Assembly: GCA_022821905.1 (NCBI GenBank)
Contig: JAJECS010000022.1
Span: 1-64,000 of the forward strand
DNA: 64,000 bases
Reading direction: 5' to 3'
Source of the DNA: Chloroflexota bacterium
GTDB taxonomy: Bacteria > Chloroflexota > UBA11872
Part shown: piece by piece, positions 1 through 64,000 of the stretch
Layout of the letters: every line of letters begins with the position of its first letter
Position numbering within the stretch: the first letter of the stretch is position 1
Translations under genes and position numbers: made by a program
The notes under the pieces: generated by a model
The model's input: only the letters and a program-made list of their open reading frames with translations
Told to the model about the DNA's origin: nothing
Databases searched by the model: none

Positions 1-256
1 CAGCGCTCTGGGCCGGGACGACCCCGCTCTCCCACGGGCTCGCAAGGGCCCCAGGGTCAATCGGTCTGTCCCGGCCCGGGCTATGCCCTCGGACATTCCG
101 AGAGTCCTCGGAACATACCCGCCCTGGCACATACAAGGGTCGGGGTGAGGGTGACGACCGCCGGCCGCACCGCATTTCGAGCACGGCGACCGAACTTGCC
201 TGCAGCCTCCGCCTATCATCGAAGCCAACAGCGGCCCTGCACGGAAAGCCACCGCC

Positions 257-1402
257 ATGCGCATCACCGACATCCGCACGATTCCGATCTACGCCGAGCA
301 CCGCGACATCAACTACCTCATCACCAAGGTCGAGACCGACAAGGGCATCTACGGCCTCGGGGAGTCGGCGATCGCGGGCAAGGAGCGCGCCGTCCAGGGC
401 GTCATCGAGCACTTCCGCCCGCTGCTGATCGGCGAGGACCCGCGCCGCATCGACCATCTGTGGCAGCGCATGTTCCGCGGCAGCTTCTTCAAGGCCGGTC
501 CCATCCTGGGCGCGGCGATCTCGGCTATCGACATCGCTCTCTGGGACATCAAGGGCAAGGCGCTCGGCGTTCCGGTGTGGGAGCTGCTCGGCGGCAAGTG
601 CCGTGAGGGCGTGGTCGCCTACCCGCACGTCACGGGCAAGACCGTGGATGCATTGCTGGCCGATGCCGACCGCGCGCTGGCCCAGAGCTATCGCTTCGTG
701 CGCTACGGCTTCCCGGGCGTCGAGGCGCAGGGCGGGGTGCTGGAACCGCGGCGCGCCGTGCCGGCCTGCATCGAGTTCACCGAGGCCATGCGCCGGCACG
801 TGGGGCCGGACATCGAGATTTGCGTCGACTTCCACACCCGGCTCGATCCCAACGAGGCCGTCCGGCTGTGCAAGGGCCTGGAGCCGCTGGACATCTTCTT
901 CGCCGAGGACCCCGTGCGCTCCGAGCGTCCCGAGGCCTACGCCTATGTGCGCCGCCACACCCACGTGCCCATCGCTGGCGGCGAGGAGCTGGCCTCCAAG
1001 TGGGAGTTCCAGCCGCTCATCGAGGGCGACCTGATCGACTACGTGCGCACCGACCTCTGCATCGTCGGCGGCTTCACCGAGGCCAAGAAGATCGCCGGGT
1101 GGGCCGAGTCGCATCACCAATACCTGGCGCCGCACAGTCCCATGGGCCCGATCTCGCTCGCCGCGTGCGTGCACTTGGATATCGCCAGCCCGTTGGTCGG
1201 CGTGCAGGAGCTGCCGGAGGTTCCCGGCGCGCTGTCGGACGTGTTCCCGCAGCAGATGACCTTCGAGGACGGTCACCTGATCGCGCCGACCGCGCCCGGA
1301 ATCGGCGTGGACATCGACGAGGAAGCCGCCGCGAATCACCCGTTCCAGATGCGCCCGGTGCTCGAACTCCGCCGCGAGGACGGCTCCGTCACGAACTGGT
1401 AG
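257..1402 (+). CDS. Mandelate racemase/muconate lactonizing enzyme family (enolase superfamily) protein
   Basis: 381 aa, normal length for the family. The N-terminal capping domain is residues 1-120 and a (beta/alpha)-barrel follows. Barrel-strand acids are visible in EICVDFH (about 195), FFAEDP (about 221) and IAGGEE (about 245), the usual Mg ligands. The C-terminal strand has APHSPMGP, giving a histidine in the position used by galactonate/mannonate dehydratase-like members. The family abstracts a proton alpha to a carboxylate; a sugar-acid dehydratase is most likely, but the substrate cannot be read from sequence. It stands alone. ATG 257 follows GGAAAG weakly; TATCAT about 45 bases upstream could be a -10. 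A palindrome lies after the stop. Confidence 0.85.
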   Translation: MRITDIRTIPIYAEHRDINYLITKVETDKGIYGLGESAIAGKERAVQGVIEHFRPLLIGEDPRRIDHLWQRMFRGSFFKAGPILGAAISAIDIALWDIKGKALGVPVWELLGGKCREGVVAYPHVTGKTVDALLADADRALAQSYRFVRYGFPGVEAQGGVLEPRRAVPACIEFTEAMRRHVGPDIEICVDFHTRLDPNEAVRLCKGLEPLDIFFAEDPVRSERPEAYAYVRRHTHVPIAGGEELASKWEFQPLIEGDLIDYVRTDLCIVGGFTEAKKIAGWAESHHQYLAPHSPMGPISLAACVHLDIASPLVGVQELPEVPGALSDVFPQQMTFEDGHLIAPTAPGIGVDIDEEAAANHPFQMRPVLELRREDGSVTNW

Positions 1403-1427
1403 CCGGTCGCCGCGAACGGCGGATGTA

Positions 1428-1449
1428 GGGGCGGTTCGCGAACCGCCCC
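1428..1449. repeat. 22-bp perfect palindrome after the enolase-family gene
   Basis: The left arm (GGGGCGGTTCG) and right arm are exact reverse complements with no loop base. It begins 26 bases after the stop. It could fold as a terminator-like hairpin, but no T-tract follows on the plus strand. It may equally be a dispersed palindromic repeat. Confidence 0.6.
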
Positions 1450-1481
1450 AATCAAAACGCGACCCGCGCCTCAGCCCGAAT

Positions 1482-1558
1482 CCGGTGGCCCGCGCTGCGT
1501 GCAGCGTGGGACTGGCCGCGGATGAATCTCCCAGGCTGCGCGCAGCCTGGGCCACCGG
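1482..1558. repeat. Dispersed repeat, family 2 (inverted CCGGTGGCC ends)
   Basis: A 77-base element whose ends CCGGTGGCC and GGCCACCGG are inverted repeats. The interior arms (GCTGCGTGCAGC and GCTGCGCGCAGC) are themselves near-palindromes. A 29-base piece of the left half recurs identically at 18564-18592. It lies between convergent genes. Confidence 0.7.
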
Positions 1559-1588
1559 GCACGCCAACGGCGCCCGCGCGTCCGCTCC

Positions 1589-2212
1589 TTAGGCGGTGCT
1601 GTCGTCCTTGTTGGCGGCCTGCTTCTTCGCGCGCTCGATCTGGCTGTGCACGTGCAGCACGCGCTGGGCGGCGGTGAGCTGCGTGGCGATCGCCAGGAAC
1701 CACATCGCCCCGCTCAGCACCCCGAACGGCGTCAGCAGGGCGATGCCCAGCACGATCAGCCGCTCCGGCCGCTGGAAGAAGCCGACCTTGCATTCCACGC
1801 CCAGGCCCTCCGCGCGGGCGCGGGTGTAGCTGATGAGCATGGACCCGATCAGCGTCAGCAGGGCGAGCACGACCTCCGCCCGCGCGCCCACGTCGACGAA
1901 ATACCAGGTGAGTCCGGTGAAGATCACGCCTTCGCCCCAGCGGTCCATGGTCGAGTCCAGAAACGCGCCGAAGTCCGACCGCCGGTTGCTGACGCGGGCC
2001 ACGGCGCCGTCGAACATGTCGAATCCGCCGCTGAACAGCAGCATCACGCCGCCGGCGACCTGCCACCCGAGCGCGATCACCGCGGCCGTGGGAAATGCCA
2101 GCACGAGCCCCGTGATGGTGAGCACATTGGGGTCGATGCCCGTGCGCGCCAACGGCGCCACCACGCGCTCGGCGAGGCGGCGAGACCGGGCCTGCATGCG
2201 CTGGTTGATCAT
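1589..2212 (-). CDS. pgsA: CDP-alcohol phosphatidyltransferase, probable phosphatidylinositol-phosphate synthase
   Basis: 207 aa membrane enzyme. The CDP-alcohol phosphotransferase signature D-x2-D-G-x2-A-R-x8-G-x3-D-x3-D is intact at about residues 65-90 (starting DMFDGAVAR), followed by several hydrophobic segments. In actinobacteria the PgsA1 class joins inositol phosphate to CDP-diacylglycerol. The inositol-phosphate substrate is inferred from the same-operon ino1, patA and pimA; the motif alone would also fit phosphatidylglycerol-phosphate synthase. The start ATG overlaps the stop of the preceding glycosyltransferase by one base (ATGA-type junction), so translation is probably coupled. 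It is the last gene of the operon. Confidence 0.85.
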   Translation of the reverse strand: MINQRMQARSRRLAERVVAPLARTGIDPNVLTITGLVLAFPTAAVIALGWQVAGGVMLLFSGGFDMFDGAVARVSNRRSDFGAFLDSTMDRWGEGVIFTGLTWYFVDVGARAEVVLALLTLIGSMLISYTRARAEGLGVECKVGFFQRPERLIVLGIALLTPFGVLSGAMWFLAIATQLTAAQRVLHVHSQIERAKKQAANKDDSTA

Positions 2213-3393
2213 CAGCGAGCCGCCGCTTCCGCCGCTCTGGGCGTGAAGGCCCAGTAGCGCCCGCCGATCTCGCGTTCGTTGAGCAACTCTTCGTAGTAGT
2301 CCACCACCCGGGCCGCGATCTTGGGCCAGGCGAACGCCTGCGCGCGCTGCTCGCCGAACGCGGACATTTGCGTGCGCTTAGTCTCATTGCGCATCAGGCG
2401 CAGCAGCGTGCGCGCCAGCGCCGCGTCATCCTTGGGCGGCACCAGCAGCGCACCCTCGCCGTCCAGCAGCAGCGCGCGGTAGCCCGGAATGTCGCTGGCC
2501 ACCACCGGCAGACCGGCGGCCATGGCCTCCAGCAGCACCACCCCCTGGCTCTCCCCGCCGAGCGCCGGCGAGCAGAAGACGTGCGAGCTCTTGAGGTAGC
2601 GCTGCTTGTCCTCCTGGCTCACGTAGCCGGCGAAGACGACGTTTCGCAGGCCCAGCTGGTCGACCTGGCGCTGGTAGATACGCCGCTGGCGGGGACGGTA
2701 GGCCCCCACGAGCACCAGCCGGGTGCGGGGCTGCATCTGTTGGACCAGTTGCATCGCGCGCAGCAGCACCGATAGACCCTTGCGCTTGTCGAAGCGCCCC
2801 ACGAACAGGATGTTGAAGAAGCCGTCGGCAAGCTGGGGCAGCGGCTCGACGTCCCGGCCGTAGAAGTCGACGTCGATGCCGTTCGGGATGATGCGGTATT
2901 CGCCGCGGTAGGAGCGGTACACCAGGTCGCGCGCCGCCTGCGACACGGCGATCTTGCCGTCCAGCTTGCGTTGCAGCCGCCGGATGAGCGGACGCGTGGT
3001 GTGATAGACGAACGCCGACTTGCGCGCCGCGTGGAACGTGCCCACGTTGAGCGCCTGCGAGTGGCGCAGCACCGTGAGCGGCAAGGCCGGGACCAGCGGC
3101 TCCTGCAGGTGGACGACATCGAACTGGCGATCGTCCAGGAATCGGCGCACGCGCGGCAGCAGCGCCGGCGACAGCGTGAGCCGCGCCGTCGACTGGTTCA
3201 CGGGCAGCGGCACGATGCGGCGGCCGACCCGATAGAAATTTGGGGTCTCCACTTCGGGCGTCTCGGCCGACGACGGCGCCATGATCGCCACCTCGTGCCC
3301 CAGCGCCCGGAACTCGCGATCCAGCGCCAGCACGTGCTCCGTCACCCCGCCCGGATACGGGAAGTCGTAGGGCGAGACTTGAAGAATACGCAC
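2212..3393 (-). CDS. pimA: Glycosyltransferase family 4, PimA-like phosphatidylinositol mannosyltransferase
   Basis: 393 aa GT-B glycosyltransferase. The N-terminal Rossmann half starts RILQVSPYDFPYPGGVTEHV, with the Gly-rich acceptor loop. The C-terminal half holds IPNGID, LFVGRFDKRKG and an E-x7-E donor-binding motif at GGESQGVVLLEA. In actinobacteria PimA transfers mannose from GDP-mannose to phosphatidylinositol on the cytoplasmic face. The start is GTG 3393, which shares one base with the acyltransferase stop; the frame stays open further upstream, but only by reading through that neighbour. Adjacency to PatA-, PgsA- and Ino1-like genes supports PimA over a general glycosyltransferase. 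Confidence 0.85.
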   Translation of the reverse strand: MRILQVSPYDFPYPGGVTEHVLALDREFRALGHEVAIMAPSSAETPEVETPNFYRVGRRIVPLPVNQSTARLTLSPALLPRVRRFLDDRQFDVVHLQEPLVPALPLTVLRHSQALNVGTFHAARKSAFVYHTTRPLIRRLQRKLDGKIAVSQAARDLVYRSYRGEYRIIPNGIDVDFYGRDVEPLPQLADGFFNILFVGRFDKRKGLSVLLRAMQLVQQMQPRTRLVLVGAYRPRQRRIYQRQVDQLGLRNVVFAGYVSQEDKQRYLKSSHVFCSPALGGESQGVVLLEAMAAGLPVVASDIPGYRALLLDGEGALLVPPKDDAALARTLLRLMRNETKRTQMSAFGEQRAQAFAWPKIAARVVDYYEELLNEREIGGRYWAFTPRAAEAAAR

Positions 3394-4253
3394 TAGCCGG
3401 CGGCCTCCCACATGGACCGAAACATATACCACTGCTCCGGCGCCTTGCGGATCAGCGCTTCGAGATCCCACATCACCTGCTGCATGCCTCGCTGCACGGC
3501 CTCGTCCCGCGGGATGCCGCGGTCCCAGAAGATCGGCGGCATGGCATGCCCGGTATAGGTGCCGTCGCCGTTGCGGGTCATGCCGCCCACCAACAGCGGA
3601 CTGCCGGCGCGCTGGGCCAGGGCGGCCGCCCCCGGCGGCACCCACGCTGGACGACCGAAGAACTCGACCTGCATCCCGCGCCCCGGCGTGGGCCGGTCGG
3701 CCAGCAGGGCGACGTACTCCCCGCGGCGCAGCGCTCGCAGAATCTCCCGCGCCGCGTTCCCGAGTTGAATGCTCTGGAGGTTCAGCTTGGCCCGCACGTG
3801 GTCCAGCATGCCGGTCACCGCGCGGCTGCGCATGGTCTCGGCGACCACGTGCGTCCGGTGGTCCAGCGAGACCAGCCCGCCGCACCACTCCCAGTTCCCG
3901 AAGTGGGCCGTGATCATGATGCCGCCCTGGCGTTGTTCGTGGAGCGCCTTGAAGTGCTCGTAGCCTTCGATGCGCACCGTCCGGCTGATCAACTCCGCCT
4001 GCGACAGCCGAAAGCTGCGCAGAAAGTCGATCACGTGGTCGACGAACGCCACCACCGACCGCCGGGCGAGATTCCGCGCGCGAGGGTCTGACGGCGGCAG
4101 ATCCAGCACCACCGACATGTTGGCGATGGTGTTGCGGCGCACGCGCGGCACGAGCAGGAAGACTAGCGTGCCCAGCACGCGCGCGACCGCCGCCGAGATC
4201 GGTCGCGGAATCCAGCCGACCACATGCGAGCCGAACTCGAACAGAGCGATCAT
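3393..4253 (-). CDS. Lysophospholipid acyltransferase (LpxL/HtrB family), PatA-like
   Basis: 286 aa. A hydrophobic N-terminal segment (residues 8-38) anchors it to the membrane. The catalytic H-x4-E motif is AHFGNWEW (about residue 115), and LLADRPTPGRG and EFFGRPA are also typical of the family. LpxL-type enzymes acylate lipid A; the actinobacterial PatA branch acylates the mannose of PIM. The operon position between ino1 and a PimA-like gene, matching the mycobacterial order pgsA-patA-pimA, favours the PatA role. Its ATG directly follows the ino1 stop, with no gap. Confidence 0.85.
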   Translation of the reverse strand: MIALFEFGSHVVGWIPRPISAAVARVLGTLVFLLVPRVRRNTIANMSVVLDLPPSDPRARNLARRSVVAFVDHVIDFLRSFRLSQAELISRTVRIEGYEHFKALHEQRQGGIMITAHFGNWEWCGGLVSLDHRTHVVAETMRSRAVTGMLDHVRAKLNLQSIQLGNAAREILRALRRGEYVALLADRPTPGRGMQVEFFGRPAWVPPGAAALAQRAGSPLLVGGMTRNGDGTYTGHAMPPIFWDRGIPRDEAVQRGMQQVMWDLEALIRKAPEQWYMFRSMWEAAG

Positions 4254-5357
4254 CTACGCGAGATCGGCCGCCGATCCGGCCGCAATCGTGGCCGACGCAA
4301 TGAACTCCTCCATCATGTCGTGGGCTTCGGCATCCGTGTACTGAATGGGCGGCGACTTCATGAGGTACGCCGACGGGCCTTCCAGCGCCCCCGAGACCCC
4401 ACGCGTCATGGCGATCTTGCAGCAGCGCACGGCGTCGATCACGATGCCCGCCGAATTCGGAGAGTCCACAACCTCGAGCTTGAGCTCCACGTTGAGCGGT
4501 TGGCCGCCGAAGGACTCACCCTCCAGGCGGATGAACGCCCACTTGCGGTCGCCGAGCCATTCGACGTAGTCGCTCGGGCCGATGTGGACGTTGGCCGGCC
4601 CGATGTCGTACTCCAGCTGACTCGTCACCGCGTTGGTCTTGGACACCTTCTTCGACTCCAGCCGCTCGCGCTCCAGCATGTTCTTGAAGTCGGAGTTGCC
4701 GCCCACGTTCAGCTGGTAGGTGCGCTCGAGATTGACGCCGCGGTCCCGGAACAGCCGGGTCAGGACCCGGTGCACGATCGTGGCTCCGACCTGCGACTTG
4801 ATGTCGTCGCCGATGATGGGCACCTGCGCCCGTTCGAAGCGCTGCTGCCAGTAAGTCTCGCGCGCGATGAACACCGGCATGCAGTTCACCATGGCGCAGC
4901 CCGCCTGCAAGACCTGCTCCACGTACCACTTGGTGGCTTCCTCGCTGCCCACCGGCAGGTAGTTGATCACCACGTCCGTGTGGGTGTCCTGCAGCAGCTG
5001 CACGATGTCGTCCGTCGACCCGTCGGCCTTCACGACCGTGTCGGCCATGTAGCGCCCGATGCCGTCGTGCGTCATGCCGCGCGCCACCGTGACGTCCTGG
5101 TGCGAGACGTCGGAGAACTTCACGGTGTTGTTCGGCGCCGCGAAAATCGCCTCGCTCAGGTCGGTCCCGACCTTGTTCCGATCGACGTCGATGGCCGCCG
5201 AGAACTCGACATCGCCAACGTGATATGGGCCGAGCACGGTGTGCATGAGCCCGGGGATGAACTCATCGGCCGGCGCGTCGCGATAGTGCGCGACCCCCTG
5301 CACCAACGACGAGGCGCAATTTCCGACGCCAATGATTCCGACGCGAACCGTGGACAT
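4254..5357 (-). CDS. ino1: Inositol-3-phosphate synthase (actinobacterial/archaeal type)
   Basis: 367 aa, the short prokaryotic length. The NAD-binding motif is [12 protein letters not shown] at residues 6-17. Conserved stretches include [18 protein letters not shown] (about 225) and SYLMKSPP-like SAYLMKSPP near the C terminus. The enzyme converts glucose 6-phosphate to inositol phosphate, using NAD+ catalytically, and supplies the head group used by the downstream lipid genes. It starts 10 bases after the arsR stop and is followed without a gap by the acyltransferase. It is the committed step of the operon and thus the sensible target of the adjacent repressor. Confidence 0.95.
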
Positions 5358-5367
5358 GGTGACTCCC

Positions 5368-5730
5368 TTACGAACGTGCGGCGCCCGAATTCGGGCGATC
5401 CGATGTGTGTGCCGTATGCACGGTGACCAAATGCTCCAAATAGGTCGTCAGTTCTTGATGCAGGGCCTCCAGTTGATCGGCGACCAGCGAGTACTTCACC
5501 AGCCGCCCCTCACGCCGCGCCCGCACGAGGCCGACCTGTCGCAGGCGGCGCACATGCCACGACACGAGCGGGGGACTGTGGCCGACCACCTCGGACAGCT
5601 CGGCCACCCCCTGATCCGGGTTCTCCGACAGCCGTTGCAGGATCCGCAGGCGGGTGCCCGACCCGAGCGCCCGCGCATACGAGCGCATCCCCAGGATGTC
5701 CCAGTCGTCCGGCGGAGTCGTTGGAGGCAC
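5368..5730 (-). CDS. ArsR-family winged-helix transcriptional regulator
   Basis: 120 aa. A winged helix spans residues 12-95: the first helix is [13 protein letters not shown], the recognition helix region is [19 protein letters not shown], and the wing is [11 protein letters not shown]. No CxC metal site typical of ArsR/SmtB alpha-3 is visible, so a non-metal signal is likely. The start is GTG 5730; the ATG at 5737 is in another frame. A perfect palindrome (5738-5755) lies directly upstream and probably is its operator. As the first gene of the inositol-lipid operon it likely represses its own transcript. Confidence 0.85.
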
Positions 5731-5737
5731 GATTCAT

Positions 5738-5755
5738 AAAGAAAAGTTTTTCTTT
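5738..5755. promoter_or_regulatory. 18-bp AT-rich palindrome, candidate ArsR operator
   Basis: Arms AAAGAAAA and TTTTCTTT are exact reverse complements around a GT spacer. It is strikingly AT-rich against the GC-rich surroundings and sits 8 bases upstream of the arsR GTG. The position over the presumed promoter of the operon fits autorepression. Family knowledge: ArsR dimers bind short inverted repeats near their own promoters. Confidence 0.6.
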
Positions 5756-5844
5756 CGGTAAACCCTAACGCGGCGGCAACCGCGTTGTCAAAGCGTGCCG
5801 GAAGGCGGCTGGGAGTCTCTTCAGCCTGTCAGTCCCGCGCCCGT

Positions 5845-5873
5845 CCGTCATTCCCGCGGAGTCGGGAATCCAG
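5845..5873. repeat. Dispersed repeat, family 1 (CCGTCATTCCCGCG...CGGGAATCCAG)
   Basis: An interrupted palindrome, ATTCCCGC-gga-gtcGGGAAT. Copies occur at 18741-18769 and, with a longer internal part, at 25658-25709. It lies between arsR and the RNase Y gene end. Confidence 0.7.
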
Positions 5874-5915
5874 ACGCACCGCGCATAAGGTCGAATCGGG
5901 CGACCCGCTCCGACG

Positions 5916-7469
5916 CTACTTGGCGTATTCGACCGCGCGCGTTTCCCGAATGGCCGTGATCTTGATCTGGCCGGGGTACTCCAGCGACTCCTGGACGCGG
6001 TCGGCGATCTCCCGCGTCAGGCGGTGAATGCCCAACTCGTCGACCGAGCTGGGTTGCACCATCACCCGCAGCTCGCGCCCGGCCTGGATGGCGTAACAAG
6101 ACTTCACGCCGTCGAACGAGCTGGCAATCTCTTCCAGCTTCTCCAGGCGTTGCAAATAGCGCGTCACCGTCTCGCGACGCGCTCCCGGGCGAGAGCCCGA
6201 GATCGCGTCCGCCGCCGCCACGGCGAAGGCCTCGAAGCTGCGCAACTCCACCTCGAAATGGTGCGCCTCCGCGGCGTGCGCCACGTCGTCGCGCACGCCG
6301 TGCCGGCGCAACAGCTCGCCGCCGATCAGCGCGTGCGGGCCGTCCACCTCGTGGTCGATGCCCTTGCCGATGTCGTGCACGAAACCGGCCGTGCGCGCCA
6401 GCTCCACGTCGCCGCCAACCTCGCTCGTCATGGTCGCCGCAAGCAGCGCCACCTCGAGGGAGTGGCTCAGCACGTTTTGCCCGTAGCTGTGGCGGAATCG
6501 CAGGCGCCCCATGTAGCGCAGGATCTCGGGTGGCAGGCCGGTGATCTTGGCGTCGAACGCGGCCCGTTCGCCTTCCTGGGCAATGATTTCCGTGACCTCG
6601 GATTGGGCCTTGGCCACCGCCTCCTCGATTCGTGCCGGATGGATGCGGCCGTCCTCGGTCAGGCGCCGCAGCGCCACCCGGGCCACCTCGCGCCGCACCG
6701 GATCGAAGGCGGAGAGCACCACGGTTTCGGGCGTGTCATCGATGATGACGTCGACCCCGGTGGCCGCTTCCAGCGCCCGAATATTGCGGCCCTCGCGTCC
6801 GATGATCCGGCCCTTCATGTCGTCGTTCTTGAGGTCGACGACCGACGTCGTCACCTCGGTGGTGTGGGACGCGGCCACGCGCTGCAGCGCCAGCCCCACC
6901 AGCCAACGGGCGCGGGCTTCCGCCCGCTCCTTGGCGTCGGCCTCGACCTGGCGCACCATCTGCTCGGCGTCGGCGGTCACCTCTTGCTCGATGCTGCGCA
7001 CCAACTCCGTGCGCGCCTCGTCGCGCGTCAGGCTGGCCGCGCGCTCCAACGCCGCCAGGTGCTCCTGGCGCGCCTCTTCCTGCGCCTGCGCCTCGGCCTC
7101 GAGCTTGCGGCGCTCGGCGTCGAGCTCGGCCTCGCGGGCCAGCGACGCGCGCTCGCGCTCCTCAAGCGCTCCGGCGCGCGCCTCCAGTCGCTCGTCCCGC
7201 TGCTGCGCGCGCTGCTCGTGGCGCTGCATCTCGCGGCGACGGTCGGCCAGTTCGCGCTCGCCCGCTTCCCAGGCTTGGCGCGCGTTTCGCGTGGTGGTCT
7301 CGATCAGGGCTCGTTGCTGGGCTTCGGCGGCCTTCAGCTCCTCCTCGATCCGCTGCGCCAGGGCGCGCATGCGCGATCCGGATAGCCAAACTTGATAGAA
7401 GTAGCCCGCCACAAGCCCCAGCGCGAGCATCGCCACGCCGGCGATGATCGCTATCAGCGGGGCAGCCAT
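5916..7469 (-). CDS. rny: Ribonuclease Y
   Basis: 517 aa with the complete RNase Y architecture. There is an N-terminal membrane helix (residues 4-26), a long charged coiled coil (about 30-190), and a KH domain with IIGREGRNIRALE (about 210). An HD domain follows, with HSLEVALLAA and VHDIGKGIDHE (about 330-425), the metal-binding His/Asp pairs. It is a membrane-anchored endoribonuclease that starts mRNA decay. ATG 7469 has GGAGG six bases upstream. The gene stands alone; a small hairpin (7529-7550) lies in its leader. Confidence 0.95.
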   Translation of the reverse strand: MAAPLIAIIAGVAMLALGLVAGYFYQVWLSGSRMRALAQRIEEELKAAEAQQRALIETTTRNARQAWEAGERELADRRREMQRHEQRAQQRDERLEARAGALEERERASLAREAELDAERRKLEAEAQAQEEARQEHLAALERAASLTRDEARTELVRSIEQEVTADAEQMVRQVEADAKERAEARARWLVGLALQRVAASHTTEVTTSVVDLKNDDMKGRIIGREGRNIRALEAATGVDVIIDDTPETVVLSAFDPVRREVARVALRRLTEDGRIHPARIEEAVAKAQSEVTEIIAQEGERAAFDAKITGLPPEILRYMGRLRFRHSYGQNVLSHSLEVALLAATMTSEVGGDVELARTAGFVHDIGKGIDHEVDGPHALIGGELLRRHGVRDDVAHAAEAHHFEVELRSFEAFAVAAADAISGSRPGARRETVTRYLQRLEKLEEIASSFDGVKSCYAIQAGRELRVMVQPSSVDELGIHRLTREIADRVQESLEYPGQIKITAIRETRAVEYAK

Positions 7470-7614
7470 GGCTAGCCTCCGATAGGTTGATGGTGGGGAA
7501 TGGCGTCAAAGTGTTCATGTCGGCAAGTGCTCCGCAGCCTCTCGCGGAGCTACAAGATGCTAACGGGCAATTGACTCTTGCGCCACCGTGCGCCGGGGCG
7601 ACGCCGCCTCCCAC

Positions 7615-7620
7615 CTATAC
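7615..7620 (+). promoter_or_regulatory. -10-like TATACT upstream of the URO-D-family gene
   Basis: TATACT lies 45 bases before ATG 7665. The same hexamer recurs before 12983 and, on the minus strand, before 20540. No convincing -35 is seen at 17 bases. Confidence 0.45.
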
Positions 7621-7664
7621 TGGGCACGGCAACCAGCGGGCCGGCGGCAGACCGGGAGAGCCAA

Positions 7665-8816
7665 ATGACTGCGACCCACGGCGCGGGGACGATGACCGGC
7701 CGCGAACGCTACGTAAATGCGCTGCTCGGCAAGCCCACCGACGCGATCGCCGTGGGAAGTCCGACGTCCCTGGCCACCTACGAGCAGATGCGCCTGCTCG
7801 GAATCGAGTGGCCCGAAGCCCACTACTCCGCCGAAGCCGTGGCGATGCTCGCCGAACGCAGCTACACCGATCTCGGCTTCGACACCATCGCCCCCTATTT
7901 CTGCATCATCATGGGCGCGGCCGCCCTCGGCGCGACGATTGACTGGGGCTCGGACCCCTGGGAGTTCGACAAGTCCAGCGGCAAGATCATCACCGGCCCC
8001 CGCATGCCGGCGGTGAAGCCGCCGCCCCCTTGGGTCACCCCCGATGACATCCAGATTCCCGACGACTTCCTGGAGCGCCGCGAATCGCGCGCCATCATCG
8101 ACGCGATCAAGATTCTCCGCGCCGACCACCCGGACGCCGGCATCGTGGGCAAGGTCATGGGTCCCTGGACGCTGGCCTATCACATGTTCGGGCCGCAGGA
8201 ATTCCTCATCAACGTGATCCTCGACCCCGACTACGTGCACCAGGTGCTCGACAGGCTGCGGCACGTGTCGGTCATGTTCGCCAACGCACAGCTCGAGGCC
8301 GGCGCCGACGTGATCACGCTGGCCGACCACTCCACCGGGGACCTGGTGCGCGCCGAGACCTACCGCGACTACCTGCTGCCGGTGCACCAGAAGATCACGC
8401 CCCTGATCGAGGGGCCGGTGATTCTCCACTGCTGCGGCAAGACCATCGACCGCATGCCCTACATCACCGAGGCCGGGTTCGAGGCCTTCCACTTCGCCAC
8501 CGAAAACAACCCCCACGAGGCCAAAAAGGCCGTCGGCGACTACAAGCTGGTGGGCAATGCGAGCAACTTCATCACCTTGCTGTCGGGCCGTCCGGAGGAT
8601 GTCGCCGTCGAGATCGAAGACCTGCTGGCCGCCGGGGTTGACATCATCGCGCCCGAGTGCGCCGTGCCGCCCCAGGTGCCCGACGCCAACTTGCGCGCGG
8701 TCGTCCAGGCCGCGCGCGGCGATTTCGAGCCCGACCCCGCCGTAACCGACGCCACGAACATGGCCGACGGTTACCGCGCGCAGGTCGCCGCGCAGAGTGG
8801 CGCGCTGCCGAGCTAG
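7665..8816 (+). CDS. Uroporphyrinogen decarboxylase-fold protein, MtaA/CmuA-like methyltransferase
   Basis: 383 aa. The URO-D fold is recognisable from MTGRERYVNALLGKPTD and KVMGPWTLAYHMFG. Zinc-site motifs of the methylcobamide:CoM methyltransferase branch are present: H-x-C in ILHCCGKT (about 258) and the cysteine in PECAVPP (about 335). The Arg residues needed for porphyrin binding in HemE are not apparent. It probably transfers methyl groups between a corrinoid and a thiol, or demethylates a small compound; no corrinoid protein gene is adjacent. ATG 7665 has GGGAGAG five bases upstream, better than the upstream in-frame ATG at 7578. Confidence 0.8.
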   Translation: MTATHGAGTMTGRERYVNALLGKPTDAIAVGSPTSLATYEQMRLLGIEWPEAHYSAEAVAMLAERSYTDLGFDTIAPYFCIIMGAAALGATIDWGSDPWEFDKSSGKIITGPRMPAVKPPPPWVTPDDIQIPDDFLERRESRAIIDAIKILRADHPDAGIVGKVMGPWTLAYHMFGPQEFLINVILDPDYVHQVLDRLRHVSVMFANAQLEAGADVITLADHSTGDLVRAETYRDYLLPVHQKITPLIEGPVILHCCGKTIDRMPYITEAGFEAFHFATENNPHEAKKAVGDYKLVGNASNFITLLSGRPEDVAVEIEDLLAAGVDIIAPECAVPPQVPDANLRAVVQAARGDFEPDPAVTDATNMADGYRAQVAAQSGALPS

Positions 8817-8871
8817 GCGCAGGCCCAGCGGCGCTGCCGCCGTGCCCGCTCGCGGCCTCGGAGGCTGACTA

Positions 8872-10104
8872 GTGGCCGACGACCGCGGCGACGCCCAAGC
8901 CCACGTCGAGCGCTGGCGCGGCCTGACTGGCATTCCCGTCGAGGCGGCGTTCTTGCACGCCTATCGCAGCGCCGGCGCCGCCCGCGAGCTTGGCTATCCC
9001 CTCACGCCGGGTGTGTTCGTCGACGACACCCTGGTCCAATACTTCACCCACGGTCGCCTGGAAGCGCCGGGGCGTTCCACGGCATTGCCGGTTGGCGTGC
9101 CGCGGCGCACGGACCTCGGCGAGCACATGGCCCGCGCGCTGGCCGGCACGGAGCCCTCGCCCGAGACGCTGGATGTCTTCGAGGCCGCGTTGGACACGCC
9201 CGAGCGGCGAGCCCGCGCGGGTGCGAGCGTGGGCTCGCCAATCAACTGGCGCGGCGCGCCGACCCAGCTGTTTCAGCGCGAGGTGGTGCGTCTCATGCCG
9301 GTATCGCCCGGAACCCGGCGCCCCGTGCGCGGCAATCTTGGCGAGCTCTATGTCGGGCTCGGCTACCAGGAACGGGACCGCGGCGAAGGCCAACCCTCAC
9401 CGATTGCCCGACCGGTTATCGCAACACCCGAGCCCGTGGTCGCCCCCGTGCTCACCTATCACCTCACCCGCGGTGCGGACGCCTTCCGCGACCACCTCAC
9501 ACCGCTCCTCGATGAGGGCCTCGTTCCGGTGTCGTTCGATCAATTGGTCGCGGCCATGGAAGGATGGACCAAGCTGCCGCCGCGCGCGTTCGTCCTCACC
9601 TTCGACGACGGATGGCTGGGTCAATACCACGACGCGCTGCCGGTCCTCCTCGAGCTGCGCGTCCCCGCCACGTTCTTCGTGCTGCCGGGATTCGACCGCC
9701 ATGGACAAGGCCACATGACCATCGACCAGATCCGCGAGGTGCGGGCCGCCGGCATGACCGTGGGCTCGCACACGCTGAATCACGCCAGGTTGCCGTCCCT
9801 CATCCAGCAGAACCTGGGCGCGGCGCAGGCCGAGGTCGTTCTCTCCCGGTCCGATCTCGAGCGCGACGTCGACGGCGTGGACTACTTCGCCTACCCGAAT
9901 GGCCTCTACGACGACGACGTGGTCCAGCTCGTCCGAGATTCCGGCTACCGCGCGGCGGTCACCACCGTGGCCGGCACGGTGCACTCACTCGACCGCCGCT
10001 TCGAGTTGCGCCGCGTGGGCGCCAACGCGTGGGGGTCGTTGACGGAGACGGTCCTCGCCATCCGCCGTGCGGCCGCCATCGACGGAGTCGAGTCGCCGAT
10101 CTGA
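8872..10104 (+). CDS. Polysaccharide deacetylase (NodB/CE4) with N-terminal LGYP-type module
   Basis: 410 aa. Residues 1-190 include FLHAYRSAGAARELGYPL...VQYF, resembling half of a module seen twice in two other window proteins. Residues 195-400 are a NodB domain: TFDDGW (metal Asp pair), SHTLNHARLP (metal His pair) and FAYPNGLYDDD. The family removes N- or O-acetyl groups from polysaccharides such as peptidoglycan. No signal peptide is obvious, which is odd for an envelope enzyme. Start GTG 8872 is seven bases after GGAGG. It follows the URO-D gene by 55 bases. Confidence 0.85.
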   Translation: MADDRGDAQAHVERWRGLTGIPVEAAFLHAYRSAGAARELGYPLTPGVFVDDTLVQYFTHGRLEAPGRSTALPVGVPRRTDLGEHMARALAGTEPSPETLDVFEAALDTPERRARAGASVGSPINWRGAPTQLFQREVVRLMPVSPGTRRPVRGNLGELYVGLGYQERDRGEGQPSPIARPVIATPEPVVAPVLTYHLTRGADAFRDHLTPLLDEGLVPVSFDQLVAAMEGWTKLPPRAFVLTFDDGWLGQYHDALPVLLELRVPATFFVLPGFDRHGQGHMTIDQIREVRAAGMTVGSHTLNHARLPSLIQQNLGAAQAEVVLSRSDLERDVDGVDYFAYPNGLYDDDVVQLVRDSGYRAAVTTVAGTVHSLDRRFELRRVGANAWGSLTETVLAIRRAAAIDGVESPI

Positions 10105-10169
10105 CGTGCGCGAAGGTTGGACAATCGCGCAACTGATTCCGCCAGGCGAGAGTCGCCGCTCCGCACCCA

Positions 10170-11297
10170 ATGCACGTCGCCGCGCTGCACCTGCTCAACT
10201 TTCGCAACTACGCCCGGCTTGATCTCGAGTTGCCGGTCGGCCCGCTCGTGGTGCAGGGGGGCAACGCTCAGGGCAAGAGCAATCTGCTGGACGCGGTGCA
10301 TATCTTGGCGACCGGCCGCAGCATGCGCGGTGGACCCGAGGCCGCCTGGATCAACGTCGATGCGCCCGATGAGGCGCACTTCGCGCGGATCGGGGCGCAG
10401 GTTCAGGCGGCGTCCGGGGAGGAGCATTTGAAGCTCGTAGTCGCGCGAACGAGCGCCGGCGGCGGCGTGCGACGCCGGGTCCGCATCGGCGGTGCCGCCC
10501 GGCGGCTGGCCGATCTGCCGGGTCGCCTGCAGGCCGTCAGCTTTGCGCCGGCGGATTTGACGCTGCTCACCGGGCCTCCGCGCGAGCGGCGGCGGTGGCT
10601 GGACATGGCGCTGGCGCAGCTCGATCGGGACTACGTGACGGCGCTCTCCGAGTATGAGGTCGTGCTCACGCGGCGGAACGCGCTGCTTCGCCGCATCCGC
10701 GCCGGGCACGGCCGGCCGCCGGAGTTGGACTTCTGGGACGCGCGTCTCGCCCCGCTCGCGGTTCGGGTCGTGCGGACTCGGGAGGACTTTGTGAAAGCGT
10801 TGCAGCCGCTGATCGCGGCGGAGTATGCGCAGATCACCGGCGATCCAACTCTTGCCGTCAGCTACGCCGCCACGGCGACGGCCGCCGATCCCGCCGAGCA
10901 CGTGGAGGCGCTGCGGCAGGCACGGGCCGGCGATATCGAGCGCGGGGCGACGAGCCTGGGTCCGCATCGCGACGACCTGGCGCTCCACCTCGGCACGCAC
11001 CCGCTGGCCAGCTTCGGCTCGCGAGGCCAGCTACGCTTGGCCGGGGTGGCACTCAAGTTGGCCCAGTTCGAGCTTGCCCAGCGCCGAACCGGCGAACGGC
11101 CGGTGCTGCTGCTGGACGACGTGGCGGCTGAGTTGGACCCGCACCACCGGCGCCTGCTGCTGGAGCGCCTGACTCCCTCGGCGCAGACCATCGTCACCAC
11201 CGCCGATCCGGCTGGGCTGGACGCCCCGCTGCTCGACCGTGCGGTGCATTTGGTGGTTGAACGCGGTCGCATTCGGGCCACACATGCCCCGGCGTAG
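10170..11297 (+). CDS. recF: DNA replication and repair protein RecF
   Basis: 375 aa. The N terminus HLLNFRNYARLDLEL is diagnostic of RecF. Walker A is GGNAQGKSN (residues 30-38). The ABC-ATPase signature region SFGSRGQLRL, LGPHRDD and Walker B LLLDDVAAELDP follow. RecF helps load RecA at gapped DNA. It overlaps the next gene (DUF721) by 14 bases, an arrangement known near recF in several phyla. dnaA, dnaN and gyrB are not next to it, so this is not an intact dnaA-origin cluster. Confidence 0.95.
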   Translation: MHVAALHLLNFRNYARLDLELPVGPLVVQGGNAQGKSNLLDAVHILATGRSMRGGPEAAWINVDAPDEAHFARIGAQVQAASGEEHLKLVVARTSAGGGVRRRVRIGGAARRLADLPGRLQAVSFAPADLTLLTGPPRERRRWLDMALAQLDRDYVTALSEYEVVLTRRNALLRRIRAGHGRPPELDFWDARLAPLAVRVVRTREDFVKALQPLIAAEYAQITGDPTLAVSYAATATAADPAEHVEALRQARAGDIERGATSLGPHRDDLALHLGTHPLASFGSRGQLRLAGVALKLAQFELAQRRTGERPVLLLDDVAAELDPHHRRLLLERLTPSAQTIVTTADPAGLDAPLLDRAVHLVVERGRIRATHAPA

Positions 11298-11622
11298 AGC
11301 GGGCCAGGCCCGGCCGCTGGCCGATCTGCTGGCCGAGCTCGGCGAGCGCTCCGACATGCGCTACGGCCGCCGCCGGCTTGACACCACGCAGGCGATCGAA
11401 GGCGCCCTGCAGGCCGTCCTGGGCAAGAATGCGGCCGCCCGCTGCCAGCCGGCCGGCTACATCGGCACGACCGCGATTCTGGCCTGCCGATCGAATGCGT
11501 CCGCCCAGATCGTGGCCATGCACCTGCCCCAGATCATGGACGACGTGCGCCGCCGCGTGGACCACGCCGACGTGCAGGAGCTGCGCCTGACCGTCGTGCC
11601 CGACTATTGGACTGACTCCTAG
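11284..11622 (+). CDS. DUF721/DciA-like protein
   Basis: 112 aa. The N-terminal basic part (MPRRRAGQARPLADLLAEL) and the C-terminal KH-like part, ending in an ELRLTVVP strand, fit DUF721/DciA, which helps load the replicative helicase in many bacteria lacking DnaC. Similarity is judged by eye and by its place immediately after recF. ATG 11284 lies inside the end of recF; an earlier in-frame ATG at 11239 would extend the overlap and gives no family-like sequence. Confidence 0.65.
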   Translation: MPRRRAGQARPLADLLAELGERSDMRYGRRRLDTTQAIEGALQAVLGKNAAARCQPAGYIGTTAILACRSNASAQIVAMHLPQIMDDVRRRVDHADVQELRLTVVPDYWTDS

Positions 11623-11675
11623 TGGGCTAGGGGCATTGCAGAAGTTGACTTCCTTCCCCAAGTCGTCGTTCCGGT

Positions 11676-11710
11676 TCCCTCTCCCACGGGGAGAGGGGGA
11701 GGGTGAGGGG
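11676..11710. repeat. Dispersed repeat, family 4 (CCCTCTCCC...GGGAGAGGG...GGGTGAGGG)
   Basis: A hairpin-forming element of a type common between bacterial genes. A related copy (CCCTTCCCCC...AGGGGGAAGG) lies at 60401-60438. It falls between the DUF721 gene and the dehydrogenase gene. Confidence 0.65.
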
Positions 11711-11835
11711 CTCCGCACCGGCCGGAGGCTGTCCCGATCAGCGTGATCCACGGCGGAGAGCCGCCTAGCCGATCATTGCGTGCCAAGTATCCTAGGCGCG
11801 CGCCCGTCCGTGCGGGCGAACGGGGACAGGCTTGC

Positions 11836-12891
11836 ATGCACAACATCGCACTGATTCCGGGCGACGGCACCGGTCCAGAGGTCACCGCCGAAGCATTGAA
11901 GGTGCTCGAGGCCGCCGCTCACGTTGGCGGCTTCACCTACGACACCACCACCCTCGACTTCGGCGGCGAGCGCTATCTGCGCACCGGCGAAACGCTGCCC
12001 GACGGCGCCATCGACGACCTGCGCCAGTTCGACGCCATCTTCCTCGGCGCCATCGGCCATCCAGACGTGCTGCCCGGCATTCTCGAGAAGAACATCCTCC
12101 TGCGGATCAGGTTCGAGCTCGACCAATACATCAACCTGCGCCCGGTCAAGCTCTACCCCAACGTGGAGACGCCGCTGGCGGGCAAGGGCCCCGAGCACAT
12201 CGACTTCATCATCGTGCGCGAGAACACCGAGGGCATCTACACCGGCATGGGCGGCGTGCAGTACGCCAACACGCCGAACGAGGTGTCCACGCAAATCCAC
12301 TGCACCACCTATCACGGCGCGTCCCGCTGTGTGCGCTACGCCTTCGAGCTCACCCGCGCCCGCGCGCGCACCAACCAGCTGCACCTAGTGGCGAAGACCA
12401 ACGTGCTCACCTACGTCCACGGCACGTGGTGGCGGGCCTTCAACGAGATCGGCGACGCCGACTTCCCGGACATCACCCGCGACTACGCCCACGTTGACGC
12501 CGCCACGATGTGGATGGTCAAGAACCCCGAATGGTTCGACGTCGTCGTGACCGAGAACCTGTTCGGCGACATCATCACCGACCTCGGCGCGATGATTCAG
12601 GGCGGCATGGGCATCGCCGCCGGCGGCAACGTGAACCCGGAGGGCGTGTCGATGTTCGAGCCGATCGGCGGCTCCGCGCCCAAGTACACCGGGCAGGGCG
12701 TCATCAACCCGCTGGCGGCGATCAACGCCATGCAAATGCTGCTGACCGACATCGGCGAGCATGCGGCGGCGCAGCGCGTCGAGGCCGCCGTCGTCAAGGC
12801 CCTCGAAAGTGGGCGCTTCGAGTCCATGAGCGCCGGCCGCATGGGCATGTCGACGTCCGAAGCCGGCGACTTCGTCGCCAGCCTCGTCTAG
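11836..12891 (+). CDS. leuB: Isocitrate/isopropylmalate dehydrogenase family, probable 3-isopropylmalate dehydrogenase
   Basis: 351 aa. The N terminus [14 protein letters not shown], the catalytic-loop REN in [11 protein letters not shown], and the metal-binding region [12 protein letters not shown] are canonical. So is the nucleotide motif [16 protein letters not shown]. The [13 protein letters not shown]/ENTEGIY pattern also occurs in tartrate and homoisocitrate dehydrogenases, so the substrate (3-isopropylmalate for leucine) is likely, not certain. No other leu genes are adjacent. Start ATG 11836 rather than ATG 11743, whose extra residues are not family-like. TATCCT about 48 bases upstream may be a -10. 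Confidence 0.8.
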
Positions 12892-12982
12892 CCAGGGGCG
12901 AGTCGGCGGCACGGCCGCAGGCCCCGGCGGTTCCGGGCGCCGCCGCGGTCCGCGCCCGCCCGGGGGCATCGATTTTCCCGGG

Positions 12983-14059
12983 ATGCGGCGGCGGGCCGTC
13001 GCGCTGATGGCCGGTGATATACTGCGGCGCCTTCGGCAGCGGGCGAATTCACCCGCTCACGCACCCGAGGACGTACCCATCGCCTCGTCTAATGGCTCGC
13101 TAGCCGGCCTCAGTCAAGAGCGTCTGTTGTGGATGTACCGCACCATGCGCCGCATCCGCCGCTTCGAGGAAACGGCCGAGGTGGCCTACCGGGCGGCCAA
13201 GATGCGCGGCGCGCTGCACTTCTATATCGGCGAAGAGGCCTCCGCGACCGGCGTCTGCGCCGCGCTCAACGAGGGTGACTTCATCACCAGCACCCACCGC
13301 GGCCACGGTCACTGCATCGCCAAGGGCGCGCGCCTGGACAAGATGATGGCCGAGCTCTACGGCCGCACCACCGGCTATTGCGGCGGCAAGGGCGGCTCGA
13401 TGCACATTGCCGACGTCGCCAGCGGCAATCTCGGCGCCAACGGCATCGTCGGCGCGGGAGTGCCCATCGCCGTGGGCGCTGCGCTGGGGTCCAAGCTGCG
13501 CAATGACGGCAAGGTCACGGTCTGCTTCTTCGGTGACGCCGCCGGCCCCACGGGCGCCTTTCACGAAGGCGTAAACATGGGCTCGGTGCTCAACGTGCCG
13601 GTGGTCTTCGTCTGCGAGAACAACCAGTACGGCATGGCCACCCACACCGAGTACGCCAACGCCGCGCCGGTGGGCGACCGGGGTCCGGCCTACGGCATGC
13701 CCAGCGAGCGCATCGACGGCAACGATGTCTTCGAGGTCTACGCACGAGCCAAGGTGGCCATCGACCGCGCCCGCAACGGCGAAGGCCCGACCCTCATCGA
13801 GACGATCACCTATCGCCAGAAGGGTCACACGATCCACGACTCGAAGGGCTATCGCGACGAGGAAGAGATCGCCAAGTGGATCGCGCGCGACCCCATCGAG
13901 CGTTTCAAGCGGGTCGCGCTCGAGGCCAAGGCGCTGACCGACGAGGACCTGCAAGCGATTGACGATGAGGTCGAGGAAGCCATCACGCAGGCCGAAGAGT
14001 TCGCCGAGGCCAGTCCCTGGCCCACGCTCGATGCCATCGAGCAGGACGTGTACGTCTAG
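12983..14059 (+). CDS. pdhA: Pyruvate/acetoin dehydrogenase E1 component, alpha subunit
   Basis: About 326-358 aa depending on the start. Thiamine-diphosphate motif: FFGDAAGPTGAFHEG...ENNQ (canonical GDG is GDA here). The phosphorylation-loop-like RxKGH region is RQKGHTIHDSKGYR. Family homology begins at LSQERLLWMYR (residue 42). ATG 12983 is the earliest start, but an extended -10 (13015-13023) lies inside that extension. A GAGGA ribosome site at 13067 precedes an in-frame ATC at 13079; the true start may be that rare codon or TTG 13128. The gene is followed by E1 beta after 2 bases. Confidence 0.88.
   Translation: MRRRAVALMAGDILRRLRQRANSPAHAPEDVPIASSNGSLAGLSQERLLWMYRTMRRIRRFEETAEVAYRAAKMRGALHFYIGEEASATGVCAALNEGDFITSTHRGHGHCIAKGARLDKMMAELYGRTTGYCGGKGGSMHIADVASGNLGANGIVGAGVPIAVGAALGSKLRNDGKVTVCFFGDAAGPTGAFHEGVNMGSVLNVPVVFVCENNQYGMATHTEYANAAPVGDRGPAYGMPSERIDGNDVFEVYARAKVAIDRARNGEGPTLIETITYRQKGHTIHDSKGYRDEEEIAKWIARDPIERFKRVALEAKALTDEDLQAIDDEVEEAITQAEEFAEASPWPTLDAIEQDVYV
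13015..13023 (+). promoter_or_regulatory. Extended -10 (TGATATACT) of the pdh operon
   Basis: TG, one base, then TATACT is a textbook extended -10. It lies inside the longest possible pdhA frame, so transcription would begin near 13030 and the annotated upstream ATG 12983 would not be in the mRNA. Confidence 0.5.
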
Positions 14060-14061
14060 CC

Positions 14062-15087
14062 ATGGCTGTCACCAGCGCACCCGACGCCCCGGCCCAGGCG
14101 GCCACCCGCCAGATCTTCATGAGCCAGGCGCTGCACGAAGCCCTGGACGAGGAGATGGCCCGCGACCCGAATGTCTTCGTCATGGGCGAGGAGGTCGGCA
14201 TCTGGGGCGGGGCCTACAACGTGACGGCCGGCCTGCTCGAGAAGTGGGGCGAGGCTCGCATCATCGACACGCCCATTTCCGAGGCCGCCATCGGCGGAGC
14301 GGCGGTGGGCGCCGCCGTCACCGGCTGCCGGCCCGTGGCCGAGTTCATGTACTCGGACTTCATGGGCATCGCCATGGACCAGATCGTCAACCAGGCCGCC
14401 AAGAACCGTTACATGTTTGGCGGCGCCGCCAAGCTGCCCATCACCTACCGCGCGCCCTTCGGCGCCGGAACCGGCAACGCGGCCCAGCACACCCAGAGCC
14501 TCGAGGCCTGGTTCGCGCACGTGCCCGGGCTCAAGGTCGTCACCTGCTCGTCGCCCCACGACGCCAAGGGCCTGCTCAAGTCGTCGATCCGCGAAGACAA
14601 CGTGGTCGTGTTCTTCGAGCACAAGGCCATCTACTCCATGCGCGGCCCCGTGCCCGAGGACGAATACACCATCCCCCTCGGCCTGGCCGACGTGAAGCGC
14701 GAGGGCAGTGACGTGAGCGTGGTGACCTACGCCCGCCAGGTGCACTACGCGCTGGAGGCTGCCGAGCAGCTGGCCGGCGAGGGCATCGACGTCGAGGTGG
14801 TCGACGTCCGCACGCTCTATCCGCTCGACGTGGACACCATCCTGGCCTCCGTGAACAAGACGAATCACGCCGTCGTGGTCTACGAGGCGGCGCGCTTCGG
14901 CGGCTTCGGCGCCGAGATCGCCTCCCAGATCCAGGAGCACGGCTTCGACGATCTCGACGCGCCCGTGCTGCGGGTGGCCGGGTCGCACTCGCCCATTCCG
15001 TTCTCGGAGCCGCTCGAAAAGGGCGCCATTCCCGACCCGGAGCGGATCGCCGCGGCCATTCGGGAGTCGCTGCAAGGCTCCCGCTAG
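14062..15087 (+). CDS. pdhB: Pyruvate/acetoin dehydrogenase E1 component, beta subunit
   Basis: 341 aa. Landmarks: MGEEVGIWGGAYNVTAGL, DTPISEAAIGGAAVGAA (the dimer/TPP glutamate region), HTQSLEAWFAHVPGLKVV and, at the C terminus, EAARFGGFGAEIAS. It pairs with E1 alpha as an alpha2beta2 thiamine enzyme that decarboxylates the 2-oxoacid and acetylates the lipoyl group of E2. It starts 2 bases after pdhA and is followed by E2 after 28 bases. No E3 gene is present in the operon; dihydrolipoamide dehydrogenase must be elsewhere. Confidence 0.93.
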   Translation: MAVTSAPDAPAQAATRQIFMSQALHEALDEEMARDPNVFVMGEEVGIWGGAYNVTAGLLEKWGEARIIDTPISEAAIGGAAVGAAVTGCRPVAEFMYSDFMGIAMDQIVNQAAKNRYMFGGAAKLPITYRAPFGAGTGNAAQHTQSLEAWFAHVPGLKVVTCSSPHDAKGLLKSSIREDNVVVFFEHKAIYSMRGPVPEDEYTIPLGLADVKREGSDVSVVTYARQVHYALEAAEQLAGEGIDVEVVDVRTLYPLDVDTILASVNKTNHAVVVYEAARFGGFGAEIASQIQEHGFDDLDAPVLRVAGSHSPIPFSEPLEKGAIPDPERIAAAIRESLQGSR

Positions 15088-15115
15088 CGTCCACCGCTAA
15101 CGAAAGGACCCGCCT

Positions 15116-16444
15116 GTGGCCACCCCGGTCCTCATGCCCCTGATGGGCATGACGATGGAAGAAGGCATCGTCAGCAGTTGGCTCGTGGAGGACGGGGCCA
15201 CGGTGACCAAGGGTCAGCCGATCCTCGAGTTCGAAACCGACAAGATCAACGCCACCGTCGAGGCGCCGGAGGACGGCGTGCTCGGCGGGATTGCCGCGCA
15301 GCCCGGCGACGCCGTGCCCGTGCAGGGAACCCTGGCGTACATCCTGGAGCCCGGCGAGGAGCCGCCCGCACCCGAGGCGTCCCCCGCCGCAGCGCCTGAG
15401 CCCGCGCCCGCTCCAGGCCCGGCGCCTGCCGCGCCGCCTCCCGCTCCGGCGGCGCCACCGCCCGCCCCCACCCCCGCCCCGGCTCCGACGCCCGCGCCCA
15501 TGGTGGCGGCGGCACCTGCCCCGGCGGCTGCCGACGGACGCGTGAAGTCCTCGCCCTTGGCCCGGCGCATCGCCCGCGAGTTGGGCGTGGCGCTGGCCGG
15601 CCTCGTGGGCAGCGGTCCCGGCGGACGCGTCATCGAACGCGACGTGCGAGAAGCCGCGGCCGCCGCGCCGGTGGCCGCACCGGCCGTCGCCGTGGCGCCC
15701 GCCATCGCGCCGCCGGCGCCGATGCCCGCGGTGGCTGCCGCGACCGGAGAGCCCGCCGCGGGCTCGAGCATCCCGGTCACCGGCGTGCGCAAGGTCATCG
15801 CCGAGCGCATGCTGCAGAGCCTCCAGCAAACTGCACAGGTCACGCTGGTCACCGAGGCCGACGGACGCCGCTTCCACGAGTTGCGCACCGAGCTGGCCGC
15901 CCGCCACGAACCGACCCTGGGCTTCAAGATCAGCTACAACGACCTGCTCATCCGCGTCTGCGCCCACGCCCTGCGCGAGCACACCCGCGCCAACGCCAGT
16001 CTGGAAGGCGACGCCATCCGGCTGCACGATTCGGTAAACGTGGGCCTCGCCATCGAGGCCGGCGGCGACCTGGTGGTGGCCAACGTCAAGCAGGCCGACC
16101 GCAAGTCGCTGGTCGAGATTGCCTCCGACGTGCGCGGCGTGGTCGACCGCGCCCGCGCCAACCAGCTCGCCCTCGACGACATCACCGGCGGTACCTTCAC
16201 GATCAGCAACCTGGGGCTCTACGGCATCGACGCTTTCACCCCGGTGCTCAACCCGCCGGAATCGGCCATCCTGGGCGTCGGCGCGCTGCGCGAAAAGGCC
16301 GTGGCCCGCGACGGCGAGGTCGTCGCGCAGCTCTCGGTCACCCTCAGCCTCACCTTCGACCACCGCGTCATCGACGGCGCCCCCGCCGCCCGCTTCCTCG
16401 CCCGCATCCGGGAGCTCATCGAGCAGCCGTACTTGTTGCTGTAG
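15116..16444 (+). CDS. pdhC: Dihydrolipoamide acetyltransferase (E2) of 2-oxoacid dehydrogenase complex
   Basis: 442 aa. One lipoyl domain (residues 1-80) carries the modified lysine in FETDKINA. A long Ala/Pro linker (80-140) leads to a peripheral-subunit-binding domain (about 143-178, SPLARRIARELGV...GPGGRVIERDV). The catalytic acyltransferase domain (220-442) ends with the active-site FDHRVIDGAPAARFL. It accepts acetyl from E1 and passes it to CoA. The start is GTG 15116, preceded by AAAGGA eight bases upstream. It is the last gene of the complex; GC drops sharply after its stop. Confidence 0.95.
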   Translation: MATPVLMPLMGMTMEEGIVSSWLVEDGATVTKGQPILEFETDKINATVEAPEDGVLGGIAAQPGDAVPVQGTLAYILEPGEEPPAPEASPAAAPEPAPAPGPAPAAPPPAPAAPPPAPTPAPAPTPAPMVAAAPAPAAADGRVKSSPLARRIARELGVALAGLVGSGPGGRVIERDVREAAAAAPVAAPAVAVAPAIAPPAPMPAVAAATGEPAAGSSIPVTGVRKVIAERMLQSLQQTAQVTLVTEADGRRFHELRTELAARHEPTLGFKISYNDLLIRVCAHALREHTRANASLEGDAIRLHDSVNVGLAIEAGGDLVVANVKQADRKSLVEIASDVRGVVDRARANQLALDDITGGTFTISNLGLYGIDAFTPVLNPPESAILGVGALREKAVARDGEVVAQLSVTLSLTFDHRVIDGAPAARFLARIRELIEQPYLLL

Positions 16445-16495
16445 GGTATGTCTTTTCGGCGTAAACTGGCCTGTTGGATTAGCTAGGAATCTATT

Positions 16496-17140
16496 GTGGC
16501 CGAGATGGTTTTGACTTGCCCATACTGTTTGTCTAACAGAATAACCTTTACGTTTAAAGGTCAGTATCAGTGGACCAGTAACCCCCATACTTGGAACACT
16601 TTCTGGGTGTGCCGAAAGTGCGAGGAAGGAATCGTTGTCAAGCTTGTAGGTCCTTCTCACTCCCTTCCAAGTGACTGTCCCGGCGACCCGCGTGATGCCG
16701 GTTTTGACTTGTATGGGATACGTCCACGGATACAGCAATTCCGCGCACCTGCAAACGTACCGGACGCCATCGCTCGTGACTTCGAGGAGGCACTAGACAA
16801 CCTGCGGCGTCAGAAATGGACAAGCGCAGGCATGATGTTTCGCAAGGTCTTGCAGCGGGCTACGACAGAGATGGCACCAGAAGGGATAGAATTCAGGAAT
16901 ATGAGACTTATTCAGCGCATCAATTCTCTTGACAAGCATCGACTCATCACGCCGGCAATGAAGGATTGGGCTCATAAGATTCGTCTGGATGGAAATGAGG
17001 CTACGCACGAAGAAGACGAAGACTTCTCCGGAGATCAGGCCAGATTAATGAAAGAATTTACCGAATTGCTTCTGATCTACTCATTTACGCTTCCTGCACG
17101 CATCACAGCATCAAATGACCCCATTGAACCCGAGAACTGA
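16496..17140 (+). CDS. DUF4145 domain protein with N-terminal zinc ribbon
   Basis: 214 aa. C-x2-C pairs at residues 8-11 (CPYC) and about 39-42 (CRKC) suggest a zinc ribbon. The C-terminal part fits DUF4145: DFEEALDNLRRQKWTSAGMM, then LITPAMKDWAHKIRLDGNEA and H residues. DUF4145 proteins are often found in mobile or defence loci, but no activity is established here. Codon use and base composition are clearly more AT-rich than neighbours, a sign of transfer. Start GTG 16496. It is an isolated gene at the head of an accessory patch reaching 18.9 kb. Confidence 0.75.
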   Translation: MAEMVLTCPYCLSNRITFTFKGQYQWTSNPHTWNTFWVCRKCEEGIVVKLVGPSHSLPSDCPGDPRDAGFDLYGIRPRIQQFRAPANVPDAIARDFEEALDNLRRQKWTSAGMMFRKVLQRATTEMAPEGIEFRNMRLIQRINSLDKHRLITPAMKDWAHKIRLDGNEATHEEDEDFSGDQARLMKEFTELLLIYSFTLPARITASNDPIEPEN

Positions 17141-17312
17141 TCTTCTTGGCGTCGAAAAGAGATCGCGCAGCCGGGTCTCGCCGCACATCGCAGCAGCGGC
17201 CGTCGATGCGGCACGTACTGCTGACGTAGACGGCCCACGTCGGGTTTCTTTCATAGATCTGGTAATCCCGACAGAGTAGCCTGGGGTAGGAGAAAGCAGC
17301 GGCAGCGGAGGA

Positions 17313-18056
17313 GTGGCCATCGTGGTATCTATATCGGACCCGCCCCGCGTGACTGCGACTCTAGATCGAGAATCTGGATCGCTTGAGGGGTCCGACCTCT
17401 GGCGTAAGCGGCTGACGCTCCCCACGTATACCGTCGCCGAGGCGGCGCGGTATGCACAGGCCAAGCCGCAGACCGTTGGCTATTGGTTCCGGGGAAGCGA
17501 ATCGTCCGGCCCGGCGCTGCCTCGCCGCAACGCGGGGGAACGACTGAACTACTTCGAGGCGGTCGAAGTGGCCTTCGTTGCCGTGTTCAGGAGCTACGGC
17601 GTCCGTTTGAAGAACTTGCGGAACGCGCGCGCCTACTTTCAAGCGCTGCTCCAGACCGAGTATCCATTCGCCAGCGAGCGCTTCTGCACGGAAGGTTCGC
17701 GGATTCTGCGGGAGTGGGGAGATCTACAGGAGCTTTCGGAATTCACCGAAGTAGTCATCGGCGACGAGCAGGGGCAACTGGCCTGGGCCGAGCTGCTCGG
17801 ACAGAAGTTCCATACGTTCGACTACGAGCATGGTCTGGCGCTCTGCTGGCACGTGGCCGGCCGGAGCTCTCCGGTGCAAATCGATCCGCGCATCGCATTT
17901 GGAGCGCCGAGCGTACGCGGGATTCCCACCTGGGCCATGCGCGGCCGCATCCAGGCCGGCGAGTCGGTTGAGGAAATCTGCGACGACTTTAGCCTCGAAG
18001 ACCACGAGGTGATCGCCGGCCTGGAGTTCGAGGGACTGGAACTCGAGGCCGCTTGA
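17313..18056 (+). CDS. VapB45-like antitoxin (HTH plus DUF433)
   Basis: 247 aa. The N-terminal half looks like a MerR-type winged helix (YTVAEAARYAQAKPQTVGYWF, about residues 33-53). The C-terminal 60 residues are a DUF433 domain (QIDPRIAFGAPSVRGIPTWA...EEICDDFSLEDHEVIAGLEF). This combination matches mycobacterial VapB45. It likely represses the operon and neutralises the PIN-like toxin encoded directly downstream. The toxin start overlaps this stop (TTGA), the classic layout with antitoxin first. Confidence 0.75.
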   Translation: MAIVVSISDPPRVTATLDRESGSLEGSDLWRKRLTLPTYTVAEAARYAQAKPQTVGYWFRGSESSGPALPRRNAGERLNYFEAVEVAFVAVFRSYGVRLKNLRNARAYFQALLQTEYPFASERFCTEGSRILREWGDLQELSEFTEVVIGDEQGQLAWAELLGQKFHTFDYEHGLALCWHVAGRSSPVQIDPRIAFGAPSVRGIPTWAMRGRIQAGESVEEICDDFSLEDHEVIAGLEFEGLELEAA

Positions 18057-18448
18057 CCTTCTTCTTCGATCGGTGCGTCGGCGTCCAGATACCGCGGGCC
18101 TTGAAAGCCTTCAAGCGCTTTCCGGTCGAGATCCGCTATCACCAGGAGGTCTTTGGTCGAGGACAGGCAGGACTTGAGGATGACGCCTGGATGGAGCCGG
18201 TGGCCCAACAGGGCTGGGTAGCCGTGACGCAGGACTATCGATTCCACCGAGTCGGTGTCACGCGTGAGGCGGTCAGGCAGCACAACGCCTCGGTGTTCTA
18301 TCTCTGGGGCGCAAGCGCGCTGGCCTGGGAGACAACCCGTGTGCTCCTCTGGGCGCTCCCGCGGATGATCGAGCGTGTTCAGGACACTGAGCCGCCGTAC
18401 GTCTATCGAGTCGAGAGAAGCAGCAGGATTCGGGCCGTTTCGCTCTAG
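18053..18448 (+). CDS. VapC45-like PIN-domain toxin
   Basis: 131 aa. The start is TTG 18053, overlapping the antitoxin stop by four bases. Acidic residues at PIN positions are visible: FFFDRC (Asp6), LEDDAWMEPV (about 41-43) and VTQDYRF (Asp about 60). PIN toxins are Mg-dependent ribonucleases cutting tRNA or rRNA. The assignment rests on these acids, the size, the coupling with a DUF433 antitoxin, and resemblance to the VapBC45 pair. The C-terminal part (CLYL-like helix region about 85-115) is not individually diagnostic. Confidence 0.7.
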   Translation: MTFFFDRCVGVQIPRALKAFKRFPVEIRYHQEVFGRGQAGLEDDAWMEPVAQQGWVAVTQDYRFHRVGVTREAVRQHNASVFYLWGASALAWETTRVLLWALPRMIERVQDTEPPYVYRVERSSRIRAVSL

Positions 18449-18451
18449 TCT

Positions 18452-18563
18452 TCAGCCCCGTTCGCGGCCCTCGCGAATTAGGTCGACGATCTCGTCGGTC
18501 GTGAGGTCGAGGTCGATGCCTGCCACGTCGAGCGGGGAACGCGCCGTTGATTCCGGCGTGCTT
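18452..18563 (-). pseudogene. Remnant of a type II antitoxin C-terminus
   Basis: The minus-strand frame ends ARSPLDVAGIDLDLTTDEI followed by VDLIREGRERG and a stop. This resembles the C-terminal toxin-binding tail of small VapB-type antitoxins. Upstream the frame runs straight into a dispersed repeat (18564-18592), so the N-terminal DNA-binding part is lost. Judged by eye only. Confidence 0.35.
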
Positions 18564-18592
18564 CGGTGGCCCGCGCTGCGTGCAGCGTGGGA
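18564..18592. repeat. Partial copy of dispersed repeat family 2
   Basis: 29 bases identical to 1483-1511, the left half of the inverted element near the window start. Here it interrupts an antitoxin-like frame. Confidence 0.7.
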
Positions 18593-18704
18593 TCGGCGCG
18601 ACCGGTCTCGCGAGGGACCTCGAAGCGGTCGCTTGGGTTGTTGTGGAATCTGAGGCATGGCAATGGAAGGCTACGTGCCGCCCGGAGTAATAGGCAAGAT
18701 TCGC

Positions 18705-18739
18705 GTCATTCCCGCGAACGGATACCTCTGCGTAACCCC
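18705..18739. repeat. 35-base composite repeat (GTCATTCCCGCGAA...TGCGTAACCCC)
   Basis: Near-identical to 63110-63144 over 35 bases, with a few substitutions. It is followed at once by the family-1 copy at 18741-18769, so the two elements may form one larger unit. Confidence 0.65.
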
Positions 18740-18740
18740 T

Positions 18741-18769
18741 CCGTCATTCCCGCGGAGGCGGGAATCCAG
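18741..18769. repeat. Dispersed repeat, family 1
   Basis: CCGTCATTCCCGCGGAGGCGGGAATCCAG-type interrupted palindrome, almost identical to 5845-5873. Confidence 0.7.
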
Positions 18770-18905
18770 GCCCGATCAAGCTCGGAATCATCGAGTGCGC
18801 TCAAGAGCGTCTGCCCGCCTGAGTGCACCCCGACGTTTCTTCCAAGGTCAATAATCTGTCCGGCGGCCTGGCATCATGCGCCAACTTGGCTGAAGGACTT
18901 GCGCT

Positions 18906-19739
18906 ATGGACTTGGTTGAATCGCACGTCCACATCTGGACGCTTCGCGACCCACGCTTTGGCAAACACCCAGACTCGGACTTCAAGCCCGACCGCGAGGC
19001 CGCGCCGGAAGACCTATTCGCGGCGCAGGACGAAGTCGGCGGTGTGGCCTGGACGGTGCTGATTCAGCCGCGCTACTACCTCTGGGACAACACATACCTG
19101 GCCCAGGCCGCCGAGGCGCATCCGGATCGATTTGTCGTCGCCGGGCGCGTCGATCCCATGCGTGCCGAAGCGCCGCGGCAGCTCCGGGAGCTCATGCAGC
19201 GGCCCGGCTACCGCGGCATCCGGCTGGCGGCGACTGAGAACCCCGCCACGCGCTGGCTCGACGACCCTTCGCAAGACCCGCTCTGGGAGGCCGCCGCCGA
19301 GGCGCGCGCCACCATCGGGTTGCTCATCCAGTGGCGTCAGCTCCCCCAGGCCGCGGCCATGGCGACGCGGCATCCCGACGTCACGGTCGTGATCGACCAC
19401 CTGGGATTCCCCGACTACGACGATCCGGCCTCGCTGGAGAATCTGCTGGACCTCGCCCGTTTGCCCAACGTCTACGTCAAGCTCTCGGGCTATCCCCACA
19501 ACACCGGCGACGCCTATCCCTACCTGCGCGCCCGGCCCTTCATCGAGCGCGTACTCGGCGCGTTCGGGGCCTCGCGCGTCATGTGGGGCAGCGACTGGCC
19601 GGTCTGTCTCGCCCACGCGACCTACGGCCAGGCGTTCAGGTCCGCCTGGGGGCTGCCGGGGCTGACCGACGACGACCGCGACTGGATATTCAGCAAGACT
19701 GCGCGCGCCGCTTGGCGCATCCCGGACGGACGGGCCTGA
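18906..19739 (+). CDS. Amidohydrolase 2 family protein (lactonase/decarboxylase-like)
   Basis: 277 aa. N-terminal SHVHIW (metal-site HxH), central VIDHLGFPDYDD, and GSDWPVCLAHATY near the C terminus with the metal Asp are typical of the Amidohydro_2 barrel. That group includes L-fucono-1,5-lactonase and 2-pyrone-4,6-dicarboxylate lactonase. The substrate is probably a sugar lactone or aromatic-derived lactone, but this is inference. Start ATG 18906. A strong convergent terminator follows the stop. Confidence 0.8.
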   Translation: MDLVESHVHIWTLRDPRFGKHPDSDFKPDREAAPEDLFAAQDEVGGVAWTVLIQPRYYLWDNTYLAQAAEAHPDRFVVAGRVDPMRAEAPRQLRELMQRPGYRGIRLAATENPATRWLDDPSQDPLWEAAAEARATIGLLIQWRQLPQAAAMATRHPDVTVVIDHLGFPDYDDPASLENLLDLARLPNVYVKLSGYPHNTGDAYPYLRARPFIERVLGAFGASRVMWGSDWPVCLAHATYGQAFRSAWGLPGLTDDDRDWIFSKTARAAWRIPDGRA

Positions 19740-19748
19740 GTTAAAGAA

Positions 19749-19787
19749 ATCCGGGTGCAAGGCCGGGCGGAGGCCTTGCACCCGGAT
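19749..19787 (-). terminator. Perfect 16-bp stem terminator between convergent genes
   Basis: The arm ATCCGGGTGCAAGGCC and its exact reverse complement are separated by seven bases. On the minus strand the stem is followed by a T-rich run (TTTCTTTAA), so it best serves thioredoxin; it can also stop the facing amidohydrolase transcript. Confidence 0.8.
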
Positions 19788-19804
19788 GAAGTCCGGGAAA
19801 GCGC

Positions 19805-20152
19805 CTAGGCGGGCTGGAGGTGACCCTCCAACTGTTCCCGCAGGTGCCTTTCCGGCGGGACGCCCACCACTCGATCGACTTCCTGGCCGTTCCGGAAGAG
19901 GATCAGCGTCGGGATGCCGCGAACGCCGTGCTTATTCGGCGCGTCGGGGCTGGCGTCCACGTCCACCTTCACGAACTTCAAGCGTCCAGCGAACTCGCCG
20001 GCCAGCTTCTCGAACATCGGCGCGAGCATACGACACGGTGCGCACCATTCAGCCCAGAAATCGACGATCACGAGGCCGTCGGCCTCGAGGACTTCCTGTT
20101 GGAAGTCGGCGTCGGTTGCGTGGGTCAGGTTGTCCGCCGTGTCGGCGACCAT
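19805..20152 (-). CDS. trxA: Thioredoxin
   Basis: 115 aa. The active site WCAPC (residues 37-41 region) lies within VDFWAEWCAPCRML. The cis-proline is in GIPTLILFRNG, and VDVDASPD is also typical. It is a general disulfide reductant. ATG 20152 has AGGGG six bases upstream. An in-frame GTG at 20188 would add 12 residues that do not look like thioredoxin. Transcription probably ends at the perfect hairpin 19749-19787. Confidence 0.93.
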   Translation of the reverse strand: MVADTADNLTHATDADFQQEVLEADGLVIVDFWAEWCAPCRMLAPMFEKLAGEFAGRLKFVKVDVDASPDAPNKHGVRGIPTLILFRNGQEVDRVVGVPPERHLREQLEGHLQPA

Positions 20153-20315
20153 GGCTCGCCCCTGAGGGGAGGTGAGATATCCAAGCACCCCAACTTTAGG
20201 CCGGGCCGGCGGCTGCGTCGGTCGGAATCGTCACAAAAGCCGACGGCATTCATGCGACTTCACAGCAGGCGGCGGTGCCGGAACGCCGGCCGGCACTCGG
20301 CCGGACGGCGCCGAG

Positions 20316-20540
20316 CTACTCGATCTTGATCTGCTCGGCTGAAGAGGCCTGACGCTCCGACGGATCGAGCGTGTGGATGCCGGCGTCCAGGACCTCGCGC
20401 AGGCTCAGCAGCACCTCGCGGACGGCGCCGCGCATGTGGCCCGTCGCCTTGCCCATCCCTATGTGCGGCCGGTCGATCTCTATCGTGATGCGAAGGGGTA
20501 CGCCGTGCCGCTCGGCCCCGTTCGCTGCGCTTTCAGTCAT
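20316..20540 (-). CDS. Small hypothetical protein
   Basis: 74 aa. I do not recognise it. The centre LRITIEIDRPHIGMG reads as a beta strand, and AVREVLLSLREVLDAGIHTL as an amphipathic helix. The gene seems real because a TATACT -10 (20579-20584, minus) lies about 40 bases upstream of its ATG, and AGGGG precedes the start. It ends 127 bases before the thioredoxin start and may be in the same transcript. Confidence 0.5.
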   Translation of the reverse strand: MTESAANGAERHGVPLRITIEIDRPHIGMGKATGHMRGAVREVLLSLREVLDAGIHTLDPSERQASSAEQIKIE

Positions 20541-20578
20541 GGTCGCGCGCCCCTCGTTCGAGTGCGTCCCGTCTCGCA

Positions 20579-20584
20579 GTATAT
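20579..20584 (-). promoter_or_regulatory. -10-like TATACT upstream of the 74-aa gene
   Basis: On the minus strand the hexamer is TATACT, 39 bases ahead of ATG 20540. It is the same hexamer seen before 7665 and within the pdhA leader. Confidence 0.45.
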
Positions 20585-20625
20585 GACCCGACCGCGGCCC
20601 GGCGGCCTCGCGTGACTGACTGGGA

Positions 20626-21111
20626 TTACGCCTGCGTCGCCGGCGTCGCGCTGGCGACCGCCTCGCCGCAGTAGGCGCAGAATCGAGAGTCGGCGCGAAT
20701 GATGCGGCCGCAGGTCTCGCAGACCGTCTCCAGCGGCAGGCGCTCGCCGCAGTTCACGCAGAACCGGGCGTCCCAGGGATTGGACGCGCCGCACGTGCCG
20801 CAGCCGCGATCGACGGTGCCGCTCGCCGCCGGCGAGGCGCCCGTCCCGCGCGGGGCGGACTGGGCGCGGGCCCGCCGCAGCATCGCCACCTCCAGGCCAA
20901 GAATCTCCGCCACCGCGTCCAGGTCGTTGTCCGGCACGTGCAGGATCTTGCCCGTCTCGACGTCGCTCACCCACGGGCGGTCGCGGTCGATGCGGCTCGC
21001 CAGCTCGGCCTGCGTCAGGTGCTTGCGCTTGCGGGCGCCGAACAGCATCGCGCCCAGGGCGCCACGGTCGATATCGCGAAACGCTCGCTTTTGCAGCTTG
21101 CGCCGCACCAT
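20626..21111 (-). CDS. XRE-family HTH protein with double zinc ribbon
   Basis: 161 aa. Residues 15-72 are a Cro/CI-type helix-turn-helix (ARKRKHLTQAELASRIDRDR). Residues 100-155 hold two zinc ribbons, C-x2-C ... C-x2-C each (CGTCGAS, FCVNCGE, CETCGR, FCAYCGE). It is a cytoplasmic DNA-binding regulator with a C-terminal zinc module for protein or nucleic-acid contacts; its target is unknown. The nearest divergent region upstream is short. Confidence 0.8.
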   Translation of the reverse strand: MVRRKLQKRAFRDIDRGALGAMLFGARKRKHLTQAELASRIDRDRPWVSDVETGKILHVPDNDLDAVAEILGLEVAMLRRARAQSAPRGTGASPAASGTVDRGCGTCGASNPWDARFCVNCGERLPLETVCETCGRIIRADSRFCAYCGEAVASATPATQA

Positions 21112-21239
21112 GCACCTCGCTGAAGCCCCGCCGTTCGCGGGGGCGGAATGCTAGCACGCCCCACATCCACCGTCTATGGGATTTGGGAACAAAATCACTG
21201 CCGCCCTTCTGCGGTGGACCACATTGCGTCAAATTGTTC

Positions 21240-22409
21240 CTACAACCGATCATCCCCGTGGGCCACGAACCGGGCCGCCGCCAGCGCTCCCAGGACCATC
21301 AGCGCCCCGATCAGCAGGAAGACGCGGTCCAGCCCCAGCCACTCGCCCAGCACGCCCGCGCTCACGGGACCGAGAAACATGCCCAGCGCGTAGACGCCCT
21401 GAAACACGCCCATCGCCGTGGCTCGCTCGGCGGGGGCCGCGCGCTCGATGCTGTGCGCCATCAGCGCCGGAAACACCAGACCGCGCCCGAATCCCCCGAT
21501 CCCCTGCACGAATGTGAGCACCGCCAGGTTCGGCAGAATCGGAATCAGAAGACTCGATATCGCTGTCAGCAGAAACCCGAACACGGCGGCCAGACGGCCG
21601 TCCAGCCGCGCTCCGGCCACGACCAGGACCAGCGCGCCGATGCCGTTGGCCGTGACGGCGACGGTCCCGAGCAACCCGAGGTCGAAGTTGCTCGCGCCGA
21701 GCGAATCCGCCCACAGCGGCACGAAGGCGAACGTCAGGCCAAACTGGGCGTATTGCAGCAGAGCGGCCAGCGCCGCGGCCACCAGGGTGCTGCGTTGCGT
21801 GCCCGCGCGCGCCAGCGTCTGAACCCGCGGCGGCTGTTCTTGCGGAGCGCGGGCGTGATCCGGCAGCGGCAGCAGAACCACCACCCCGGCCAAGCCGAGC
21901 CCGACGGCGATCCAGAACGTGGTGGCAACCGTGCTGGCCTCGGCCACCGCGCCGCCGATCAGCATGATCACGACCTGACTGGCCGCGCTCAGCCCCACCG
22001 CGATGCCGGTCGCCCGGGCCACCATCCTGCTGGGAAAGAACTCGGCCAGGTGCACCGAGGCGATCACGAAGGTCGACGCGCCCAGGCCGGTCACCGCCCG
22101 CCCGACGACCAGCAGCCAGGCCACGGGCGAGAGCGCCAGTGCCGCCGCCCCCGCCGCGTTGGCCAGCATGCCGCCAATCAAGAACGGCTTGCGGAGCGCC
22201 GCGCGGTCCGACCACACCCCGATTGGAATGCGCAAGAGGAGCTGTGTCAGGCCGTAAGCGCCCACCACCAGCCCGACCATCCCCAGCGACGCCCCCAGGT
22301 CGCGCGCATACGTCGGCAGCACGGGCACGTAGACGTAGAGCGACATCCAGAAGAGCACGTGGGCGGCGATGGCGAGGGCGCGGTGGGTGCGAGCGGGTGC
22401 GCGCATCAC
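21240..22409 (-). CDS. Major facilitator superfamily transporter
   Basis: 389 aa, 12 predicted hydrophobic segments. The loop 2-3 motif of MFS exporters appears as IPIGVWSDRAALRKPFLIGG (about residues 60-79), the family G-x3-D-R pattern. Such drug-efflux-type permeases move small molecules against protons; the substrate is unknown. The gene follows the LysM-protein gene by 22 bases on the same strand, so they probably share a transcript. Confidence 0.85.
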   Translation of the reverse strand: MMRAPARTHRALAIAAHVLFWMSLYVYVPVLPTYARDLGASLGMVGLVVGAYGLTQLLLRIPIGVWSDRAALRKPFLIGGMLANAAGAAALALSPVAWLLVVGRAVTGLGASTFVIASVHLAEFFPSRMVARATGIAVGLSAASQVVIMLIGGAVAEASTVATTFWIAVGLGLAGVVVLLPLPDHARAPQEQPPRVQTLARAGTQRSTLVAAALAALLQYAQFGLTFAFVPLWADSLGASNFDLGLLGTVAVTANGIGALVLVVAGARLDGRLAAVFGFLLTAISSLLIPILPNLAVLTFVQGIGGFGRGLVFPALMAHSIERAAPAERATAMGVFQGVYALGMFLGPVSAGVLGEWLGLDRVFLLIGALMVLGALAAARFVAHGDDRL

Positions 22410-22431
22410 TCGGTGGACGCCGCGCGCGCGG

Positions 22432-22851
22432 CTATTCCGACGGAATGGTGATCTGCTGACCGATCTGCAGGCTGTCCGGATTTACCAGCCGGTTGGCTTG
22501 CACGAGATCCTCCACCGTCAATCCGAATCGCCCCGCGATGCCGGACAGCGTGTCGCCGGCCTGCACCGTGTAGACGAATGGCGTAGGGGTCGGCGTGGGT
22601 CGCGCCACCGGCGTCGCCGTCGGGGTGGGGTTGGGCGTCGGGGTCGCGATGACCTCTTCGTACGCCCGGTTGACATCGTCGATGATGGCCGTCGGGCTCA
22701 CCACCGGCGACTGCGTCGGCACGGGCTCGGCCGTGCCGGGATCTTCCGGCCGGAGCAGCAGGAACCACAGCAGGAATACCAGAAACGCCACCACCAGCAT
22801 GCCGACGAAGAGTTCGCTGCCGCGTCCTACCGTTCGGTCCGAGTCCTGCAT
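22432..22851 (-). CDS. Membrane-anchored LysM-domain protein
   Basis: 139 aa. A transmembrane helix (about residues 14-34) is followed by a Thr/Pro-rich spacer (about 40-90). One LysM domain lies at the C terminus (YTVQAGDTLSGIAGRFGL...IGQQITIP). LysM binds N-acetylglucosamine-containing glycans such as peptidoglycan. No catalytic domain is attached, so it may be a structural or wall-binding anchor. It is flanked by the nucleotide-sugar dehydrogenase upstream and the MFS gene downstream, all on the minus strand. Confidence 0.85.
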   Translation of the reverse strand: MQDSDRTVGRGSELFVGMLVVAFLVFLLWFLLLRPEDPGTAEPVPTQSPVVSPTAIIDDVNRAYEEVIATPTPNPTPTATPVARPTPTPTPFVYTVQAGDTLSGIAGRFGLTVEDLVQANRLVNPDSLQIGQQITIPSE

Positions 22852-22932
22852 GCGCCGCCTGGCCTAGGGGGCCGCCGCGTGGGGCGGGTTTGGGCGCGGG
22901 GCTGGCAGCCGCGGCCGTCGCCGCATCGCCGC

Positions 22933-24258
22933 CTACGCGCCGCTGGCCACGGAGGCCATCGTCTCGTGCGCCGACGCTCGCGGCGAGCGGCCCATGGCGT
23001 AGTAGGCGAACCCAAGCTGGGCCATGCGCGCGGGGTCGTGCATGTTGCGGCCGTCCACCAGCACGTTTCCGTGCATCGCCGCCCGCATCGCGGCCCAGTC
23101 CAGCTCCCGGAACTCGTTCCACTCCGTGGTGATGAGCACCGCGTCGGCGCTCTGCGCCGCCTCGAGCGGCGACGCCGTCAGCGTCATGCGGTCGCCGAGC
23201 TCCTCCAGCGCCCGCGGCCCGGCGACCGGATCGTAGGCGCGCACCTCGGCCCCTTCGCCCGTGAGCAGGTGGATGATGTCCACCGCCGGGGCGTCGCGCA
23301 CGTCGTCGGTGTTCGGCTTGAACGAGAGGCCCAGCACCGCGACCGTCCGGCCGCGCAGATCGCCCAGCCCATCGCGCAGCTTTCGCACCGCCGAATGCCG
23401 TGCGTCCCGATTGATTTCCATGACGGCGCGCAGGAGCTGCGGGTGGCAGCCGTGCACGAGGGCCATATGTTCAAGGGCGCGCACGTCCTTCGGGAAGCAG
23501 CTTCCGCCCCAGCCGATGCCGGCGTTCAGATAGCCCCGCCCCACCCGGCGATCAAGCTCCATGCCGTGCCCAACGACCTCGACGTCCGCGCCCAGCGCCT
23601 CGCAGATCGCGCCCATTTCATTGATGAACGAGATGCGCGTGGCCAGAAAGGCGTTCGAGGCGTACTTGATCATCTCGGCGGTGCGCAGGTCCGTGATGAT
23701 GATGGGGCAGTCGAAGGTCCGGTACAGCTCGGCCACGCGCCGCGCCGCCGATTCGTCGCCCGAGCCGATCACGACCCGATCCGGCTTGAGAAAGTCCTGG
23801 ATCGCCGACCCCTCGCGCTGGAACTCCGGATTGGAGACCACCGGAAAGTCGTCGACTCCGTGCTCCCGCAGGATGCGCGAAATCAGGTCCCCCGTGCCCA
23901 GGGGCACGGTGCTCTTGGTGACGATCGTCGCCCCGGTCGTCATGCGAGGCGCGAGAGACGAAACAGCTGCGTCGACGCCCGCCAGGCTGGCCTCGCCGGC
24001 GGCGCCGGTCGGCGTATCGACGGCAATGAAAATGAACTCGCGACCGGGAATCGCCTCGTCGTAGTCGGTCGAGAATCGCAGCCGGCCCGCGCGCACGCCG
24101 CGATCGATCAGCGTCTCCAGGCCCGGCTCGTAGATTGGCACGCGGCCGGCCCGCAGCGACTCGATCTTCGCCTCGTTGATGTCCAGGCACGTCACCTCGT
24201 GCCCAAGGTCGGCGAAACACGCGCCAACGGTCAGCCCCACATAGCCCGTGCCCACCAC
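22933..24258 (-). CDS. UDP-glucose/GDP-mannose 6-dehydrogenase
   Basis: 441 aa from GTG 24258. NAD-binding GTGYVGLTVG, the Thr-Pro motif VDTPTG, the catalytic cysteine in GWGGSCFPKD (about 255) and LGLSFKPNTDDVRDAP are complete. It makes UDP-glucuronate or GDP-mannuronate for envelope polysaccharide. The GTG start truncates the first beta strand. The frame upstream gives LSTLSV before VGTGYVGL, and AGGAG lies eight bases before an in-frame CTG at 24273, so CTG is the probable true start; a TGA closes the frame just upstream. No ATG/GTG/TTG restores the full fold. Confidence 0.9.
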   Translation of the reverse strand: MVGTGYVGLTVGACFADLGHEVTCLDINEAKIESLRAGRVPIYEPGLETLIDRGVRAGRLRFSTDYDEAIPGREFIFIAVDTPTGAAGEASLAGVDAAVSSLAPRMTTGATIVTKSTVPLGTGDLISRILREHGVDDFPVVSNPEFQREGSAIQDFLKPDRVVIGSGDESAARRVAELYRTFDCPIIITDLRTAEMIKYASNAFLATRISFINEMGAICEALGADVEVVGHGMELDRRVGRGYLNAGIGWGGSCFPKDVRALEHMALVHGCHPQLLRAVMEINRDARHSAVRKLRDGLGDLRGRTVAVLGLSFKPNTDDVRDAPAVDIIHLLTGEGAEVRAYDPVAGPRALEELGDRMTLTASPLEAAQSADAVLITTEWNEFRELDWAAMRAAMHGNVLVDGRNMHDPARMAQLGFAYYAMGRSPRASAHETMASVASGA

Positions 24259-24430
24259 CGATAGCGTGCTCAGGGGTCGTGCTCCTCACGCCGGCCAGCG
24301 CCGGCACGTCGACTCGCGTCCCCAAGTTTAGTAGGCCCGCGGCGACTTGGACCGGCGACGCCTGGAATTGGGGCGGGCGCGGTGCGATACGCTCGCCGCC
24401 TGCCGGGAGCAACCGACATCGGGACCGGTG

Positions 24431-25636
24431 TTGAGCGGACCGCACGTGCATGACTTCCTAGAGACGCTGACGTGCAGCGCTTGCGAGCGCGCGCACGACC
24501 CGCGCCAGGTCCACACGGTCTGCGAGGAGTGTGGCCAGTCGCTGCTCCCGCGCTACGACCTGCGCCGGGTCGCGCGCGCGGTTTCGCCGGACGAGGTGGC
24601 CCGCCGGCCGCGAGGCATCTGGCGCTTTCGTGAGCTCCTGCCGCCGGTGGCGGCGGGTGCCGGAGCCGATCTCGGCGCGGGCGATACGCCGCTGCTGCCC
24701 TTGCGGCGGCTGGGAGACCGGCTCGGCATGCCCCATCTCTGGCTGAAAGAGGAGGGCGCAAATCCGACGGGTACGTTCAAGGCCCGCGGGGCCGCCGTTG
24801 GGGTCGCCGCCGCCGCGGCCCTTGGCGTGCGCGAGCTGGCCATTCCCACGGCGGGCAACGCCGGCAGCGCCTGGGCGGCCTACAGCGCCGCCGCCGGCCT
24901 GCCGATTCACGTGGTGATGCCGGTTGACACGCCGTCTCCGATCAAGGCGGAATGCGCCGCCTACGGCGCCGAGGTCACCGAGGTCGACGGCCTCATCAGC
25001 GACGCCGCGGGGATCGTGGGCGAGCGCGCCGCGCGCTCCGGTTGGTTTGACGCCTCCACCATGCGCGAGCCCTACCGCGTGGAGGGCAAGAAGACCATGG
25101 GGCTCGAGATCGCCGAAGCGTTCGGCTGGAAACCGCCGGACGCCGTGCTCTACCCCACGGGCGGCGGCGTGGGACTCATCGGCATCTGGAAAGCCATGCG
25201 CGAGCTTGACGAGATGGGCTGGCTCAGAGGTCCGCCGCCGCGATTGATCGCCGTCCAGGCCGCCGGATGCGCCGCCATCGTGGACGCGTGGGAAGCGGGC
25301 GCGGCGACGGCCGAGCGTGTGGCCGATGCCCACACGGTCGCGCCCGGGCTGCGGGTGCCGCTGCCCTTCGCCCATGCCCTGGTGCTGCGGGCCATTCGCG
25401 AGACGGGTGGAACGGCCGTGGCCGTCGGTGACGACGAGCTCATGGCGGCCATGTCGGAGATTGCCGAGAGCGAAGGCGTTTTCGCCTGTCCCGAGGGCGC
25501 CGCGCTGCTGCCGGCGCTGCGGCGGCTGCTCGATCGCGGCGACCTTGCGCGCGACGCCTCCGTCGTGCTCCTCAACACCGGCAACGCGCTGAAGTACACG
25601 GACCTCATGCACGCGCCCAGCGGGCGTGCCGCGTGA
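24431..25636 (+). CDS. thrC: Threonine synthase
   Basis: About 401 aa. An N-terminal zinc ribbon (CSAC ... CEEC) is typical of the threonine-synthase branch with this extra domain. PLP lysine region: EGANPTGTFKARGA; phosphate loop: PTGGGVGLIG; further PTAGNAGSAWAAYSA. It converts O-phosphohomoserine to threonine. The start is uncertain: TTG 24431 and GTG 24446 are both in frame, and ATG 24347 would add about 28 residues before the zinc ribbon that do not look conserved. It is divergent from the nucleotide-sugar dehydrogenase. Confidence 0.85.
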   Translation: MSGPHVHDFLETLTCSACERAHDPRQVHTVCEECGQSLLPRYDLRRVARAVSPDEVARRPRGIWRFRELLPPVAAGAGADLGAGDTPLLPLRRLGDRLGMPHLWLKEEGANPTGTFKARGAAVGVAAAAALGVRELAIPTAGNAGSAWAAYSAAAGLPIHVVMPVDTPSPIKAECAAYGAEVTEVDGLISDAAGIVGERAARSGWFDASTMREPYRVEGKKTMGLEIAEAFGWKPPDAVLYPTGGGVGLIGIWKAMRELDEMGWLRGPPPRLIAVQAAGCAAIVDAWEAGAATAERVADAHTVAPGLRVPLPFAHALVLRAIRETGGTAVAVGDDELMAAMSEIAESEGVFACPEGAALLPALRRLLDRGDLARDASVVLLNTGNALKYTDLMHAPSGRAA

Positions 25637-25657
25637 CAAGCCCGGTGCGTGCCCCTT

Positions 25658-25709
25658 CCGTCATTCCCGCGAAGAGCCTGCCCCGTACTCGATACGGGGC
25701 GGGAATCCA
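25658..25709. repeat. Dispersed repeat, family 1, long form
   Basis: Outer ends CCGTCATTCCCGC and GCGGGAATCCA match the copies at 5845 and 18741. The middle carries an extra palindrome (CCCCGTACTCGATACGGGG). It lies between threonine synthase and the next gene. Confidence 0.7.
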
Positions 25710-25754
25710 CCCCACGGACAACCCCGAGTCGCCCTGGGTTCTGCAAGAGCCTTC

Positions 25755-26735
25755 ATGAACAGTGACGCCCGCCCAAACGTCATGGTGACCGAGTCAATCG
25801 ACTCGGCGGGATTCGAGTACTTGCAAGAGTTCGCGCAGGTCATCACGCCCGCTGCTCCCGACGAAGCCGCCATCATGGCTGACGCAGGGGACGTCGACGC
25901 CATGCTGGTGCGGGTGGCGCCGATCACGGCGCGGGTCATCGACGCCGCGCCGCGCCTGCGCCACATCCAGAAGCACGGGGTCGGCGTGGACGCCATCGAC
26001 GTGGATCACGCGACGGCGCGCGGCATTCCGGTCAGCTTCACGCCCGAGGCCAACGCCACGGCGGTGGCCGAGCACGCGGTGACGGCGGCGCTGGCGGCGT
26101 TCAAGCGGCTGGCGATCCAGGACGCCATCGTGAGCGCGGGCCAATGGCGGCCGGCCATGACCCTCCCGGTGCACGAGCTGTCCGGGCGCACGGCGGGCGT
26201 CGTGGGGGGCGGGCGAATTGGGCGCAAGGTGATTCACGCCCTGGTGCAGGGGTTCGGCATGCGGGGGCTGATCTTCGATCCCTATCTCACGCCGCAAGAC
26301 GTGGCGGACGAGAACATTGAACTGACGGACTCTCTGCCCGAGCTGCTTCAGCAGGCCGACCTGGTATCGCTGCACGTGCCGCTGACGCCGGCCACGCGGC
26401 ACCTCATCGACGCCGAGGCGCTGGCGGCCATGCGCCCGACGGCGGTGCTGGTCAACACCTGCCGCGGGCCGGTGGTCGACGAGGACGCATTGGCCTGGGC
26501 GCTGGAATCGGAGCAGATCGCCGGGGCGGCCATTGACGTGTTCGCCGAAGAGCCGCCGGCATCGAGCCCGCTGCTTGACGCGCCCAACGTCTTGCTGACG
26601 CCCCACTTCGCCGGACTCACGGTGGAGTCCAACCGTCGGATGGCGGTGCACGCAGCGTCGGAGGTTCGCCGCGTCCTCGCCGGCGAGCCCCCGCAGTGGT
26701 GCATCAATCCCGCGGCCCTGGAAGCGTCGGCCTAA
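25755..26735 (+). CDS. D-2-hydroxyacid dehydrogenase, phosphoglycerate dehydrogenase-like
   Basis: 326 aa. The NAD-binding Rossmann motif is GVVGGGRIGRKV (about residue 150; the pattern GxGxxG is GGGRIG). The catalytic triad is visible as Arg in VNTCRGPVVDEDAL, Glu in DVFAEEP and His in LTPHFAGLT. It oxidises a 2-hydroxyacid to a 2-oxoacid; serine biosynthesis (3-phosphoglycerate) is one possibility, but it lacks the C-terminal ACT domain of many SerA proteins. Start ATG 25755; the longer frame is repeat DNA. A perfect hairpin repeat follows 25 bases after the stop. Confidence 0.85.
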   Translation: MNSDARPNVMVTESIDSAGFEYLQEFAQVITPAAPDEAAIMADAGDVDAMLVRVAPITARVIDAAPRLRHIQKHGVGVDAIDVDHATARGIPVSFTPEANATAVAEHAVTAALAAFKRLAIQDAIVSAGQWRPAMTLPVHELSGRTAGVVGGGRIGRKVIHALVQGFGMRGLIFDPYLTPQDVADENIELTDSLPELLQQADLVSLHVPLTPATRHLIDAEALAAMRPTAVLVNTCRGPVVDEDALAWALESEQIAGAAIDVFAEEPPASSPLLDAPNVLLTPHFAGLTVESNRRMAVHAASEVRRVLAGEPPQWCINPAALEASA

Positions 26736-26760
26736 GCGAGCTCTGAATATGCCAATTGGC

Positions 26761-26820
26761 GGTGCCCCAAGCCGTTCGCCCTGAGCTTGTCGAAGGGTCT
26801 ACCGAACGGCTTGGGGCACC
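26761..26820. repeat. Dispersed hairpin repeat, family 3, copy a
   Basis: An 18-bp perfect inverted repeat (GGTGCCCCAAGCCGTTCG and its complement) flanks a conserved core CCCTGAGCTTGTCGAAGGG. The core recurs at 27531-27550 and 29027-29044 with different arms. Long stem-loop; it lies after the dehydrogenase stop and may double as a terminator. Confidence 0.85.
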
Positions 26821-26895
26821 TTTGCGCCAAGATCAGCTACTTGTTTCCGAGCCTGCGTAAGCGAAAATCGCCCGGTTGGATTGGGGAGACACGCG

Positions 26896-27486
26896 ATGGC
26901 GACCGCACGCCGCATCGACCGCCTGCGGTCCGTGGCGGCGGCCCGGCAGGCCGGCCTGACGGTCGTGCTCGAGGACATCCATGATCCGCACAACGCGGAG
27001 GCCATCTTTCGCAGTTGCGACGCATTCGGCGTACAGGAGGTCCACCTCGTGTTCGAGCGCGAGGCGCCGTTCAAGCCGCGGCGCGTCGGCAAGGCCTCGT
27101 CCGCCTCGGCCAACAAATGGCTGAGCTTCACGGTGCACCGCTCGACTGCCGATTGCGTCAGCGCGCTGCGGGCGTCGGGTCACGTGCTGGCCGCCGCCGC
27201 CCCGCCTCCGCGGGGGCGTGATCTCGCGGCAACCGATCTCACGGCGCGGCGGCTGGCGCTGCTCTTCGGCAATGAGCATCGCGGGCTCTCTGAGGAGGCG
27301 CTGGCCGCCGCCGATCAGGTCATGAGCATCGCGATTGTCGGCCTGGTGCGCAGCCTCAATCTTTCCGTGGCCGCGGCCATATGTCTCCACGAGGCCACGC
27401 GCCAGCGCGCCGCGACGGGCCGCGACTACCGGCTGTCCGCCGAGGAGCAGACCCGGCTCGTCGCCGAGTGGCTCGACCGTGCCTAG
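26896..27486 (+). CDS. trmH: TrmH-family (SpoU) RNA 2'-O-methyltransferase
   Basis: 196 aa. Motif 1 DPHNAEAIFRSCDAFGV, the TrmH-typical NKWLSFTVHRS, motif 2 LLFGNEHRGLSEE and motif 3 LVRSLNLSVAAAICLHEATRQR are all present, forming the trefoil knot that binds AdoMet. The NKW motif and single-domain size point to TrmH, which methylates guanosine 18 of tRNA. Start ATG 26896 follows GGGGAGA by 7 bases. It is flanked by two family-3 hairpin repeats. Confidence 0.88.
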   Translation: MATARRIDRLRSVAAARQAGLTVVLEDIHDPHNAEAIFRSCDAFGVQEVHLVFEREAPFKPRRVGKASSASANKWLSFTVHRSTADCVSALRASGHVLAAAAPPPRGRDLAATDLTARRLALLFGNEHRGLSEEALAAADQVMSIAIVGLVRSLNLSVAAAICLHEATRQRAATGRDYRLSAEEQTRLVAEWLDRA

Positions 27487-27514
27487 GACACTCTCCTCAT
27501 TGAGTCGGTGAGCC

Positions 27515-27572
27515 GCGCCCCCATCCGTTCGTCCTGAGCTTGTCGAAGGAGTTACCGAACGGATGGGGGCGC
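27515..27572. repeat. Dispersed hairpin repeat, family 3, copy b
   Basis: 17-bp perfect inverted arms (GCGCCCCCATCCGTTCG and complement) around the shared CCTGAGCTTGTCGAAGG core. It begins 28 bases after the trmH stop. Confidence 0.85.
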
Positions 27573-27644
27573 ATATCGGCAGATGTCGGCTGTTTGTTTA
27601 GGGGCTTCCTAGTCCGTTGAGTGGAGCGCAGCGCACGCCCCGAC

Positions 27645-27650
27645 TATGCT
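27645..27650 (+). promoter_or_regulatory. -10-like TATGCT upstream of the hypothetical gene
   Basis: TATGCT ends 31 bases before ATG 27682. The ATG at 27646 falls inside the hexamer, which argues that 27682 is the real start. Confidence 0.4.
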
Positions 27651-27681
27651 CGATACGCGCCACGAGCAGGAGTCAACGCTC

Positions 27682-28227
27682 ATGACCGGGGATGTCTTCT
27701 ACCGCGAGGTCAAATCGGCGCGCTCCCCTCGCGGGTCCATCGTCCCGCCGGGGTGCCGCGTCGAGACGGTGGATGGCCGCCAGGAGCTCCGAATTCCGGC
27801 GGATGTGACGCAGGTCGAGACGCCGATCGTCTTTCCCGGGTTTACCGTCGTCATCGAGGGCGATGAGCTGACCGTGGACGGACCGACCATCGTGGATGCG
27901 GCGCTCGCCGCCGAGGGTCTTGAAGCCCCTAACACCACGCTGACCACGCCCAAGGAGGTCGAGGTCATCGGGCTCCTGCGCGTCAAGTCGGTCCGCGCGC
28001 GCATCGTTCGCGGCGCGCGCATCGAAGCCCACGACATCGACGCCGGCGTTTCGAGCCGAGCCGAGGAGGCCATCGTCGCCCGCAACGTGACCGTGCGCGA
28101 CGGCGCCATTCGCGCGCCGCAGCTCATTGCCGCAGACGTCAGCGGCGAAAACGCCGCCGAGTCGCATGTCGCGTGGGCCGACGCCCTGGCGCAAGGCCTC
28201 GTGCCGGAGTGGCTGCGCGACAGCTAG
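27682..28227 (+). CDS. Hypothetical protein with beta-helix-like C-terminal half
   Basis: 181 aa. I recognise no family. The second half alternates short strands (VEVIGLLRVKSVRARIVRGARIE..., VARNVTVRDGAIRAPQLIAADVS), which could be a small beta-solenoid like polymer-forming bactofilins, but this is only a visual impression. ATG 27682 has AGGAG nine bases upstream. The methyltransferase start follows 7 bases after the stop, so the two are co-transcribed. Confidence 0.6.
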   Translation: MTGDVFYREVKSARSPRGSIVPPGCRVETVDGRQELRIPADVTQVETPIVFPGFTVVIEGDELTVDGPTIVDAALAAEGLEAPNTTLTTPKEVEVIGLLRVKSVRARIVRGARIEAHDIDAGVSSRAEEAIVARNVTVRDGAIRAPQLIAADVSGENAAESHVAWADALAQGLVPEWLRDS

Positions 28228-28234
28228 CCCTGTA

Positions 28235-29032
28235 GTGGAGGCGGATGCCGCGTCCGGTGCTGACGGATACACCCTGTTCGCATCCGTCTACGACCAGTGG
28301 CAGCAGACCTACGGGGCCGAGTACGCGCATCTCGTCGCGCCGCATGTCGACGAGCGGCTGGCGCAACTGCTGGGCGGGCCGCCCCGCAACCTGATCGACC
28401 TGGCCTGCGGCACCGGCACCCACGCGTTGCGGCAAGCCAAGCGCGGCGTCGCCGTCACGGGCGTCGACCTGTCGCAGGCCATGCTTGCCGCCGCCCGAGC
28501 CAAGGCCGAGGCCGCCGGGAATCCCCTGACGCTGGTCCACGCCGACATGCGCTCGTTCGATCTGCCCAAGTCCGTGGACGCCGTGACGTGCCTCTACGCG
28601 TCGCTCAACCACTTGGCCGATCCGTCCGACCTGGTCCGCACGTTCGAGCGTGTCGCGGCGCACCTGCGTCCCGGCGGAGCATTCGTGTTCGACCTCAACA
28701 CGCGCGCCGGATTCGAGGCGCTGTGGCGCGAGCCGGGCACGGATCGTGGGCCGGGACTCACGATCGATCGGCGCTACGTCTGGGACGACCGGGAACCCTG
28801 GGTCGTCATGCACCTGGCCATCGAGCGTCGATCCGGTGAAACCGTCGAGCGAGGACGTTCTGCTTTACGGGCGCGCTGGTTCGAGGATCGGGAGGTGCGG
28901 ACGGCGCTGCGGCAAGCAGGTCTGCTGCTCGCGGACTGCATGCCGTTCAACCCCTTTCCCGAGGTCGACCGTCCGGGCATCAAGCAACTCTGGTCGGCCA
29001 CGCGTCCCGGCGCCCCAATCCGTTCGCCCTGA
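28235..29032 (+). CDS. SAM-dependent methyltransferase (class I)
   Basis: 265 aa. AdoMet-binding motif I is LIDLACGTGTHALRQA with acidic VDLSQAMLAAA, followed by motif II LVHADMRSFDL. It is a cytoplasmic class I methyltransferase; the substrate is unknown. Start GTG 28235, seven bases after the previous stop. The last eight codons (PGAPIRSP) and the stop come from the dispersed hairpin repeat at 29010-29067, so the natural C terminus has been replaced or extended by the repeat. Confidence 0.8.
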   Translation: MEADAASGADGYTLFASVYDQWQQTYGAEYAHLVAPHVDERLAQLLGGPPRNLIDLACGTGTHALRQAKRGVAVTGVDLSQAMLAAARAKAEAAGNPLTLVHADMRSFDLPKSVDAVTCLYASLNHLADPSDLVRTFERVAAHLRPGGAFVFDLNTRAGFEALWREPGTDRGPGLTIDRRYVWDDREPWVVMHLAIERRSGETVERGRSALRARWFEDREVRTALRQAGLLLADCMPFNPFPEVDRPGIKQLWSATRPGAPIRSP

Positions 29033-29067
29033 GCTTGTCGAAGGGGTTGTAGAACGGATTGGGGCGC
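29010..29067. repeat. Dispersed hairpin repeat, family 3, copy c
   Basis: 16-bp perfect inverted arms (GCGCCCCAATCCGTTC and complement) around the CCCTGAGCTTGTCGAAGGG core. The left part is inside the methyltransferase gene and provides its stop codon. Confidence 0.85.
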
Positions 29068-29102
29068 ATTGATGCCGCAATCCGGCATTCGTCTGAGGCT
29101 TC

Positions 29103-29771
29103 CTACAGCGGACCCAGTCGCGCATAGCTGGTGGGGTCATCCACGCCGGCGTCGATGAACCCGCGGCGGCGTTCGCCGCACTTGCCGCACACGCCGCAGT
29201 GGCCGCCGTCCACCGGGTCGGCGCATGACAGCGCGTGCTGCACGGGCAGGTGGGCGCCGGCGCGAACCACGTCGGCCTTGTGCATGCCGGCCAGCGGCGT
29301 GAGGACGTGCACCGGCGCGTCCAGCGCTAGACCCGCCGACCGCTCCAGGCTGCGAAGAAACTCGGGCCGGGCGTCCGGAAACGGGTTGCTGGCGAGAATG
29401 CCGATGGCGAGGTGGGCGATTCCGTGGATCGCGCCGTAGGTCGCCGCGATGCTGAGTAGCAGCAGGTTGCGGCCCGGCAGATACCACTCCTCATCCGGCC
29501 GGCTGGCGTCGGGCACGTCCTCGCCGCCCGTGCTCCAGTGCCGGCCGTAGAGCGAGCGCGCGCCCAAATCGAGCTCCACCAGCGGCTGCACGGAAGCATT
29601 GCCCAGGGCCTCGAAGTACCGCTCCAGGGCGTTCCGCTCGGCGTCTTCCCACTTGAGCCCGGCGCGTACGAAGAGCGGCGCAACCCGGTCGAACTCTCGT
29701 GCCAGCAAGCCCGCCATGATCGCGCTGTCGAGTCCGCTCACGAGCGCGGCGACGGTGCGCGGCTGCGGCAT
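29103..29771 (-). CDS. QueC-like 7-cyano-7-deazaguanine synthase family protein
   Basis: 222 aa. The PP-loop is LVSGLDSA at residues 10-17, one glycine short of the usual SGG-x-DS. The rest is QueC-like: LPGRNLLLLSIAA (about 98), PLAGMHKADVVRAGA, and the zinc site SCADPVDGGHCGVCGKCGER. QueC converts carboxydeazaguanine to preQ0 with ATP and ammonia, feeding queuosine or 7-deazapurine DNA. Divergent from an SDR and a QueD-like gene. No queE or queF is in the window. The loop deletion could alter ATP use, so QueC activity is not assured. Confidence 0.8.
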   Translation of the reverse strand: MPQPRTVAALVSGLDSAIMAGLLAREFDRVAPLFVRAGLKWEDAERNALERYFEALGNASVQPLVELDLGARSLYGRHWSTGGEDVPDASRPDEEWYLPGRNLLLLSIAATYGAIHGIAHLAIGILASNPFPDARPEFLRSLERSAGLALDAPVHVLTPLAGMHKADVVRAGAHLPVQHALSCADPVDGGHCGVCGKCGERRRGFIDAGVDDPTSYARLGPL

Positions 29772-29891
29772 GCGACGTGCTCCCGGCGTGTGCGGGAACG
29801 TACACCGCCCCGCGCGAATCCCATGCTAGGTTAGAGGCGACTGCACTGCCTCTTGGCGCGGCCACGGCGGCTGCGCACCAGCGAGTCGCCC

Positions 29892-30626
29892 ATGGATCTT
29901 CAAGGCGCCACAGTCGTCGTCACCGGCGGCGCGATCCGGGTGGGACGCCATGTCGCCGGGCGCCTGGCCGAGCGCGGCGCCAACATCGTGGTCAACTACC
30001 GCACCTCGGCGCGCGAAGCCGAGGCGGCGGTCGCGGAGTTTCAGGGGCGGGGCGTGGGCAGCCTGGCCGTCCAGGCGGACGTTTCGACCCGCGCCGGCGT
30101 GCAGGCGATCCTCGACGCGGCGGTGGAACGGTTCGGGTCGGTCGAGGTGCTCATCAACAACGCGTCCATTTACGACCCGACGCCGTTCGATGAACTGGAC
30201 GAGGCGGATTTCGATCGGAACATCGCCGTCAACCTCAAGGGGCCCTACCTTGGCTGCTGGCTGTTCGGCCGGCACATGCAGGCGCAGGGGCGAGGCAAGA
30301 TCGTCAACGTCGCCGACTGGGCCGTCGAGCGTCCCTACGTGAACTACGCGCCCTATTTCGTCGCCAAGGGCGGCGTCGTGGCGCTCACCCGCGTCATGGC
30401 CAAGGAGCTTGCGCCCGACGTCCAGGTGAACGCCGTCGCCCCGGGGCCTATCCTGATGCCCGCGGACTTTGACGAGGAGACGATTCGCGCGGTGGAGCGA
30501 GCCACGCCCCTGGGACGCATCGGGCACCCCGAAGACATCGCCCAGACGATTCGCTACGTCGTCGAGGGCACCGACTTCGTGACGGGCGCCGTGATCCCGG
30601 TCGATGGCGGACGCACTGTCTCGTGA
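29892..30626 (+). CDS. Short-chain dehydrogenase, pteridine reductase-like
   Basis: 244 aa. NADP-binding VVTGGAIRVGRHVAGRLAERG, the N-N-A-S motif of FolM/PTR1-type enzymes (NNASIYDPTPF), and YFVAK supplying catalytic Tyr/Lys are present. The usual catalytic Ser is replaced by Asp (VNVADWAVERP), as in pteridine reductases of the PTR1 group. The neighbouring PTPS-family gene supports action on a pterin. It would reduce dihydropterins or biopterin-like compounds. Start ATG 29892; it ends 17 bases before the QueD-like gene. Confidence 0.75.
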   Translation: MDLQGATVVVTGGAIRVGRHVAGRLAERGANIVVNYRTSAREAEAAVAEFQGRGVGSLAVQADVSTRAGVQAILDAAVERFGSVEVLINNASIYDPTPFDELDEADFDRNIAVNLKGPYLGCWLFGRHMQAQGRGKIVNVADWAVERPYVNYAPYFVAKGGVVALTRVMAKELAPDVQVNAVAPGPILMPADFDEETIRAVERATPLGRIGHPEDIAQTIRYVVEGTDFVTGAVIPVDGGRTVS

Positions 30627-30643
30627 GCTAACGGAGGCCTGTC

Positions 30644-31102
30644 ATGTACGAGATCGTCAAGCACATCGACTTTTGCTTCGGCCACCGCCTGATGGACTAC
30701 GAGGGCAAGTGCAACCAGCCCCACGGCCACAACGGTCGCGCCGAGATTCGCCTTCAGGCGGATTCGCTGGACGACCTGGGGATGGTCGCCGATTTCCGCG
30801 ACGTGCGGCGTACCGTTGAATCGTGGATCAACGCCAACCTCGACCATCGCATGATCCTGCAGCGCGGCGACCCCTTGATCGACGCGATCGAGGGTCTCGG
30901 CCAACGCGCCTACGTGATGGACGACAACCCCACGACCGAGAACATGGCCCGGATGCTGTTCCAGCAGGTCCGGCAGCTTGGATTGCCGGTGGTCGGTGTG
31001 ACCCTGTGGGAGACGCCGGACTCCTACGCCACCTACGCGCCCGAGCCGGCGCGCGCGGCGCGGCCAAACGGCGCGACACGCGCTTCGGTGACCTCCACCT
31101 AG
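30644..31102 (+). CDS. queD: 6-pyruvoyl-tetrahydropterin synthase/QueD family protein
   Basis: 152 aa. The zinc histidines and catalytic cysteine are in FCFGHRL and GKCNQPHGHNG (C-x3-H-G-H). Core VADFRDVR, LDHRMIL and the C-terminal NPTTENMARML and VTLWETPDSYATY are typical. It makes 6-carboxy-tetrahydropterin for 7-deazaguanine or a related pterin. ATG 30644 has GGAGG ten bases upstream. It is operonic with the pteridine-reductase-like gene, so a pterin cofactor other than preQ0 is also possible. Confidence 0.85.
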   Translation: MYEIVKHIDFCFGHRLMDYEGKCNQPHGHNGRAEIRLQADSLDDLGMVADFRDVRRTVESWINANLDHRMILQRGDPLIDAIEGLGQRAYVMDDNPTTENMARMLFQQVRQLGLPVVGVTLWETPDSYATYAPEPARAARPNGATRASVTST

Positions 31103-31115
31103 CTCCCTGAGGCGC

Positions 31116-33020
31116 ATGGCCCCACGGGCGCGTCTCGAGGCCCATCGGCCGATCCTGCAGCGGCTGGCCAGCACGCGTGACATCCCGAGTCGCTGGCGTG
31201 CGGCCCTGTGCGTGCCGGGACTGCTGGCCCTCCTGGCGCTGGGCGGCTGCGAGACGACGCCCGACGACGTGACTCCGACCGCCGCGCCATCGCCCGCCGC
31301 GATCGCGTCAACACCCGCGGCCACACCGACGCCTCCCCCAGCGCCCGAGCCGACGCCGCCGGCCTCCGATACCCCGGCTCCGCGACCTCTGGGTGACTTT
31401 GGCGACGCACCGGACGGCGTCTCCGCCGGCTACCCCAACCCGCGGGTGATCGGGCGATTTCCCACGCGGCTGTCGTCGCTGACGGCCGAGGGCCCGGGCG
31501 CCCACGTCCGCCGACCCGGGCTCGACCGGCTCGGCTCCGACGTGACCACCGAGTCGGACGCCGACGACCCGACCGACATCGACGGCGTGCCCAACCTGGT
31601 CAATCAGGACGCGGGGGACGACGGTGTCCTTGGACTCTCGGTCAGCCTCGCGCCCCCGCGGGCTGTGGCTCAGCTCACCGTCGCGGTCTCCTTGGGCCTC
31701 GCCGCTCCCGCTGGTCCGCGCCGCATCAATGTCTTGATCGACATCGATCGCGACGGCCGTTGGACGAGCCCGGCGGAATGGGTGCTGCGGAACTGGGAAG
31801 TGGACCTCGAGCCGGGGGCGTCCGAGACCTTCGTCAGTCCGGGCTTCTCCATGCTCGACGGCGAGGTGCTGCCCGAAGGGGCGTGGATGCGCGTGTTGCT
31901 CACCCGCGAAAGCCTGGCCGGCGAGCCGTGGGATGGCAGCGGGAGCTGGGAGTTTGGCGAGGTTGAGGACTACCGGCTGGCGCTGCCGGAGATCTCGCGA
32001 CCCGACGGCTCTCGTCCGGCACTTGGCGTCGTGGAGTGCCCCGGCCCGCTTCAGTGGGTCGAGGCGGTGGTCGTGCTGGAGGCTGCCTGCGCGGTCACCA
32101 ACATCGGCGAGGAGGGTGACTTTACGGCGCGCGTGGTGCGCAGCGCGGGTTCGGTCACGCTCGTTCCCGACACGGTGGCCAGCGAGACCCTGCACGCCGG
32201 CGCCACGCGGACCGCCACATTCGTGCTCGTGCGCGCCGACGCGGAAACCAACTGGCGGGTGCGCCCGATCACGGTGTCGCTGGCTGGGCAAGTCGATTCG
32301 GGCGTCGTGGTGCTCGGCCTCACGCCTCACCGAACCGCCCTGAGCGTCGGCCCCGCCGATCCGGACGTGCGCACGTTCGATCGCGACGCGCAGGAGGACT
32401 ACTTCGACATCACCAACTTGTCGCCGATGGAAGGATTTGGCTTTGCCGACATCCAGAGGGTCGCCCTGGGCACGGCCGCCATCGACAGCGTCGGGCTCGA
32501 CATTCTGCGTCGGGCGTATTTCACCGTGGGTGGGTTGAGCGGAGCGGTGGCCGGCGACTATGTGGCCGCGATCATCGACATGGTCGACCCGATCCCGCTG
32601 GCCGATTCCGCGCTCGGCTGGCGCGTCTCCCTGGCGCTCGAAGCCAATGACGATCCCCAGGACAACTGGCGGCCCCGCGTGCGGGATTTCGACCTCTATC
32701 AAGGCACCGACCATTGGTATGAGCTCATTTATTTGCCGACCCTCGATCCCGTGTGGCGCATCCAGCGCCGCGTCGCGCAGGCGCCCTCGCAGGCGCTTCC
32801 GTCGAACGCCGTCGCCTTCATCGACGGACGGCGCGTGGTGCTGCTGATCCCGGAGTCCGAGCTCGAGCGCGCGAACGCCGACCTGCGCTTCCGCGTGATG
32901 ACGTTCGTGCATGAGCCCGACGATCCGAGCGGCACGGTCGAGCCCTCGATGGCCGATGTCTTCCCGCCGCTCGATCAGCCGCTGCAAACGTTCGGCCCTC
33001 GCACCGACCCGCTCGGGTAG
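31116..33020 (+). CDS. Large secreted lipoprotein with GEVED domain
   Basis: 634 aa. A signal with lipobox LLALLALGGC (about residues 36-45) and a Thr/Pro-rich spacer (about 50-90) come first. Then DFGDAPDG and a calcium-style Asp-rich stretch (SDADDPTDIDGV) lead into a GEVEDY motif (about 285), matching the GEVED domain of large secreted proteins. The remaining 340 residues are beta-rich and I do not recognise them. It is anchored outside the cell, probably for adhesion or surface display. It starts 13 bases after the queD-like gene. Confidence 0.75.
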   Translation: MAPRARLEAHRPILQRLASTRDIPSRWRAALCVPGLLALLALGGCETTPDDVTPTAAPSPAAIASTPAATPTPPPAPEPTPPASDTPAPRPLGDFGDAPDGVSAGYPNPRVIGRFPTRLSSLTAEGPGAHVRRPGLDRLGSDVTTESDADDPTDIDGVPNLVNQDAGDDGVLGLSVSLAPPRAVAQLTVAVSLGLAAPAGPRRINVLIDIDRDGRWTSPAEWVLRNWEVDLEPGASETFVSPGFSMLDGEVLPEGAWMRVLLTRESLAGEPWDGSGSWEFGEVEDYRLALPEISRPDGSRPALGVVECPGPLQWVEAVVVLEAACAVTNIGEEGDFTARVVRSAGSVTLVPDTVASETLHAGATRTATFVLVRADAETNWRVRPITVSLAGQVDSGVVVLGLTPHRTALSVGPADPDVRTFDRDAQEDYFDITNLSPMEGFGFADIQRVALGTAAIDSVGLDILRRAYFTVGGLSGAVAGDYVAAIIDMVDPIPLADSALGWRVSLALEANDDPQDNWRPRVRDFDLYQGTDHWYELIYLPTLDPVWRIQRRVAQAPSQALPSNAVAFIDGRRVVLLIPESELERANADLRFRVMTFVHEPDDPSGTVEPSMADVFPPLDQPLQTFGPRTDPLG

Positions 33021-33072
33021 ACCGCTCCCTATCCCCTCCACCGGCCGTCACGTGGTTCGAGGAGATACCCAG

Positions 33073-34728
33073 GTGCCGGCGTGCCGCGCGTGGCGTAAGG
33101 TTCGCAGGCAGCGCTCCAGGGGAGGCACGCCGCTGATCCGTCGTCCTATCGGCCGGCGTCGCGTTTTGAAGCTGGGCGCCGCGTCCGTGCTGCTTCCGGT
33201 GCTCGCCGGGTCGGCAACGACCGCGCCCGCCGCTGCGGACGCCGCGCCGGACGTTGACTTTCCCATCGAAGACGGCCGGCACTACCCGCAAGCCAGCGAC
33301 GAGTCCGGCCGCGGCTACGAAGTTCGCAACGTCGGCGACGTCACCTGGTGGGACAGCTACCGAGGCCTCGGCGGCCTGCCGGTGCTGGGCCCGCCGCGCA
33401 GCGCGATATTCGCTGCCAGTGGCTTCGAGTATCAGGCCCTGCGCTACGGCCTGCTGCAATGGAAGGCGGGCGAAGGTCGAGTCGTGTTGGCAAACGCCCT
33501 CGAGATCATGGACCGCGCGGGACACACCGATTGGCTGTACGCCGCGCGGCAGGTGCCCCGCCCCATCGAGCACGACGGCTCGACGTCGTTCCAGCATGCT
33601 GTCGAGATTCGCACCGGCTGGCTCACCGACGACGCGATCCGCGGAGTGTTCGAGTCCAACCCCGACCCCATCGGCCGCCTGGTGTGGACTGCCGACCATG
33701 CCCGTGATCGGTGGGGGTTGCCGATGTCCCGCCCCGAGCGCCTCGGGCCATTCGTGGCGCAGCGATTCCAGCGCGGCGTCCTACAGCACTGGATCGATGA
33801 AGTGGAAGGACTCCCGGCGCCCGGCAGCGTGACGTCGGTGCTGATGGACGAGGTGCTGCGAGACGCCGGCTTGATGCCGGAGGCGGCGCTGGCTTCGGTC
33901 GACTCGGCGGCGGCGGTGACCCAAGCGGCCGGGAAGACCGTCGGCGACCAACTGGAATCCGCCATCAACGCCCGCCTGGCCGGCGAGCCGGGCAACTGGT
34001 CGATCTACGCGGCGCCCGCCGGATCCGACGCCGAGGTCGCCATCGACGCCGACACCGTGGTGCGGGCGGCGAGCCTGTGGAAGATCGCCGCGCTCGTCGA
34101 GACCTACCGCCAGCGCGCCGTCATCGGTCTCGGCTTCGACACCCTGCTCGAGATGAACGAGAGCGTGCTCGAGCGGGTCGTTCCCCCGGCAACGCTCGCG
34201 CCCGGCCAGCGCGTCACCATCGACTACGCGCTGGAGCGGACCATGTCCATCAGCGACAACACGCACGCCATCCTGCTCGGCGATCACATCGGCTACGCCA
34301 ACATGCAGTGGACGCTGGGCCAACTCGGCCTGACCGCCACCGACGTGGCCAGCACGCACCCGGTGACCACCGCGCGCGAGGCGGCCAAGCTGCTGGAGGT
34401 CGCGCTGGGCATGCGCCCGGCGAACTGGTCGCGGACGCTGGCGGACGTCCAGGGCATGCGCACCCTGCTGCTCGGCGAGACGCGCAACAACCGCATCCCG
34501 GCCCGGCTGCCGGCCGGGACGGCCGTGGCCCACAAGACCGGCGATCTCGCCGGCATCTCCAACGACGCCGGGGTCGTCTACGCCTCGACCGGCCCCATCA
34601 CCATCGTGATCCTGGCGCGCGACCTTCCGGGACACGTTCGCGCCGAGGCGACGGCGGCCGAGATCGCCTCCATGATCGTGGGTGCGTATGACCCTCAGGT
34701 TGTGTCGAGTTCTTCGCCGGCCGGCTGA
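33073..34728 (+). CDS. Tat-exported beta-lactamase-like serine hydrolase with duplicated LGYP/QW module
   Basis: 551 aa. A twin-arginine signal, GRRRVLKLGAASVLLP, lies at about residues 27-42. Residues 75-290 carry two copies of a module (SYRGLGGLPVLGPP...LLQW and WGLPMSRP...FQRGVLQHW). The C-terminal domain is class A beta-lactamase-like: S-x2-K in AASLWKIAAL, SDN in MSISDNTHA and KTG in HKTGDL, so all three motifs are intact. It may hydrolyse peptides or beta-lactams in the envelope. GTG 33073 follows GAGGAG by nine bases; an in-frame ATG at 32911 would overlap the lipoprotein gene. Confidence 0.8.
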   Translation: MPACRAWRKVRRQRSRGGTPLIRRPIGRRRVLKLGAASVLLPVLAGSATTAPAAADAAPDVDFPIEDGRHYPQASDESGRGYEVRNVGDVTWWDSYRGLGGLPVLGPPRSAIFAASGFEYQALRYGLLQWKAGEGRVVLANALEIMDRAGHTDWLYAARQVPRPIEHDGSTSFQHAVEIRTGWLTDDAIRGVFESNPDPIGRLVWTADHARDRWGLPMSRPERLGPFVAQRFQRGVLQHWIDEVEGLPAPGSVTSVLMDEVLRDAGLMPEAALASVDSAAAVTQAAGKTVGDQLESAINARLAGEPGNWSIYAAPAGSDAEVAIDADTVVRAASLWKIAALVETYRQRAVIGLGFDTLLEMNESVLERVVPPATLAPGQRVTIDYALERTMSISDNTHAILLGDHIGYANMQWTLGQLGLTATDVASTHPVTTAREAAKLLEVALGMRPANWSRTLADVQGMRTLLLGETRNNRIPARLPAGTAVAHKTGDLAGISNDAGVVYASTGPITIVILARDLPGHVRAEATAAEIASMIVGAYDPQVVSSSSPAG

Positions 34729-34856
34729 AAGCAAGGGCGAACCTTCAGCGCGGTCGCGTCTTCATTGGGAAAAAGCGTGAACCACACCCCGGTTGACGAC
34801 CGGCGAGTCGATCTTCGAAAGTAGAGCAATCGCCCCGGCTGTCTTCGACGGTCGGG

Positions 34857-34888
34857 AGGGGCCGCCTCCGGTCGGCCCCTTACTTTTG
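34857..34888 (+). terminator. Intrinsic terminator after the serine hydrolase
   Basis: An 8-bp perfect stem (AGGGGCCG/CGGCCCCT) with an eight-base loop is followed by TACTTTTG. Right distance for the serine hydrolase transcript on the plus strand. Confidence 0.6.
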
Positions 34889-34892
34889 TCGT

Positions 34893-34931
34893 ATGCGCGC
34901 CAACGTCTACATCGACGGCTTGTGTGCGTGA
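34893..34931 (+). pseudogene. Possible NYN-domain gene fragment
   Basis: Twelve codons read MRANVYIDGLCA then a stop. The first nine match the start of NYN-domain RNase-like proteins (MRxNVYIDGF). Nothing downstream continues the family. It may be a truncated remnant or chance. Confidence 0.25.
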
Positions 34932-35001
34932 TCCCACGCACCGCCAGATGCACCGGGGAGTACCATCGGGTAACAGATACGCGTTGCTCATGGAGCGGAC
35001 C

Positions 35002-35706
35002 ATGTTCGACCGGCTCTTTGGCTCACGCGCCCAGGTGGCGCCGGACACGCCCGACGTCAGCCCGCGCCCGCCCGAGTTGCGCGAGCCGCGCCTCCCGCCC
35101 GGCCAGACCCTCACCTCCAAGTGGCCCGTGCTGCACTACCAGGAGCCGGCCGCCTACGACATGACCCGTTGGGACTTCCGCGTGACTGGGCTGGTCGAGG
35201 AAGACGCGCGCTGGAGCTGGGACGAATTCACCTCGCTGCCGCGCACCGAGATCGTCTCGGACATCCACTGCGTCACCCACTGGAGCCGTTACGACAACCG
35301 CTGGGAGGGCGTGCACGTGCGCGAGGTGCTCAAGCGCATCAAGCCGCTGCCTGGCGCGGACTACGTGATGATTCACGCCGACCCCGGCTACACCACCAAC
35401 GTCACCCTGGCCGAGCTCGACCAGGACGATGTGCTGTTCGCCATCAACCACGACGGCGGCCCGCTGCCGCAACAGCACGGCGGGCCCCTGCGCCTGGTGC
35501 TGCCCAGCCTGTACTTCTGGAAGAGCGCCAAGTGGGTGCGCGGCCTGGAGTTCATGGACCACGAGGAAGCCGGCTTCTGGGAGAAGGGCGGCTATCACGT
35601 CCGCGGCGACCCCTGGCTCAATGAACGCTTCGGCGGTCGTGTGCGCATGACCATGCAGGAGGCTCGTTCCCGAGCCCTCCGTGAAGGCCGGCGGGTCGTC
35701 GAATAG
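35002..35706 (+). CDS. Molybdopterin-dependent oxidoreductase (sulfite oxidase fold)
   Basis: 234 aa, shorter than full sulfite oxidases and like the SUOX-fold domain alone. The Mo-coordinating cysteine is in SDIHCVTHWSRYDNRWEGV, and GGPLRLVLPSLYFWKSAKWVRGLEF is the conserved C-terminal cofactor region. It lacks an obvious signal peptide and a dimerisation domain, as in YedY-type and related soluble enzymes. ATG 35002 has GGAG six bases upstream; ATGs at 34990 and 34924 give no better sites. The physiological substrate is unknown. Confidence 0.85.
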   Translation: MFDRLFGSRAQVAPDTPDVSPRPPELREPRLPPGQTLTSKWPVLHYQEPAAYDMTRWDFRVTGLVEEDARWSWDEFTSLPRTEIVSDIHCVTHWSRYDNRWEGVHVREVLKRIKPLPGADYVMIHADPGYTTNVTLAELDQDDVLFAINHDGGPLPQQHGGPLRLVLPSLYFWKSAKWVRGLEFMDHEEAGFWEKGGYHVRGDPWLNERFGGRVRMTMQEARSRALREGRRVVE

Positions 35707-35772
35707 CCGGCGGCGTTCGTCGCCTTCACTAGGCCGCCGTACGCTTAGGACGCTGAGCTCAAGGATTCTCTG

Positions 35773-38700
35773 ATGTCCCTCGACCCGACCTACGCCGACC
35801 TCGCGCTTGATCGCGCCGTGGCCGACGTCGACCCGCTGGTGGCCGACCTCATCGAGCGCGAGCACGCGCGGCAGCGCGACAAGCTCATCCTCATCCCGTC
35901 CGAAAGCCTCACGCCCAAGCCGGTGCGCGATGCGCTGGCGTCGCCGTTCACCAGCATCTACGCCGAGGGCTATGCGGCAGCCGCGATGATCCGCGACCAG
36001 GAGGCGGCGCTGGCCGACCTCGACCGGCAGCTCGCCCGCACCCGGCGCTACGGCGATCGCCGCTACTACCAGGGCAATGAGTTCAGCAACCTCGTGGAGG
36101 CCCTGGCGCAGCGCCGCTGCGCCGACCTCTTCGCCAACGACCGCGTGGCGGCGGACCGTCTGTGGGTCAACGTGCAGCCACTCTCGGGCGCGGCGGCCAA
36201 CAACGCCGTCGAGGAAGCCCTGCTCGATCCCGAGGACACGATCATGGGGCTGGCCCTGGCCCACGGCGGGCACCTGAGCCATGGCGCGTCCGTCAACCGC
36301 TCGGGACGGCGCTTCAAATCGATTAGCTACCGCATACCGGGTCCCGACGCGCAGCTCGACTACGACGAAATCGCCGCGCGAGCCAAGGCCTCCCGCCCCC
36401 GCCTGATCATCGCCGGCTACACGTCATATCCGTGGGCACCGGACTGGGAGCGCTTCCGCGACATCGCCGATGACGTGGGCGCGCTGCTGATGGCCGACAT
36501 CTCGCATCCGGCCGGACTTGTCGTCGCGGGCGCCTATCCCTCGCCGGTGGGCATTGCCGATGTCGTCACCTTCACCACGCACAAGACGCTGTTCGGTCCC
36601 CGCGGCGCGGTGATCCTGTCGCACCGGCGCGATCTCATGCGCGCGATCGATCGGTCCGTGTTTCCCGGCGAGCAGGGTGGGCCGCACCTCAACAAGATTG
36701 CGGCCATGGCGGTCATGTTCAAGCTCGCGGCTACGGAGGCCTTCCACCGCACCCAGCACAAGATCATTGCCAACGCCAGGGCGCTGGTCGACGCCCTTGA
36801 AGCCGAGGGCGTGGGCGTGGCCTACGGCGGCACCGACACCCACCTGTTCGTGGTGAATCTGCGCCGGGTCGGAGCCCAGGGCGATCTGCGCGGCGAGCCG
36901 GCCGTGCGCATGCTGGACGCCCTCGGCGTGGTGGCCAATCGAAACTCGGTGCCCGGCGACCGCGGCTTCGCCGCGCCCACCGGCATTCGCATGGGCACGC
37001 CCTGGCTCACCCAGCGCGGCTACGGCCCGGATGACATGAAGACCCTGGCCGGCATCCTGGCGCGCGCGTTTCGCGCCATGCACGGCGTGGCCTACAGCGG
37101 CCGCCGAACGCCGCGCTACCGCGGTCGCATGGCCTACGACGCCATGCGGTCGCTGCGCGCCGAGGTGCTCGACTTTGCCCGCCGCGGGCACGCCGAGGGC
37201 GCCCCGCCCAGCGATCCGCCGGCGAGCACCTCCGGCCTGCTGCTCGTTCGCGGTGCCCGCGCGCTGCCGTTCCTGGACGAAGTCGCCAACCGGCGCCTAC
37301 GCGATCTCGAGCCCGGCCAGACGCGTCACGTGGCATTGGCGGGTCCTCCGGGCAGCGGCGCCGTCAGCGCAACGGTGACCAGGCCCGCCGACGCTGCCGG
37401 GGCCTCCGCGTTGATCGCCGTCGATCCCGACCGCGCCGATGCGCTGGCCGACTGGCTCCGAGCGGCCTCCGACGGCCACGTGATCGTTGATCCCGACGAG
37501 CCGAGCCGAAAGCTCAGTGGGCCGGTCACGATATCCGTGGCCGACGGCGACGCACCGCCGGCGACCGGCGCGCCGTTGACGGACGCGCCTCCCGACGATG
37601 CGTCCCGACCCTGGTTCGTGGGCCGACGCCCGGTCGCTCCCGCCAGCGATGGCCCGCAGCCGTTCGAGTGGCAGGAGCCCGAGTCCGAGGAGCTGCACCA
37701 CACGCCCCTGCACGCCTTCCACGCCGAGCACGCCAAGAAGCTGATCCCATTTGCCGGCTGGGACATGCCGGTCTGGTACACGAGCATCGCGGCGGAGCAC
37801 GAGGCCGTGCGCAAGACGGCCGGGCTGTTCGACGTGGGCCACATGGGCGTTTTCGCCGTCTCCGGACCCAACGCCGCCGAGTTCCTGGATCTCGTCGTCA
37901 CCGGCAGCGCCACCCGGCTCCGGGTGGGCCGCGCGGCCTACACCTATCTGCTCGACGCAAACGGCAACTGCCTCGACGACCTCATCATCTACCGCCTCGC
38001 CCGCGATCGATTCATGGCGGTGGTCAACGCGGCCAACGCGGCCAAGAATTGGGCCTGGCTGACGGGCGTGAACGACGGCGTTCATCAGGTCGTTTCAGGC
38101 GACGGCGCGGCGCGCTTGCCGGTTCGCGCCGAGCTCGCGGACCTCAACAGCCCGTCGGCAGGCGACGCCGCGCGGCTCGACCTGGCATTCCAGGGACCGA
38201 AATCGCGTCGGGTCCTACAGCGGCTCGTCGCTACAGACGATGAGCGAAGCGCGCTGGACGCCATGCGCATGAACCACGTCCGCGCCTTCACGCTTGCCGG
38301 CGCCGAGGTCGAGATCTCCCACACCGGCTATACGGGTGAAGCGACCGGATTCGAGATCTTCGTGCACCCGGACGCCGCGCGCACCGTGTGGGACGCGATC
38401 CTCGAAGCGGGCGCCGACGATGGCGTCGTGCCAGTTGGACTGGGCGCGCGCGACTCGACCCGCACCGAGGCCGGCTTCCCGCTCTACGGACACGAGCTTG
38501 CCGGGCCGCTGGACCTCACCCCCGGCAACGCGGGGTTTGGCCGCTTCGTCAAGGCCTACAAGCCGTTCTTCGTCGGCCGCGACCCCTATGTGCGGCGCGA
38601 GGCCGAGCGCCAGTCGTCCATCGTGCGCTTTTCCATCGCCGACGAGCGGGTGCCCACGGCGCGGCAGGGCGATCCCGTCACGGACCCACGCGGCGCCTGG

Positions 38701-38919
38701 ATCGGCACGGTCACCAGCGCCACCCGCACGTCCAGCGGTCGCCAGATCGGCATGGCCCACGTCGCCGCCAGACACACGCGCCGCCGCACCGAGCTGCGCA
38801 TATTCGCCGGTGTCTCCGCGCGCCGCGCCGGCCGCCCCCAATCCCCCGCCGACCTGGGCCCCGGCGGTCGCTACACCCTCCCAGCCGCCGCCACCGTCAT
38901 CCGGCGGTTTCGCGGGTAG
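35773..38919 (+). CDS. Fused serine hydroxymethyltransferase - aminomethyltransferase (GlyA-GcvT)
   Basis: 1048 aa. Residues 1-470 are SHMT: YAEGYA (63-68), ADISHPAGL (241-249), PLP lysine in TTHKTLFGPRG (Lys271) and GIRMGTP (Arg406). Residues 480-640 are a low-complexity linker plus a small unrecognised alpha/beta domain (about 485-590). Residues 642-1048 are glycine-cleavage T protein: PFAGWDMPVWY, FDVGHMGVF, VNAANAAKNWAW and HTGYTGEATGFEIF. Fusing them would couple glycine decarboxylation and serine synthesis through methylene-tetrahydrofolate. No gcvH or gcvP is nearby. Confidence 0.92.
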   Translation: MSLDPTYADLALDRAVADVDPLVADLIEREHARQRDKLILIPSESLTPKPVRDALASPFTSIYAEGYAAAAMIRDQEAALADLDRQLARTRRYGDRRYYQGNEFSNLVEALAQRRCADLFANDRVAADRLWVNVQPLSGAAANNAVEEALLDPEDTIMGLALAHGGHLSHGASVNRSGRRFKSISYRIPGPDAQLDYDEIAARAKASRPRLIIAGYTSYPWAPDWERFRDIADDVGALLMADISHPAGLVVAGAYPSPVGIADVVTFTTHKTLFGPRGAVILSHRRDLMRAIDRSVFPGEQGGPHLNKIAAMAVMFKLAATEAFHRTQHKIIANARALVDALEAEGVGVAYGGTDTHLFVVNLRRVGAQGDLRGEPAVRMLDALGVVANRNSVPGDRGFAAPTGIRMGTPWLTQRGYGPDDMKTLAGILARAFRAMHGVAYSGRRTPRYRGRMAYDAMRSLRAEVLDFARRGHAEGAPPSDPPASTSGLLLVRGARALPFLDEVANRRLRDLEPGQTRHVALAGPPGSGAVSATVTRPADAAGASALIAVDPDRADALADWLRAASDGHVIVDPDEPSRKLSGPVTISVADGDAPPATGAPLTDAPPDDASRPWFVGRRPVAPASDGPQPFEWQEPESEELHHTPLHAFHAEHAKKLIPFAGWDMPVWYTSIAAEHEAVRKTAGLFDVGHMGVFAVSGPNAAEFLDLVVTGSATRLRVGRAAYTYLLDANGNCLDDLIIYRLARDRFMAVVNAANAAKNWAWLTGVNDGVHQVVSGDGAARLPVRAELADLNSPSAGDAARLDLAFQGPKSRRVLQRLVATDDERSALDAMRMNHVRAFTLAGAEVEISHTGYTGEATGFEIFVHPDAARTVWDAILEAGADDGVVPVGLGARDSTRTEAGFPLYGHELAGPLDLTPGNAGFGRFVKAYKPFFVGRDPYVRREAERQSSIVRFSIADERVPTARQGDPVTDPRGAWIGTVTSATRTSSGRQIGMAHVAARHTRRRTELRIFAGVSARRAGRPQSPADLGPGGRYTLPAAATVIRRFRG

Positions 38920-39111
38920 GGGGTAATTCCGCTAGATCAACGGCGCAACTGCCGGGGGCATCCTCGTAGGTCTGCGGTGCCGGGACGAGTTGGCCACATG
39001 GCACGGTCAAACTAACGGAGACTTCAGGGTGTTTCGTGGAGCCCATCTGCGACGGTCGCGAACAGATCAGCGGCGCTATCCCCTGATAGTGAGATCGGCG
39101 ATGCTCTTCAG

Positions 39112-40140
39112 CTAACAAATCACGTCTTCCAGCACACGTTCGTACTCCACCCCCGGCTTGAGATAGATCGGAATGTCGTATGTTCCGGGTCTCCTGCTTT
39201 GGACCAGCGAAGGAACGCGTCCTCGCAATCGGCCTATCTCTACCGGGACAGTTTCCCCGACCCAGAGCCACAACGGTGTGTCGGCGCTGGTTGCCCACTG
39301 TTCAAGATTCACACATAGGAACAAGTTGCCAGCAACCACGTCTCCGTGAACATCCCTAAACCTGAAGTATCTTCCGTATCCCTCCCTTTGCGGCACGGCT
39401 CTAAGGCCGCTAGTGGACATCCAACCGTCCGTAACTCCGTGTCCGTCGACCACGTCGTCAATCAGTCGGTTTAGCCACCGGAGCATTCTGGCCAGGGAGG
39501 GACCTAGCGCATCCGCAAGCACTGGCCGGAAGGCCTCGTCGTCCTCTCGCTGTGCAAGGCCATAGAGTTGCCGGATGTCGGAAGCGATCTGTGAGTCCGT
39601 GGGCACGGCGACGGTCAGGCGGTCCAGCAGCAGGGCCCAGCTAGCCAGCAGGATTTGCTTTTCCGAGCCGGCAATTCGGACTCTTCGCATTTGCTCAGGC
39701 GATTCGACCGGCTCCAGGTGCACTCCGTCCTTACCTGATTCCATTTGCCGTCTGATTTCCGCCCACAGGGTTTCAGTCCTGGTGCTTGGTGCAATAAACA
39801 ACAACGCCCCCGGTCCGGACTCCGGTAGCTTTCCGAAATAACCGCTGGCTTGTTCCTCCTGCAGACTGGCCCAGAATTTCGACTCGACGAGCAAGCGTGC
39901 TCCGCCGTCTTGGTCGTAACCGACCATGTCAGGGCGAGACTGATCTTCGTAGGTGACCTGTGTCCGAAAGCTGATCAGCGGCGGCAGGTCAAAGTCCTCA
40001 GCGTGTAACAGGCGGTCCAGCGCATCGCGGCAATCGGCTGACTTGTTCAGAATGAATGCAAGTGCGTCGGTAGCCGCATCCTCGACTCGACTCGTCAGCT
40101 TGGGAACCAAGTACGCCAACAATGCAGTTTCCCTAGCCAT
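39112..40140 (-). CDS. Putative PD-(D/E)XK nuclease-like protein
   Basis: 342 aa. The pattern RPDMVGYDQDGG-x-RLLVESKFWA (about residues 70-95) is a D...E-x-K site of restriction-type nucleases. The rest (LWAEIRRQME..., GYGRYFRFRDVHGD) I do not recognise. Base composition is lower in GC than neighbours, a sign of transfer. ATG 40140 has AGGAG eight bases upstream; the longer frame to 40245 runs into the partner gene. Likely the second gene of an accessory pair with a possible defence role, inferred only. Confidence 0.6.
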   Translation of the reverse strand: MARETALLAYLVPKLTSRVEDAATDALAFILNKSADCRDALDRLLHAEDFDLPPLISFRTQVTYEDQSRPDMVGYDQDGGARLLVESKFWASLQEEQASGYFGKLPESGPGALLFIAPSTRTETLWAEIRRQMESGKDGVHLEPVESPEQMRRVRIAGSEKQILLASWALLLDRLTVAVPTDSQIASDIRQLYGLAQREDDEAFRPVLADALGPSLARMLRWLNRLIDDVVDGHGVTDGWMSTSGLRAVPQREGYGRYFRFRDVHGDVVAGNLFLCVNLEQWATSADTPLWLWVGETVPVEIGRLRGRVPSLVQSRRPGTYDIPIYLKPGVEYERVLEDVIC

Positions 40141-40162
40141 GGTCAAGTCTCCTGCGGCAGCC

Positions 40163-40531
40163 TCACCCCTGGTGGGGCGGGTTTGTCGGATAGTGCTCCG
40201 GCATTCCGGTGTCGCCCGGCTGGATGACGAAATCGCGGCGGTCACGGTACAGCCGAGCCCGGTTGATGACGTAGTTTTCGCCCGGTTTCAGGTCATCCCA
40301 GTGGGTCATTAGCCAGTACTTGTGGTCACCGACGAACAGATAGGTGTTCTTCATGGTGAAGAATCGGCAGGCGACACCCTCGCCAGCCCGGAACCGGTTG
40401 CAGATTGCGTCTAGCAACTCCTGCTGCCCGTCCTTCTCGCTCAGCACGTACTCGTGGGGCCAGGTTTCTCGATAGGTAACGGCCTCCCGCCAAGGAGCGC
40501 CGGAGATGAGGTCCGTCAATCCCGGCGTCAT
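40163..40531 (-). CDS. Small conserved hypothetical protein paired with the nuclease-like gene
   Basis: 122 aa. Many aromatic and charged residues (TYRETWPHEYVLSEKDGQQE, CRFFTMKNTYLFVGDHKYW). It resembles a conserved hypothetical family I have seen annotated near mobile or restriction loci, but I cannot name it. It ends 22 bases upstream of the nuclease-like ATG and is probably co-transcribed. No catalytic motif is evident. Confidence 0.6.
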   Translation of the reverse strand: MTPGLTDLISGAPWREAVTYRETWPHEYVLSEKDGQQELLDAICNRFRAGEGVACRFFTMKNTYLFVGDHKYWLMTHWDDLKPGENYVINRARLYRDRRDFVIQPGDTGMPEHYPTNPPHQG

Positions 40532-40604
40532 TTCGTCGATGTCCGTTTAGGGACGCCGCAGGTTGAGAAGCGTTGCACTTCACGGTGTCCGCCTGGGCAG
40601 CATC

Positions 40605-41510
40605 TCATGCGATCAAGAGCGCATACACCGCGGGTAGCCCCGTGAGCGTCCGTCCCCAGGTGCGCCCGCTGTCTTCCGAGCCATAGATCGCCCCGTCGGG
40701 ACCTGCGAAGGCCGCCTCGGTCCCATCGGCCACGAGGGTGTGGGTGTCGATGTTGCCGTCGAAGTGGTCGGGCAGGCCGTCGCGGCAGCGTTCGAACGGC
40801 TCGCCGCCGTCGAGTGAGCGCCGATACAGGGCGGCGTCCTGTCCGCCGGGTCCGCGCGCGACCGAGAGGAGGATCGTGGACTCGCTGAGGGCCACGGCCC
40901 GCGCATAGGTCGCGTGCAGTCCGCGGGCGTCCATTTCCCACGAGTCGCCCCGGTCGCGTGAGACGGCCAGCCCGCGTGCGGTGGCGGCCAGCAGCAGGCC
41001 GTCGTGGCCTGCGGGCGCGATGACCTGGTGCGCGTCCTCGCGGATGTCCAAGGCCGTTGCCTGCCAGGTTTCGCCGTCGTCGTCCGACCGCAGCACCCCG
41101 CCCACGTGCACGTTGGCGTAGAGCACGCCCTGTTCGTCGATGGCTAGGGAGCGAGTCGCCGGCGGCCCGCCCCAGGGCGTGAACCAGTGCTCGCGTCCGT
41201 CAGCCTCATCGAAGCCTGCCACCGAGTCCAGCGTCGCGCCGTCCAACCGGCGGAGATACGCGCCGTCGGTTCCTATGAGAACGCCCGTGGGCGAAGGCAA
41301 GGCGCACGTCAGCGCGGGATTGCTCAGCGCCCCCGCGGCGGCGGCCAGGATTGCCCGTCCGCCCTTGAACCGCCACACCTCGCGTCCGTCCACGACCATC
41401 CACGCGTGATCCGGGCGACCGGCCAGCGCGCGGATCGACCGTCCTCCCAGACCCAGCGAGGCGCCCTCGCCGTCTCGCAGGCCCTCGCGAGTCCCGATGA
41501 GCAGCCTCAT
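40605..41510 (-). CDS. BNR/Asp-box repeat beta-propeller protein
   Basis: 301 aa. Asp-box motifs S-x-D-x-G-x-(T/S)-W appear as RSDDDGETWQ (about 143), SRDRGDSWE and SEDSGRTWG near the C terminus, the mark of sialidase-like beta-propellers. No signal peptide or sialidase active-site arginines are seen, so it is more likely a binding or scaffold propeller than a sialidase. Start ATG 41510. It runs toward the Tag gene on the same strand, separated by 16 bases. Confidence 0.7.
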   Translation of the reverse strand: MRLLIGTREGLRDGEGASLGLGGRSIRALAGRPDHAWMVVDGREVWRFKGGRAILAAAAGALSNPALTCALPSPTGVLIGTDGAYLRRLDGATLDSVAGFDEADGREHWFTPWGGPPATRSLAIDEQGVLYANVHVGGVLRSDDDGETWQATALDIREDAHQVIAPAGHDGLLLAATARGLAVSRDRGDSWEMDARGLHATYARAVALSESTILLSVARGPGGQDAALYRRSLDGGEPFERCRDGLPDHFDGNIDTHTLVADGTEAAFAGPDGAIYGSEDSGRTWGRTLTGLPAVYALLIA

Positions 41511-41526
41511 GGTCAGCGCCTCCGGA

Positions 41527-42144
41527 TCAGCCGACGTTCACTGCCTTGAAGCAGTAGGGGTGGTGCGGCACTGGAATCAGGCCCGTGGCTTCCAGGAAGC
41601 CGCGCGCCACGCCCGGCCCCATGAAGGCGAACGTCTTCCGCAGCACCTTGATCTTGTCCTCGGCGTCGTCGGGAAGCTGACGCAGAAACGTCGCCAGATC
41701 GCCGTGCTCGGCCTGGAGCTCCAGCACCGTGCGCGCGTTGGCGATGGCCGCGTCGATCTTCTTCGCGCTGCGCACCACCTTGGGGTCGTTCATCAGCCGC
41801 GTCACCTCGGCGGGTCCATAGGAAGCGACGGCTTCGATGTCGAACGTGTCGTACGCCCGGCGCAGACTCTCGCGCTTGTTCCAGATCAGCGTCCAACTCA
41901 ATCCGGCGTGGAAGATCTCCAGCATCATGCGCTCGAAGTACTCGCGGTCGTCGGCCGGTCGCTCGCCCCAGAATTCGTCGTGATAGATCGTCAGGTCGGG
42001 ATTTCGCTGGGCCCATTCGCAGCGCATCGTCTGCCCCGCCGCGCGGCGCAGTCCCGCGTCGGCCATGTCCTCCGGGGTGGCGGACTTGCGCAGCTTCACG
42101 CGGCGCGGCGGCACGACGTCGTCCGGCTGGCGTCGAGATGCCAT
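41527..42144 (-). CDS. tag: DNA-3-methyladenine glycosylase I
   Basis: 205 aa. Tag hallmarks: RCEWAQRNPDLTIYHDEFWG (a cysteine and a His of the zinc site), the helix-hairpin-helix-like AGLSWTLIWNKRESLRRAY with catalytic Glu region, and the C-terminal HHPYC pair completing the zinc ligands. It excises 3-methyladenine. The tail ends soon after HHPYC, as usual. A 22-residue basic N-terminal extension precedes the domain. Confidence 0.85.
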   Translation of the reverse strand: MASRRQPDDVVPPRRVKLRKSATPEDMADAGLRRAAGQTMRCEWAQRNPDLTIYHDEFWGERPADDREYFERMMLEIFHAGLSWTLIWNKRESLRRAYDTFDIEAVASYGPAEVTRLMNDPKVVRSAKKIDAAIANARTVLELQAEHGDLATFLRQLPDDAEDKIKVLRKTFAFMGPGVARGFLEATGLIPVPHHPYCFKAVNVG

Positions 42145-42209
42145 GGAGCCTCCTTGGCGGGCGGTTGCTTCAACTCCGAGGGTAGCGGCCTGTGGCGATC
42201 ACCGGCCAC

Positions 42210-43448
42210 CTACGGTCCCACGGCGACGCGGTGATACCGCTTGCGCCCGGCCCGCAGCAGCAGGCCGTCGTCAGGCACTTGTGAGCGGTGCACGCTGGCC
42301 TCCGGGTCTTCGGCGCGATCCTCACCGACGTAAGCCCCGCCCTGCGCAATGAGCCGGCGCGCCGCGCCCCGCGACGGCGTCAGACCGGTTCGCACCAGCA
42401 GCTCGACGATCGGGATGCCGGCCTCCAGCTCAGCCGCGGTCACCACGGTCGTTGGCACGGCCTCCGCGTCGCCTGCCGCGTCGGCAAAGAGCGACCGGGC
42501 CGTTTCGCGCGCGGCGTCGGCGGCCTCGCGGCCGTGCACCGTGGACGTCACGTTGTGCGCCAGCGCTTGCTTGGCCCGCCGGATATCCGGTCCGCGCAGG
42601 TCGCGCAACGCGGCAACCTCCGACATCGGCAACGTCGTGAGCATGCCCAGCGCCTGCGGCACCACAGCGTCGGCCACATTGATCCAGTACTGATAGAAAT
42701 CGAATGGCGGCGTGCGGTCGGCGTCCAGCCACACCGCGCCCGCCGCAGTCTTCCCCATCTTCGCGCCCTCCGCCGTCGTCAGCAGCGGGGCTACGAGGCC
42801 GAACGCCTGCGTGCTCTCCACGCGGCGAATGAGGTCGACGCCGGCCAGGATGTTGGACCACTGGTCGCTGCCGGCGATCTGCAGCGTGCAGTCGTATTCC
42901 CGGTAGAGATGCAGGAAGTCGTAGGCCTGCAGCAAGCGGTAATTCAGCTCGATGAAGTTCAGATTCTCGCCGGCCTCCAGGCGGTTGCGATACGTGTCGG
43001 TGGCGAGCATTTCGTTCACGCTGAAGTGGCGGCCGATGTCCCGCAGAAACTCCAGGTATCCCAGTCCCGTCAGCCAGTCGGCGTTGTTCAGCACCAGGGC
43101 GTCGCCGTCGCTGAGATCGACGAACCGCTCCAGTTGGCCGCGGATCGCCGCGACGTTCGCCGCGACGTCGTGGTCCGTGAGCAGCGCCCGTGTGTCCGCC
43201 CGGTCCGAAGGGTCGCCGATCATCCCCGTGCCGCCGCCCGCGATCAGGATCGGCCGGTGGCCCGCCCGTTCCAGGTGGTGCGCCATCATCAGCGTCACCA
43301 GGTGGCCGGCCGTCAGGCTAGTCGCCGTCGGATCGAACCCCACGTAGAAGGTCAGCGGCCGGTCGAGCGCGCGGCGCAGCGCGGCGGCGTCGCTGGCGGC
43401 CGAGATCAGGCCGCGCGCATCGAGAACGTCAAAGGCATTGGCCGGCAT
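42210..43448 (-). CDS. tyrS: Tyrosyl-tRNA synthetase
   Basis: 412 aa. The class I HIGH-like motif is TATSLTAGHLVTL within VGFDPTATSLTAGHL; the KMSKS-like loop is KMGKTAAGA. An S4 RNA-binding domain closes the protein (GAARRLIAQGGAYVGEDR). It charges tRNA-Tyr. ATG 43448 gives the MPANAF start; the in-frame extension to 43523 is not conserved. No T-box is recognisable upstream; only a GC palindrome (GGTGGCGCGCCACC) precedes it. Confidence 0.93.
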   Translation of the reverse strand: MPANAFDVLDARGLISAASDAAALRRALDRPLTFYVGFDPTATSLTAGHLVTLMMAHHLERAGHRPILIAGGGTGMIGDPSDRADTRALLTDHDVAANVAAIRGQLERFVDLSDGDALVLNNADWLTGLGYLEFLRDIGRHFSVNEMLATDTYRNRLEAGENLNFIELNYRLLQAYDFLHLYREYDCTLQIAGSDQWSNILAGVDLIRRVESTQAFGLVAPLLTTAEGAKMGKTAAGAVWLDADRTPPFDFYQYWINVADAVVPQALGMLTTLPMSEVAALRDLRGPDIRRAKQALAHNVTSTVHGREAADAARETARSLFADAAGDAEAVPTTVVTAAELEAGIPIVELLVRTGLTPSRGAARRLIAQGGAYVGEDRAEDPEASVHRSQVPDDGLLLRAGRKRYHRVAVGP

Positions 43449-43650
43449 GGTTGAAACTCGTTGTGGAAGGCGCCTGGCGTTGGCGCCGGCATGCGTCGGG
43501 TGGCGCGCCACCGTCGTGGTCACGCGAAGCCGGCGGCGTTGCGCTAGGCGACCACCGCCGGCCGCCTATACGCCCAACGCATGTGGGGCTCCGGGGCGTT
43601 CCAAGCAGCCATGGACGATGCTAGGCGGCGGCTGCCCGCACCGTCAATGC

Positions 43651-45012
43651 TCAGTGGTGCTGCGAACACTGCTCGGCCCACCCGTCCTCAACCAGCGCGC
43701 GGATGGTCTCGGTTCCCGCCTGCACCGCCCGCAGCCGGGCATTTTCCATTCGTTCCAGGGCCGATTGCGGATTCTCCGCGCCGGCGGGACCCATCAGTGA
43801 GCTCCAGGCACTCGCCTCCGCGGTCACGGCCCGGATCTCCGCCTCGAGACATGCGGCCTCCGACGGGACGTACTGTTGGTCATGGAAGTCCGCCAGATGC
43901 TGCAACTCATGCGCCAGCACGGCCGCCACGGCTTCGCGGCGCTCATTGAGCAGGTCGCGACTGACGCCGATGCGAGACGGGGCCGTGAATGCAGCGAACA
44001 CGTCCGGCGAGAGCGACCGAAATCGGATCTGCGCGGAGACTTCGGCGGCGGCCTCGAGGCCTGGCGCAGCCGACGGCACCCCCTCCAGCAGCCGCAGCGC
44101 CTCGGCCAGCGCGTCGTCGATGACGTTGTAGGTCCGCTCCGTGGCGGTGGCGAGGACGGTGGACACGAAGACCTCCGCCTCATCGCGCAGATCCAGCATG
44201 CGCGTGTCGTCATGCGCGTGCGGCGCGGTGACCGGCGAGTCGTCGAGGAGCAAGTCCTTGTAGTGGTCGCCGCTGTTGACCAGCACCACTGTGCCAACCG
44301 GCTCGCCGCCATCCACCGCTTCCACCCAGTGCTGCAGGGCGGTGCGCTGAAACCGTTGCACCACGAACGGGCCAAAAGCCTCCGGGTGCGACATGGGCAG
44401 GCCGTGGAGCTCGATGGCGGCATCCACGCTGTCGGCCTCGATGGGACCGGCGAGGAAGGCCTGCGTGATCGCCGAATCGGTCATCCAGGCCATCCGCACG
44501 GCCCGCGCGTCGGCCAGAGTCGTCGAGTCGTCGGGTTCGGTGCGGGGAATCGAGCGCGCATAGAGCGCGTCGTCGTATCCGGCCTCGCGCAGGATCTCGT
44601 AGACATTGGCCAACTGAACGTTGTCCTCGTCCGGCGACCATTGCATCAGGGCGCGCTGGGTGAGCTGATAGATGAACCCGCCCGGACCGATCCACGGGCG
44701 CGACGTTGGATACCCCATCACGTCGAGCCCGCCATACCGCCTGAAGGCGTCGAAAAATCGCGGTCCATCGGCAAAGTTGCGCACCCCGAAGCCAGTGCTG
44801 TCGCCACCGAGTCCCGGATAGAACCATCCCGAGGACACGGCAATCGCCACGGGAGACTCGTGCTTGGCGGAATCGATGTCTGGCTCTCGGGCGGCGGCGC
44901 CCGATGTCGTCACGGCGGCGATCAGCCCAAGACCCAGGGCGACAGCCCGCACCCGCCGCAGCCAGTTGCGGCCCGCCGACGTGGTTTGTTTCCGCGGCAC
45001 GGACAGCATCAT
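43651..45012 (-). CDS. Secreted protein with LGYP/QW module and HExxH metallopeptidase-like domain
   Basis: 453 aa. A signal peptide spans about residues 20-42 (AVALGLGLIAAVTTSGAAA). Residues 70-260 carry two module copies (FRRYGGLDVMGYP...ALMQW and HGLPMSHPEAFGPF...TALQHW), very close to those of the serine hydrolase at 33073. The C-terminal part has AHELQHLADF, a zinc H-E-x2-H site, with Glu in EAEIRAVTAEA as a possible third ligand. It is probably a cell-surface or secreted peptidase. Its start is only 42 bases from the divergent selD start. Confidence 0.75.
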   Translation of the reverse strand: MMLSVPRKQTTSAGRNWLRRVRAVALGLGLIAAVTTSGAAAREPDIDSAKHESPVAIAVSSGWFYPGLGGDSTGFGVRNFADGPRFFDAFRRYGGLDVMGYPTSRPWIGPGGFIYQLTQRALMQWSPDEDNVQLANVYEILREAGYDDALYARSIPRTEPDDSTTLADARAVRMAWMTDSAITQAFLAGPIEADSVDAAIELHGLPMSHPEAFGPFVVQRFQRTALQHWVEAVDGGEPVGTVVLVNSGDHYKDLLLDDSPVTAPHAHDDTRMLDLRDEAEVFVSTVLATATERTYNVIDDALAEALRLLEGVPSAAPGLEAAAEVSAQIRFRSLSPDVFAAFTAPSRIGVSRDLLNERREAVAAVLAHELQHLADFHDQQYVPSEAACLEAEIRAVTAEASAWSSLMGPAGAENPQSALERMENARLRAVQAGTETIRALVEDGWAEQCSQHH

Positions 45013-45054
45013 CTGGAGCCCTGCGGCGCCTCCCGCGTACTGTAGATTGCCAGA

Positions 45055-46140
45055 ATGACCTCAGATGTGACGCAACCAAAGCTCACGCGGTATTCGCCCG
45101 GCGCCGGCTGAGCCTGCAAGCTCAGTCCGACCGAGCTGGCGCACGTGATGCGCCAAATGCCGCAGATGACTCACGCCGACCTGTTGGTGGACGCCGCCAC
45201 GATGGACGACGCCGCCGTCTATCGGCTGCGCGACGACCTTGCCATCGTGGCGACCATCGACGTGTTCACCCCCATCGTCGACGACCCCTACGACTTCGGC
45301 GCCATTGCGGCGGCCAACGCGCTCAGCGATGTCTACGCCATGGCCGCCACGCCGTTGCTGGCGCTCAACCTGGCCGGGTTTCCGCGCGACACCCTGTCGC
45401 TCGACGTGCTCGCGGAGATCCAGCGCGGCGGCGCCGACACGGTGCTCGAGGCGGACGCCGTGGTTGCCGGCGGGCACTCCGTGGACGATCCGGTGCCCAA
45501 GTTCGGCATGGCCGTCATTGGAACGGCGCATCCCGACGCGCTCATCACCAACGCGGGGGCGCGCCCCGGCGATCTGCTGGTGCTCACCAAACCAATCGGG
45601 ACGGGCATCGTCAGCACCGCGCTCAAGCACGACGCCGCGCCTGCTGAGGCATTGGACGCCGCCGTGGCCAGCATGCGGACGCTGAATCGAGCGGCAGCCG
45701 AAGCCGCCTCGACGTTCGGCGCCCACGCCATGACCGATGTCACGGGCTACGGACTCCTGGGCCATCTGCGCGAAATGATGCAGGCCAGCGGCTGCTCGGC
45801 CACGGTGTTTGCCGACCAGGTGCCCGTGCTTCCTGGGGTGCGCGAGCTCATCGCCGCGGACGAGGTGCCGGGCGGCACCGAGCGCAACCTGGCCGCGCTG
45901 GGTGACCAGGTGACGTGGATCGCCGAGCTTCCCGCCGATGAGCGGTTGCTGCTTGCCGACGCCCAAACGAGCGGCGGGCTGCTCATCGCCATTCCACCGG
46001 AGGATGAGCACGCGTTTCGCGAGGCGCTCGCCGCGGCGTGCGTGTTGACCGCGGCCACCGTCGGGCGAGTAGTCGCCGCACGCGGAGCGCCGCTGCATGT
46101 CAGCCTGTCGCACCTGGAGCCCGACCTTGCCACCCGCTAG
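45055..46140 (+). CDS. selD: Selenide, water dikinase SelD, a selenoprotein (Sec19)
   Basis: 361 aa with an in-frame TGA at 45109-45111 as codon 19. The residues are MTSDVTQPKLTRYSPGAG-U-ACKLSP: the sequence after TGA continues in the same frame with the exact SelD active site (E. coli has GAGCGCK). So U replaces the catalytic Cys and Lys22 is kept. Downstream FGAIAAANALSDVYAMAA and MTDVTGYGLLGHL are conserved. It makes selenophosphate. A stem-loop (45119-45137) follows the UGA as a bacterial SECIS candidate. Gene finders that stop at TGA start it at 45145. Confidence 0.9.
45109..45139 (+). promoter_or_regulatory. Candidate bacterial SECIS element in selD
   Basis: After the UGA, AGCTC (45119-45123) and GAGCT (45133-45137) form a 5-bp stem around the nine-base loop AGTCCGACC. 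A GC pair extends it past one mismatch. Bacterial SECIS hairpins lie just 3' of the UGA and bind SelB. Confidence 0.5.
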
Positions 46141-47359
46141 TGACGCCCGCGTCATCCTCTATACCGGCAAGGGCGGGGTGGGAAAGACCAGCATCGCCGC
46201 CGCGGCCGCCTTGCGCTGCGCGGAGCGCGGTGCGCGGACCATTGTCCTCAGCACCGACACCGCGCACAGCCTCGGAGACTCCCTGGACCGGCCGCTCGGC
46301 CCCGAGCCCATCAAGGTGGCCGAGCGACTGTGGGCGCAGGAATGCGACATCTACTACAACCTCGAAACCTATTGGGGCACGGTCCAGTCCTGGGTCGAGG
46401 CGCTGCTGACGTGGCGCGGCGTGAGCGACCTTCTGGCCGAAGAGATCGCCGTGCTCCCGGGGATGGAAGAGCTTGCCAACCTGCTCTGGATCACTCGACA
46501 CGTCGAGTCGGGTGACTTCGACGTGGTGATCGTGGACTGCGCGCCCACCGGCGAGACGCTGCGGCTGCTGGCGTTTCCCGAGGTCGGTCGCTGGTGGATG
46601 GACAAGCTGCTGCCGATCAATCGCCAACTCGCGCGCATGGTTCGCCCGATGGCGCGGCGCGTCACCGATCTGCCGCTGCCCGACGACTCAGTCTTCGTGG
46701 CCATGGGCGAGCTGGTCGAAGAGCTGGAGAAGCTGCGGGTGTTGCTCACCCGTCCGGGCCAATCGACGGTCAGGATCGTGGTGAACCCCGAGAAGATGGT
46801 CATCCGCGAGGCCCAGCGCAGCTTCACCTATCTGACGCTGTACGACCACATCACCGACGCACTCGTGGTGAACCGCCTCGTCCCCGAGGAGGCCACGGGA
46901 GACTTTGCCGCCAGCTGGCGGCGCATGCAGCAGCGCTATATGCGGGAAATCCACTCCATGTTCGATCCCGTGCCCGTCTTGCAGATCACGCAGTTTCCGG
47001 AGGAGGTCGTCGGGCTCGACCGGCTGCGGGCCATGGGCGAGCTGATGCACGGCGATGCCGATCCGGCTGCCGTCCTGGTGCGCGAGCGCCCCTATCACAT
47101 CGCCCAGATCGACGGCGAGTTTGAGTTCCAGATTCCGGCGCCCTTCATCGACCGCCGCGACGCGGCGCTGATCCGTCGCGGGGACGAGCTCGTGGTTCGC
47201 ATGGGCGCGGCGCGGCGCAACATCGTCCTGCCGCGCGCCCTGGCCCGCATGGAGCATCAGCGGGCGCGGCTCGAGGAGGGCCAGTTGCGGATCAGGTTTG
47301 TGCCGCGATCTTCGGCGGAGTCTCCCTCAGACGCCGCCTCTCCCCCGACGACGAGCTAA
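46127..47359 (+). CDS. ArsA/GET3-family P-loop ATPase
   Basis: About 410 aa. Walker A is the deviant GKGGVGKT (residues 14-21). Switch regions STDTAHSLGD and VIVDCAPTGETLRLL, plus IVVNPEKMVIREAQR, match ArsA. This is a single-ATPase-domain form. Single-domain family members pump arsenite with ArsB or insert tail-anchored proteins; neither partner is nearby. The start is uncertain: TTG 46127 has GGAG seven bases upstream, while ATG 46097 overlaps selD by 44 bases. The overlap with selD implies co-transcription. Confidence 0.85.
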   Translation: MPPASDARVILYTGKGGVGKTSIAAAAALRCAERGARTIVLSTDTAHSLGDSLDRPLGPEPIKVAERLWAQECDIYYNLETYWGTVQSWVEALLTWRGVSDLLAEEIAVLPGMEELANLLWITRHVESGDFDVVIVDCAPTGETLRLLAFPEVGRWWMDKLLPINRQLARMVRPMARRVTDLPLPDDSVFVAMGELVEELEKLRVLLTRPGQSTVRIVVNPEKMVIREAQRSFTYLTLYDHITDALVVNRLVPEEATGDFAASWRRMQQRYMREIHSMFDPVPVLQITQFPEEVVGLDRLRAMGELMHGDADPAAVLVRERPYHIAQIDGEFEFQIPAPFIDRRDAALIRRGDELVVRMGAARRNIVLPRALARMEHQRARLEEGQLRIRFVPRSSAESPSDAASPPTTS

Positions 47360-47391
47360 GCGCCCAGGCGGTCCCCCGCCTGGGCGCTTAG
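47356..47391 (+). terminator. 15-bp stem terminator between convergent genes
   Basis: CTAAGCGCCCAGGCG and its complement around a six-base loop (GTCCCC) start about 3 bases before the ATPase stop. T-richness after the stem is weak, but the perfect GC stem is at the right place. The facing Crp gene has its own hairpin at 47396-47422. Confidence 0.7.
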
Positions 47392-47395
47392 GGTT

Positions 47396-47422
47396 GCCCG
47401 TTCGACGCGCTGCCGAACGGGC
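47396..47422 (-). terminator. 9-bp stem hairpin downstream of the Crp/Fnr gene
   Basis: GCCCGTTCG and CGAACGGGC are perfect arms with a nine-base loop, just after the stop of the minus-strand regulator gene. No clear T-tract follows on that strand. Confidence 0.45.
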
Positions 47423-47427
47423 GTGGA

Positions 47428-48099
47428 CTACGTGCCCGAGGGGTAGTAGCCCAGGAGCTGCTGAAGCTTCGAGAGGCTCAAAATGGAGATCAGCCGCTTG
47501 CGCCCTTGCGCGGGCGCCAGGGCGCCCGCCCGCCGCAGCGTGCTGATGGCCAGGCTCACGCTTTCGCGCACCGTGCCCAGTCGTTGCGCCAACTCCTCGT
47601 GCGTCACTTCCAGGTCCGTGGTGCCCTCGCGTTCGGCCATTTGCAGCAGGGCCAGCGCCACCGAGTCGGCCACGCTGGCCAAGGCGGTGTGGCTCGCTCG
47701 CGTCTCGACTCCGGCCAGGCGCCGAATCTGCGATCGGACGAGCTCGACGCTAAAGCTTGGGTACTTGCGCAGCAGACGCTGAAAGGCGGCCGCTTCGAGC
47801 CAGGCCACGTGCGCGGGCGCATCGGCCTCGATGAAGGTGCGCTCGTACGTCTCGCTCGGGAAGAGGTTCTCGAACCAATCCCCCTGCCGCAGCGAGGCCG
47901 TGGCAAGCTGTTTGCCCTTCGGGCTCAGGCGCCAGACGGTGATTGCCCCGTCGCACACGATGCCGACCTTCGGACGGTCCACTGCCGGATCCATCACGAG
48001 GTCGCCGGCGCGATAGGCCGCCGGGTGCGCGCCTTCCGCGCGCAGATTAGCCATGAGCTTGGCGCCCACGGTCCGGTCTACGTCAGTGTTCGACGACAT
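47428..48099 (-). CDS. Crp/Fnr-family transcriptional regulator
   Basis: 223 aa. An N-terminal cyclic-nucleotide-binding-like domain (about 15-125; SLRQGDWFENLF) precedes a C-terminal winged helix (LEVTHEELAQRLGTVRESVSLAISTLRRAGAL). The FNR-type iron-sulfur cysteines are absent. The ligand and regulon are unknown. TATGCT (48150-48155, minus) about 50 bases upstream could be its -10; two TGAAA repeats 11 bases apart lie further upstream. Confidence 0.85.
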   Translation of the reverse strand: MSSNTDVDRTVGAKLMANLRAEGAHPAAYRAGDLVMDPAVDRPKVGIVCDGAITVWRLSPKGKQLATASLRQGDWFENLFPSETYERTFIEADAPAHVAWLEAAAFQRLLRKYPSFSVELVRSQIRRLAGVETRASHTALASVADSVALALLQMAEREGTTDLEVTHEELAQRLGTVRESVSLAISTLRRAGALAPAQGRKRLISILSLSKLQQLLGYYPSGT

Positions 48100-48149
48100 T
48101 GTCGACCACCCCTCCGCTTAGCACGGGCGACGTCCGCCACGTCATGTGG

Positions 48150-48155
48150 AGCATA
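48150..48155 (-). promoter_or_regulatory. -10-like TATGCT upstream of the Crp/Fnr gene
   Basis: Minus-strand TATGCT, 51 bases before ATG 48099. Same spacing class as other -10-like hexamers in the window. Confidence 0.4.
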
Positions 48156-48223
48156 GGGCGACCGCGGGCTCGAATCATGAAAATCAGGTGAAAGCATTTC
48201 GCCGGCCCCAGCGGGACAGTGGA

Positions 48224-49663
48224 TCAGATGTGATACCGCACGTTCGCGCGGTCGTTCGCCGGGCTGGCCTGACCCTCCGCGGGCAGACGCACCTCGAAAA
48301 CCGCTCCGCCGAGCTCGCTGCGCCCCGCCTCCACGCTGCCGCCATGCGCTTCAGCCACCCGCTTGACGATCGTCAGGCCCAGCCCCGTGCCGCCGGTCGC
48401 GCGCGACCGCGAGGGGTCCACCCGATAGAACCGGTCGAAGATGTGGGGCACGTGCTCGGGATCGATCCCGCGGCCGTCGTCCGCCACCACCAACCGCGCC
48501 ATGCCATTGTTCCGCCGCACGTCAACCTCGATCCGGCCCGCGGGTTCCGTTGCCGCGATGGCGTTCTGCACCAGGTTTCGCACCACGCGTTCGAGCCTGT
48601 CGACGTCCCCGGAGATCAACACCTCGCCATCCCCCTGCACCCAGAGCTCGCGGCTCCCCGCCAGCGGCTCGAGGTCGTGGACGGCTCGCTCGGCCAGCGC
48701 GCGCACCTCCACCGGCTCGAACCGCATGTCCGTCGCGGCGTCCAGCTCGGCGATGGCCAGCAGGTCGTCCACGATCCGCTGCATTCGCGTGGCTTCGCGC
48801 AGAATCGCGTCCGCGGCCTCATCGTCGGCGCCTGATGCCGCGCCGCGGCACAGGATCTCGGCATTGCCGCGGATGACCGTCAGCGGCGTCTTCAGCTCAT
48901 GCGACGCGTCGGCCAGAAACCTGTGCTGCGAGGTCACCAGTTGCTCGATCGAGTCGAGCATCCGGTTGAACGTCCGCCCCAGCGTCTTGATCTCGTCCCC
49001 GCCCTTCCCAACCTCGATCCGTCGGCTGAGGTCCCCCACCTGATAGATCGCCTCCGCGGTGCGCGTCAGGTCCTTGACCGGGTTCATGGACTTGCGCGTG
49101 AGGTACAACCCGCTCACCAGGGCCACGGCCACCACGCCGGCCATGCCGCCGAGCAGATAGCCATGGAACGGCAGAATGGCGCCCTCGGCGACGTCGACCG
49201 AGCTGGCGACCTGCAGCACTCCCTCCATCTGGCCGTGCCACACGATCGGTGCAACCAGGACGCGCATGCGGGTACCGTCCTGCAATCGCACGTCCTCGAA
49301 CTGCTCTTCTCCCGTGCGCAGCGCCTCGTAAACCGCCGGAGTCACTGGGAGCTGCCGGCCTTGCAGATTCGCCGACGTCATCTCGGGCATGCCCGACGGG
49401 TTCACGAACTGGTGGTAGATGTCGGGTTGCGCCAGTTTGGTCGCGATCGAGTCCGGCAGGAGACGCAGCGTCGGTTGCACGCCCGCGATCGGCTGGCCGG
49501 CCTCACCGAGCTCCAGCACGTGGCCCGCGCGGCCTTGCAGCGCCAGGTCCACTTCGCTTCGCACCCGCGCCGCAAGGAGGAAGTGCAGCAGCAGCCCAAA
49601 GCCGAGCACCGTCGCCACCACAAAGCTCACGTACCACAGCGCCAGCTTGAGCCGGATGCTCAC
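48224..49663 (-). CDS. Sensor histidine kinase
   Basis: 479 aa. Two membrane helices (about 8-30 and 168-190) frame an extracytoplasmic sensor. HAMP is about 190-245, and the phospho-His is in FLADASHELKTPLTVIRGNAE. The ATPase domain has NAIAATEPAG (N box) and DDGRGIDPEHVPHIFDRF and GGTGLGLTIVKRVAEAHGG (G boxes). It autophosphorylates and transfers to the response regulator, with which it overlaps by 4 bases (ATGA). The stimulus is unknown. Confidence 0.93.
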   Translation of the reverse strand: MSIRLKLALWYVSFVVATVLGFGLLLHFLLAARVRSEVDLALQGRAGHVLELGEAGQPIAGVQPTLRLLPDSIATKLAQPDIYHQFVNPSGMPEMTSANLQGRQLPVTPAVYEALRTGEEQFEDVRLQDGTRMRVLVAPIVWHGQMEGVLQVASSVDVAEGAILPFHGYLLGGMAGVVAVALVSGLYLTRKSMNPVKDLTRTAEAIYQVGDLSRRIEVGKGGDEIKTLGRTFNRMLDSIEQLVTSQHRFLADASHELKTPLTVIRGNAEILCRGAASGADDEAADAILREATRMQRIVDDLLAIAELDAATDMRFEPVEVRALAERAVHDLEPLAGSRELWVQGDGEVLISGDVDRLERVVRNLVQNAIAATEPAGRIEVDVRRNNGMARLVVADDGRGIDPEHVPHIFDRFYRVDPSRSRATGGTGLGLTIVKRVAEAHGGSVEAGRSELGGAVFEVRLPAEGQASPANDRANVRYHI

Positions 49664-50361
49664 GCGGCCTCCTTCCGCAGCACGTAGCCGACCCCACGCA
49701 CCGTGTGAATCAGGCGCGGGCGGTCAGCCGTCTCGAGCTTGCGTCGCAGGTAGCCGACATACACGTCCACCACGTTGGACACGGCCCGTGGTTGGTGGCC
49801 CCACATCCGATCGAGCAACTCACCTCGCGTGAGCACGCGGCCCGGTTGCTCCATCAGCGCGCGCAAGAGCTCGAACTCGGTCTGCGTCAGGCTCACGGGC
49901 GCGCCCATCGTCGTGACCTGCCGCGCCCCCAGGTCCATCTGCACGCCGTCGAACGACAGCACCTGGCGCTCGGCCCGCCCGTGCCGCCGCAGCAGCGCGC
50001 GCACCCGGGCCACCAGCTCGCCAAAGGCGAAGGGCTTCGGCAGATAGTCGTCGGCCCCGGCGTCGAGTCCGCGAATCCGGTCCGCCACACGATCCCGCGC
50101 CGTCAGGAAGAGGACGGGAACGTCATTGTTCGCCCGAACCTGGTGGAGCACGTCGAAGCCGTCGAGCCCCGGCATCATCACGTCCAGGATCACCACGTCG
50201 GCTGCTCCGGCGTTGATGGCCTCGAGCGCCTGCGTGCCATCGGAGGCGACGCGCACGTCGAACCCCTCGATACCCAGGCCGCGACGCAGCATGTCCAGGA
50301 TCGCCGGATCGTCATCGACCGCCAGGATCCGGGGCGTGGGACCAACGTCGGTGCGCGCCAC
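49660..50361 (-). CDS. OmpR-family response regulator
   Basis: 233 aa. The receiver domain has acidic VDDDPAI, phospho-Asp in DVVILDVMMPGLDG and Lys in DDYLPKPF. A winged helix with RVLTRGELLDRMWG and GYLRRKLETADRP fits OmpR/PhoB-type regulators. It is the first gene of the pair, upstream of and overlapping the kinase gene; the arrangement resembles mycobacterial MprAB. Confidence 0.94.
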   Translation of the reverse strand: MARTDVGPTPRILAVDDDPAILDMLRRGLGIEGFDVRVASDGTQALEAINAGAADVVILDVMMPGLDGFDVLHQVRANNDVPVLFLTARDRVADRIRGLDAGADDYLPKPFAFGELVARVRALLRRHGRAERQVLSFDGVQMDLGARQVTTMGAPVSLTQTEFELLRALMEQPGRVLTRGELLDRMWGHQPRAVSNVVDVYVGYLRRKLETADRPRLIHTVRGVGYVLRKEAA

Positions 50362-50487
50362 GTGTCGCCGGCCTATCCCGTCGGAGGCACGGCAGCGCCC
50401 CGGCGCCGCCCGTCGTCATTGGGCCTCGGCCGTGTCGCCATGCCGCTCTGCATCCGACTGCCTGCCCGCAGTGTAGTAATGCGAGTC

Positions 50488-51384
50488 TCACCCACGCACG
50501 AGGTTCGTTTCAACGATCCGCCGCAGAATGCCCACCGCGTCAAGCTGCTCCGCCGTGTCATCGATTCGCGCGATCTGCATGACGACCCCCGCGACGCCGT
50601 CACGATGGGCCACCGCCACGCGGGCCTCATAGATGTCGCCGCCGCTGGCCACGCGCGTCCGCGCGGCGCCCGACGCGGTTCCTATGCCTGGCGACTGGAG
50701 CGGCTCGAGCTCGGTGACGTCTGCCGCCCGCGCCGCCGCCTGGAGTCCTTGCACGAGGCCGAGCGCCAGACTCTCCAGAAACTTATCCGGTCGCTCGATG
50801 ATTTCCGTGACGAATTGCAGGTCCACAGTCTCGACGGCCCGCCCCACCAGCACCAGGGCCAGCAGGAACGGTTCGCCGCGCCGCACCACCAGGGGGTCGA
50901 GAAACTGGTCGGCCAGCCCCACCGCATCGGCAGTGATTTCTCCGTCGCCGGGCTGGAACACCGCCAGCCCGGGGTCCTCCGGCAAGTCGCCCCGACCCGG
51001 CAGCAACGCCATCAGCTCGGCATCGGTGGGCGGCACCGGACCCGTCGGCGTTGGCGAATTGGTCGCCGCCGCCGGAGCAGGTGACGGCTCGACCGTCGGC
51101 GATGCAGCCGGGGTCGCCGGCGGCGCCACATCCGATGCCGAAACCGGCGTCACCGTCACGGACGGCGTTGGCGTCGGCGTGGCGGTGGCAAACGGAATCG
51201 GCGTCCAGGTGGGCGTCGGACCGGGCGTGACCGTGGCCGGTGGGCGAGCCGTCGTGGCCGGCAGGCCCGGCAGGTCACAGGCGCCCAGCATCGCGCCGAG
51301 GATCGCCATGACCGCCACGGCTCGAATCGAGATGCGCGCAACCGGTGCGTCGGGGTCGTGTGGCGTGACTGACGGCCCTTTCAT
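50488..51384 (-). CDS. Thr/Pro-rich lipoprotein
   Basis: 298 aa. A signal and lipobox LGACD (about residue 34) is followed by a long TPTPT spacer (about 40-110). The C-terminal 170 residues are an unrecognised domain with VGRAVETVDLQFVTEII and AVAHRDGVAGVVMQIARIDD. It lies after the response-regulator gene's upstream region and may be controlled by it, but no site is visible. Surface-anchored; function unknown. Confidence 0.65.
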   Translation of the reverse strand: MKGPSVTPHDPDAPVARISIRAVAVMAILGAMLGACDLPGLPATTARPPATVTPGPTPTWTPIPFATATPTPTPSVTVTPVSASDVAPPATPAASPTVEPSPAPAAATNSPTPTGPVPPTDAELMALLPGRGDLPEDPGLAVFQPGDGEITADAVGLADQFLDPLVVRRGEPFLLALVLVGRAVETVDLQFVTEIIERPDKFLESLALGLVQGLQAAARAADVTELEPLQSPGIGTASGAARTRVASGGDIYEARVAVAHRDGVAGVVMQIARIDDTAEQLDAVGILRRIVETNLVRG

Positions 51385-51426
51385 GGCAGGCCCGCGATTC
51401 TAGTGGCGTTGCCGGGAAACGTGTGC

Positions 51427-52440
51427 TCAGCGGGTGGACGGCACGCGCCGACCGTCCTGCACGATCATGCGGCCGTCGACGTAAACGGTCGGACGCGCGA
51501 TGACGCCGTCTTGATGAAACGGCACGTCCACGGTTCCACCGATGTGCAGGCTCGCCCCCAATGCCACGTGCGCCGTGCCTGCCACCTTTTCGGCTTCCAG
51601 GATGTTGCCGCTGAGCCGGGCATTGGGATTCGTACCGATCCCGAGCTCCGCCAGGTTTCGCGCCGCGTCACCCAGGTCCGCAAACACCGCCTCGAGCTGG
51701 GCGGCGCCGGACCCAGCCACTTCCGCGGCCAATCCGTCCCGCACGACGATTCGCATCGGCGGATCCGGGAGCACGTCCTCGATCATCGAGGCCGCGTCGA
51801 TCACCACGGTTCCCGTCGCAGTGCCCTCCACGGGAGCGATGAACGCCTCGCCCGCCGGCAGATTTCCCATGTCGCCGGGCGTCGTGAAGTGCCCCGTGTC
51901 GGCCATGGCGTCCCGTCCCACCGCGCCGAACGTCACGTCGCAGCCGCCCGGTGAGGTGAGCCTGATCTCCGCCCCGGCGCTCAAGCTGGCCGCGAGCTCT
52001 TCCGATTCGTGCGCAATGGCCGAGTAATCCGCCGCTAGCGTCCGCAGCGCCATCTCATAGGTGATTGACGGCATGCTCGCCACCCGTGCGCCTGCGTCCG
52101 TCGCCGCCGTGCGTGCCCGGGTGTGCGTCAGCGACTTCGACGTGGGCAGCACGCACACCGTCGCCGCCCCCATGGCCTCGGCCACCTCCGGCGGCGGCTC
52201 GCTGCCGTGGCGCTCGGCCACCGGCATCACCAGCAGCGTCGCGTCGCGCGCGTGCCGCAGCGCGCCAGCATGGAACAGCTCGCCGATGTCCCGTTTCGGA
52301 GGATCGGTCACGATCACCACCCGGTCGTCGGCCGTCACCGCCAGACACTGGCGCATCACGTTGTCGACCATCGCCGATTCGTCGGCGGTCAACCTCCGCG
52401 GTGGGTGCGTGTTCGGTCGCACAGATGAGACTTGACGCAT
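51427..52440 (-). CDS. M29-like (thermophilic) aminopeptidase family protein
   Basis: 337 aa. C-terminal motifs NLPAGEAFIAPVEGTATGTVV, ELGIGTNPNARLSGNILEAEKVAGTAHVALG fit the M29/leucyl-aminopeptidase-like fold, which also includes dihydroxypyridine dioxygenases. Metal ligands expected from Glu, His and Asp in these stretches are plausible. It may cleave peptides or ring-open a heterocycle; the sequence does not decide. Start ATG 52440. Confidence 0.7.
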   Translation of the reverse strand: MRQVSSVRPNTHPPRRLTADESAMVDNVMRQCLAVTADDRVVIVTDPPKRDIGELFHAGALRHARDATLLVMPVAERHGSEPPPEVAEAMGAATVCVLPTSKSLTHTRARTAATDAGARVASMPSITYEMALRTLAADYSAIAHESEELAASLSAGAEIRLTSPGGCDVTFGAVGRDAMADTGHFTTPGDMGNLPAGEAFIAPVEGTATGTVVIDAASMIEDVLPDPPMRIVVRDGLAAEVAGSGAAQLEAVFADLGDAARNLAELGIGTNPNARLSGNILEAEKVAGTAHVALGASLHIGGTVDVPFHQDGVIARPTVYVDGRMIVQDGRRVPSTR

Positions 52441-52524
52441 TTGGTGTCTTCGATTCAGCGATCCGGGGAATGATATCCGCGGCGCGATCGCCGGCGCCTG
52501 GCCGCCGCGTCTCCGTCCCGACCC

Positions 52525-54030
52525 CTAGCCGTGCGAGAGAAACTGCGCGGCAAGCCCTACGACTGCGGCGTCGTGTCCAATGACCACCATCACTGAATCC
52601 GCCAGACGCTCGGCGCGCGCCGCACGCCCGTCGCCCCACCAAGTCGCCGTCGTGGCATCCACCTCCGACGACCCCTGTCCCAGGCCGCCGCCGACAAGAT
52701 GGTCGACCATCGCCGTCCAGAATTCGTCCAGGTCGCGCTCCGTATCCCAGCGAAACTTCATGACCAACAGCCCGTGGCCATCCTCGTTTTGATACAGGGC
52801 ATAGGCATCTCCACCCCATCCCGCAGCCGCTGCTGCCGCCTGCGGGACGGCCTGTGATCCCTCAAGCCACACGCTCACCATGAACTCACCAAAGACGTCC
52901 CGGCGCACCTCGCTCCAGCCCGGTGGCAGCGCGTCGATGAGCGTCGGCAGATTAACCTCCAGCGGCGCCTCTCCCGCCGCGTACTTGGCCGGATGCAATA
53001 TCTGCTCGGTTGACGCTGGCAATCGGGTATAGGCGGCGTCCACCGCGCGCCAACCGCCATCCAGCAATGCCGTCACAAAGGCGTGGCCCGACAGATAGGG
53101 AAAGAACAGCACGGCCTGCAGCGCCGGCGGCGAACGGGAGAACGCATTGTCCGGCGGCGGCGCGTACGATCCCAACTCGGCGAGCTGCTCGCGGCTCAGT
53201 TGCCGCATGGCGTACTGCAACTCGGCAACCGTCGCGTCGCCTTCGATAAGTGCCAGAAGTGCGGCCAGTGCATCTTGATTGCCTTCGACGCTCTCCTCCA
53301 GCGCATCCAAATCGAACGCGCGGTCCTGGAGGGCGTGCACGTACTCGTGCGCCAGCGTCACGATGATCATCGGGGCCGCCGCATCGTGGTCCCCGATGAT
53401 GACGATTTCCTCGGTCTCCGAGTCGTAGAAGCCCGCAACTTGCTCGGTATAGAGCGCCAGTTGCAGCTCGTAGAGATCCTGGTCGGGGCGAATCAGACCG
53501 AGCAGCTCCCACTCCAGTTGATCCGCCGCGGCCTCATCCGCCGGGTACTCCTCCTCGAGCTCGGCGGGCAGCCACACCGCAAACTCCTCGGGCGTCATCA
53601 GCGACGCCGGAACGTCCCACGGCTCGAGGCCACGCCAAGCCGCAAGCCTCGGGCCCATGTCCGCCAGCAGCGCCGCGAGCTCGGGCGCCACCGCGGACTC
53701 CGGCTGCGGCACGACCGTGGGGGTCGGCGTCGCCGACGGCGTGGGCGTGAGCACCCTGGGCGTCGGCGTTGGCGGCGGAGTCGGCGTGGCAGCTTCCGGT
53801 TCAGCAACGGCGGTGGGTGAAACCTCCGCGCGAACGCGCGTCGGGACGGCCGTCGCAGGCGCCGGCTGGGACTGGGTCGGAGCCGGGGGCGGCGTCCCGA
53901 CAATCGCCGCCACCACCGCGGGCGCTTCGACCTCGGGCCTCGCGTCGTCGGACGGGTCGCAGGCCCACGAAAGCGTCAGCACGAGCACCAGCGCCGCGAT
54001 CCACGACAGGCGTCCGCGCAGTGGCCGCAT
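52525..54030 (-). CDS. Lipoprotein with HExxH metallopeptidase-like domain
   Basis: 501 aa. ATG 54030 gives MRPLRGRLSWIAALVLVLTLSWAC, a signal with lipobox ending at Cys24. A TPTP-rich spacer reaches about 125. The catalytic domain has LAHEYVHALQDR, a zinc H-E-x2-H motif (about 258), and EEIVIIGDHDAAAP before it. Probably a surface-anchored peptidase. The frame runs to 54153, but those residues carry no signal sequence. Confidence 0.7.
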   Translation of the reverse strand: MRPLRGRLSWIAALVLVLTLSWACDPSDDARPEVEAPAVVAAIVGTPPPAPTQSQPAPATAVPTRVRAEVSPTAVAEPEAATPTPPPTPTPRVLTPTPSATPTPTVVPQPESAVAPELAALLADMGPRLAAWRGLEPWDVPASLMTPEEFAVWLPAELEEEYPADEAAADQLEWELLGLIRPDQDLYELQLALYTEQVAGFYDSETEEIVIIGDHDAAAPMIIVTLAHEYVHALQDRAFDLDALEESVEGNQDALAALLALIEGDATVAELQYAMRQLSREQLAELGSYAPPPDNAFSRSPPALQAVLFFPYLSGHAFVTALLDGGWRAVDAAYTRLPASTEQILHPAKYAAGEAPLEVNLPTLIDALPPGWSEVRRDVFGEFMVSVWLEGSQAVPQAAAAAAGWGGDAYALYQNEDGHGLLVMKFRWDTERDLDEFWTAMVDHLVGGGLGQGSSEVDATTATWWGDGRAARAERLADSVMVVIGHDAAVVGLAAQFLSHG

Positions 54031-54246
54031 CTTCAGCGATACCCAGCGCGCGCTGGCGCACAACGCGCGCGGCTTAGCGTGCCGCATGCGTCCTATCGTT
54101 GACCGCCTGCGGGAGATTGGAAACGAGCCATGCAATGGCAAGCCTCTCGACACAACGTCAGCGAGCGTATCTCCCCGGCTCGCGGCGCAGGGTGCCGGCT
54201 CCTACACTCGCGCCGCCTGGCCGAATGCCCCTGCGGAGCCGCCGCC

Positions 54247-55662
54247 ATGTCACCCGACGATCTGGCCTACGCGCGCGCCGTTGACATCGCGCGCTGGATT
54301 CGCACCGGCGAGCTGACCTCGCAAGCGGCGGTGTCGGCCAGCCTGGACCGGATCGAACGCACGGACGCGCGCCTCCACGCGTTCGTGGACCTGGCGCCGG
54401 AGCAGGCGCTGGCCGCGGCCGCCGAGGCCGACGCCGCCGTGAGCCGCGGCGACTCCCTCGGGCCGCTGCACGGGGTGCCGGTGGCCATCAAGGTGCAGGT
54501 GCAGGTGCGGGGGATGGCGTTCCACCGCGGCTCGCGGCTCTTCGCCGATGACGTGGGCGAGCGCGACGCCCCCGCCGTCGAGCGCCTCAGACGCGCCGGC
54601 GCCATCATCGTCGGCATGACCGCCATGCCGGAGTTTGGGCACCTGGCCTTCGCGCACAACCCCATGGGCCCGACGACGCGCAATCCCTGGAGTCACGCCC
54701 ATACCTGCGGCGGGTCCAGCAGCGGTTCCGCCGTCGCGCTGGCCGCGGGCTACGTGCCGCTGGTGCTCGGCTCCGACGGCGGCGGGTCCATTCGCATTCC
54801 CGCCAGCTGTTGCGGCGTGTTTGGCCTCAAGCCCTCCCTGGGCCGCGTGCCGTATGTGCCCATCGTCGGCGGCCGCGACGCGGTATCGCACCTGGGACCC
54901 ATGGCGCGCTCGGCGGCGGACATGGCCCTCGGGCTGGCGATCATCGCGGGGCCGCACGACGACGACCTGATTACGCTGCCGCCCGACGAGGCCGACTACC
55001 GCGAGGCGGCGGTCGCCGGCGCCGACGGCGCTCGGGTCGCGTGGGCGCCGCAGCTGGGCGCCGATGTGGTCGATGCGGAAGTGGTGGATATCTGCGAGGC
55101 CTCGCTCGACGCCTTCCGCGCGGCTGGATGCGAGCTTGCGACCGTTCCGCCGATGCTCAGCGACGCGACGCGCGAGTGGGCCACCCTGTTCACCACGCTT
55201 CTTGGCGCCCAGGTTGGGCACCGGATGGACGAGGTGCGGGCCGTCAGCGAGTCCAGCTTGCTCGCCGCCGCCGAAGCCGGGCTTGAGGTGTCCGGCATGG
55301 AGATGATGGCGGCCGGGTCGGCGCGGCGTCGACTCTGGGACGAGATGGCAGACCTCTTCGCACAGCACGACGTGGTGGTGACGCCCACGCTCTTGATGCC
55401 GCCCCTTCCGATCGACGAACCGGACGGCCGGCCCGCCGATCCCAACGTCTGGGCCCAACGCTGGTTCCGCCACGTCTACCCCTTCAACATGACCGGCCAG
55501 CCGGCGGCAACGGTCCCCGCCGGGGTCACGCGCGACGGTCTCCCGGTTGGCTTGCAGATCATCGGCGCCCGCCATGCCGACGCCGACGTGCTGCGCTTCG
55601 CGGCGGCCTTCGAGGCCCATTGGCCCCAGGCGCACGCGCAGCCGCCGACGCCTGAGGCGTAA
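54247..55662 (+). CDS. Amidase (amidase-signature family)
   Basis: 471 aa. The signature is complete: Lys in PVAIKVQ, Ser in GGSSSGSAVALAAG and the nucleophile Ser in SDGGGSIRIPASCCG. The Ser-cis-Ser-Lys triad hydrolyses amides; the substrate could be an aryl- or fatty-acid amide, or the gatCAB function, but no GatB or GatC gene is adjacent. Start ATG 54247 lies well inside an open frame from 54130; the extra N-terminal part is not family-like. Confidence 0.88.
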   Translation: MSPDDLAYARAVDIARWIRTGELTSQAAVSASLDRIERTDARLHAFVDLAPEQALAAAAEADAAVSRGDSLGPLHGVPVAIKVQVQVRGMAFHRGSRLFADDVGERDAPAVERLRRAGAIIVGMTAMPEFGHLAFAHNPMGPTTRNPWSHAHTCGGSSSGSAVALAAGYVPLVLGSDGGGSIRIPASCCGVFGLKPSLGRVPYVPIVGGRDAVSHLGPMARSAADMALGLAIIAGPHDDDLITLPPDEADYREAAVAGADGARVAWAPQLGADVVDAEVVDICEASLDAFRAAGCELATVPPMLSDATREWATLFTTLLGAQVGHRMDEVRAVSESSLLAAAEAGLEVSGMEMMAAGSARRRLWDEMADLFAQHDVVVTPTLLMPPLPIDEPDGRPADPNVWAQRWFRHVYPFNMTGQPAATVPAGVTRDGLPVGLQIIGARHADADVLRFAAAFEAHWPQAHAQPPTPEA

Positions 55663-55781
55663 CGCGCCATCGGCTACCATGACTCGGAAGATGGTCGTAG
55701 CCGGGCTGTCCCCGCCTTCAGTGTCCTCCGCATTTGCGGGTGGCGGCGCGCCGGGCGCGTCCGGTTCATGAAGGACAGGCG

Positions 55782-56903
55782 ATGACGAGTCGCTCCGGTG
55801 GTCTCGAAGGGGTCGTGGCCGGTACCTCGGCGATCAGCTCGATCGACGGTCTGGCCGGCAAGCTCACCTACCGCGGGATCGATATATTCGATCTCGCCAG
55901 TGACGCCACGTTTGAAGAAGTGGCGCATCTGCTCTGGCACGACGAGCTGCCGACGCAGAGCCAGCTCGACGGGCTGCTCAACGAGTTGTCCTCGGCCTAT
56001 GCCCTGCCGCCGCCGGTCGTTGACGCCTTGCGTCTCGTCCCCCAGTCCACGCCGCCGATGGACGCCCTGCGCAGCGGGGTCTCCATGCTGGGCGCGTTCG
56101 ATCCCGACCTTGGCGACAACTCCCTCGAGGCCAACGCCCGCAAGTCGGTGCGCCTGCTCGCGCAGGTGTCTGCCGTCGTGGCCACGTTCGCCCGGCTCGC
56201 CGCCGGCAACGAGCCGATCACCTCGGCGGAGGGCCCGGTCGCCGACGCGTTCCTTCAGATGTACACCGGGGAGCGCCCCGACGAGACCGCGGCCCGCGCC
56301 CTGGACGTGCTCCTGGTCTTGCAGGCTGACCACGAGCTCAACGCCAGCACCTTCGCGGGCCGTGTCATCGCCGCCACCCTGTCCGACATGCACTCGGCGG
56401 TCACCGGCGCCATCGGCGCGCTGCGAGGCCCGCTGCACGGCGGCGCCAACCAGGGCGTGATGGAGATGCTGATCGAAATCGGGTCGCCCGATGCGGCCGA
56501 GGATTGGGTGCGCGAACGGCTGGCCCGGCGCGAGCTCATCATGGGATTCGGTCACCGCGTCTACAAGACCGCCGACCCGCGCGCCACCATCCTTCGCGGC
56601 ATGTCCCGGGAGCTCAGCCGCACCTCCGGCCACCCCGAGTGGTTCGAGATTTCCCAGGTGGTCGAGCGCGTGATGATGGATGAGAAGGGGATCGATTCCA
56701 ACGTGGACTTCTTCTCCGCCACGGTCTACGCGGCGCTCGGGCTGCCGGTGAATCTGTTCACGCCGATCTTCGCCATGAGCCGCACCAGCGGGTGGACCGC
56801 CCACGTGCTCGAACAGCTCGGCGACAACCGGCTGATCCGACCCCGCGCCGAGTACATCGGCCACACGGACCGCGCCTACACCCCCATGGCGGAGCGCGGC
56901 TAG
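55782..56903 (+). CDS. gltA: Citrate synthase
   Basis: 373 aa, the size of short bacterial citrate synthases. Motifs: KLTYRGIDIFDLA, His in GPLHGGANQGVMEML, GFGHRVYKTADPRA and Asp region SNVDFFSATVYAALG. It condenses acetyl-CoA and oxaloacetate (a 2-methylcitrate synthase activity is possible). ATG 55782 has AAGGA seven bases upstream. It stands between the amidase and the rpmH locus, where dnaA is usually found in other bacteria. Confidence 0.94.
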   Translation: MTSRSGGLEGVVAGTSAISSIDGLAGKLTYRGIDIFDLASDATFEEVAHLLWHDELPTQSQLDGLLNELSSAYALPPPVVDALRLVPQSTPPMDALRSGVSMLGAFDPDLGDNSLEANARKSVRLLAQVSAVVATFARLAAGNEPITSAEGPVADAFLQMYTGERPDETAARALDVLLVLQADHELNASTFAGRVIAATLSDMHSAVTGAIGALRGPLHGGANQGVMEMLIEIGSPDAAEDWVRERLARRELIMGFGHRVYKTADPRATILRGMSRELSRTSGHPEWFEISQVVERVMMDEKGIDSNVDFFSATVYAALGLPVNLFTPIFAMSRTSGWTAHVLEQLGDNRLIRPRAEYIGHTDRAYTPMAERG

Positions 56904-56929
56904 CCCCGATCGTCGGGCGATCCGTTCGC

Positions 56930-56985
56930 GGTGAGCCCGCCTTTCCGTTCGTGGTGAGCCTGTCGGCAAGCTCTGTCGAACCACG
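56930..56985. repeat. Degenerate family-3-like repeat
   Basis: The stretch CCGTTCGTGGTGAGCCTGTCG ... CTCTGTCGAACCACG recalls the CCTGAGCTTGTCGAAGG core of copies a-c but is mutated. It has arms CGTGGT/ACCACG. It lies between gltA and rpmH. Confidence 0.4.
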
Positions 56986-57084
56986 CCCGCCAACGCCCTC
57001 AGCGGAAGCAAGGGTGCTCGTCCGTTCTCGCGCCCAGCCGCGCGCCGCCACGGAATCACCGAAGTCGGTCCAAGGGTCCCGCGG

Positions 57085-57093
57085 TGCTACACT
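57085..57093 (+). promoter_or_regulatory. Extended -10 (TGCTACACT) before rpmH
   Basis: TG-x-TACACT ends 43 bases before the rpmH ATG 57136. It would start the rpmH-rnpA-yidD-yidC-jag transcript. Confidence 0.45.
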
Positions 57094-57135
57094 TCGGGCT
57101 CGCGGCATGTCTTGTCGCCGCGCCCTTCCCCTCCG

Positions 57136-57270
57136 ATGAAACGCACGTACCAGCCCAAGGTTCGCAAACGCAAGCGTGAGCACGGTTTTCGTGCCCGCAT
57201 GTCCAGCCGGTCCGGGCGCGCGGTTCTTCGCCGCCGGCGGCGCAAGGGTCGCAAGCGGCTCACGGTCTAG
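57136..57270 (+). CDS. rpmH: 50S ribosomal protein L34
   Basis: 44 aa. The sequence [20 protein letters not shown] ... ending [13 protein letters not shown] is canonical L34. It is the first gene of the classic rpmH-rnpA-yidD-yidC-jag order. Confidence 0.95.
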
Positions 57271-57318
57271 GCTGCTGACGCCCGGCATGGACAGCGGCTC
57301 CGTCGCCGCGAGGGTTCC

Positions 57319-57669
57319 ATGAGCGACTGCCATCGGCTTCGCCGCTCCGCCGACATCGCGCGCGTGCGGCGTCGCGGAACGCGCGTGGCCTCCCCCTATT
57401 TCGTGCTGTTCGTCGCGCCCGGAGGCGCTGAGACGACCCGTCTGGCCATCACGGCGCCGCGCCGCCTCGGCACAGCCGTTGCGCGCAACCGCATGCGCCG
57501 CCGCTTGCGGGCGGCGTTTCGGCCACACCTGGCAACGCCGCAACCGGTCGTCGACATGGTGGCGCAGGCGCGCCGACCGGCGGCCGACGCCCCCTGGCGC
57601 AGTCTCACCGGCGCTGTCGCCCAATCCCTGGCGCGGGCACGCGCCGCACCAGCCCCGAGTCCGGCGTGA
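57319..57669 (+). CDS. rnpA: Ribonuclease P protein component
   Basis: 116 aa basic protein. The R-N-R motif is in GTAVARNRMRRRLR; the N-terminal RLRRSADIARVRRRGTR is also typical. It binds the RNase P RNA for tRNA 5'-end maturation. It overlaps the yidD start by 4 bases (GTGA). Confidence 0.9.
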   Translation: MSDCHRLRRSADIARVRRRGTRVASPYFVLFVAPGGAETTRLAITAPRRLGTAVARNRMRRRLRAAFRPHLATPQPVVDMVAQARRPAADAPWRSLTGAVAQSLARARAAPAPSPA

Positions 57670-57875
57670 AGCGACTGGTGCTCGTGTTAATCCGCGGCTA
57701 TCAGCGGTGGCTGTCCGGGGCGTTTGGCGCTCACTGCATCTACGAGCCGACCTGTTCCGAGTTCGCCGCCGTCGCCGTCGAGCGCCATGGCGTGGCTCGC
57801 GGGCTCTGGCTCGCGCTGCGACGCATCGCGCGCTGCCATCCCTTCGCCGCCGGCGGCTTCGACCCGGTGCCCTAG
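57666..57875 (+). CDS. yidD: Membrane protein insertion efficiency factor YidD
   Basis: 69 aa. Signature CIYEPTCSEFAAVA and RRIARCHPFAAGGFDPVP are intact (three conserved cysteines). It lies between rnpA and yidC. It helps insert membrane proteins with YidC. Start GTG 57666. Confidence 0.92.
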   Translation: MKRLVLVLIRGYQRWLSGAFGAHCIYEPTCSEFAAVAVERHGVARGLWLALRRIARCHPFAAGGFDPVP

Positions 57876-57890
57876 CCGCGGATCTGAGCC

Positions 57891-59531
57891 ATGGAAGTCT
57901 TCTCCAGCATCGGCGAAACCTGGCAGACGTGGGCCGTCAACCCACTCAGCGAGGTGCTCAACATCATCCGCGACGGCGTCGGCAGCTACGCCGTCGCGAT
58001 CATCCTGTTCACGATCGGGATTCGCACGCTCATGGTCCCGCTCACCGTCAAGCAAATCCGCTCTCAGCGGCGCATGCAGGTCCTACAGCCCGAAATGGCG
58101 GAGATTCGCCGCAAGTTCAGAAACGACCGCCAGGCGCAGTCGCAGGCCACGATGAAGCTCTACAAGGAGCACGGCGTCAGCCCGCTCTCGGGCTGCCTGC
58201 CGATCTTCGTGCAGCTGCCGATCTTGCTGGCGCTCTACGGCGGCATCCTCACCCTCAGCGGCCGCGGACTTCTCAACGAGCAGTTCCTCTGGTTCAACCT
58301 GGCGCGGGAGGATGCGACGATTCCGGTCCTCGGCGAATCCAGCCCGACGGCCCCCACCGACGTGCTGCTGGCGACGACGTTTCCGATCACGCCTCTGGAG
58401 TCGCAGCTTGCCGCGGAGTTTGCCGGCCAAAACGCCAACTTCCGCTTCACCATCGACACCGTCGACCCCGCCGATTCGGCGGCCGCGGTCAGCAGCGGCC
58501 GCGCCAGTGCGGCGTTCGTCCAGGAGCGGCAGGCGCTCGCCGACTATCCCCCGGGCACCTCGGAGGCTCGGCTCGTGCAGGCAGCCGCGTTCGTCGTCGA
58601 GCGCGATCGCCCGCTCACCCGGCTCACGAAGGTCGAAGCCGCCCAGATTCTGCGCGGTGAGATCACTGATTGGTCGCAGCTCGGCCTGGGCGCCGGCCCG
58701 ATCAACATCTATGGCCTCGGAAACGACATCGGCACCCGCAACCTGCTCTCGGAGATGCTCCTCGACGGCGAGCCCATACCGCCGCGAATCATTCAACTGC
58801 GGGCAACGGTCGAGGACTACGTCGCGGAGCTCATTGCCGACCCCGGATCGCTCGGCATCTCCGGGCCGGTCGTGCATGACAACGTGCGCATGGTCAACGT
58901 CGAGGCCGAAGGCGCCGACCGCGCATTCTCCGCGAACGTGGCCGCGCTGCGTGACGAGAATTATTCCCTGGCCCGTGAGGCCTACGTCTACTGGGCGCCG
59001 GGTGAATCGGACGGCGAGAAGTTCGTGCAGAAGTGGTGGGACAGCCGGCAGGGGCAAACCGCCGCCGGCAACGCCGGGTTCACGCGCATCCCCATCCAGC
59101 AGGACGTATTCGGCCAGGGCGGCTTCTACATCTCGCTGCTGGCGCTGCTCGCCGGTGCCTTCCAGTTCGTGCAGGCCCGGATGATGGCTTCACGCACGGC
59201 CGAGGGCCAGCAGGCGACGGTGAATCGGGTCATGCAATTCATGCCGATCATCGTGGTCATCTTCGCCTGGTCGTTTCAGGCGGGCCTGGTGCTCTATTGG
59301 GTGATTTCCAGCATCATTGCCATCGTGCAGCAATACTTCACCACCGGAACCGGGGCGCTGATTCCCGCGCACTGGCCCATCGCCCGCGACCTGACGGCCC
59401 GCCAGGCCGCCCCGACCCCGGCAAAGACCTCGGAAGACAAGGAAACCAGCGAGGCCGCGAGCCAAAGCCCAGGTGAGGGCGTGGCGACAACCCCGCAGCG
59501 GCGGCGACGCCGAAGGAGGCGCAGTGGCTGA
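57891..59531 (+). CDS. yidC: YidC/Oxa1 insertase with an inserted PstS-like binding domain
   Basis: 546 aa, far longer than the 250-300 aa of single-layer YidC. YidC core: TM1 about 33-55 with a positively charged loop (56-95), TM2 SPLSGCLPIFVQLPILLALY (97-116), then FLWFNLARE (132-140). Residues about 148-402 are PstS-like: TTFPITPLESQLAAEFAGQ, RLTKVEAAQILRGEITDW, DPGSLGISGPVVHDN, then EKFVQKWWDS...AGFTRI. TM3 (411-429, FYISLLALLAGAFQFVQAR), TM4 and TM5 follow, then a basic tail. The domain thus sits in the extracytoplasmic TM2-TM3 loop. Confidence 0.93.
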   Translation: MEVFSSIGETWQTWAVNPLSEVLNIIRDGVGSYAVAIILFTIGIRTLMVPLTVKQIRSQRRMQVLQPEMAEIRRKFRNDRQAQSQATMKLYKEHGVSPLSGCLPIFVQLPILLALYGGILTLSGRGLLNEQFLWFNLAREDATIPVLGESSPTAPTDVLLATTFPITPLESQLAAEFAGQNANFRFTIDTVDPADSAAAVSSGRASAAFVQERQALADYPPGTSEARLVQAAAFVVERDRPLTRLTKVEAAQILRGEITDWSQLGLGAGPINIYGLGNDIGTRNLLSEMLLDGEPIPPRIIQLRATVEDYVAELIADPGSLGISGPVVHDNVRMVNVEAEGADRAFSANVAALRDENYSLAREAYVYWAPGESDGEKFVQKWWDSRQGQTAAGNAGFTRIPIQQDVFGQGGFYISLLALLAGAFQFVQARMMASRTAEGQQATVNRVMQFMPIIVVIFAWSFQAGLVLYWVISSIIAIVQQYFTTGTGALIPAHWPIARDLTARQAAPTPAKTSEDKETSEAASQSPGEGVATTPQRRRRRRRRSG

Positions 59532-60384
59532 CCAATCAACCGACTCTTCCGACGCTCCGGAGAGCGTCGAGGCCTCCGGCGCATCCGTCGAGGAGGCGCT
59601 GCGCCAGGCCTTGCGGCAGCTCGATGCCACCATCGACGATGTCGACGTCGAGATTCTTTCCAGCGGCGGCTCGCGCCTGCTGCGCCGCGACGCCGAAGCC
59701 CGCGTGCGCGTGGTGCGCCGCGAGCGGCCCTTTTCCGCCACCATCGACGAGACCGAGCATGAGCTGCTCGCCGAGTCGGAACCGGAGCCTGAAGCACGCG
59801 CCGCCGAGCCGGCCGAGGTGCCGGCTGCCCCGCCTCCGCCCGACGACCCGCCGGCGCCCGAACCCGCGGAGGCGCCTGCCGCCGAGCAGCCCGCGCCCCG
59901 CGCCCGCGCGTCTCGCACGCTGGTCGAGAGCGGCGAAGAATTGCAGGACATCGTCGAGGATCTCCTCGTCGGCATGCTCGATCGCATGGGCTTCATTGCG
60001 GAAATCGAGCTCGTCGATGAGGATCCGCTCGCCTACAACGTCGTCGGCGACGACGATTTCTCCAAGCTGATCGGCCGCCATGGGTCCACGCTGCGGTCGT
60101 TTGGCTATCTCATCAACCTCATGGCCGGACGCCAGCTCGGCCAACCGTGCCGCGTGCTCATCGACGTCAACAGCTACCGCGCGCGCCGCGCGGACCACCT
60201 GCGCGAGCTTGCCGAGACCCTCGCCGACCAGGTGGACGAGACCCAGGAGCCCGTCACGCTGGAAGCCATGCCCGCCAACGAACGCCGGCTCATCCACGTG
60301 GCCCTGGCCGACGACGAAAACGTCCGCACCTACAGCATCGGCGAGGGCGACGAACGCCGGGTCGTAATCAGCCCCAAGGCCTAG
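59524..60384 (+). CDS. jag: Jag/KhpB RNA-binding protein (SpoIIIJ-associated)
   Basis: 286 aa. A Jag-N-like start (VEEALRQALRQLDATIDD) is followed by an acidic Pro/Ala spacer (about 75-130). The KH domain is about 170-235 (FSKLIGRHGSTLRSFGYLIN) and the R3H domain has ANERRLIHVALADD. It partners with YidC and KhpA in RNA binding and envelope control. GTG 59524 overlaps the yidC stop by 8 bases. Confidence 0.92.
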   Translation: MADQSTDSSDAPESVEASGASVEEALRQALRQLDATIDDVDVEILSSGGSRLLRRDAEARVRVVRRERPFSATIDETEHELLAESEPEPEARAAEPAEVPAAPPPPDDPPAPEPAEAPAAEQPAPRARASRTLVESGEELQDIVEDLLVGMLDRMGFIAEIELVDEDPLAYNVVGDDDFSKLIGRHGSTLRSFGYLINLMAGRQLGQPCRVLIDVNSYRARRADHLRELAETLADQVDETQEPVTLEAMPANERRLIHVALADDENVRTYSIGEGDERRVVISPKA

Positions 60385-60400
60385 AAGACCTCTGCTTCGG

Positions 60401-60438
60401 TCCCTTCCCCCTGGAAGGGGGAAGGTTAGGATGGGGGT
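60401..60438. repeat. Dispersed repeat, family 4
   Basis: CCTTCCCCC-tgga-GGGGGAAGG palindrome followed by TTAGGATGGGGGT. Same general type as 11676-11710. It lies after the jag stop and may terminate its transcript. Confidence 0.6.
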
Positions 60439-60482
60439 CAACGCCTGACGCTCAGGTGTGGCCGCTCGGCCCCGACGCTGGA

Positions 60483-61361
60483 TTGTCTACAGAACCGCCG
60501 TCACGAGGACTAGCTCAGACTCTCCCGCGCACGGCCGCTGCGCGCCCCGACCCGACCTACCTGACGGTCGGACACGTCACCCGAGACCTCCACCCATCCG
60601 GCTGGGAGTTCGGCGGAACGGCGTACTTCAGCAGCCTTGCCGCGCAGCGCCTGGGCATGCGCGTCACCGCGGTTACCCGCGCAGCCGCCGCCGACGCGGC
60701 CGCGCTGGCCGGGGCACGCCCCGGTATTCGGTGGATCGCCCGCGCCGCCCCGGCCACGACGGCAATGCGCAACACGTATGGATCGGGAGGAAGAATCCAG
60801 CACGCCCCGGTCGTCGCCGCACCCTTCGAGACCATCGACCTCGACGGGCTGCCAAGCGAGTTCGTGATCGTGCACTTGGCGCCGATCATGGGCGAAATCG
60901 GCCCAGCGCTGCTCGGCCACCTGCCGCGCGCCGATCTCACGGGCCTCACGGCGCAGGGGCTGCTCCGCCGCGTGGCACCCGACGGCGCCGTGCATGCACG
61001 CGGCTGGCCCGACGCCCGGGATTTCCTGGATGCCATAGACGTGCTCGTCCTGAGCAGCGAAGACATCGCGGTCGACCCAACGGCCGGCATCGAACATCTG
61101 CGCCGGGCCGCGGTCGGCGTGCTCACTCGCGGGACGTTGCCGGTGCAGGTATTCGCGGACGGCGGCTGTTCGGAGATACCCGTCCGCCAGGTCGCCGACG
61201 CCAGCCCAACCGGCGCCGGTGACGTGTTTGCAACTGCGCTGTTCGTCAACCTGCAGCGCTCGGGCAAGCTCGGCCGTTCGGTTGAGGCCGCTGCCGCAAT
61301 TGCCACGCGCTGGGTCGAGCGCCGCTGGGACGCGTTGCCTCCGATCCCCGACCCACGATGA
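60483..61361 (+). CDS. PfkB-family carbohydrate kinase
   Basis: About 292 aa. The anion-hole motif is SPTGAGDVFATALFVN near the C terminus (D/S-x-GAGD). N-terminal EFGGTAYFSSLAAQRLGMRV is the PfkB substrate-binding region. It phosphorylates a sugar or nucleoside; the substrate is unknown. The start is uncertain: TTG 60483 is chosen, GTG 60456 is also possible; the family-like part begins near PTYLTVGHV. Confidence 0.75.
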   Translation: MSTEPPSRGLAQTLPRTAAARPDPTYLTVGHVTRDLHPSGWEFGGTAYFSSLAAQRLGMRVTAVTRAAAADAAALAGARPGIRWIARAAPATTAMRNTYGSGGRIQHAPVVAAPFETIDLDGLPSEFVIVHLAPIMGEIGPALLGHLPRADLTGLTAQGLLRRVAPDGAVHARGWPDARDFLDAIDVLVLSSEDIAVDPTAGIEHLRRAAVGVLTRGTLPVQVFADGGCSEIPVRQVADASPTGAGDVFATALFVNLQRSGKLGRSVEAAAAIATRWVERRWDALPPIPDPR

Positions 61362-63049
61362 ACTTCGACGTTCTCACCCTGGCGGCGGTGCGGCGGGAGA
61401 TCGAGGATCGGGCCGTCGGCGGACGCATTCAGCGCGTCGTGTCGCCGGAGCCCAACCAGATCGGGCTGGAGATCTATGCCAACCGCGCTGCCAACCATCT
61501 GCTAATCGAGACCGGCCCCGTGAATTCGCGGGTGCACTTCGTGAGCGGCCGCCTGCACGCCGGCAAGGCTCCGGCAAGTCCGTTGCTCCTGCTGCTGCGC
61601 AAGTGGGTGCGCGGCGGGCGTCTGGTCGCGGTCAACCAACTCCCCCTGGAGCGCGTGCTGGAATTGCAAGTGCGCGCGCGCCCCGATCCGAGTGGACCGG
61701 TGGCCGAGCACCGCCTGATCGTGGAGATCATCGGCCGACAGGCCAACGCCATCCTGGTGGACGAGCACGGGCTCATCCGCGATGCGCTGCGGCGCGTCTC
61801 CGGCGACGGCGCGCGACGCCGCATCATGCCGCGCGCGCCGTACCAGCCACCCGCCCGCCTTTCGCTTCCGGGCCCGAGCGTTGCCTCGCCCGGCGACGTG
61901 TCGGCGCGGACCGCTCCCGGCGTGCCGGCCTGGCGCGCCCTCCTGCAGGCCGTGGCCGGCGTGAGCCCCACGCTCGCCCGCGAGTCACTGGCGCGCGCAG
62001 AAGTCGATCCGGCAACGCCAAGCACTGATGTTGCCGTCTGGCCGGCCGTGCTCGGGGCGCTGCGCGAAATCGCCACCGACGTCGAAGCCGGCGCGACGCA
62101 ACCCTGCCTGGCGCCGATCGACGGCGGCTGGCAAGCCTTCGCCGCCTACCCGCTCACCCACCTGGACCGCCGCTGCCAAGCGGCAGGCTCGATGAGCGAG
62201 GCGCTGGAGGCCTTCTATGAGGCCGACGATGCGGCCTCGTCCGTCGACACGGTCAAGGCGCGTGTGCTGGAGCCGCTCGATGCGGCCATTGCCCGGGTCG
62301 AGCGTCGGATCGCTTCGCTGCGCACGGCGGCCCCGACCGGCGCCGCAATCGGCGCCGCGCGCGCCGACGGCCAGTCGCTCCTGGAGCACGCTCACCTGAT
62401 CTCGCCCGGCGCCACGCACTTCGAGGCGAACGGACGGCGGCTCGACCTCGATCCCGCCAAGTCGGTCGGGGCCAACGCCCAAACCTATTTCACGCGCTAT
62501 CGCGACTTGAAGCGCGCCGCGCGGCTGGTTCCACGGCGCCTGCGGCGGGCGGAGCTGGAGCTGGCCTACCTGCGGCAGGCGGCCGACGACTTGCGACGTT
62601 CCGATTCACCGGCCGTCTCGCGTCAGATCGAAGCCCTCCTGGCCGAGTCGGGCCACCTGCGCCGGCCGCGACGCAACCGGAGGGCGCAGCCAACGACACC
62701 GGCGGTGCGCCGCATCCAGGGGCGCCAGGTGCTCGCGGGCCGCACCGCGGCCGAAAACCACCGGCTCACGTTCAAAGAGTCCGCCCCCGACGATCTCTGG
62801 TTTCACGCGCGCAACATGCCCGGAGCGCACGTCCTGCTGCGCGATCCGGGCGACGACCCGGCGCCCAAGTTGCTTCACGCCGTGGCCCGTCTGGCCGCGC
62901 ATCTCAGCGCCGGACACGCCTCGACCGCCGTCGACGTGGATGTCACCCGCCGCCGCAATGTGCGCGCGATTCGTGGGGCCGGACCGGGTCAGGTCACCTA
63001 CCGCCGCCACCGCACCCTCCGCGTCGCCCCCCTCGCCGACGACGGCTGA
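61358..63049 (+). CDS. rqcH: RqcH/NFACT-family ribosome quality-control protein
   Basis: 563 aa. N-terminal NFACT-N motif IEDRAVGGRIQRV and EIIGRQANAILVD (about 124-136), a central coiled-coil region (about 300-430) and a C-terminal NFACT-R (DLWFHARNMPGAHV, about 483-496). Family members (Rqc2/RqcH) bind stalled large subunits and add alanine tails; older annotations call it a fibronectin-binding protein. It overlaps the kinase stop by 4 bases. Confidence 0.9.
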   Translation: MNFDVLTLAAVRREIEDRAVGGRIQRVVSPEPNQIGLEIYANRAANHLLIETGPVNSRVHFVSGRLHAGKAPASPLLLLLRKWVRGGRLVAVNQLPLERVLELQVRARPDPSGPVAEHRLIVEIIGRQANAILVDEHGLIRDALRRVSGDGARRRIMPRAPYQPPARLSLPGPSVASPGDVSARTAPGVPAWRALLQAVAGVSPTLARESLARAEVDPATPSTDVAVWPAVLGALREIATDVEAGATQPCLAPIDGGWQAFAAYPLTHLDRRCQAAGSMSEALEAFYEADDAASSVDTVKARVLEPLDAAIARVERRIASLRTAAPTGAAIGAARADGQSLLEHAHLISPGATHFEANGRRLDLDPAKSVGANAQTYFTRYRDLKRAARLVPRRLRRAELELAYLRQAADDLRRSDSPAVSRQIEALLAESGHLRRPRRNRRAQPTTPAVRRIQGRQVLAGRTAAENHRLTFKESAPDDLWFHARNMPGAHVLLRDPGDDPAPKLLHAVARLAAHLSAGHASTAVDVDVTRRRNVRAIRGAGPGQVTYRRHRTLRVAPLADDG

Positions 63050-63109
63050 GGCGCAAGCAACCCGTATACGAATCCCTTCCCGCTTGAAGGAGCTCTGCCA
63101 ATCCCCTCC

Positions 63110-63144
63110 GTCATTCCCACGAAGGGAGACCTTTGCGTAACCCC
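63110..63144. repeat. 35-base composite repeat, second copy
   Basis: GTCATTCCCACGAAGGGAGACC then TTTGCGTAACCCC, close to 18705-18739. Between rqcH and the M20 peptidase gene. Confidence 0.6.
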
Positions 63145-63286
63145 ACCAGCATGGGCCGGCCCGCACCGATGGAGCCAATAGACCGCCCGGCGCTGATCGA
63201 ATCGACCCGCCATCGAACCGTTGGGCGACCTTCACCGGCGGAATCAGTCAAAATGCGCTGACTGGTTACGCGGAGACCCACGGCCC

Positions 63287-64000
63287 ATGCCCGACCTCGT
63301 CCCCATCGATCACGATCGCCTGTTGGAAACATTCCTGCGCCTGGTGCGCATCGACAGCTATCACGGCCATGAGGACCGGATCGTGCAGGTTCTGGAGCCG
63401 ATGCTTCATGCGGCGGGCCTGACGACGACGGTCGACGACCACGGCAATCTCATCGCCACTTGGGATGCGCAGGACAGCGACGCCGAGCCGCTGATGCTCA
63501 ACGCGCACATGGACACGGTTTGGCCCACGCCGAACATGGAACCGGTGGTGACGGACGAGGGGGTCGCGTCGGACGGATCCAGCGTGCTCGGCGCCGACGA
63601 CAAGGCGGGCGTGGCGGCCATCATGGAGGGCGTGCTGGCGGTGGCGGACGCGGGATTGCCCCACGGACCGATCGAGGTGGTCTTCACGGTGGGCGAGGAC
63701 GTGGGTCACGTCGGCTCGCGCGCCTTCGACCCCGAAGCTATCGAGTCGCGGCGGGGACTGGTGTTCGATGGGGACGGGCCGGTGGGATCGGTGGTGGTGG
63801 AAGGCCCGGCGGCGGAAGGGTTTAAGGCGGTGTTCCGCGGCAAGGCCGCCCACGCCGGCATTGAACCCGAAAACGGCGTCAGCGCCATTGCCATGGCGGC
63901 GCGGGCCATCGACCGGATGAAGCTGGGACGAATTACGGGTTACACCGTCGCCAACATCGGCACGATCAACGGCGGCCAGGCGATGAACATCATTCCCGAC
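63287..64000 (+). CDS. M20-family peptidase (PepT-like), truncated by the window end
   Basis: 238 codons seen; the rest lies outside. The first catalytic site is LNAHMDTVW (His-x-Asp), then SVLGADDKAGVAA (metal Asp with bridging), GEDVGHVGS with the general base Glu region, and HAGIEPENG. Zinc-dependent tri- or dipeptidases share this. ATG 63287, with GGAGA 13 bases upstream. The C-terminal metal ligand is not in the window. Confidence 0.85.
   Translation, partial: MPDLVPIDHDRLLETFLRLVRIDSYHGHEDRIVQVLEPMLHAAGLTTTVDDHGNLIATWDAQDSDAEPLMLNAHMDTVWPTPNMEPVVTDEGVASDGSSVLGADDKAGVAAIMEGVLAVADAGLPHGPIEVVFTVGEDVGHVGSRAFDPEAIESRRGLVFDGDGPVGSVVVEGPAAEGFKAVFRGKAAHAGIEPENGVSAIAMAARAIDRMKLGRITGYTVANIGTINGGQAMNIIPD

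Follow-up and report, generated by a model that had tools for sequence, protein, structure and literature searches.

A predicted PstS-type solute-binding domain in the TM2–TM3 loop of a Chloroflexota YidC

YidC is ancient and usually essential. In E. coli, the P1 domain of this protein occupies the TM1–TM2 loop and has a fold other than that of PstS. Among the five-TM bacterial YidC proteins, B. halodurans YidC2 and SpoIIIJ are taken here as the comparators. In a review, P1 of E. coli YidC is described as contacting SecD/SecF and, perhaps, unfolded or emerging chains through a cleft (PMC7618853). The window analysed here is a 64,000-nucleotide stretch of a Chloroflexota genome, and the yidC gene that it carries encodes a chimera in which a PstS-type domain interrupts the insertase core.

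The yidC locus and the interrupted core

Five consecutive genes on the forward strand of the window form the locus. The rpmH gene (ribosomal protein L34; 57136–57270; Pfam Ribosomal_L34, 2.2e-22) was read from an inner ATG, and is followed by rnpA (RNase P protein; 57319–57669; Ribonuclease_P, 2.9e-23), yidD (57666–57875; YidD, 2.2e-27), yidC (57891–59531, ATG start) and jag/khpB (59473–60384; R3H, 2.2e-18; Jag_N, 1.5e-9). The KH_KhpA-B match of jag/khpB is slightly below its cut-off (31.2 against 32.1 bits), and its real start is probably near the yidC stop. Open reading frames and Pfam thus agree with the preliminary description, which had reported a 546-aa YidC in the usual rpmH-rnpA-yidD-yidC-jag locus. 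No pstCAB genes were found among the five nearby genes scanned (rpmH, rnpA, yidD, jag and citrate synthase).

Pfam detects only two domains in the chimera, 60KD_IMP and PBP_like_2. The former matches in two stretches (7.2e-52) that correspond to both halves of the YidC core, with PBP_like_2 between them, and the whole protein scores 194.9 bits against TIGR03592 (cut-off 84.3). With 60KD_IMP in both halves, its sequence places it in the YidC/Oxa1/Alb3 family, and insertase activity is predicted. Hydropathy places TM1 at residues 29–54 (57975–58052). This helix contains Arg45, which we take to be the groove arginine of YidC and which is invariant in all 15 rows of the YidC alignment. TM2 (about residues 100–124; 58188–58262) is followed by the usual YidC motif FLWFNLARED (residues 132–141; 58284–58313), identified by alignment with uninserted YidC and located directly before the insert (residues 148–402; 58332–59096). 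TM3 follows directly after it (about residues 409–432; 59115–59186; hydropathy and alignment), then TM4–TM5 (about residues 446–484; 59226–59342; hydropathy) and an Arg-rich C-terminal end (59493–59528) that the uninserted YidC of the sister family has too.

The proposed position of the insert, between the FLWFNL motif and TM3, holds when the chimera is aligned with uninserted YidC of the same phylum. The insert has no stretch resembling a membrane helix (19-residue hydropathy maximum 0.97). It is predicted to lie outside the membrane because its net charge is −15, whereas the C1 loop (10 K/R) and the C-terminal tail carry a net positive charge; the extracytoplasmic location suggested earlier is therefore retained as a prediction from hydropathy and charge distribution. 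The linkers are short, with approximately 14 residues before the first strand (156–162) and approximately 8 to 11 after the last (397–400), as judged from sequence and model.

The inserted domain and its ligand loops

The preliminary description read residues 148–402 as a PBP_like_2/PstS domain from short motifs, all of which are present, and named profile and structure searches as the check. Both were run, and both match the insert to a PBP-like fold. PBP_like_2 is detected at 5e-12 in the full protein and at 6.4e-13 in the insert stretch alone (49.5 bits; cut-off 27). A profile built from eight inserts matched nine PDB sequences at 0.001, with nearly the whole length aligned, the best being 4gd5 (4.2e-9) and 4q8r (5.1e-9). 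In a profile-profile comparison with six Chloroflexota PstS proteins, the insert aligned over 237 columns with a probability of 99.3 (E 1.7e-20). Against the narrower ptsS_2 family (TIGR02136), it scores 40.7 bits, below the cut-off of 206.6. The insert contains neither a cysteine nor a hydrophobic, signal-like stretch.

Modelling of the insert with AlphaFold2 points to the same fold (pLDDT 88, pTM 0.81). The 19-row alignment behind the model combined the window copy and five PstS-like proteins with 13 of the 16 titled relatives, and the sequence evidence is ranked before the model since the five PstS-like rows could have biased it towards a PstS fold. When this model was compared with the PDB by Foldseek, rows 1–42 of the best 50 were phosphate-binding proteins by title (rank 1, 1.8e-16), with TM scores by query length of 0.45–0.68 and rmsd values of 5.2–9.6 Å. 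We take the modest TM scores as a sign that the angle between the lobes differs, and the lobe arrangement in the model is uncertain. AlphaFold2 gave a poor model of the full-length chimera (16 chimeras, no PstS rows; pLDDT 37.6, pTM 0.20), on which nothing here rests. By predicted fold, then, the insert is a complete PstS-type domain.

The four loops that we take to be the PstS ligand loops can be located in the insert by alignment, and PstS residues are replaced in each. The equivalent of loop 1 spans residues 160–166 (58368–58388). In the second (residues 190–197; 58458–58481), the GGGSGTG of most aligned PstS proteins is replaced, and in the third (residues 207–213; 58509–58529) the PstS SR pair. 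The fourth, which has the pattern SRExxSGT in PstS, corresponds to residues 275–283 (58713–58739), where the Arg and Ser are lost and Gly281 and Thr282 are retained in the window copy. Five inserts were compared with six standalone PstS proteins, four of which are close to one another; identity between insert and PstS is approximately 20%, at which the ligand loops could be slightly misaligned. Across all five inserts, 0 of the 12 ligand-loop residues invariant in PstS are kept (2/12 in the window copy), as against 12 of the 46 outside the loops (20/46 in the window copy). The absence of the phosphate-loop pattern of true PstS, remarked on in the preliminary description, is thus borne out. Since these residues are lost, phosphate binding by the insert appears very unlikely from its sequence.

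The loops also differ in how they are conserved. In PstS, invariant positions are more frequent in the loops (12/31) than elsewhere (46/214; p 0.04); in the five inserts they are less frequent there (5/31 vs 73/214; p 0.06). For 16 chimeras, the counts are 5/31 in the loop equivalents and 68/217 in the rest of the insert, a difference that is not significant (Fisher p 0.09). The loop equivalents differ between the two genera that carry the chimera, and no conserved replacement site was found in the four of them among the five inserts or the 16 chimeras. The ligand-site comparison leaves out a seventh PstS-like protein, because the motifs are absent from it too and its ptsS_2 score is below the cut-off (115.5 vs 206.6 bits). 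This standalone protein from another Chloroflexota family (L088, 1992–2927, minus strand) has likewise lost the ligand motifs.

Distribution among genomes and selection on the insert

A single full-length frame encodes the chimera in 19/19 genomes of the window's family, which comprises two genera (6 and 13 genomes). PF02096 has exactly two matches in each of these genomes, and they are the two halves of the chimera, which is therefore the only YidC found. The class-level survey covered 41 genomes, namely these 19 and 22 others. YidC was found in 21 of the 22 (one gave none), and none of the 22 has a PstS-type insert in YidC; three had weak matches at non-YidC places. The sister family has YidC without such a domain (five genomes, in two of which YidC is cut or broken by assembly). 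A single insertion in the ancestor of the family is the simplest account that we infer.

At 1e-8, the insert profile matched 81 of 400 genomes of the phylum, i.e., the 19 and 62 more. Eight of these 62 matches were examined: none has a match to a YidC model, and seven are above the ptsS_2 cut-off and one below it. Two long frames that match the insert profile (G050 and G105) were rejected as chimeras, as ptsS_2 falls in their C-terminal halves and they have no match to a YidC model. The window's own genome also has a weak PBP match (G000:C27; 20.1 bits, below the cut-off), which belongs to a separate frame of 586 aa. Recent copying of the PstS of this genome is an unlikely source of the insert, whose profile misses that PstS at E 0.001.

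A wider scan with two peptide patterns, which detects close relatives only, covered one genome from each of 84,980 species. It returned 16 chimera records, all Chloroflexi/Chloroflexota MAGs and all among the same 19 family genomes, and three distant PstS-like matches, in one Porphyromonadaceae MAG and two cyanobacterial MAGs. In two cyanobacterial frames (L051, 3383–5428; L052, 4623–6806), a PstS-like domain is followed by a hydrophobic stretch, and in L052 also by repeats; PstS-like folds may therefore be membrane-anchored elsewhere too. In viral_contigs, the insert profile, the genome's own PstS and a cyanobacterial homologue picked up no relatives, whereas each scan with PstS alignments picked up three loci, located on two contigs and read as PstS-like.

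The TM2–TM3 loop carries extra sequence in other members of the phylum. In three genomes of another Chloroflexota genus, g106, the YidC proteins (L068, 1384–2826; L069, 1384–2850; L070, 451–1899, minus strand) have approximately 165 extra residues in this loop. Their extra stretch lies before the FLW motif, whereas the chimera insert lies after it. In the one copy scanned with Pfam (L068), the stretch has no PBP domain and nothing over the cut-off. A fourth genome of the g106 family, from a different genus, gave no YidC match, while in other families of the g106 order 11 of 12 genomes had contiguous YidC matches and one had none. Additions to this loop thus seem to have arisen two or more times in the phylum. 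Three sister-family YidC proteins (L023, 1465–2475; L024, 862–1905, minus strand; L026, 919–1929, minus strand) also have a longer TM2–TM3 loop, in which two cysteines precede the FLW motif and perhaps form a disulphide on the outside.

Selection was estimated by the Nei-Gojobori method in 18 of the 19 chimeras (one record of genus g2 was left out), from pairs that are non-independent. In genus g1 (15 pairs), median dN/dS was 0.136 for the insert, 0.038 for the core and 0.439 for the C-terminal tail. The corresponding medians in g2 were 0.079, 0.035 and 0.152, where 58 (insert) and 56 (core) of 66 pairs were unsaturated and used. Between-genus values were set aside, as synonymous sites are near saturation; between-genus identity is 46% for the insert and 77% for the core. 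Within genera, dN is roughly three- to fourfold higher in the insert than in the core (0.050 vs 0.012; 0.109 vs 0.038). Given the low within-genus dN/dS, the insert is maintained by purifying selection, which is weaker than that on the core.

Possible roles and comparison with known systems

By analogy with P1, the insert is best explained as a domesticated, ligand-dead PstS domain that would offer clients or Sec partners a platform outside the membrane, a proposal that we regard as about as likely as not. A PstS-type solute-binding domain would have entered the TM2–TM3 loop of YidC once, in the family ancestor, and would have kept its fold under purifying selection while losing the phosphate-binding residues. 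The short linkers would keep it close above the outer end of the core, where the folded platform could contact emerging extracytoplasmic client segments or SecDF/SecYEG, and so aid folding or translocon assembly. The partners contacted by E. coli P1 are presumably available, since SecD/SecF-type matches were found in 24/24 genomes of the order. The different insert of g106 in the same loop also favours the proposal, as it shows that extracytoplasmic additions there recur. The long loop should itself need SecYEG, because YidC is said to translocate segments typically under 30 residues (PMC8675477). A large P1 deletion that abolishes SecF binding is reported to leave E. coli YidC still inserting named clients (PMC7618853), so a P1-like part need not be of great consequence. 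Against the platform proposal, substitutions accumulate more rapidly in the insert than in the core, a pattern that folding constraint on a passenger could also produce; sister-family YidC has no PstS-type domain, and the model fits PstS only at the TM scores given above. The PBP lobe could instead be a moving part that clamps and releases client segments or a small molecule, its motion passing through the linkers to TM2/TM3 by the groove and so gating insertion from outside; we think this quite improbable.

Sensory roles are common among PBP folds, and the preliminary description had raised, next to a folding platform, a lobe that holds or senses a ligand. The lobe could bind a different small molecule or peptide, its opening and closing signalling to the groove; the complete PstS-type fold and the short linkers would suit such a ligand-gated YidC, and a new pocket could have taken over from the phosphate site. 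The loop equivalents, however, show no special conservation (p 0.09 and 0.06, as above) and are unlike between the two genera, which leaves ligand gating unlikely and the idea of a ligand-holding lobe weakened by the sequences; by analogy, a folding or docking platform is the better fit. That the domain still acts as a phosphate receptor, linking insertion or uptake to phosphate, is suggested by its homology to PstS, but the loss of the ligand-loop residues and the separate PstS of the same genome (G000:C24; ptsS_2, 277.5 bits) make this highly improbable.

An accidental in-frame insertion could also have been tolerated as a neutral passenger, its fold kept since misfolding on YidC would be harmful. 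The higher dN of the insert and the additions tolerated by the same loop elsewhere in the phylum fit this account. Yet the insert is full length in all 19 genomes of both genera despite its low identity between them, it shows stronger constraint than the C-terminal tail in each genus, and the loss of a useless 270-aa burden would be expected; we consider a passenger somewhat unlikely. The possibility of an assembly or binning artefact was raised from the outset, and all 16 titled chimera records are indeed MAGs. The related genomes refute it: the junctions are identical in 19/19 genomes of two genera, one chimera lies in a single 3.0 Mb contig (G006), and the insert is under purifying selection.

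In the literature, no title or abstract start among the matches listed dealt with a YidC that carries a PBP domain, or with any domain in the TM2–TM3 loop, in a search covering few subscription journals. A PstS-type domain in this loop appears to be new; the insertase core and the PstS fold are each already known. Throughout a whole family, the sole YidC found per genome has absorbed what is, by fold, a transporter receptor domain. The family thereby offers a natural experiment on the contribution of an extracytoplasmic domain to an insertase, a question that is also unsettled for P1.

With the PstS family (TIGR02136, PF12849; PDB 4gd5, 4q8r, 9l8j, 1twy), the insert shares its predicted fold and a near full-length alignment; it differs in being built into a membrane protein, in having lost the ligand residues and in falling below the ptsS_2 cut-off. 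With five-TM bacterial YidC, the chimera shares both core halves, the FLW motif, Arg45, the C1 stretch, TM3–TM5 and the rpmH-rnpA-yidD-yidC-jag locus, and differs by approximately 270 extra residues in the TM2–TM3 loop that form a domain. Its insert is distinct from P1, which in E. coli lies in the TM1–TM2 loop, whereas the chimera has a PstS-like fold in TM2–TM3. Like the chimera, diderm YidC with P1, as described for E. coli (PMC7618853), bears a large extracytoplasmic domain on the same core.
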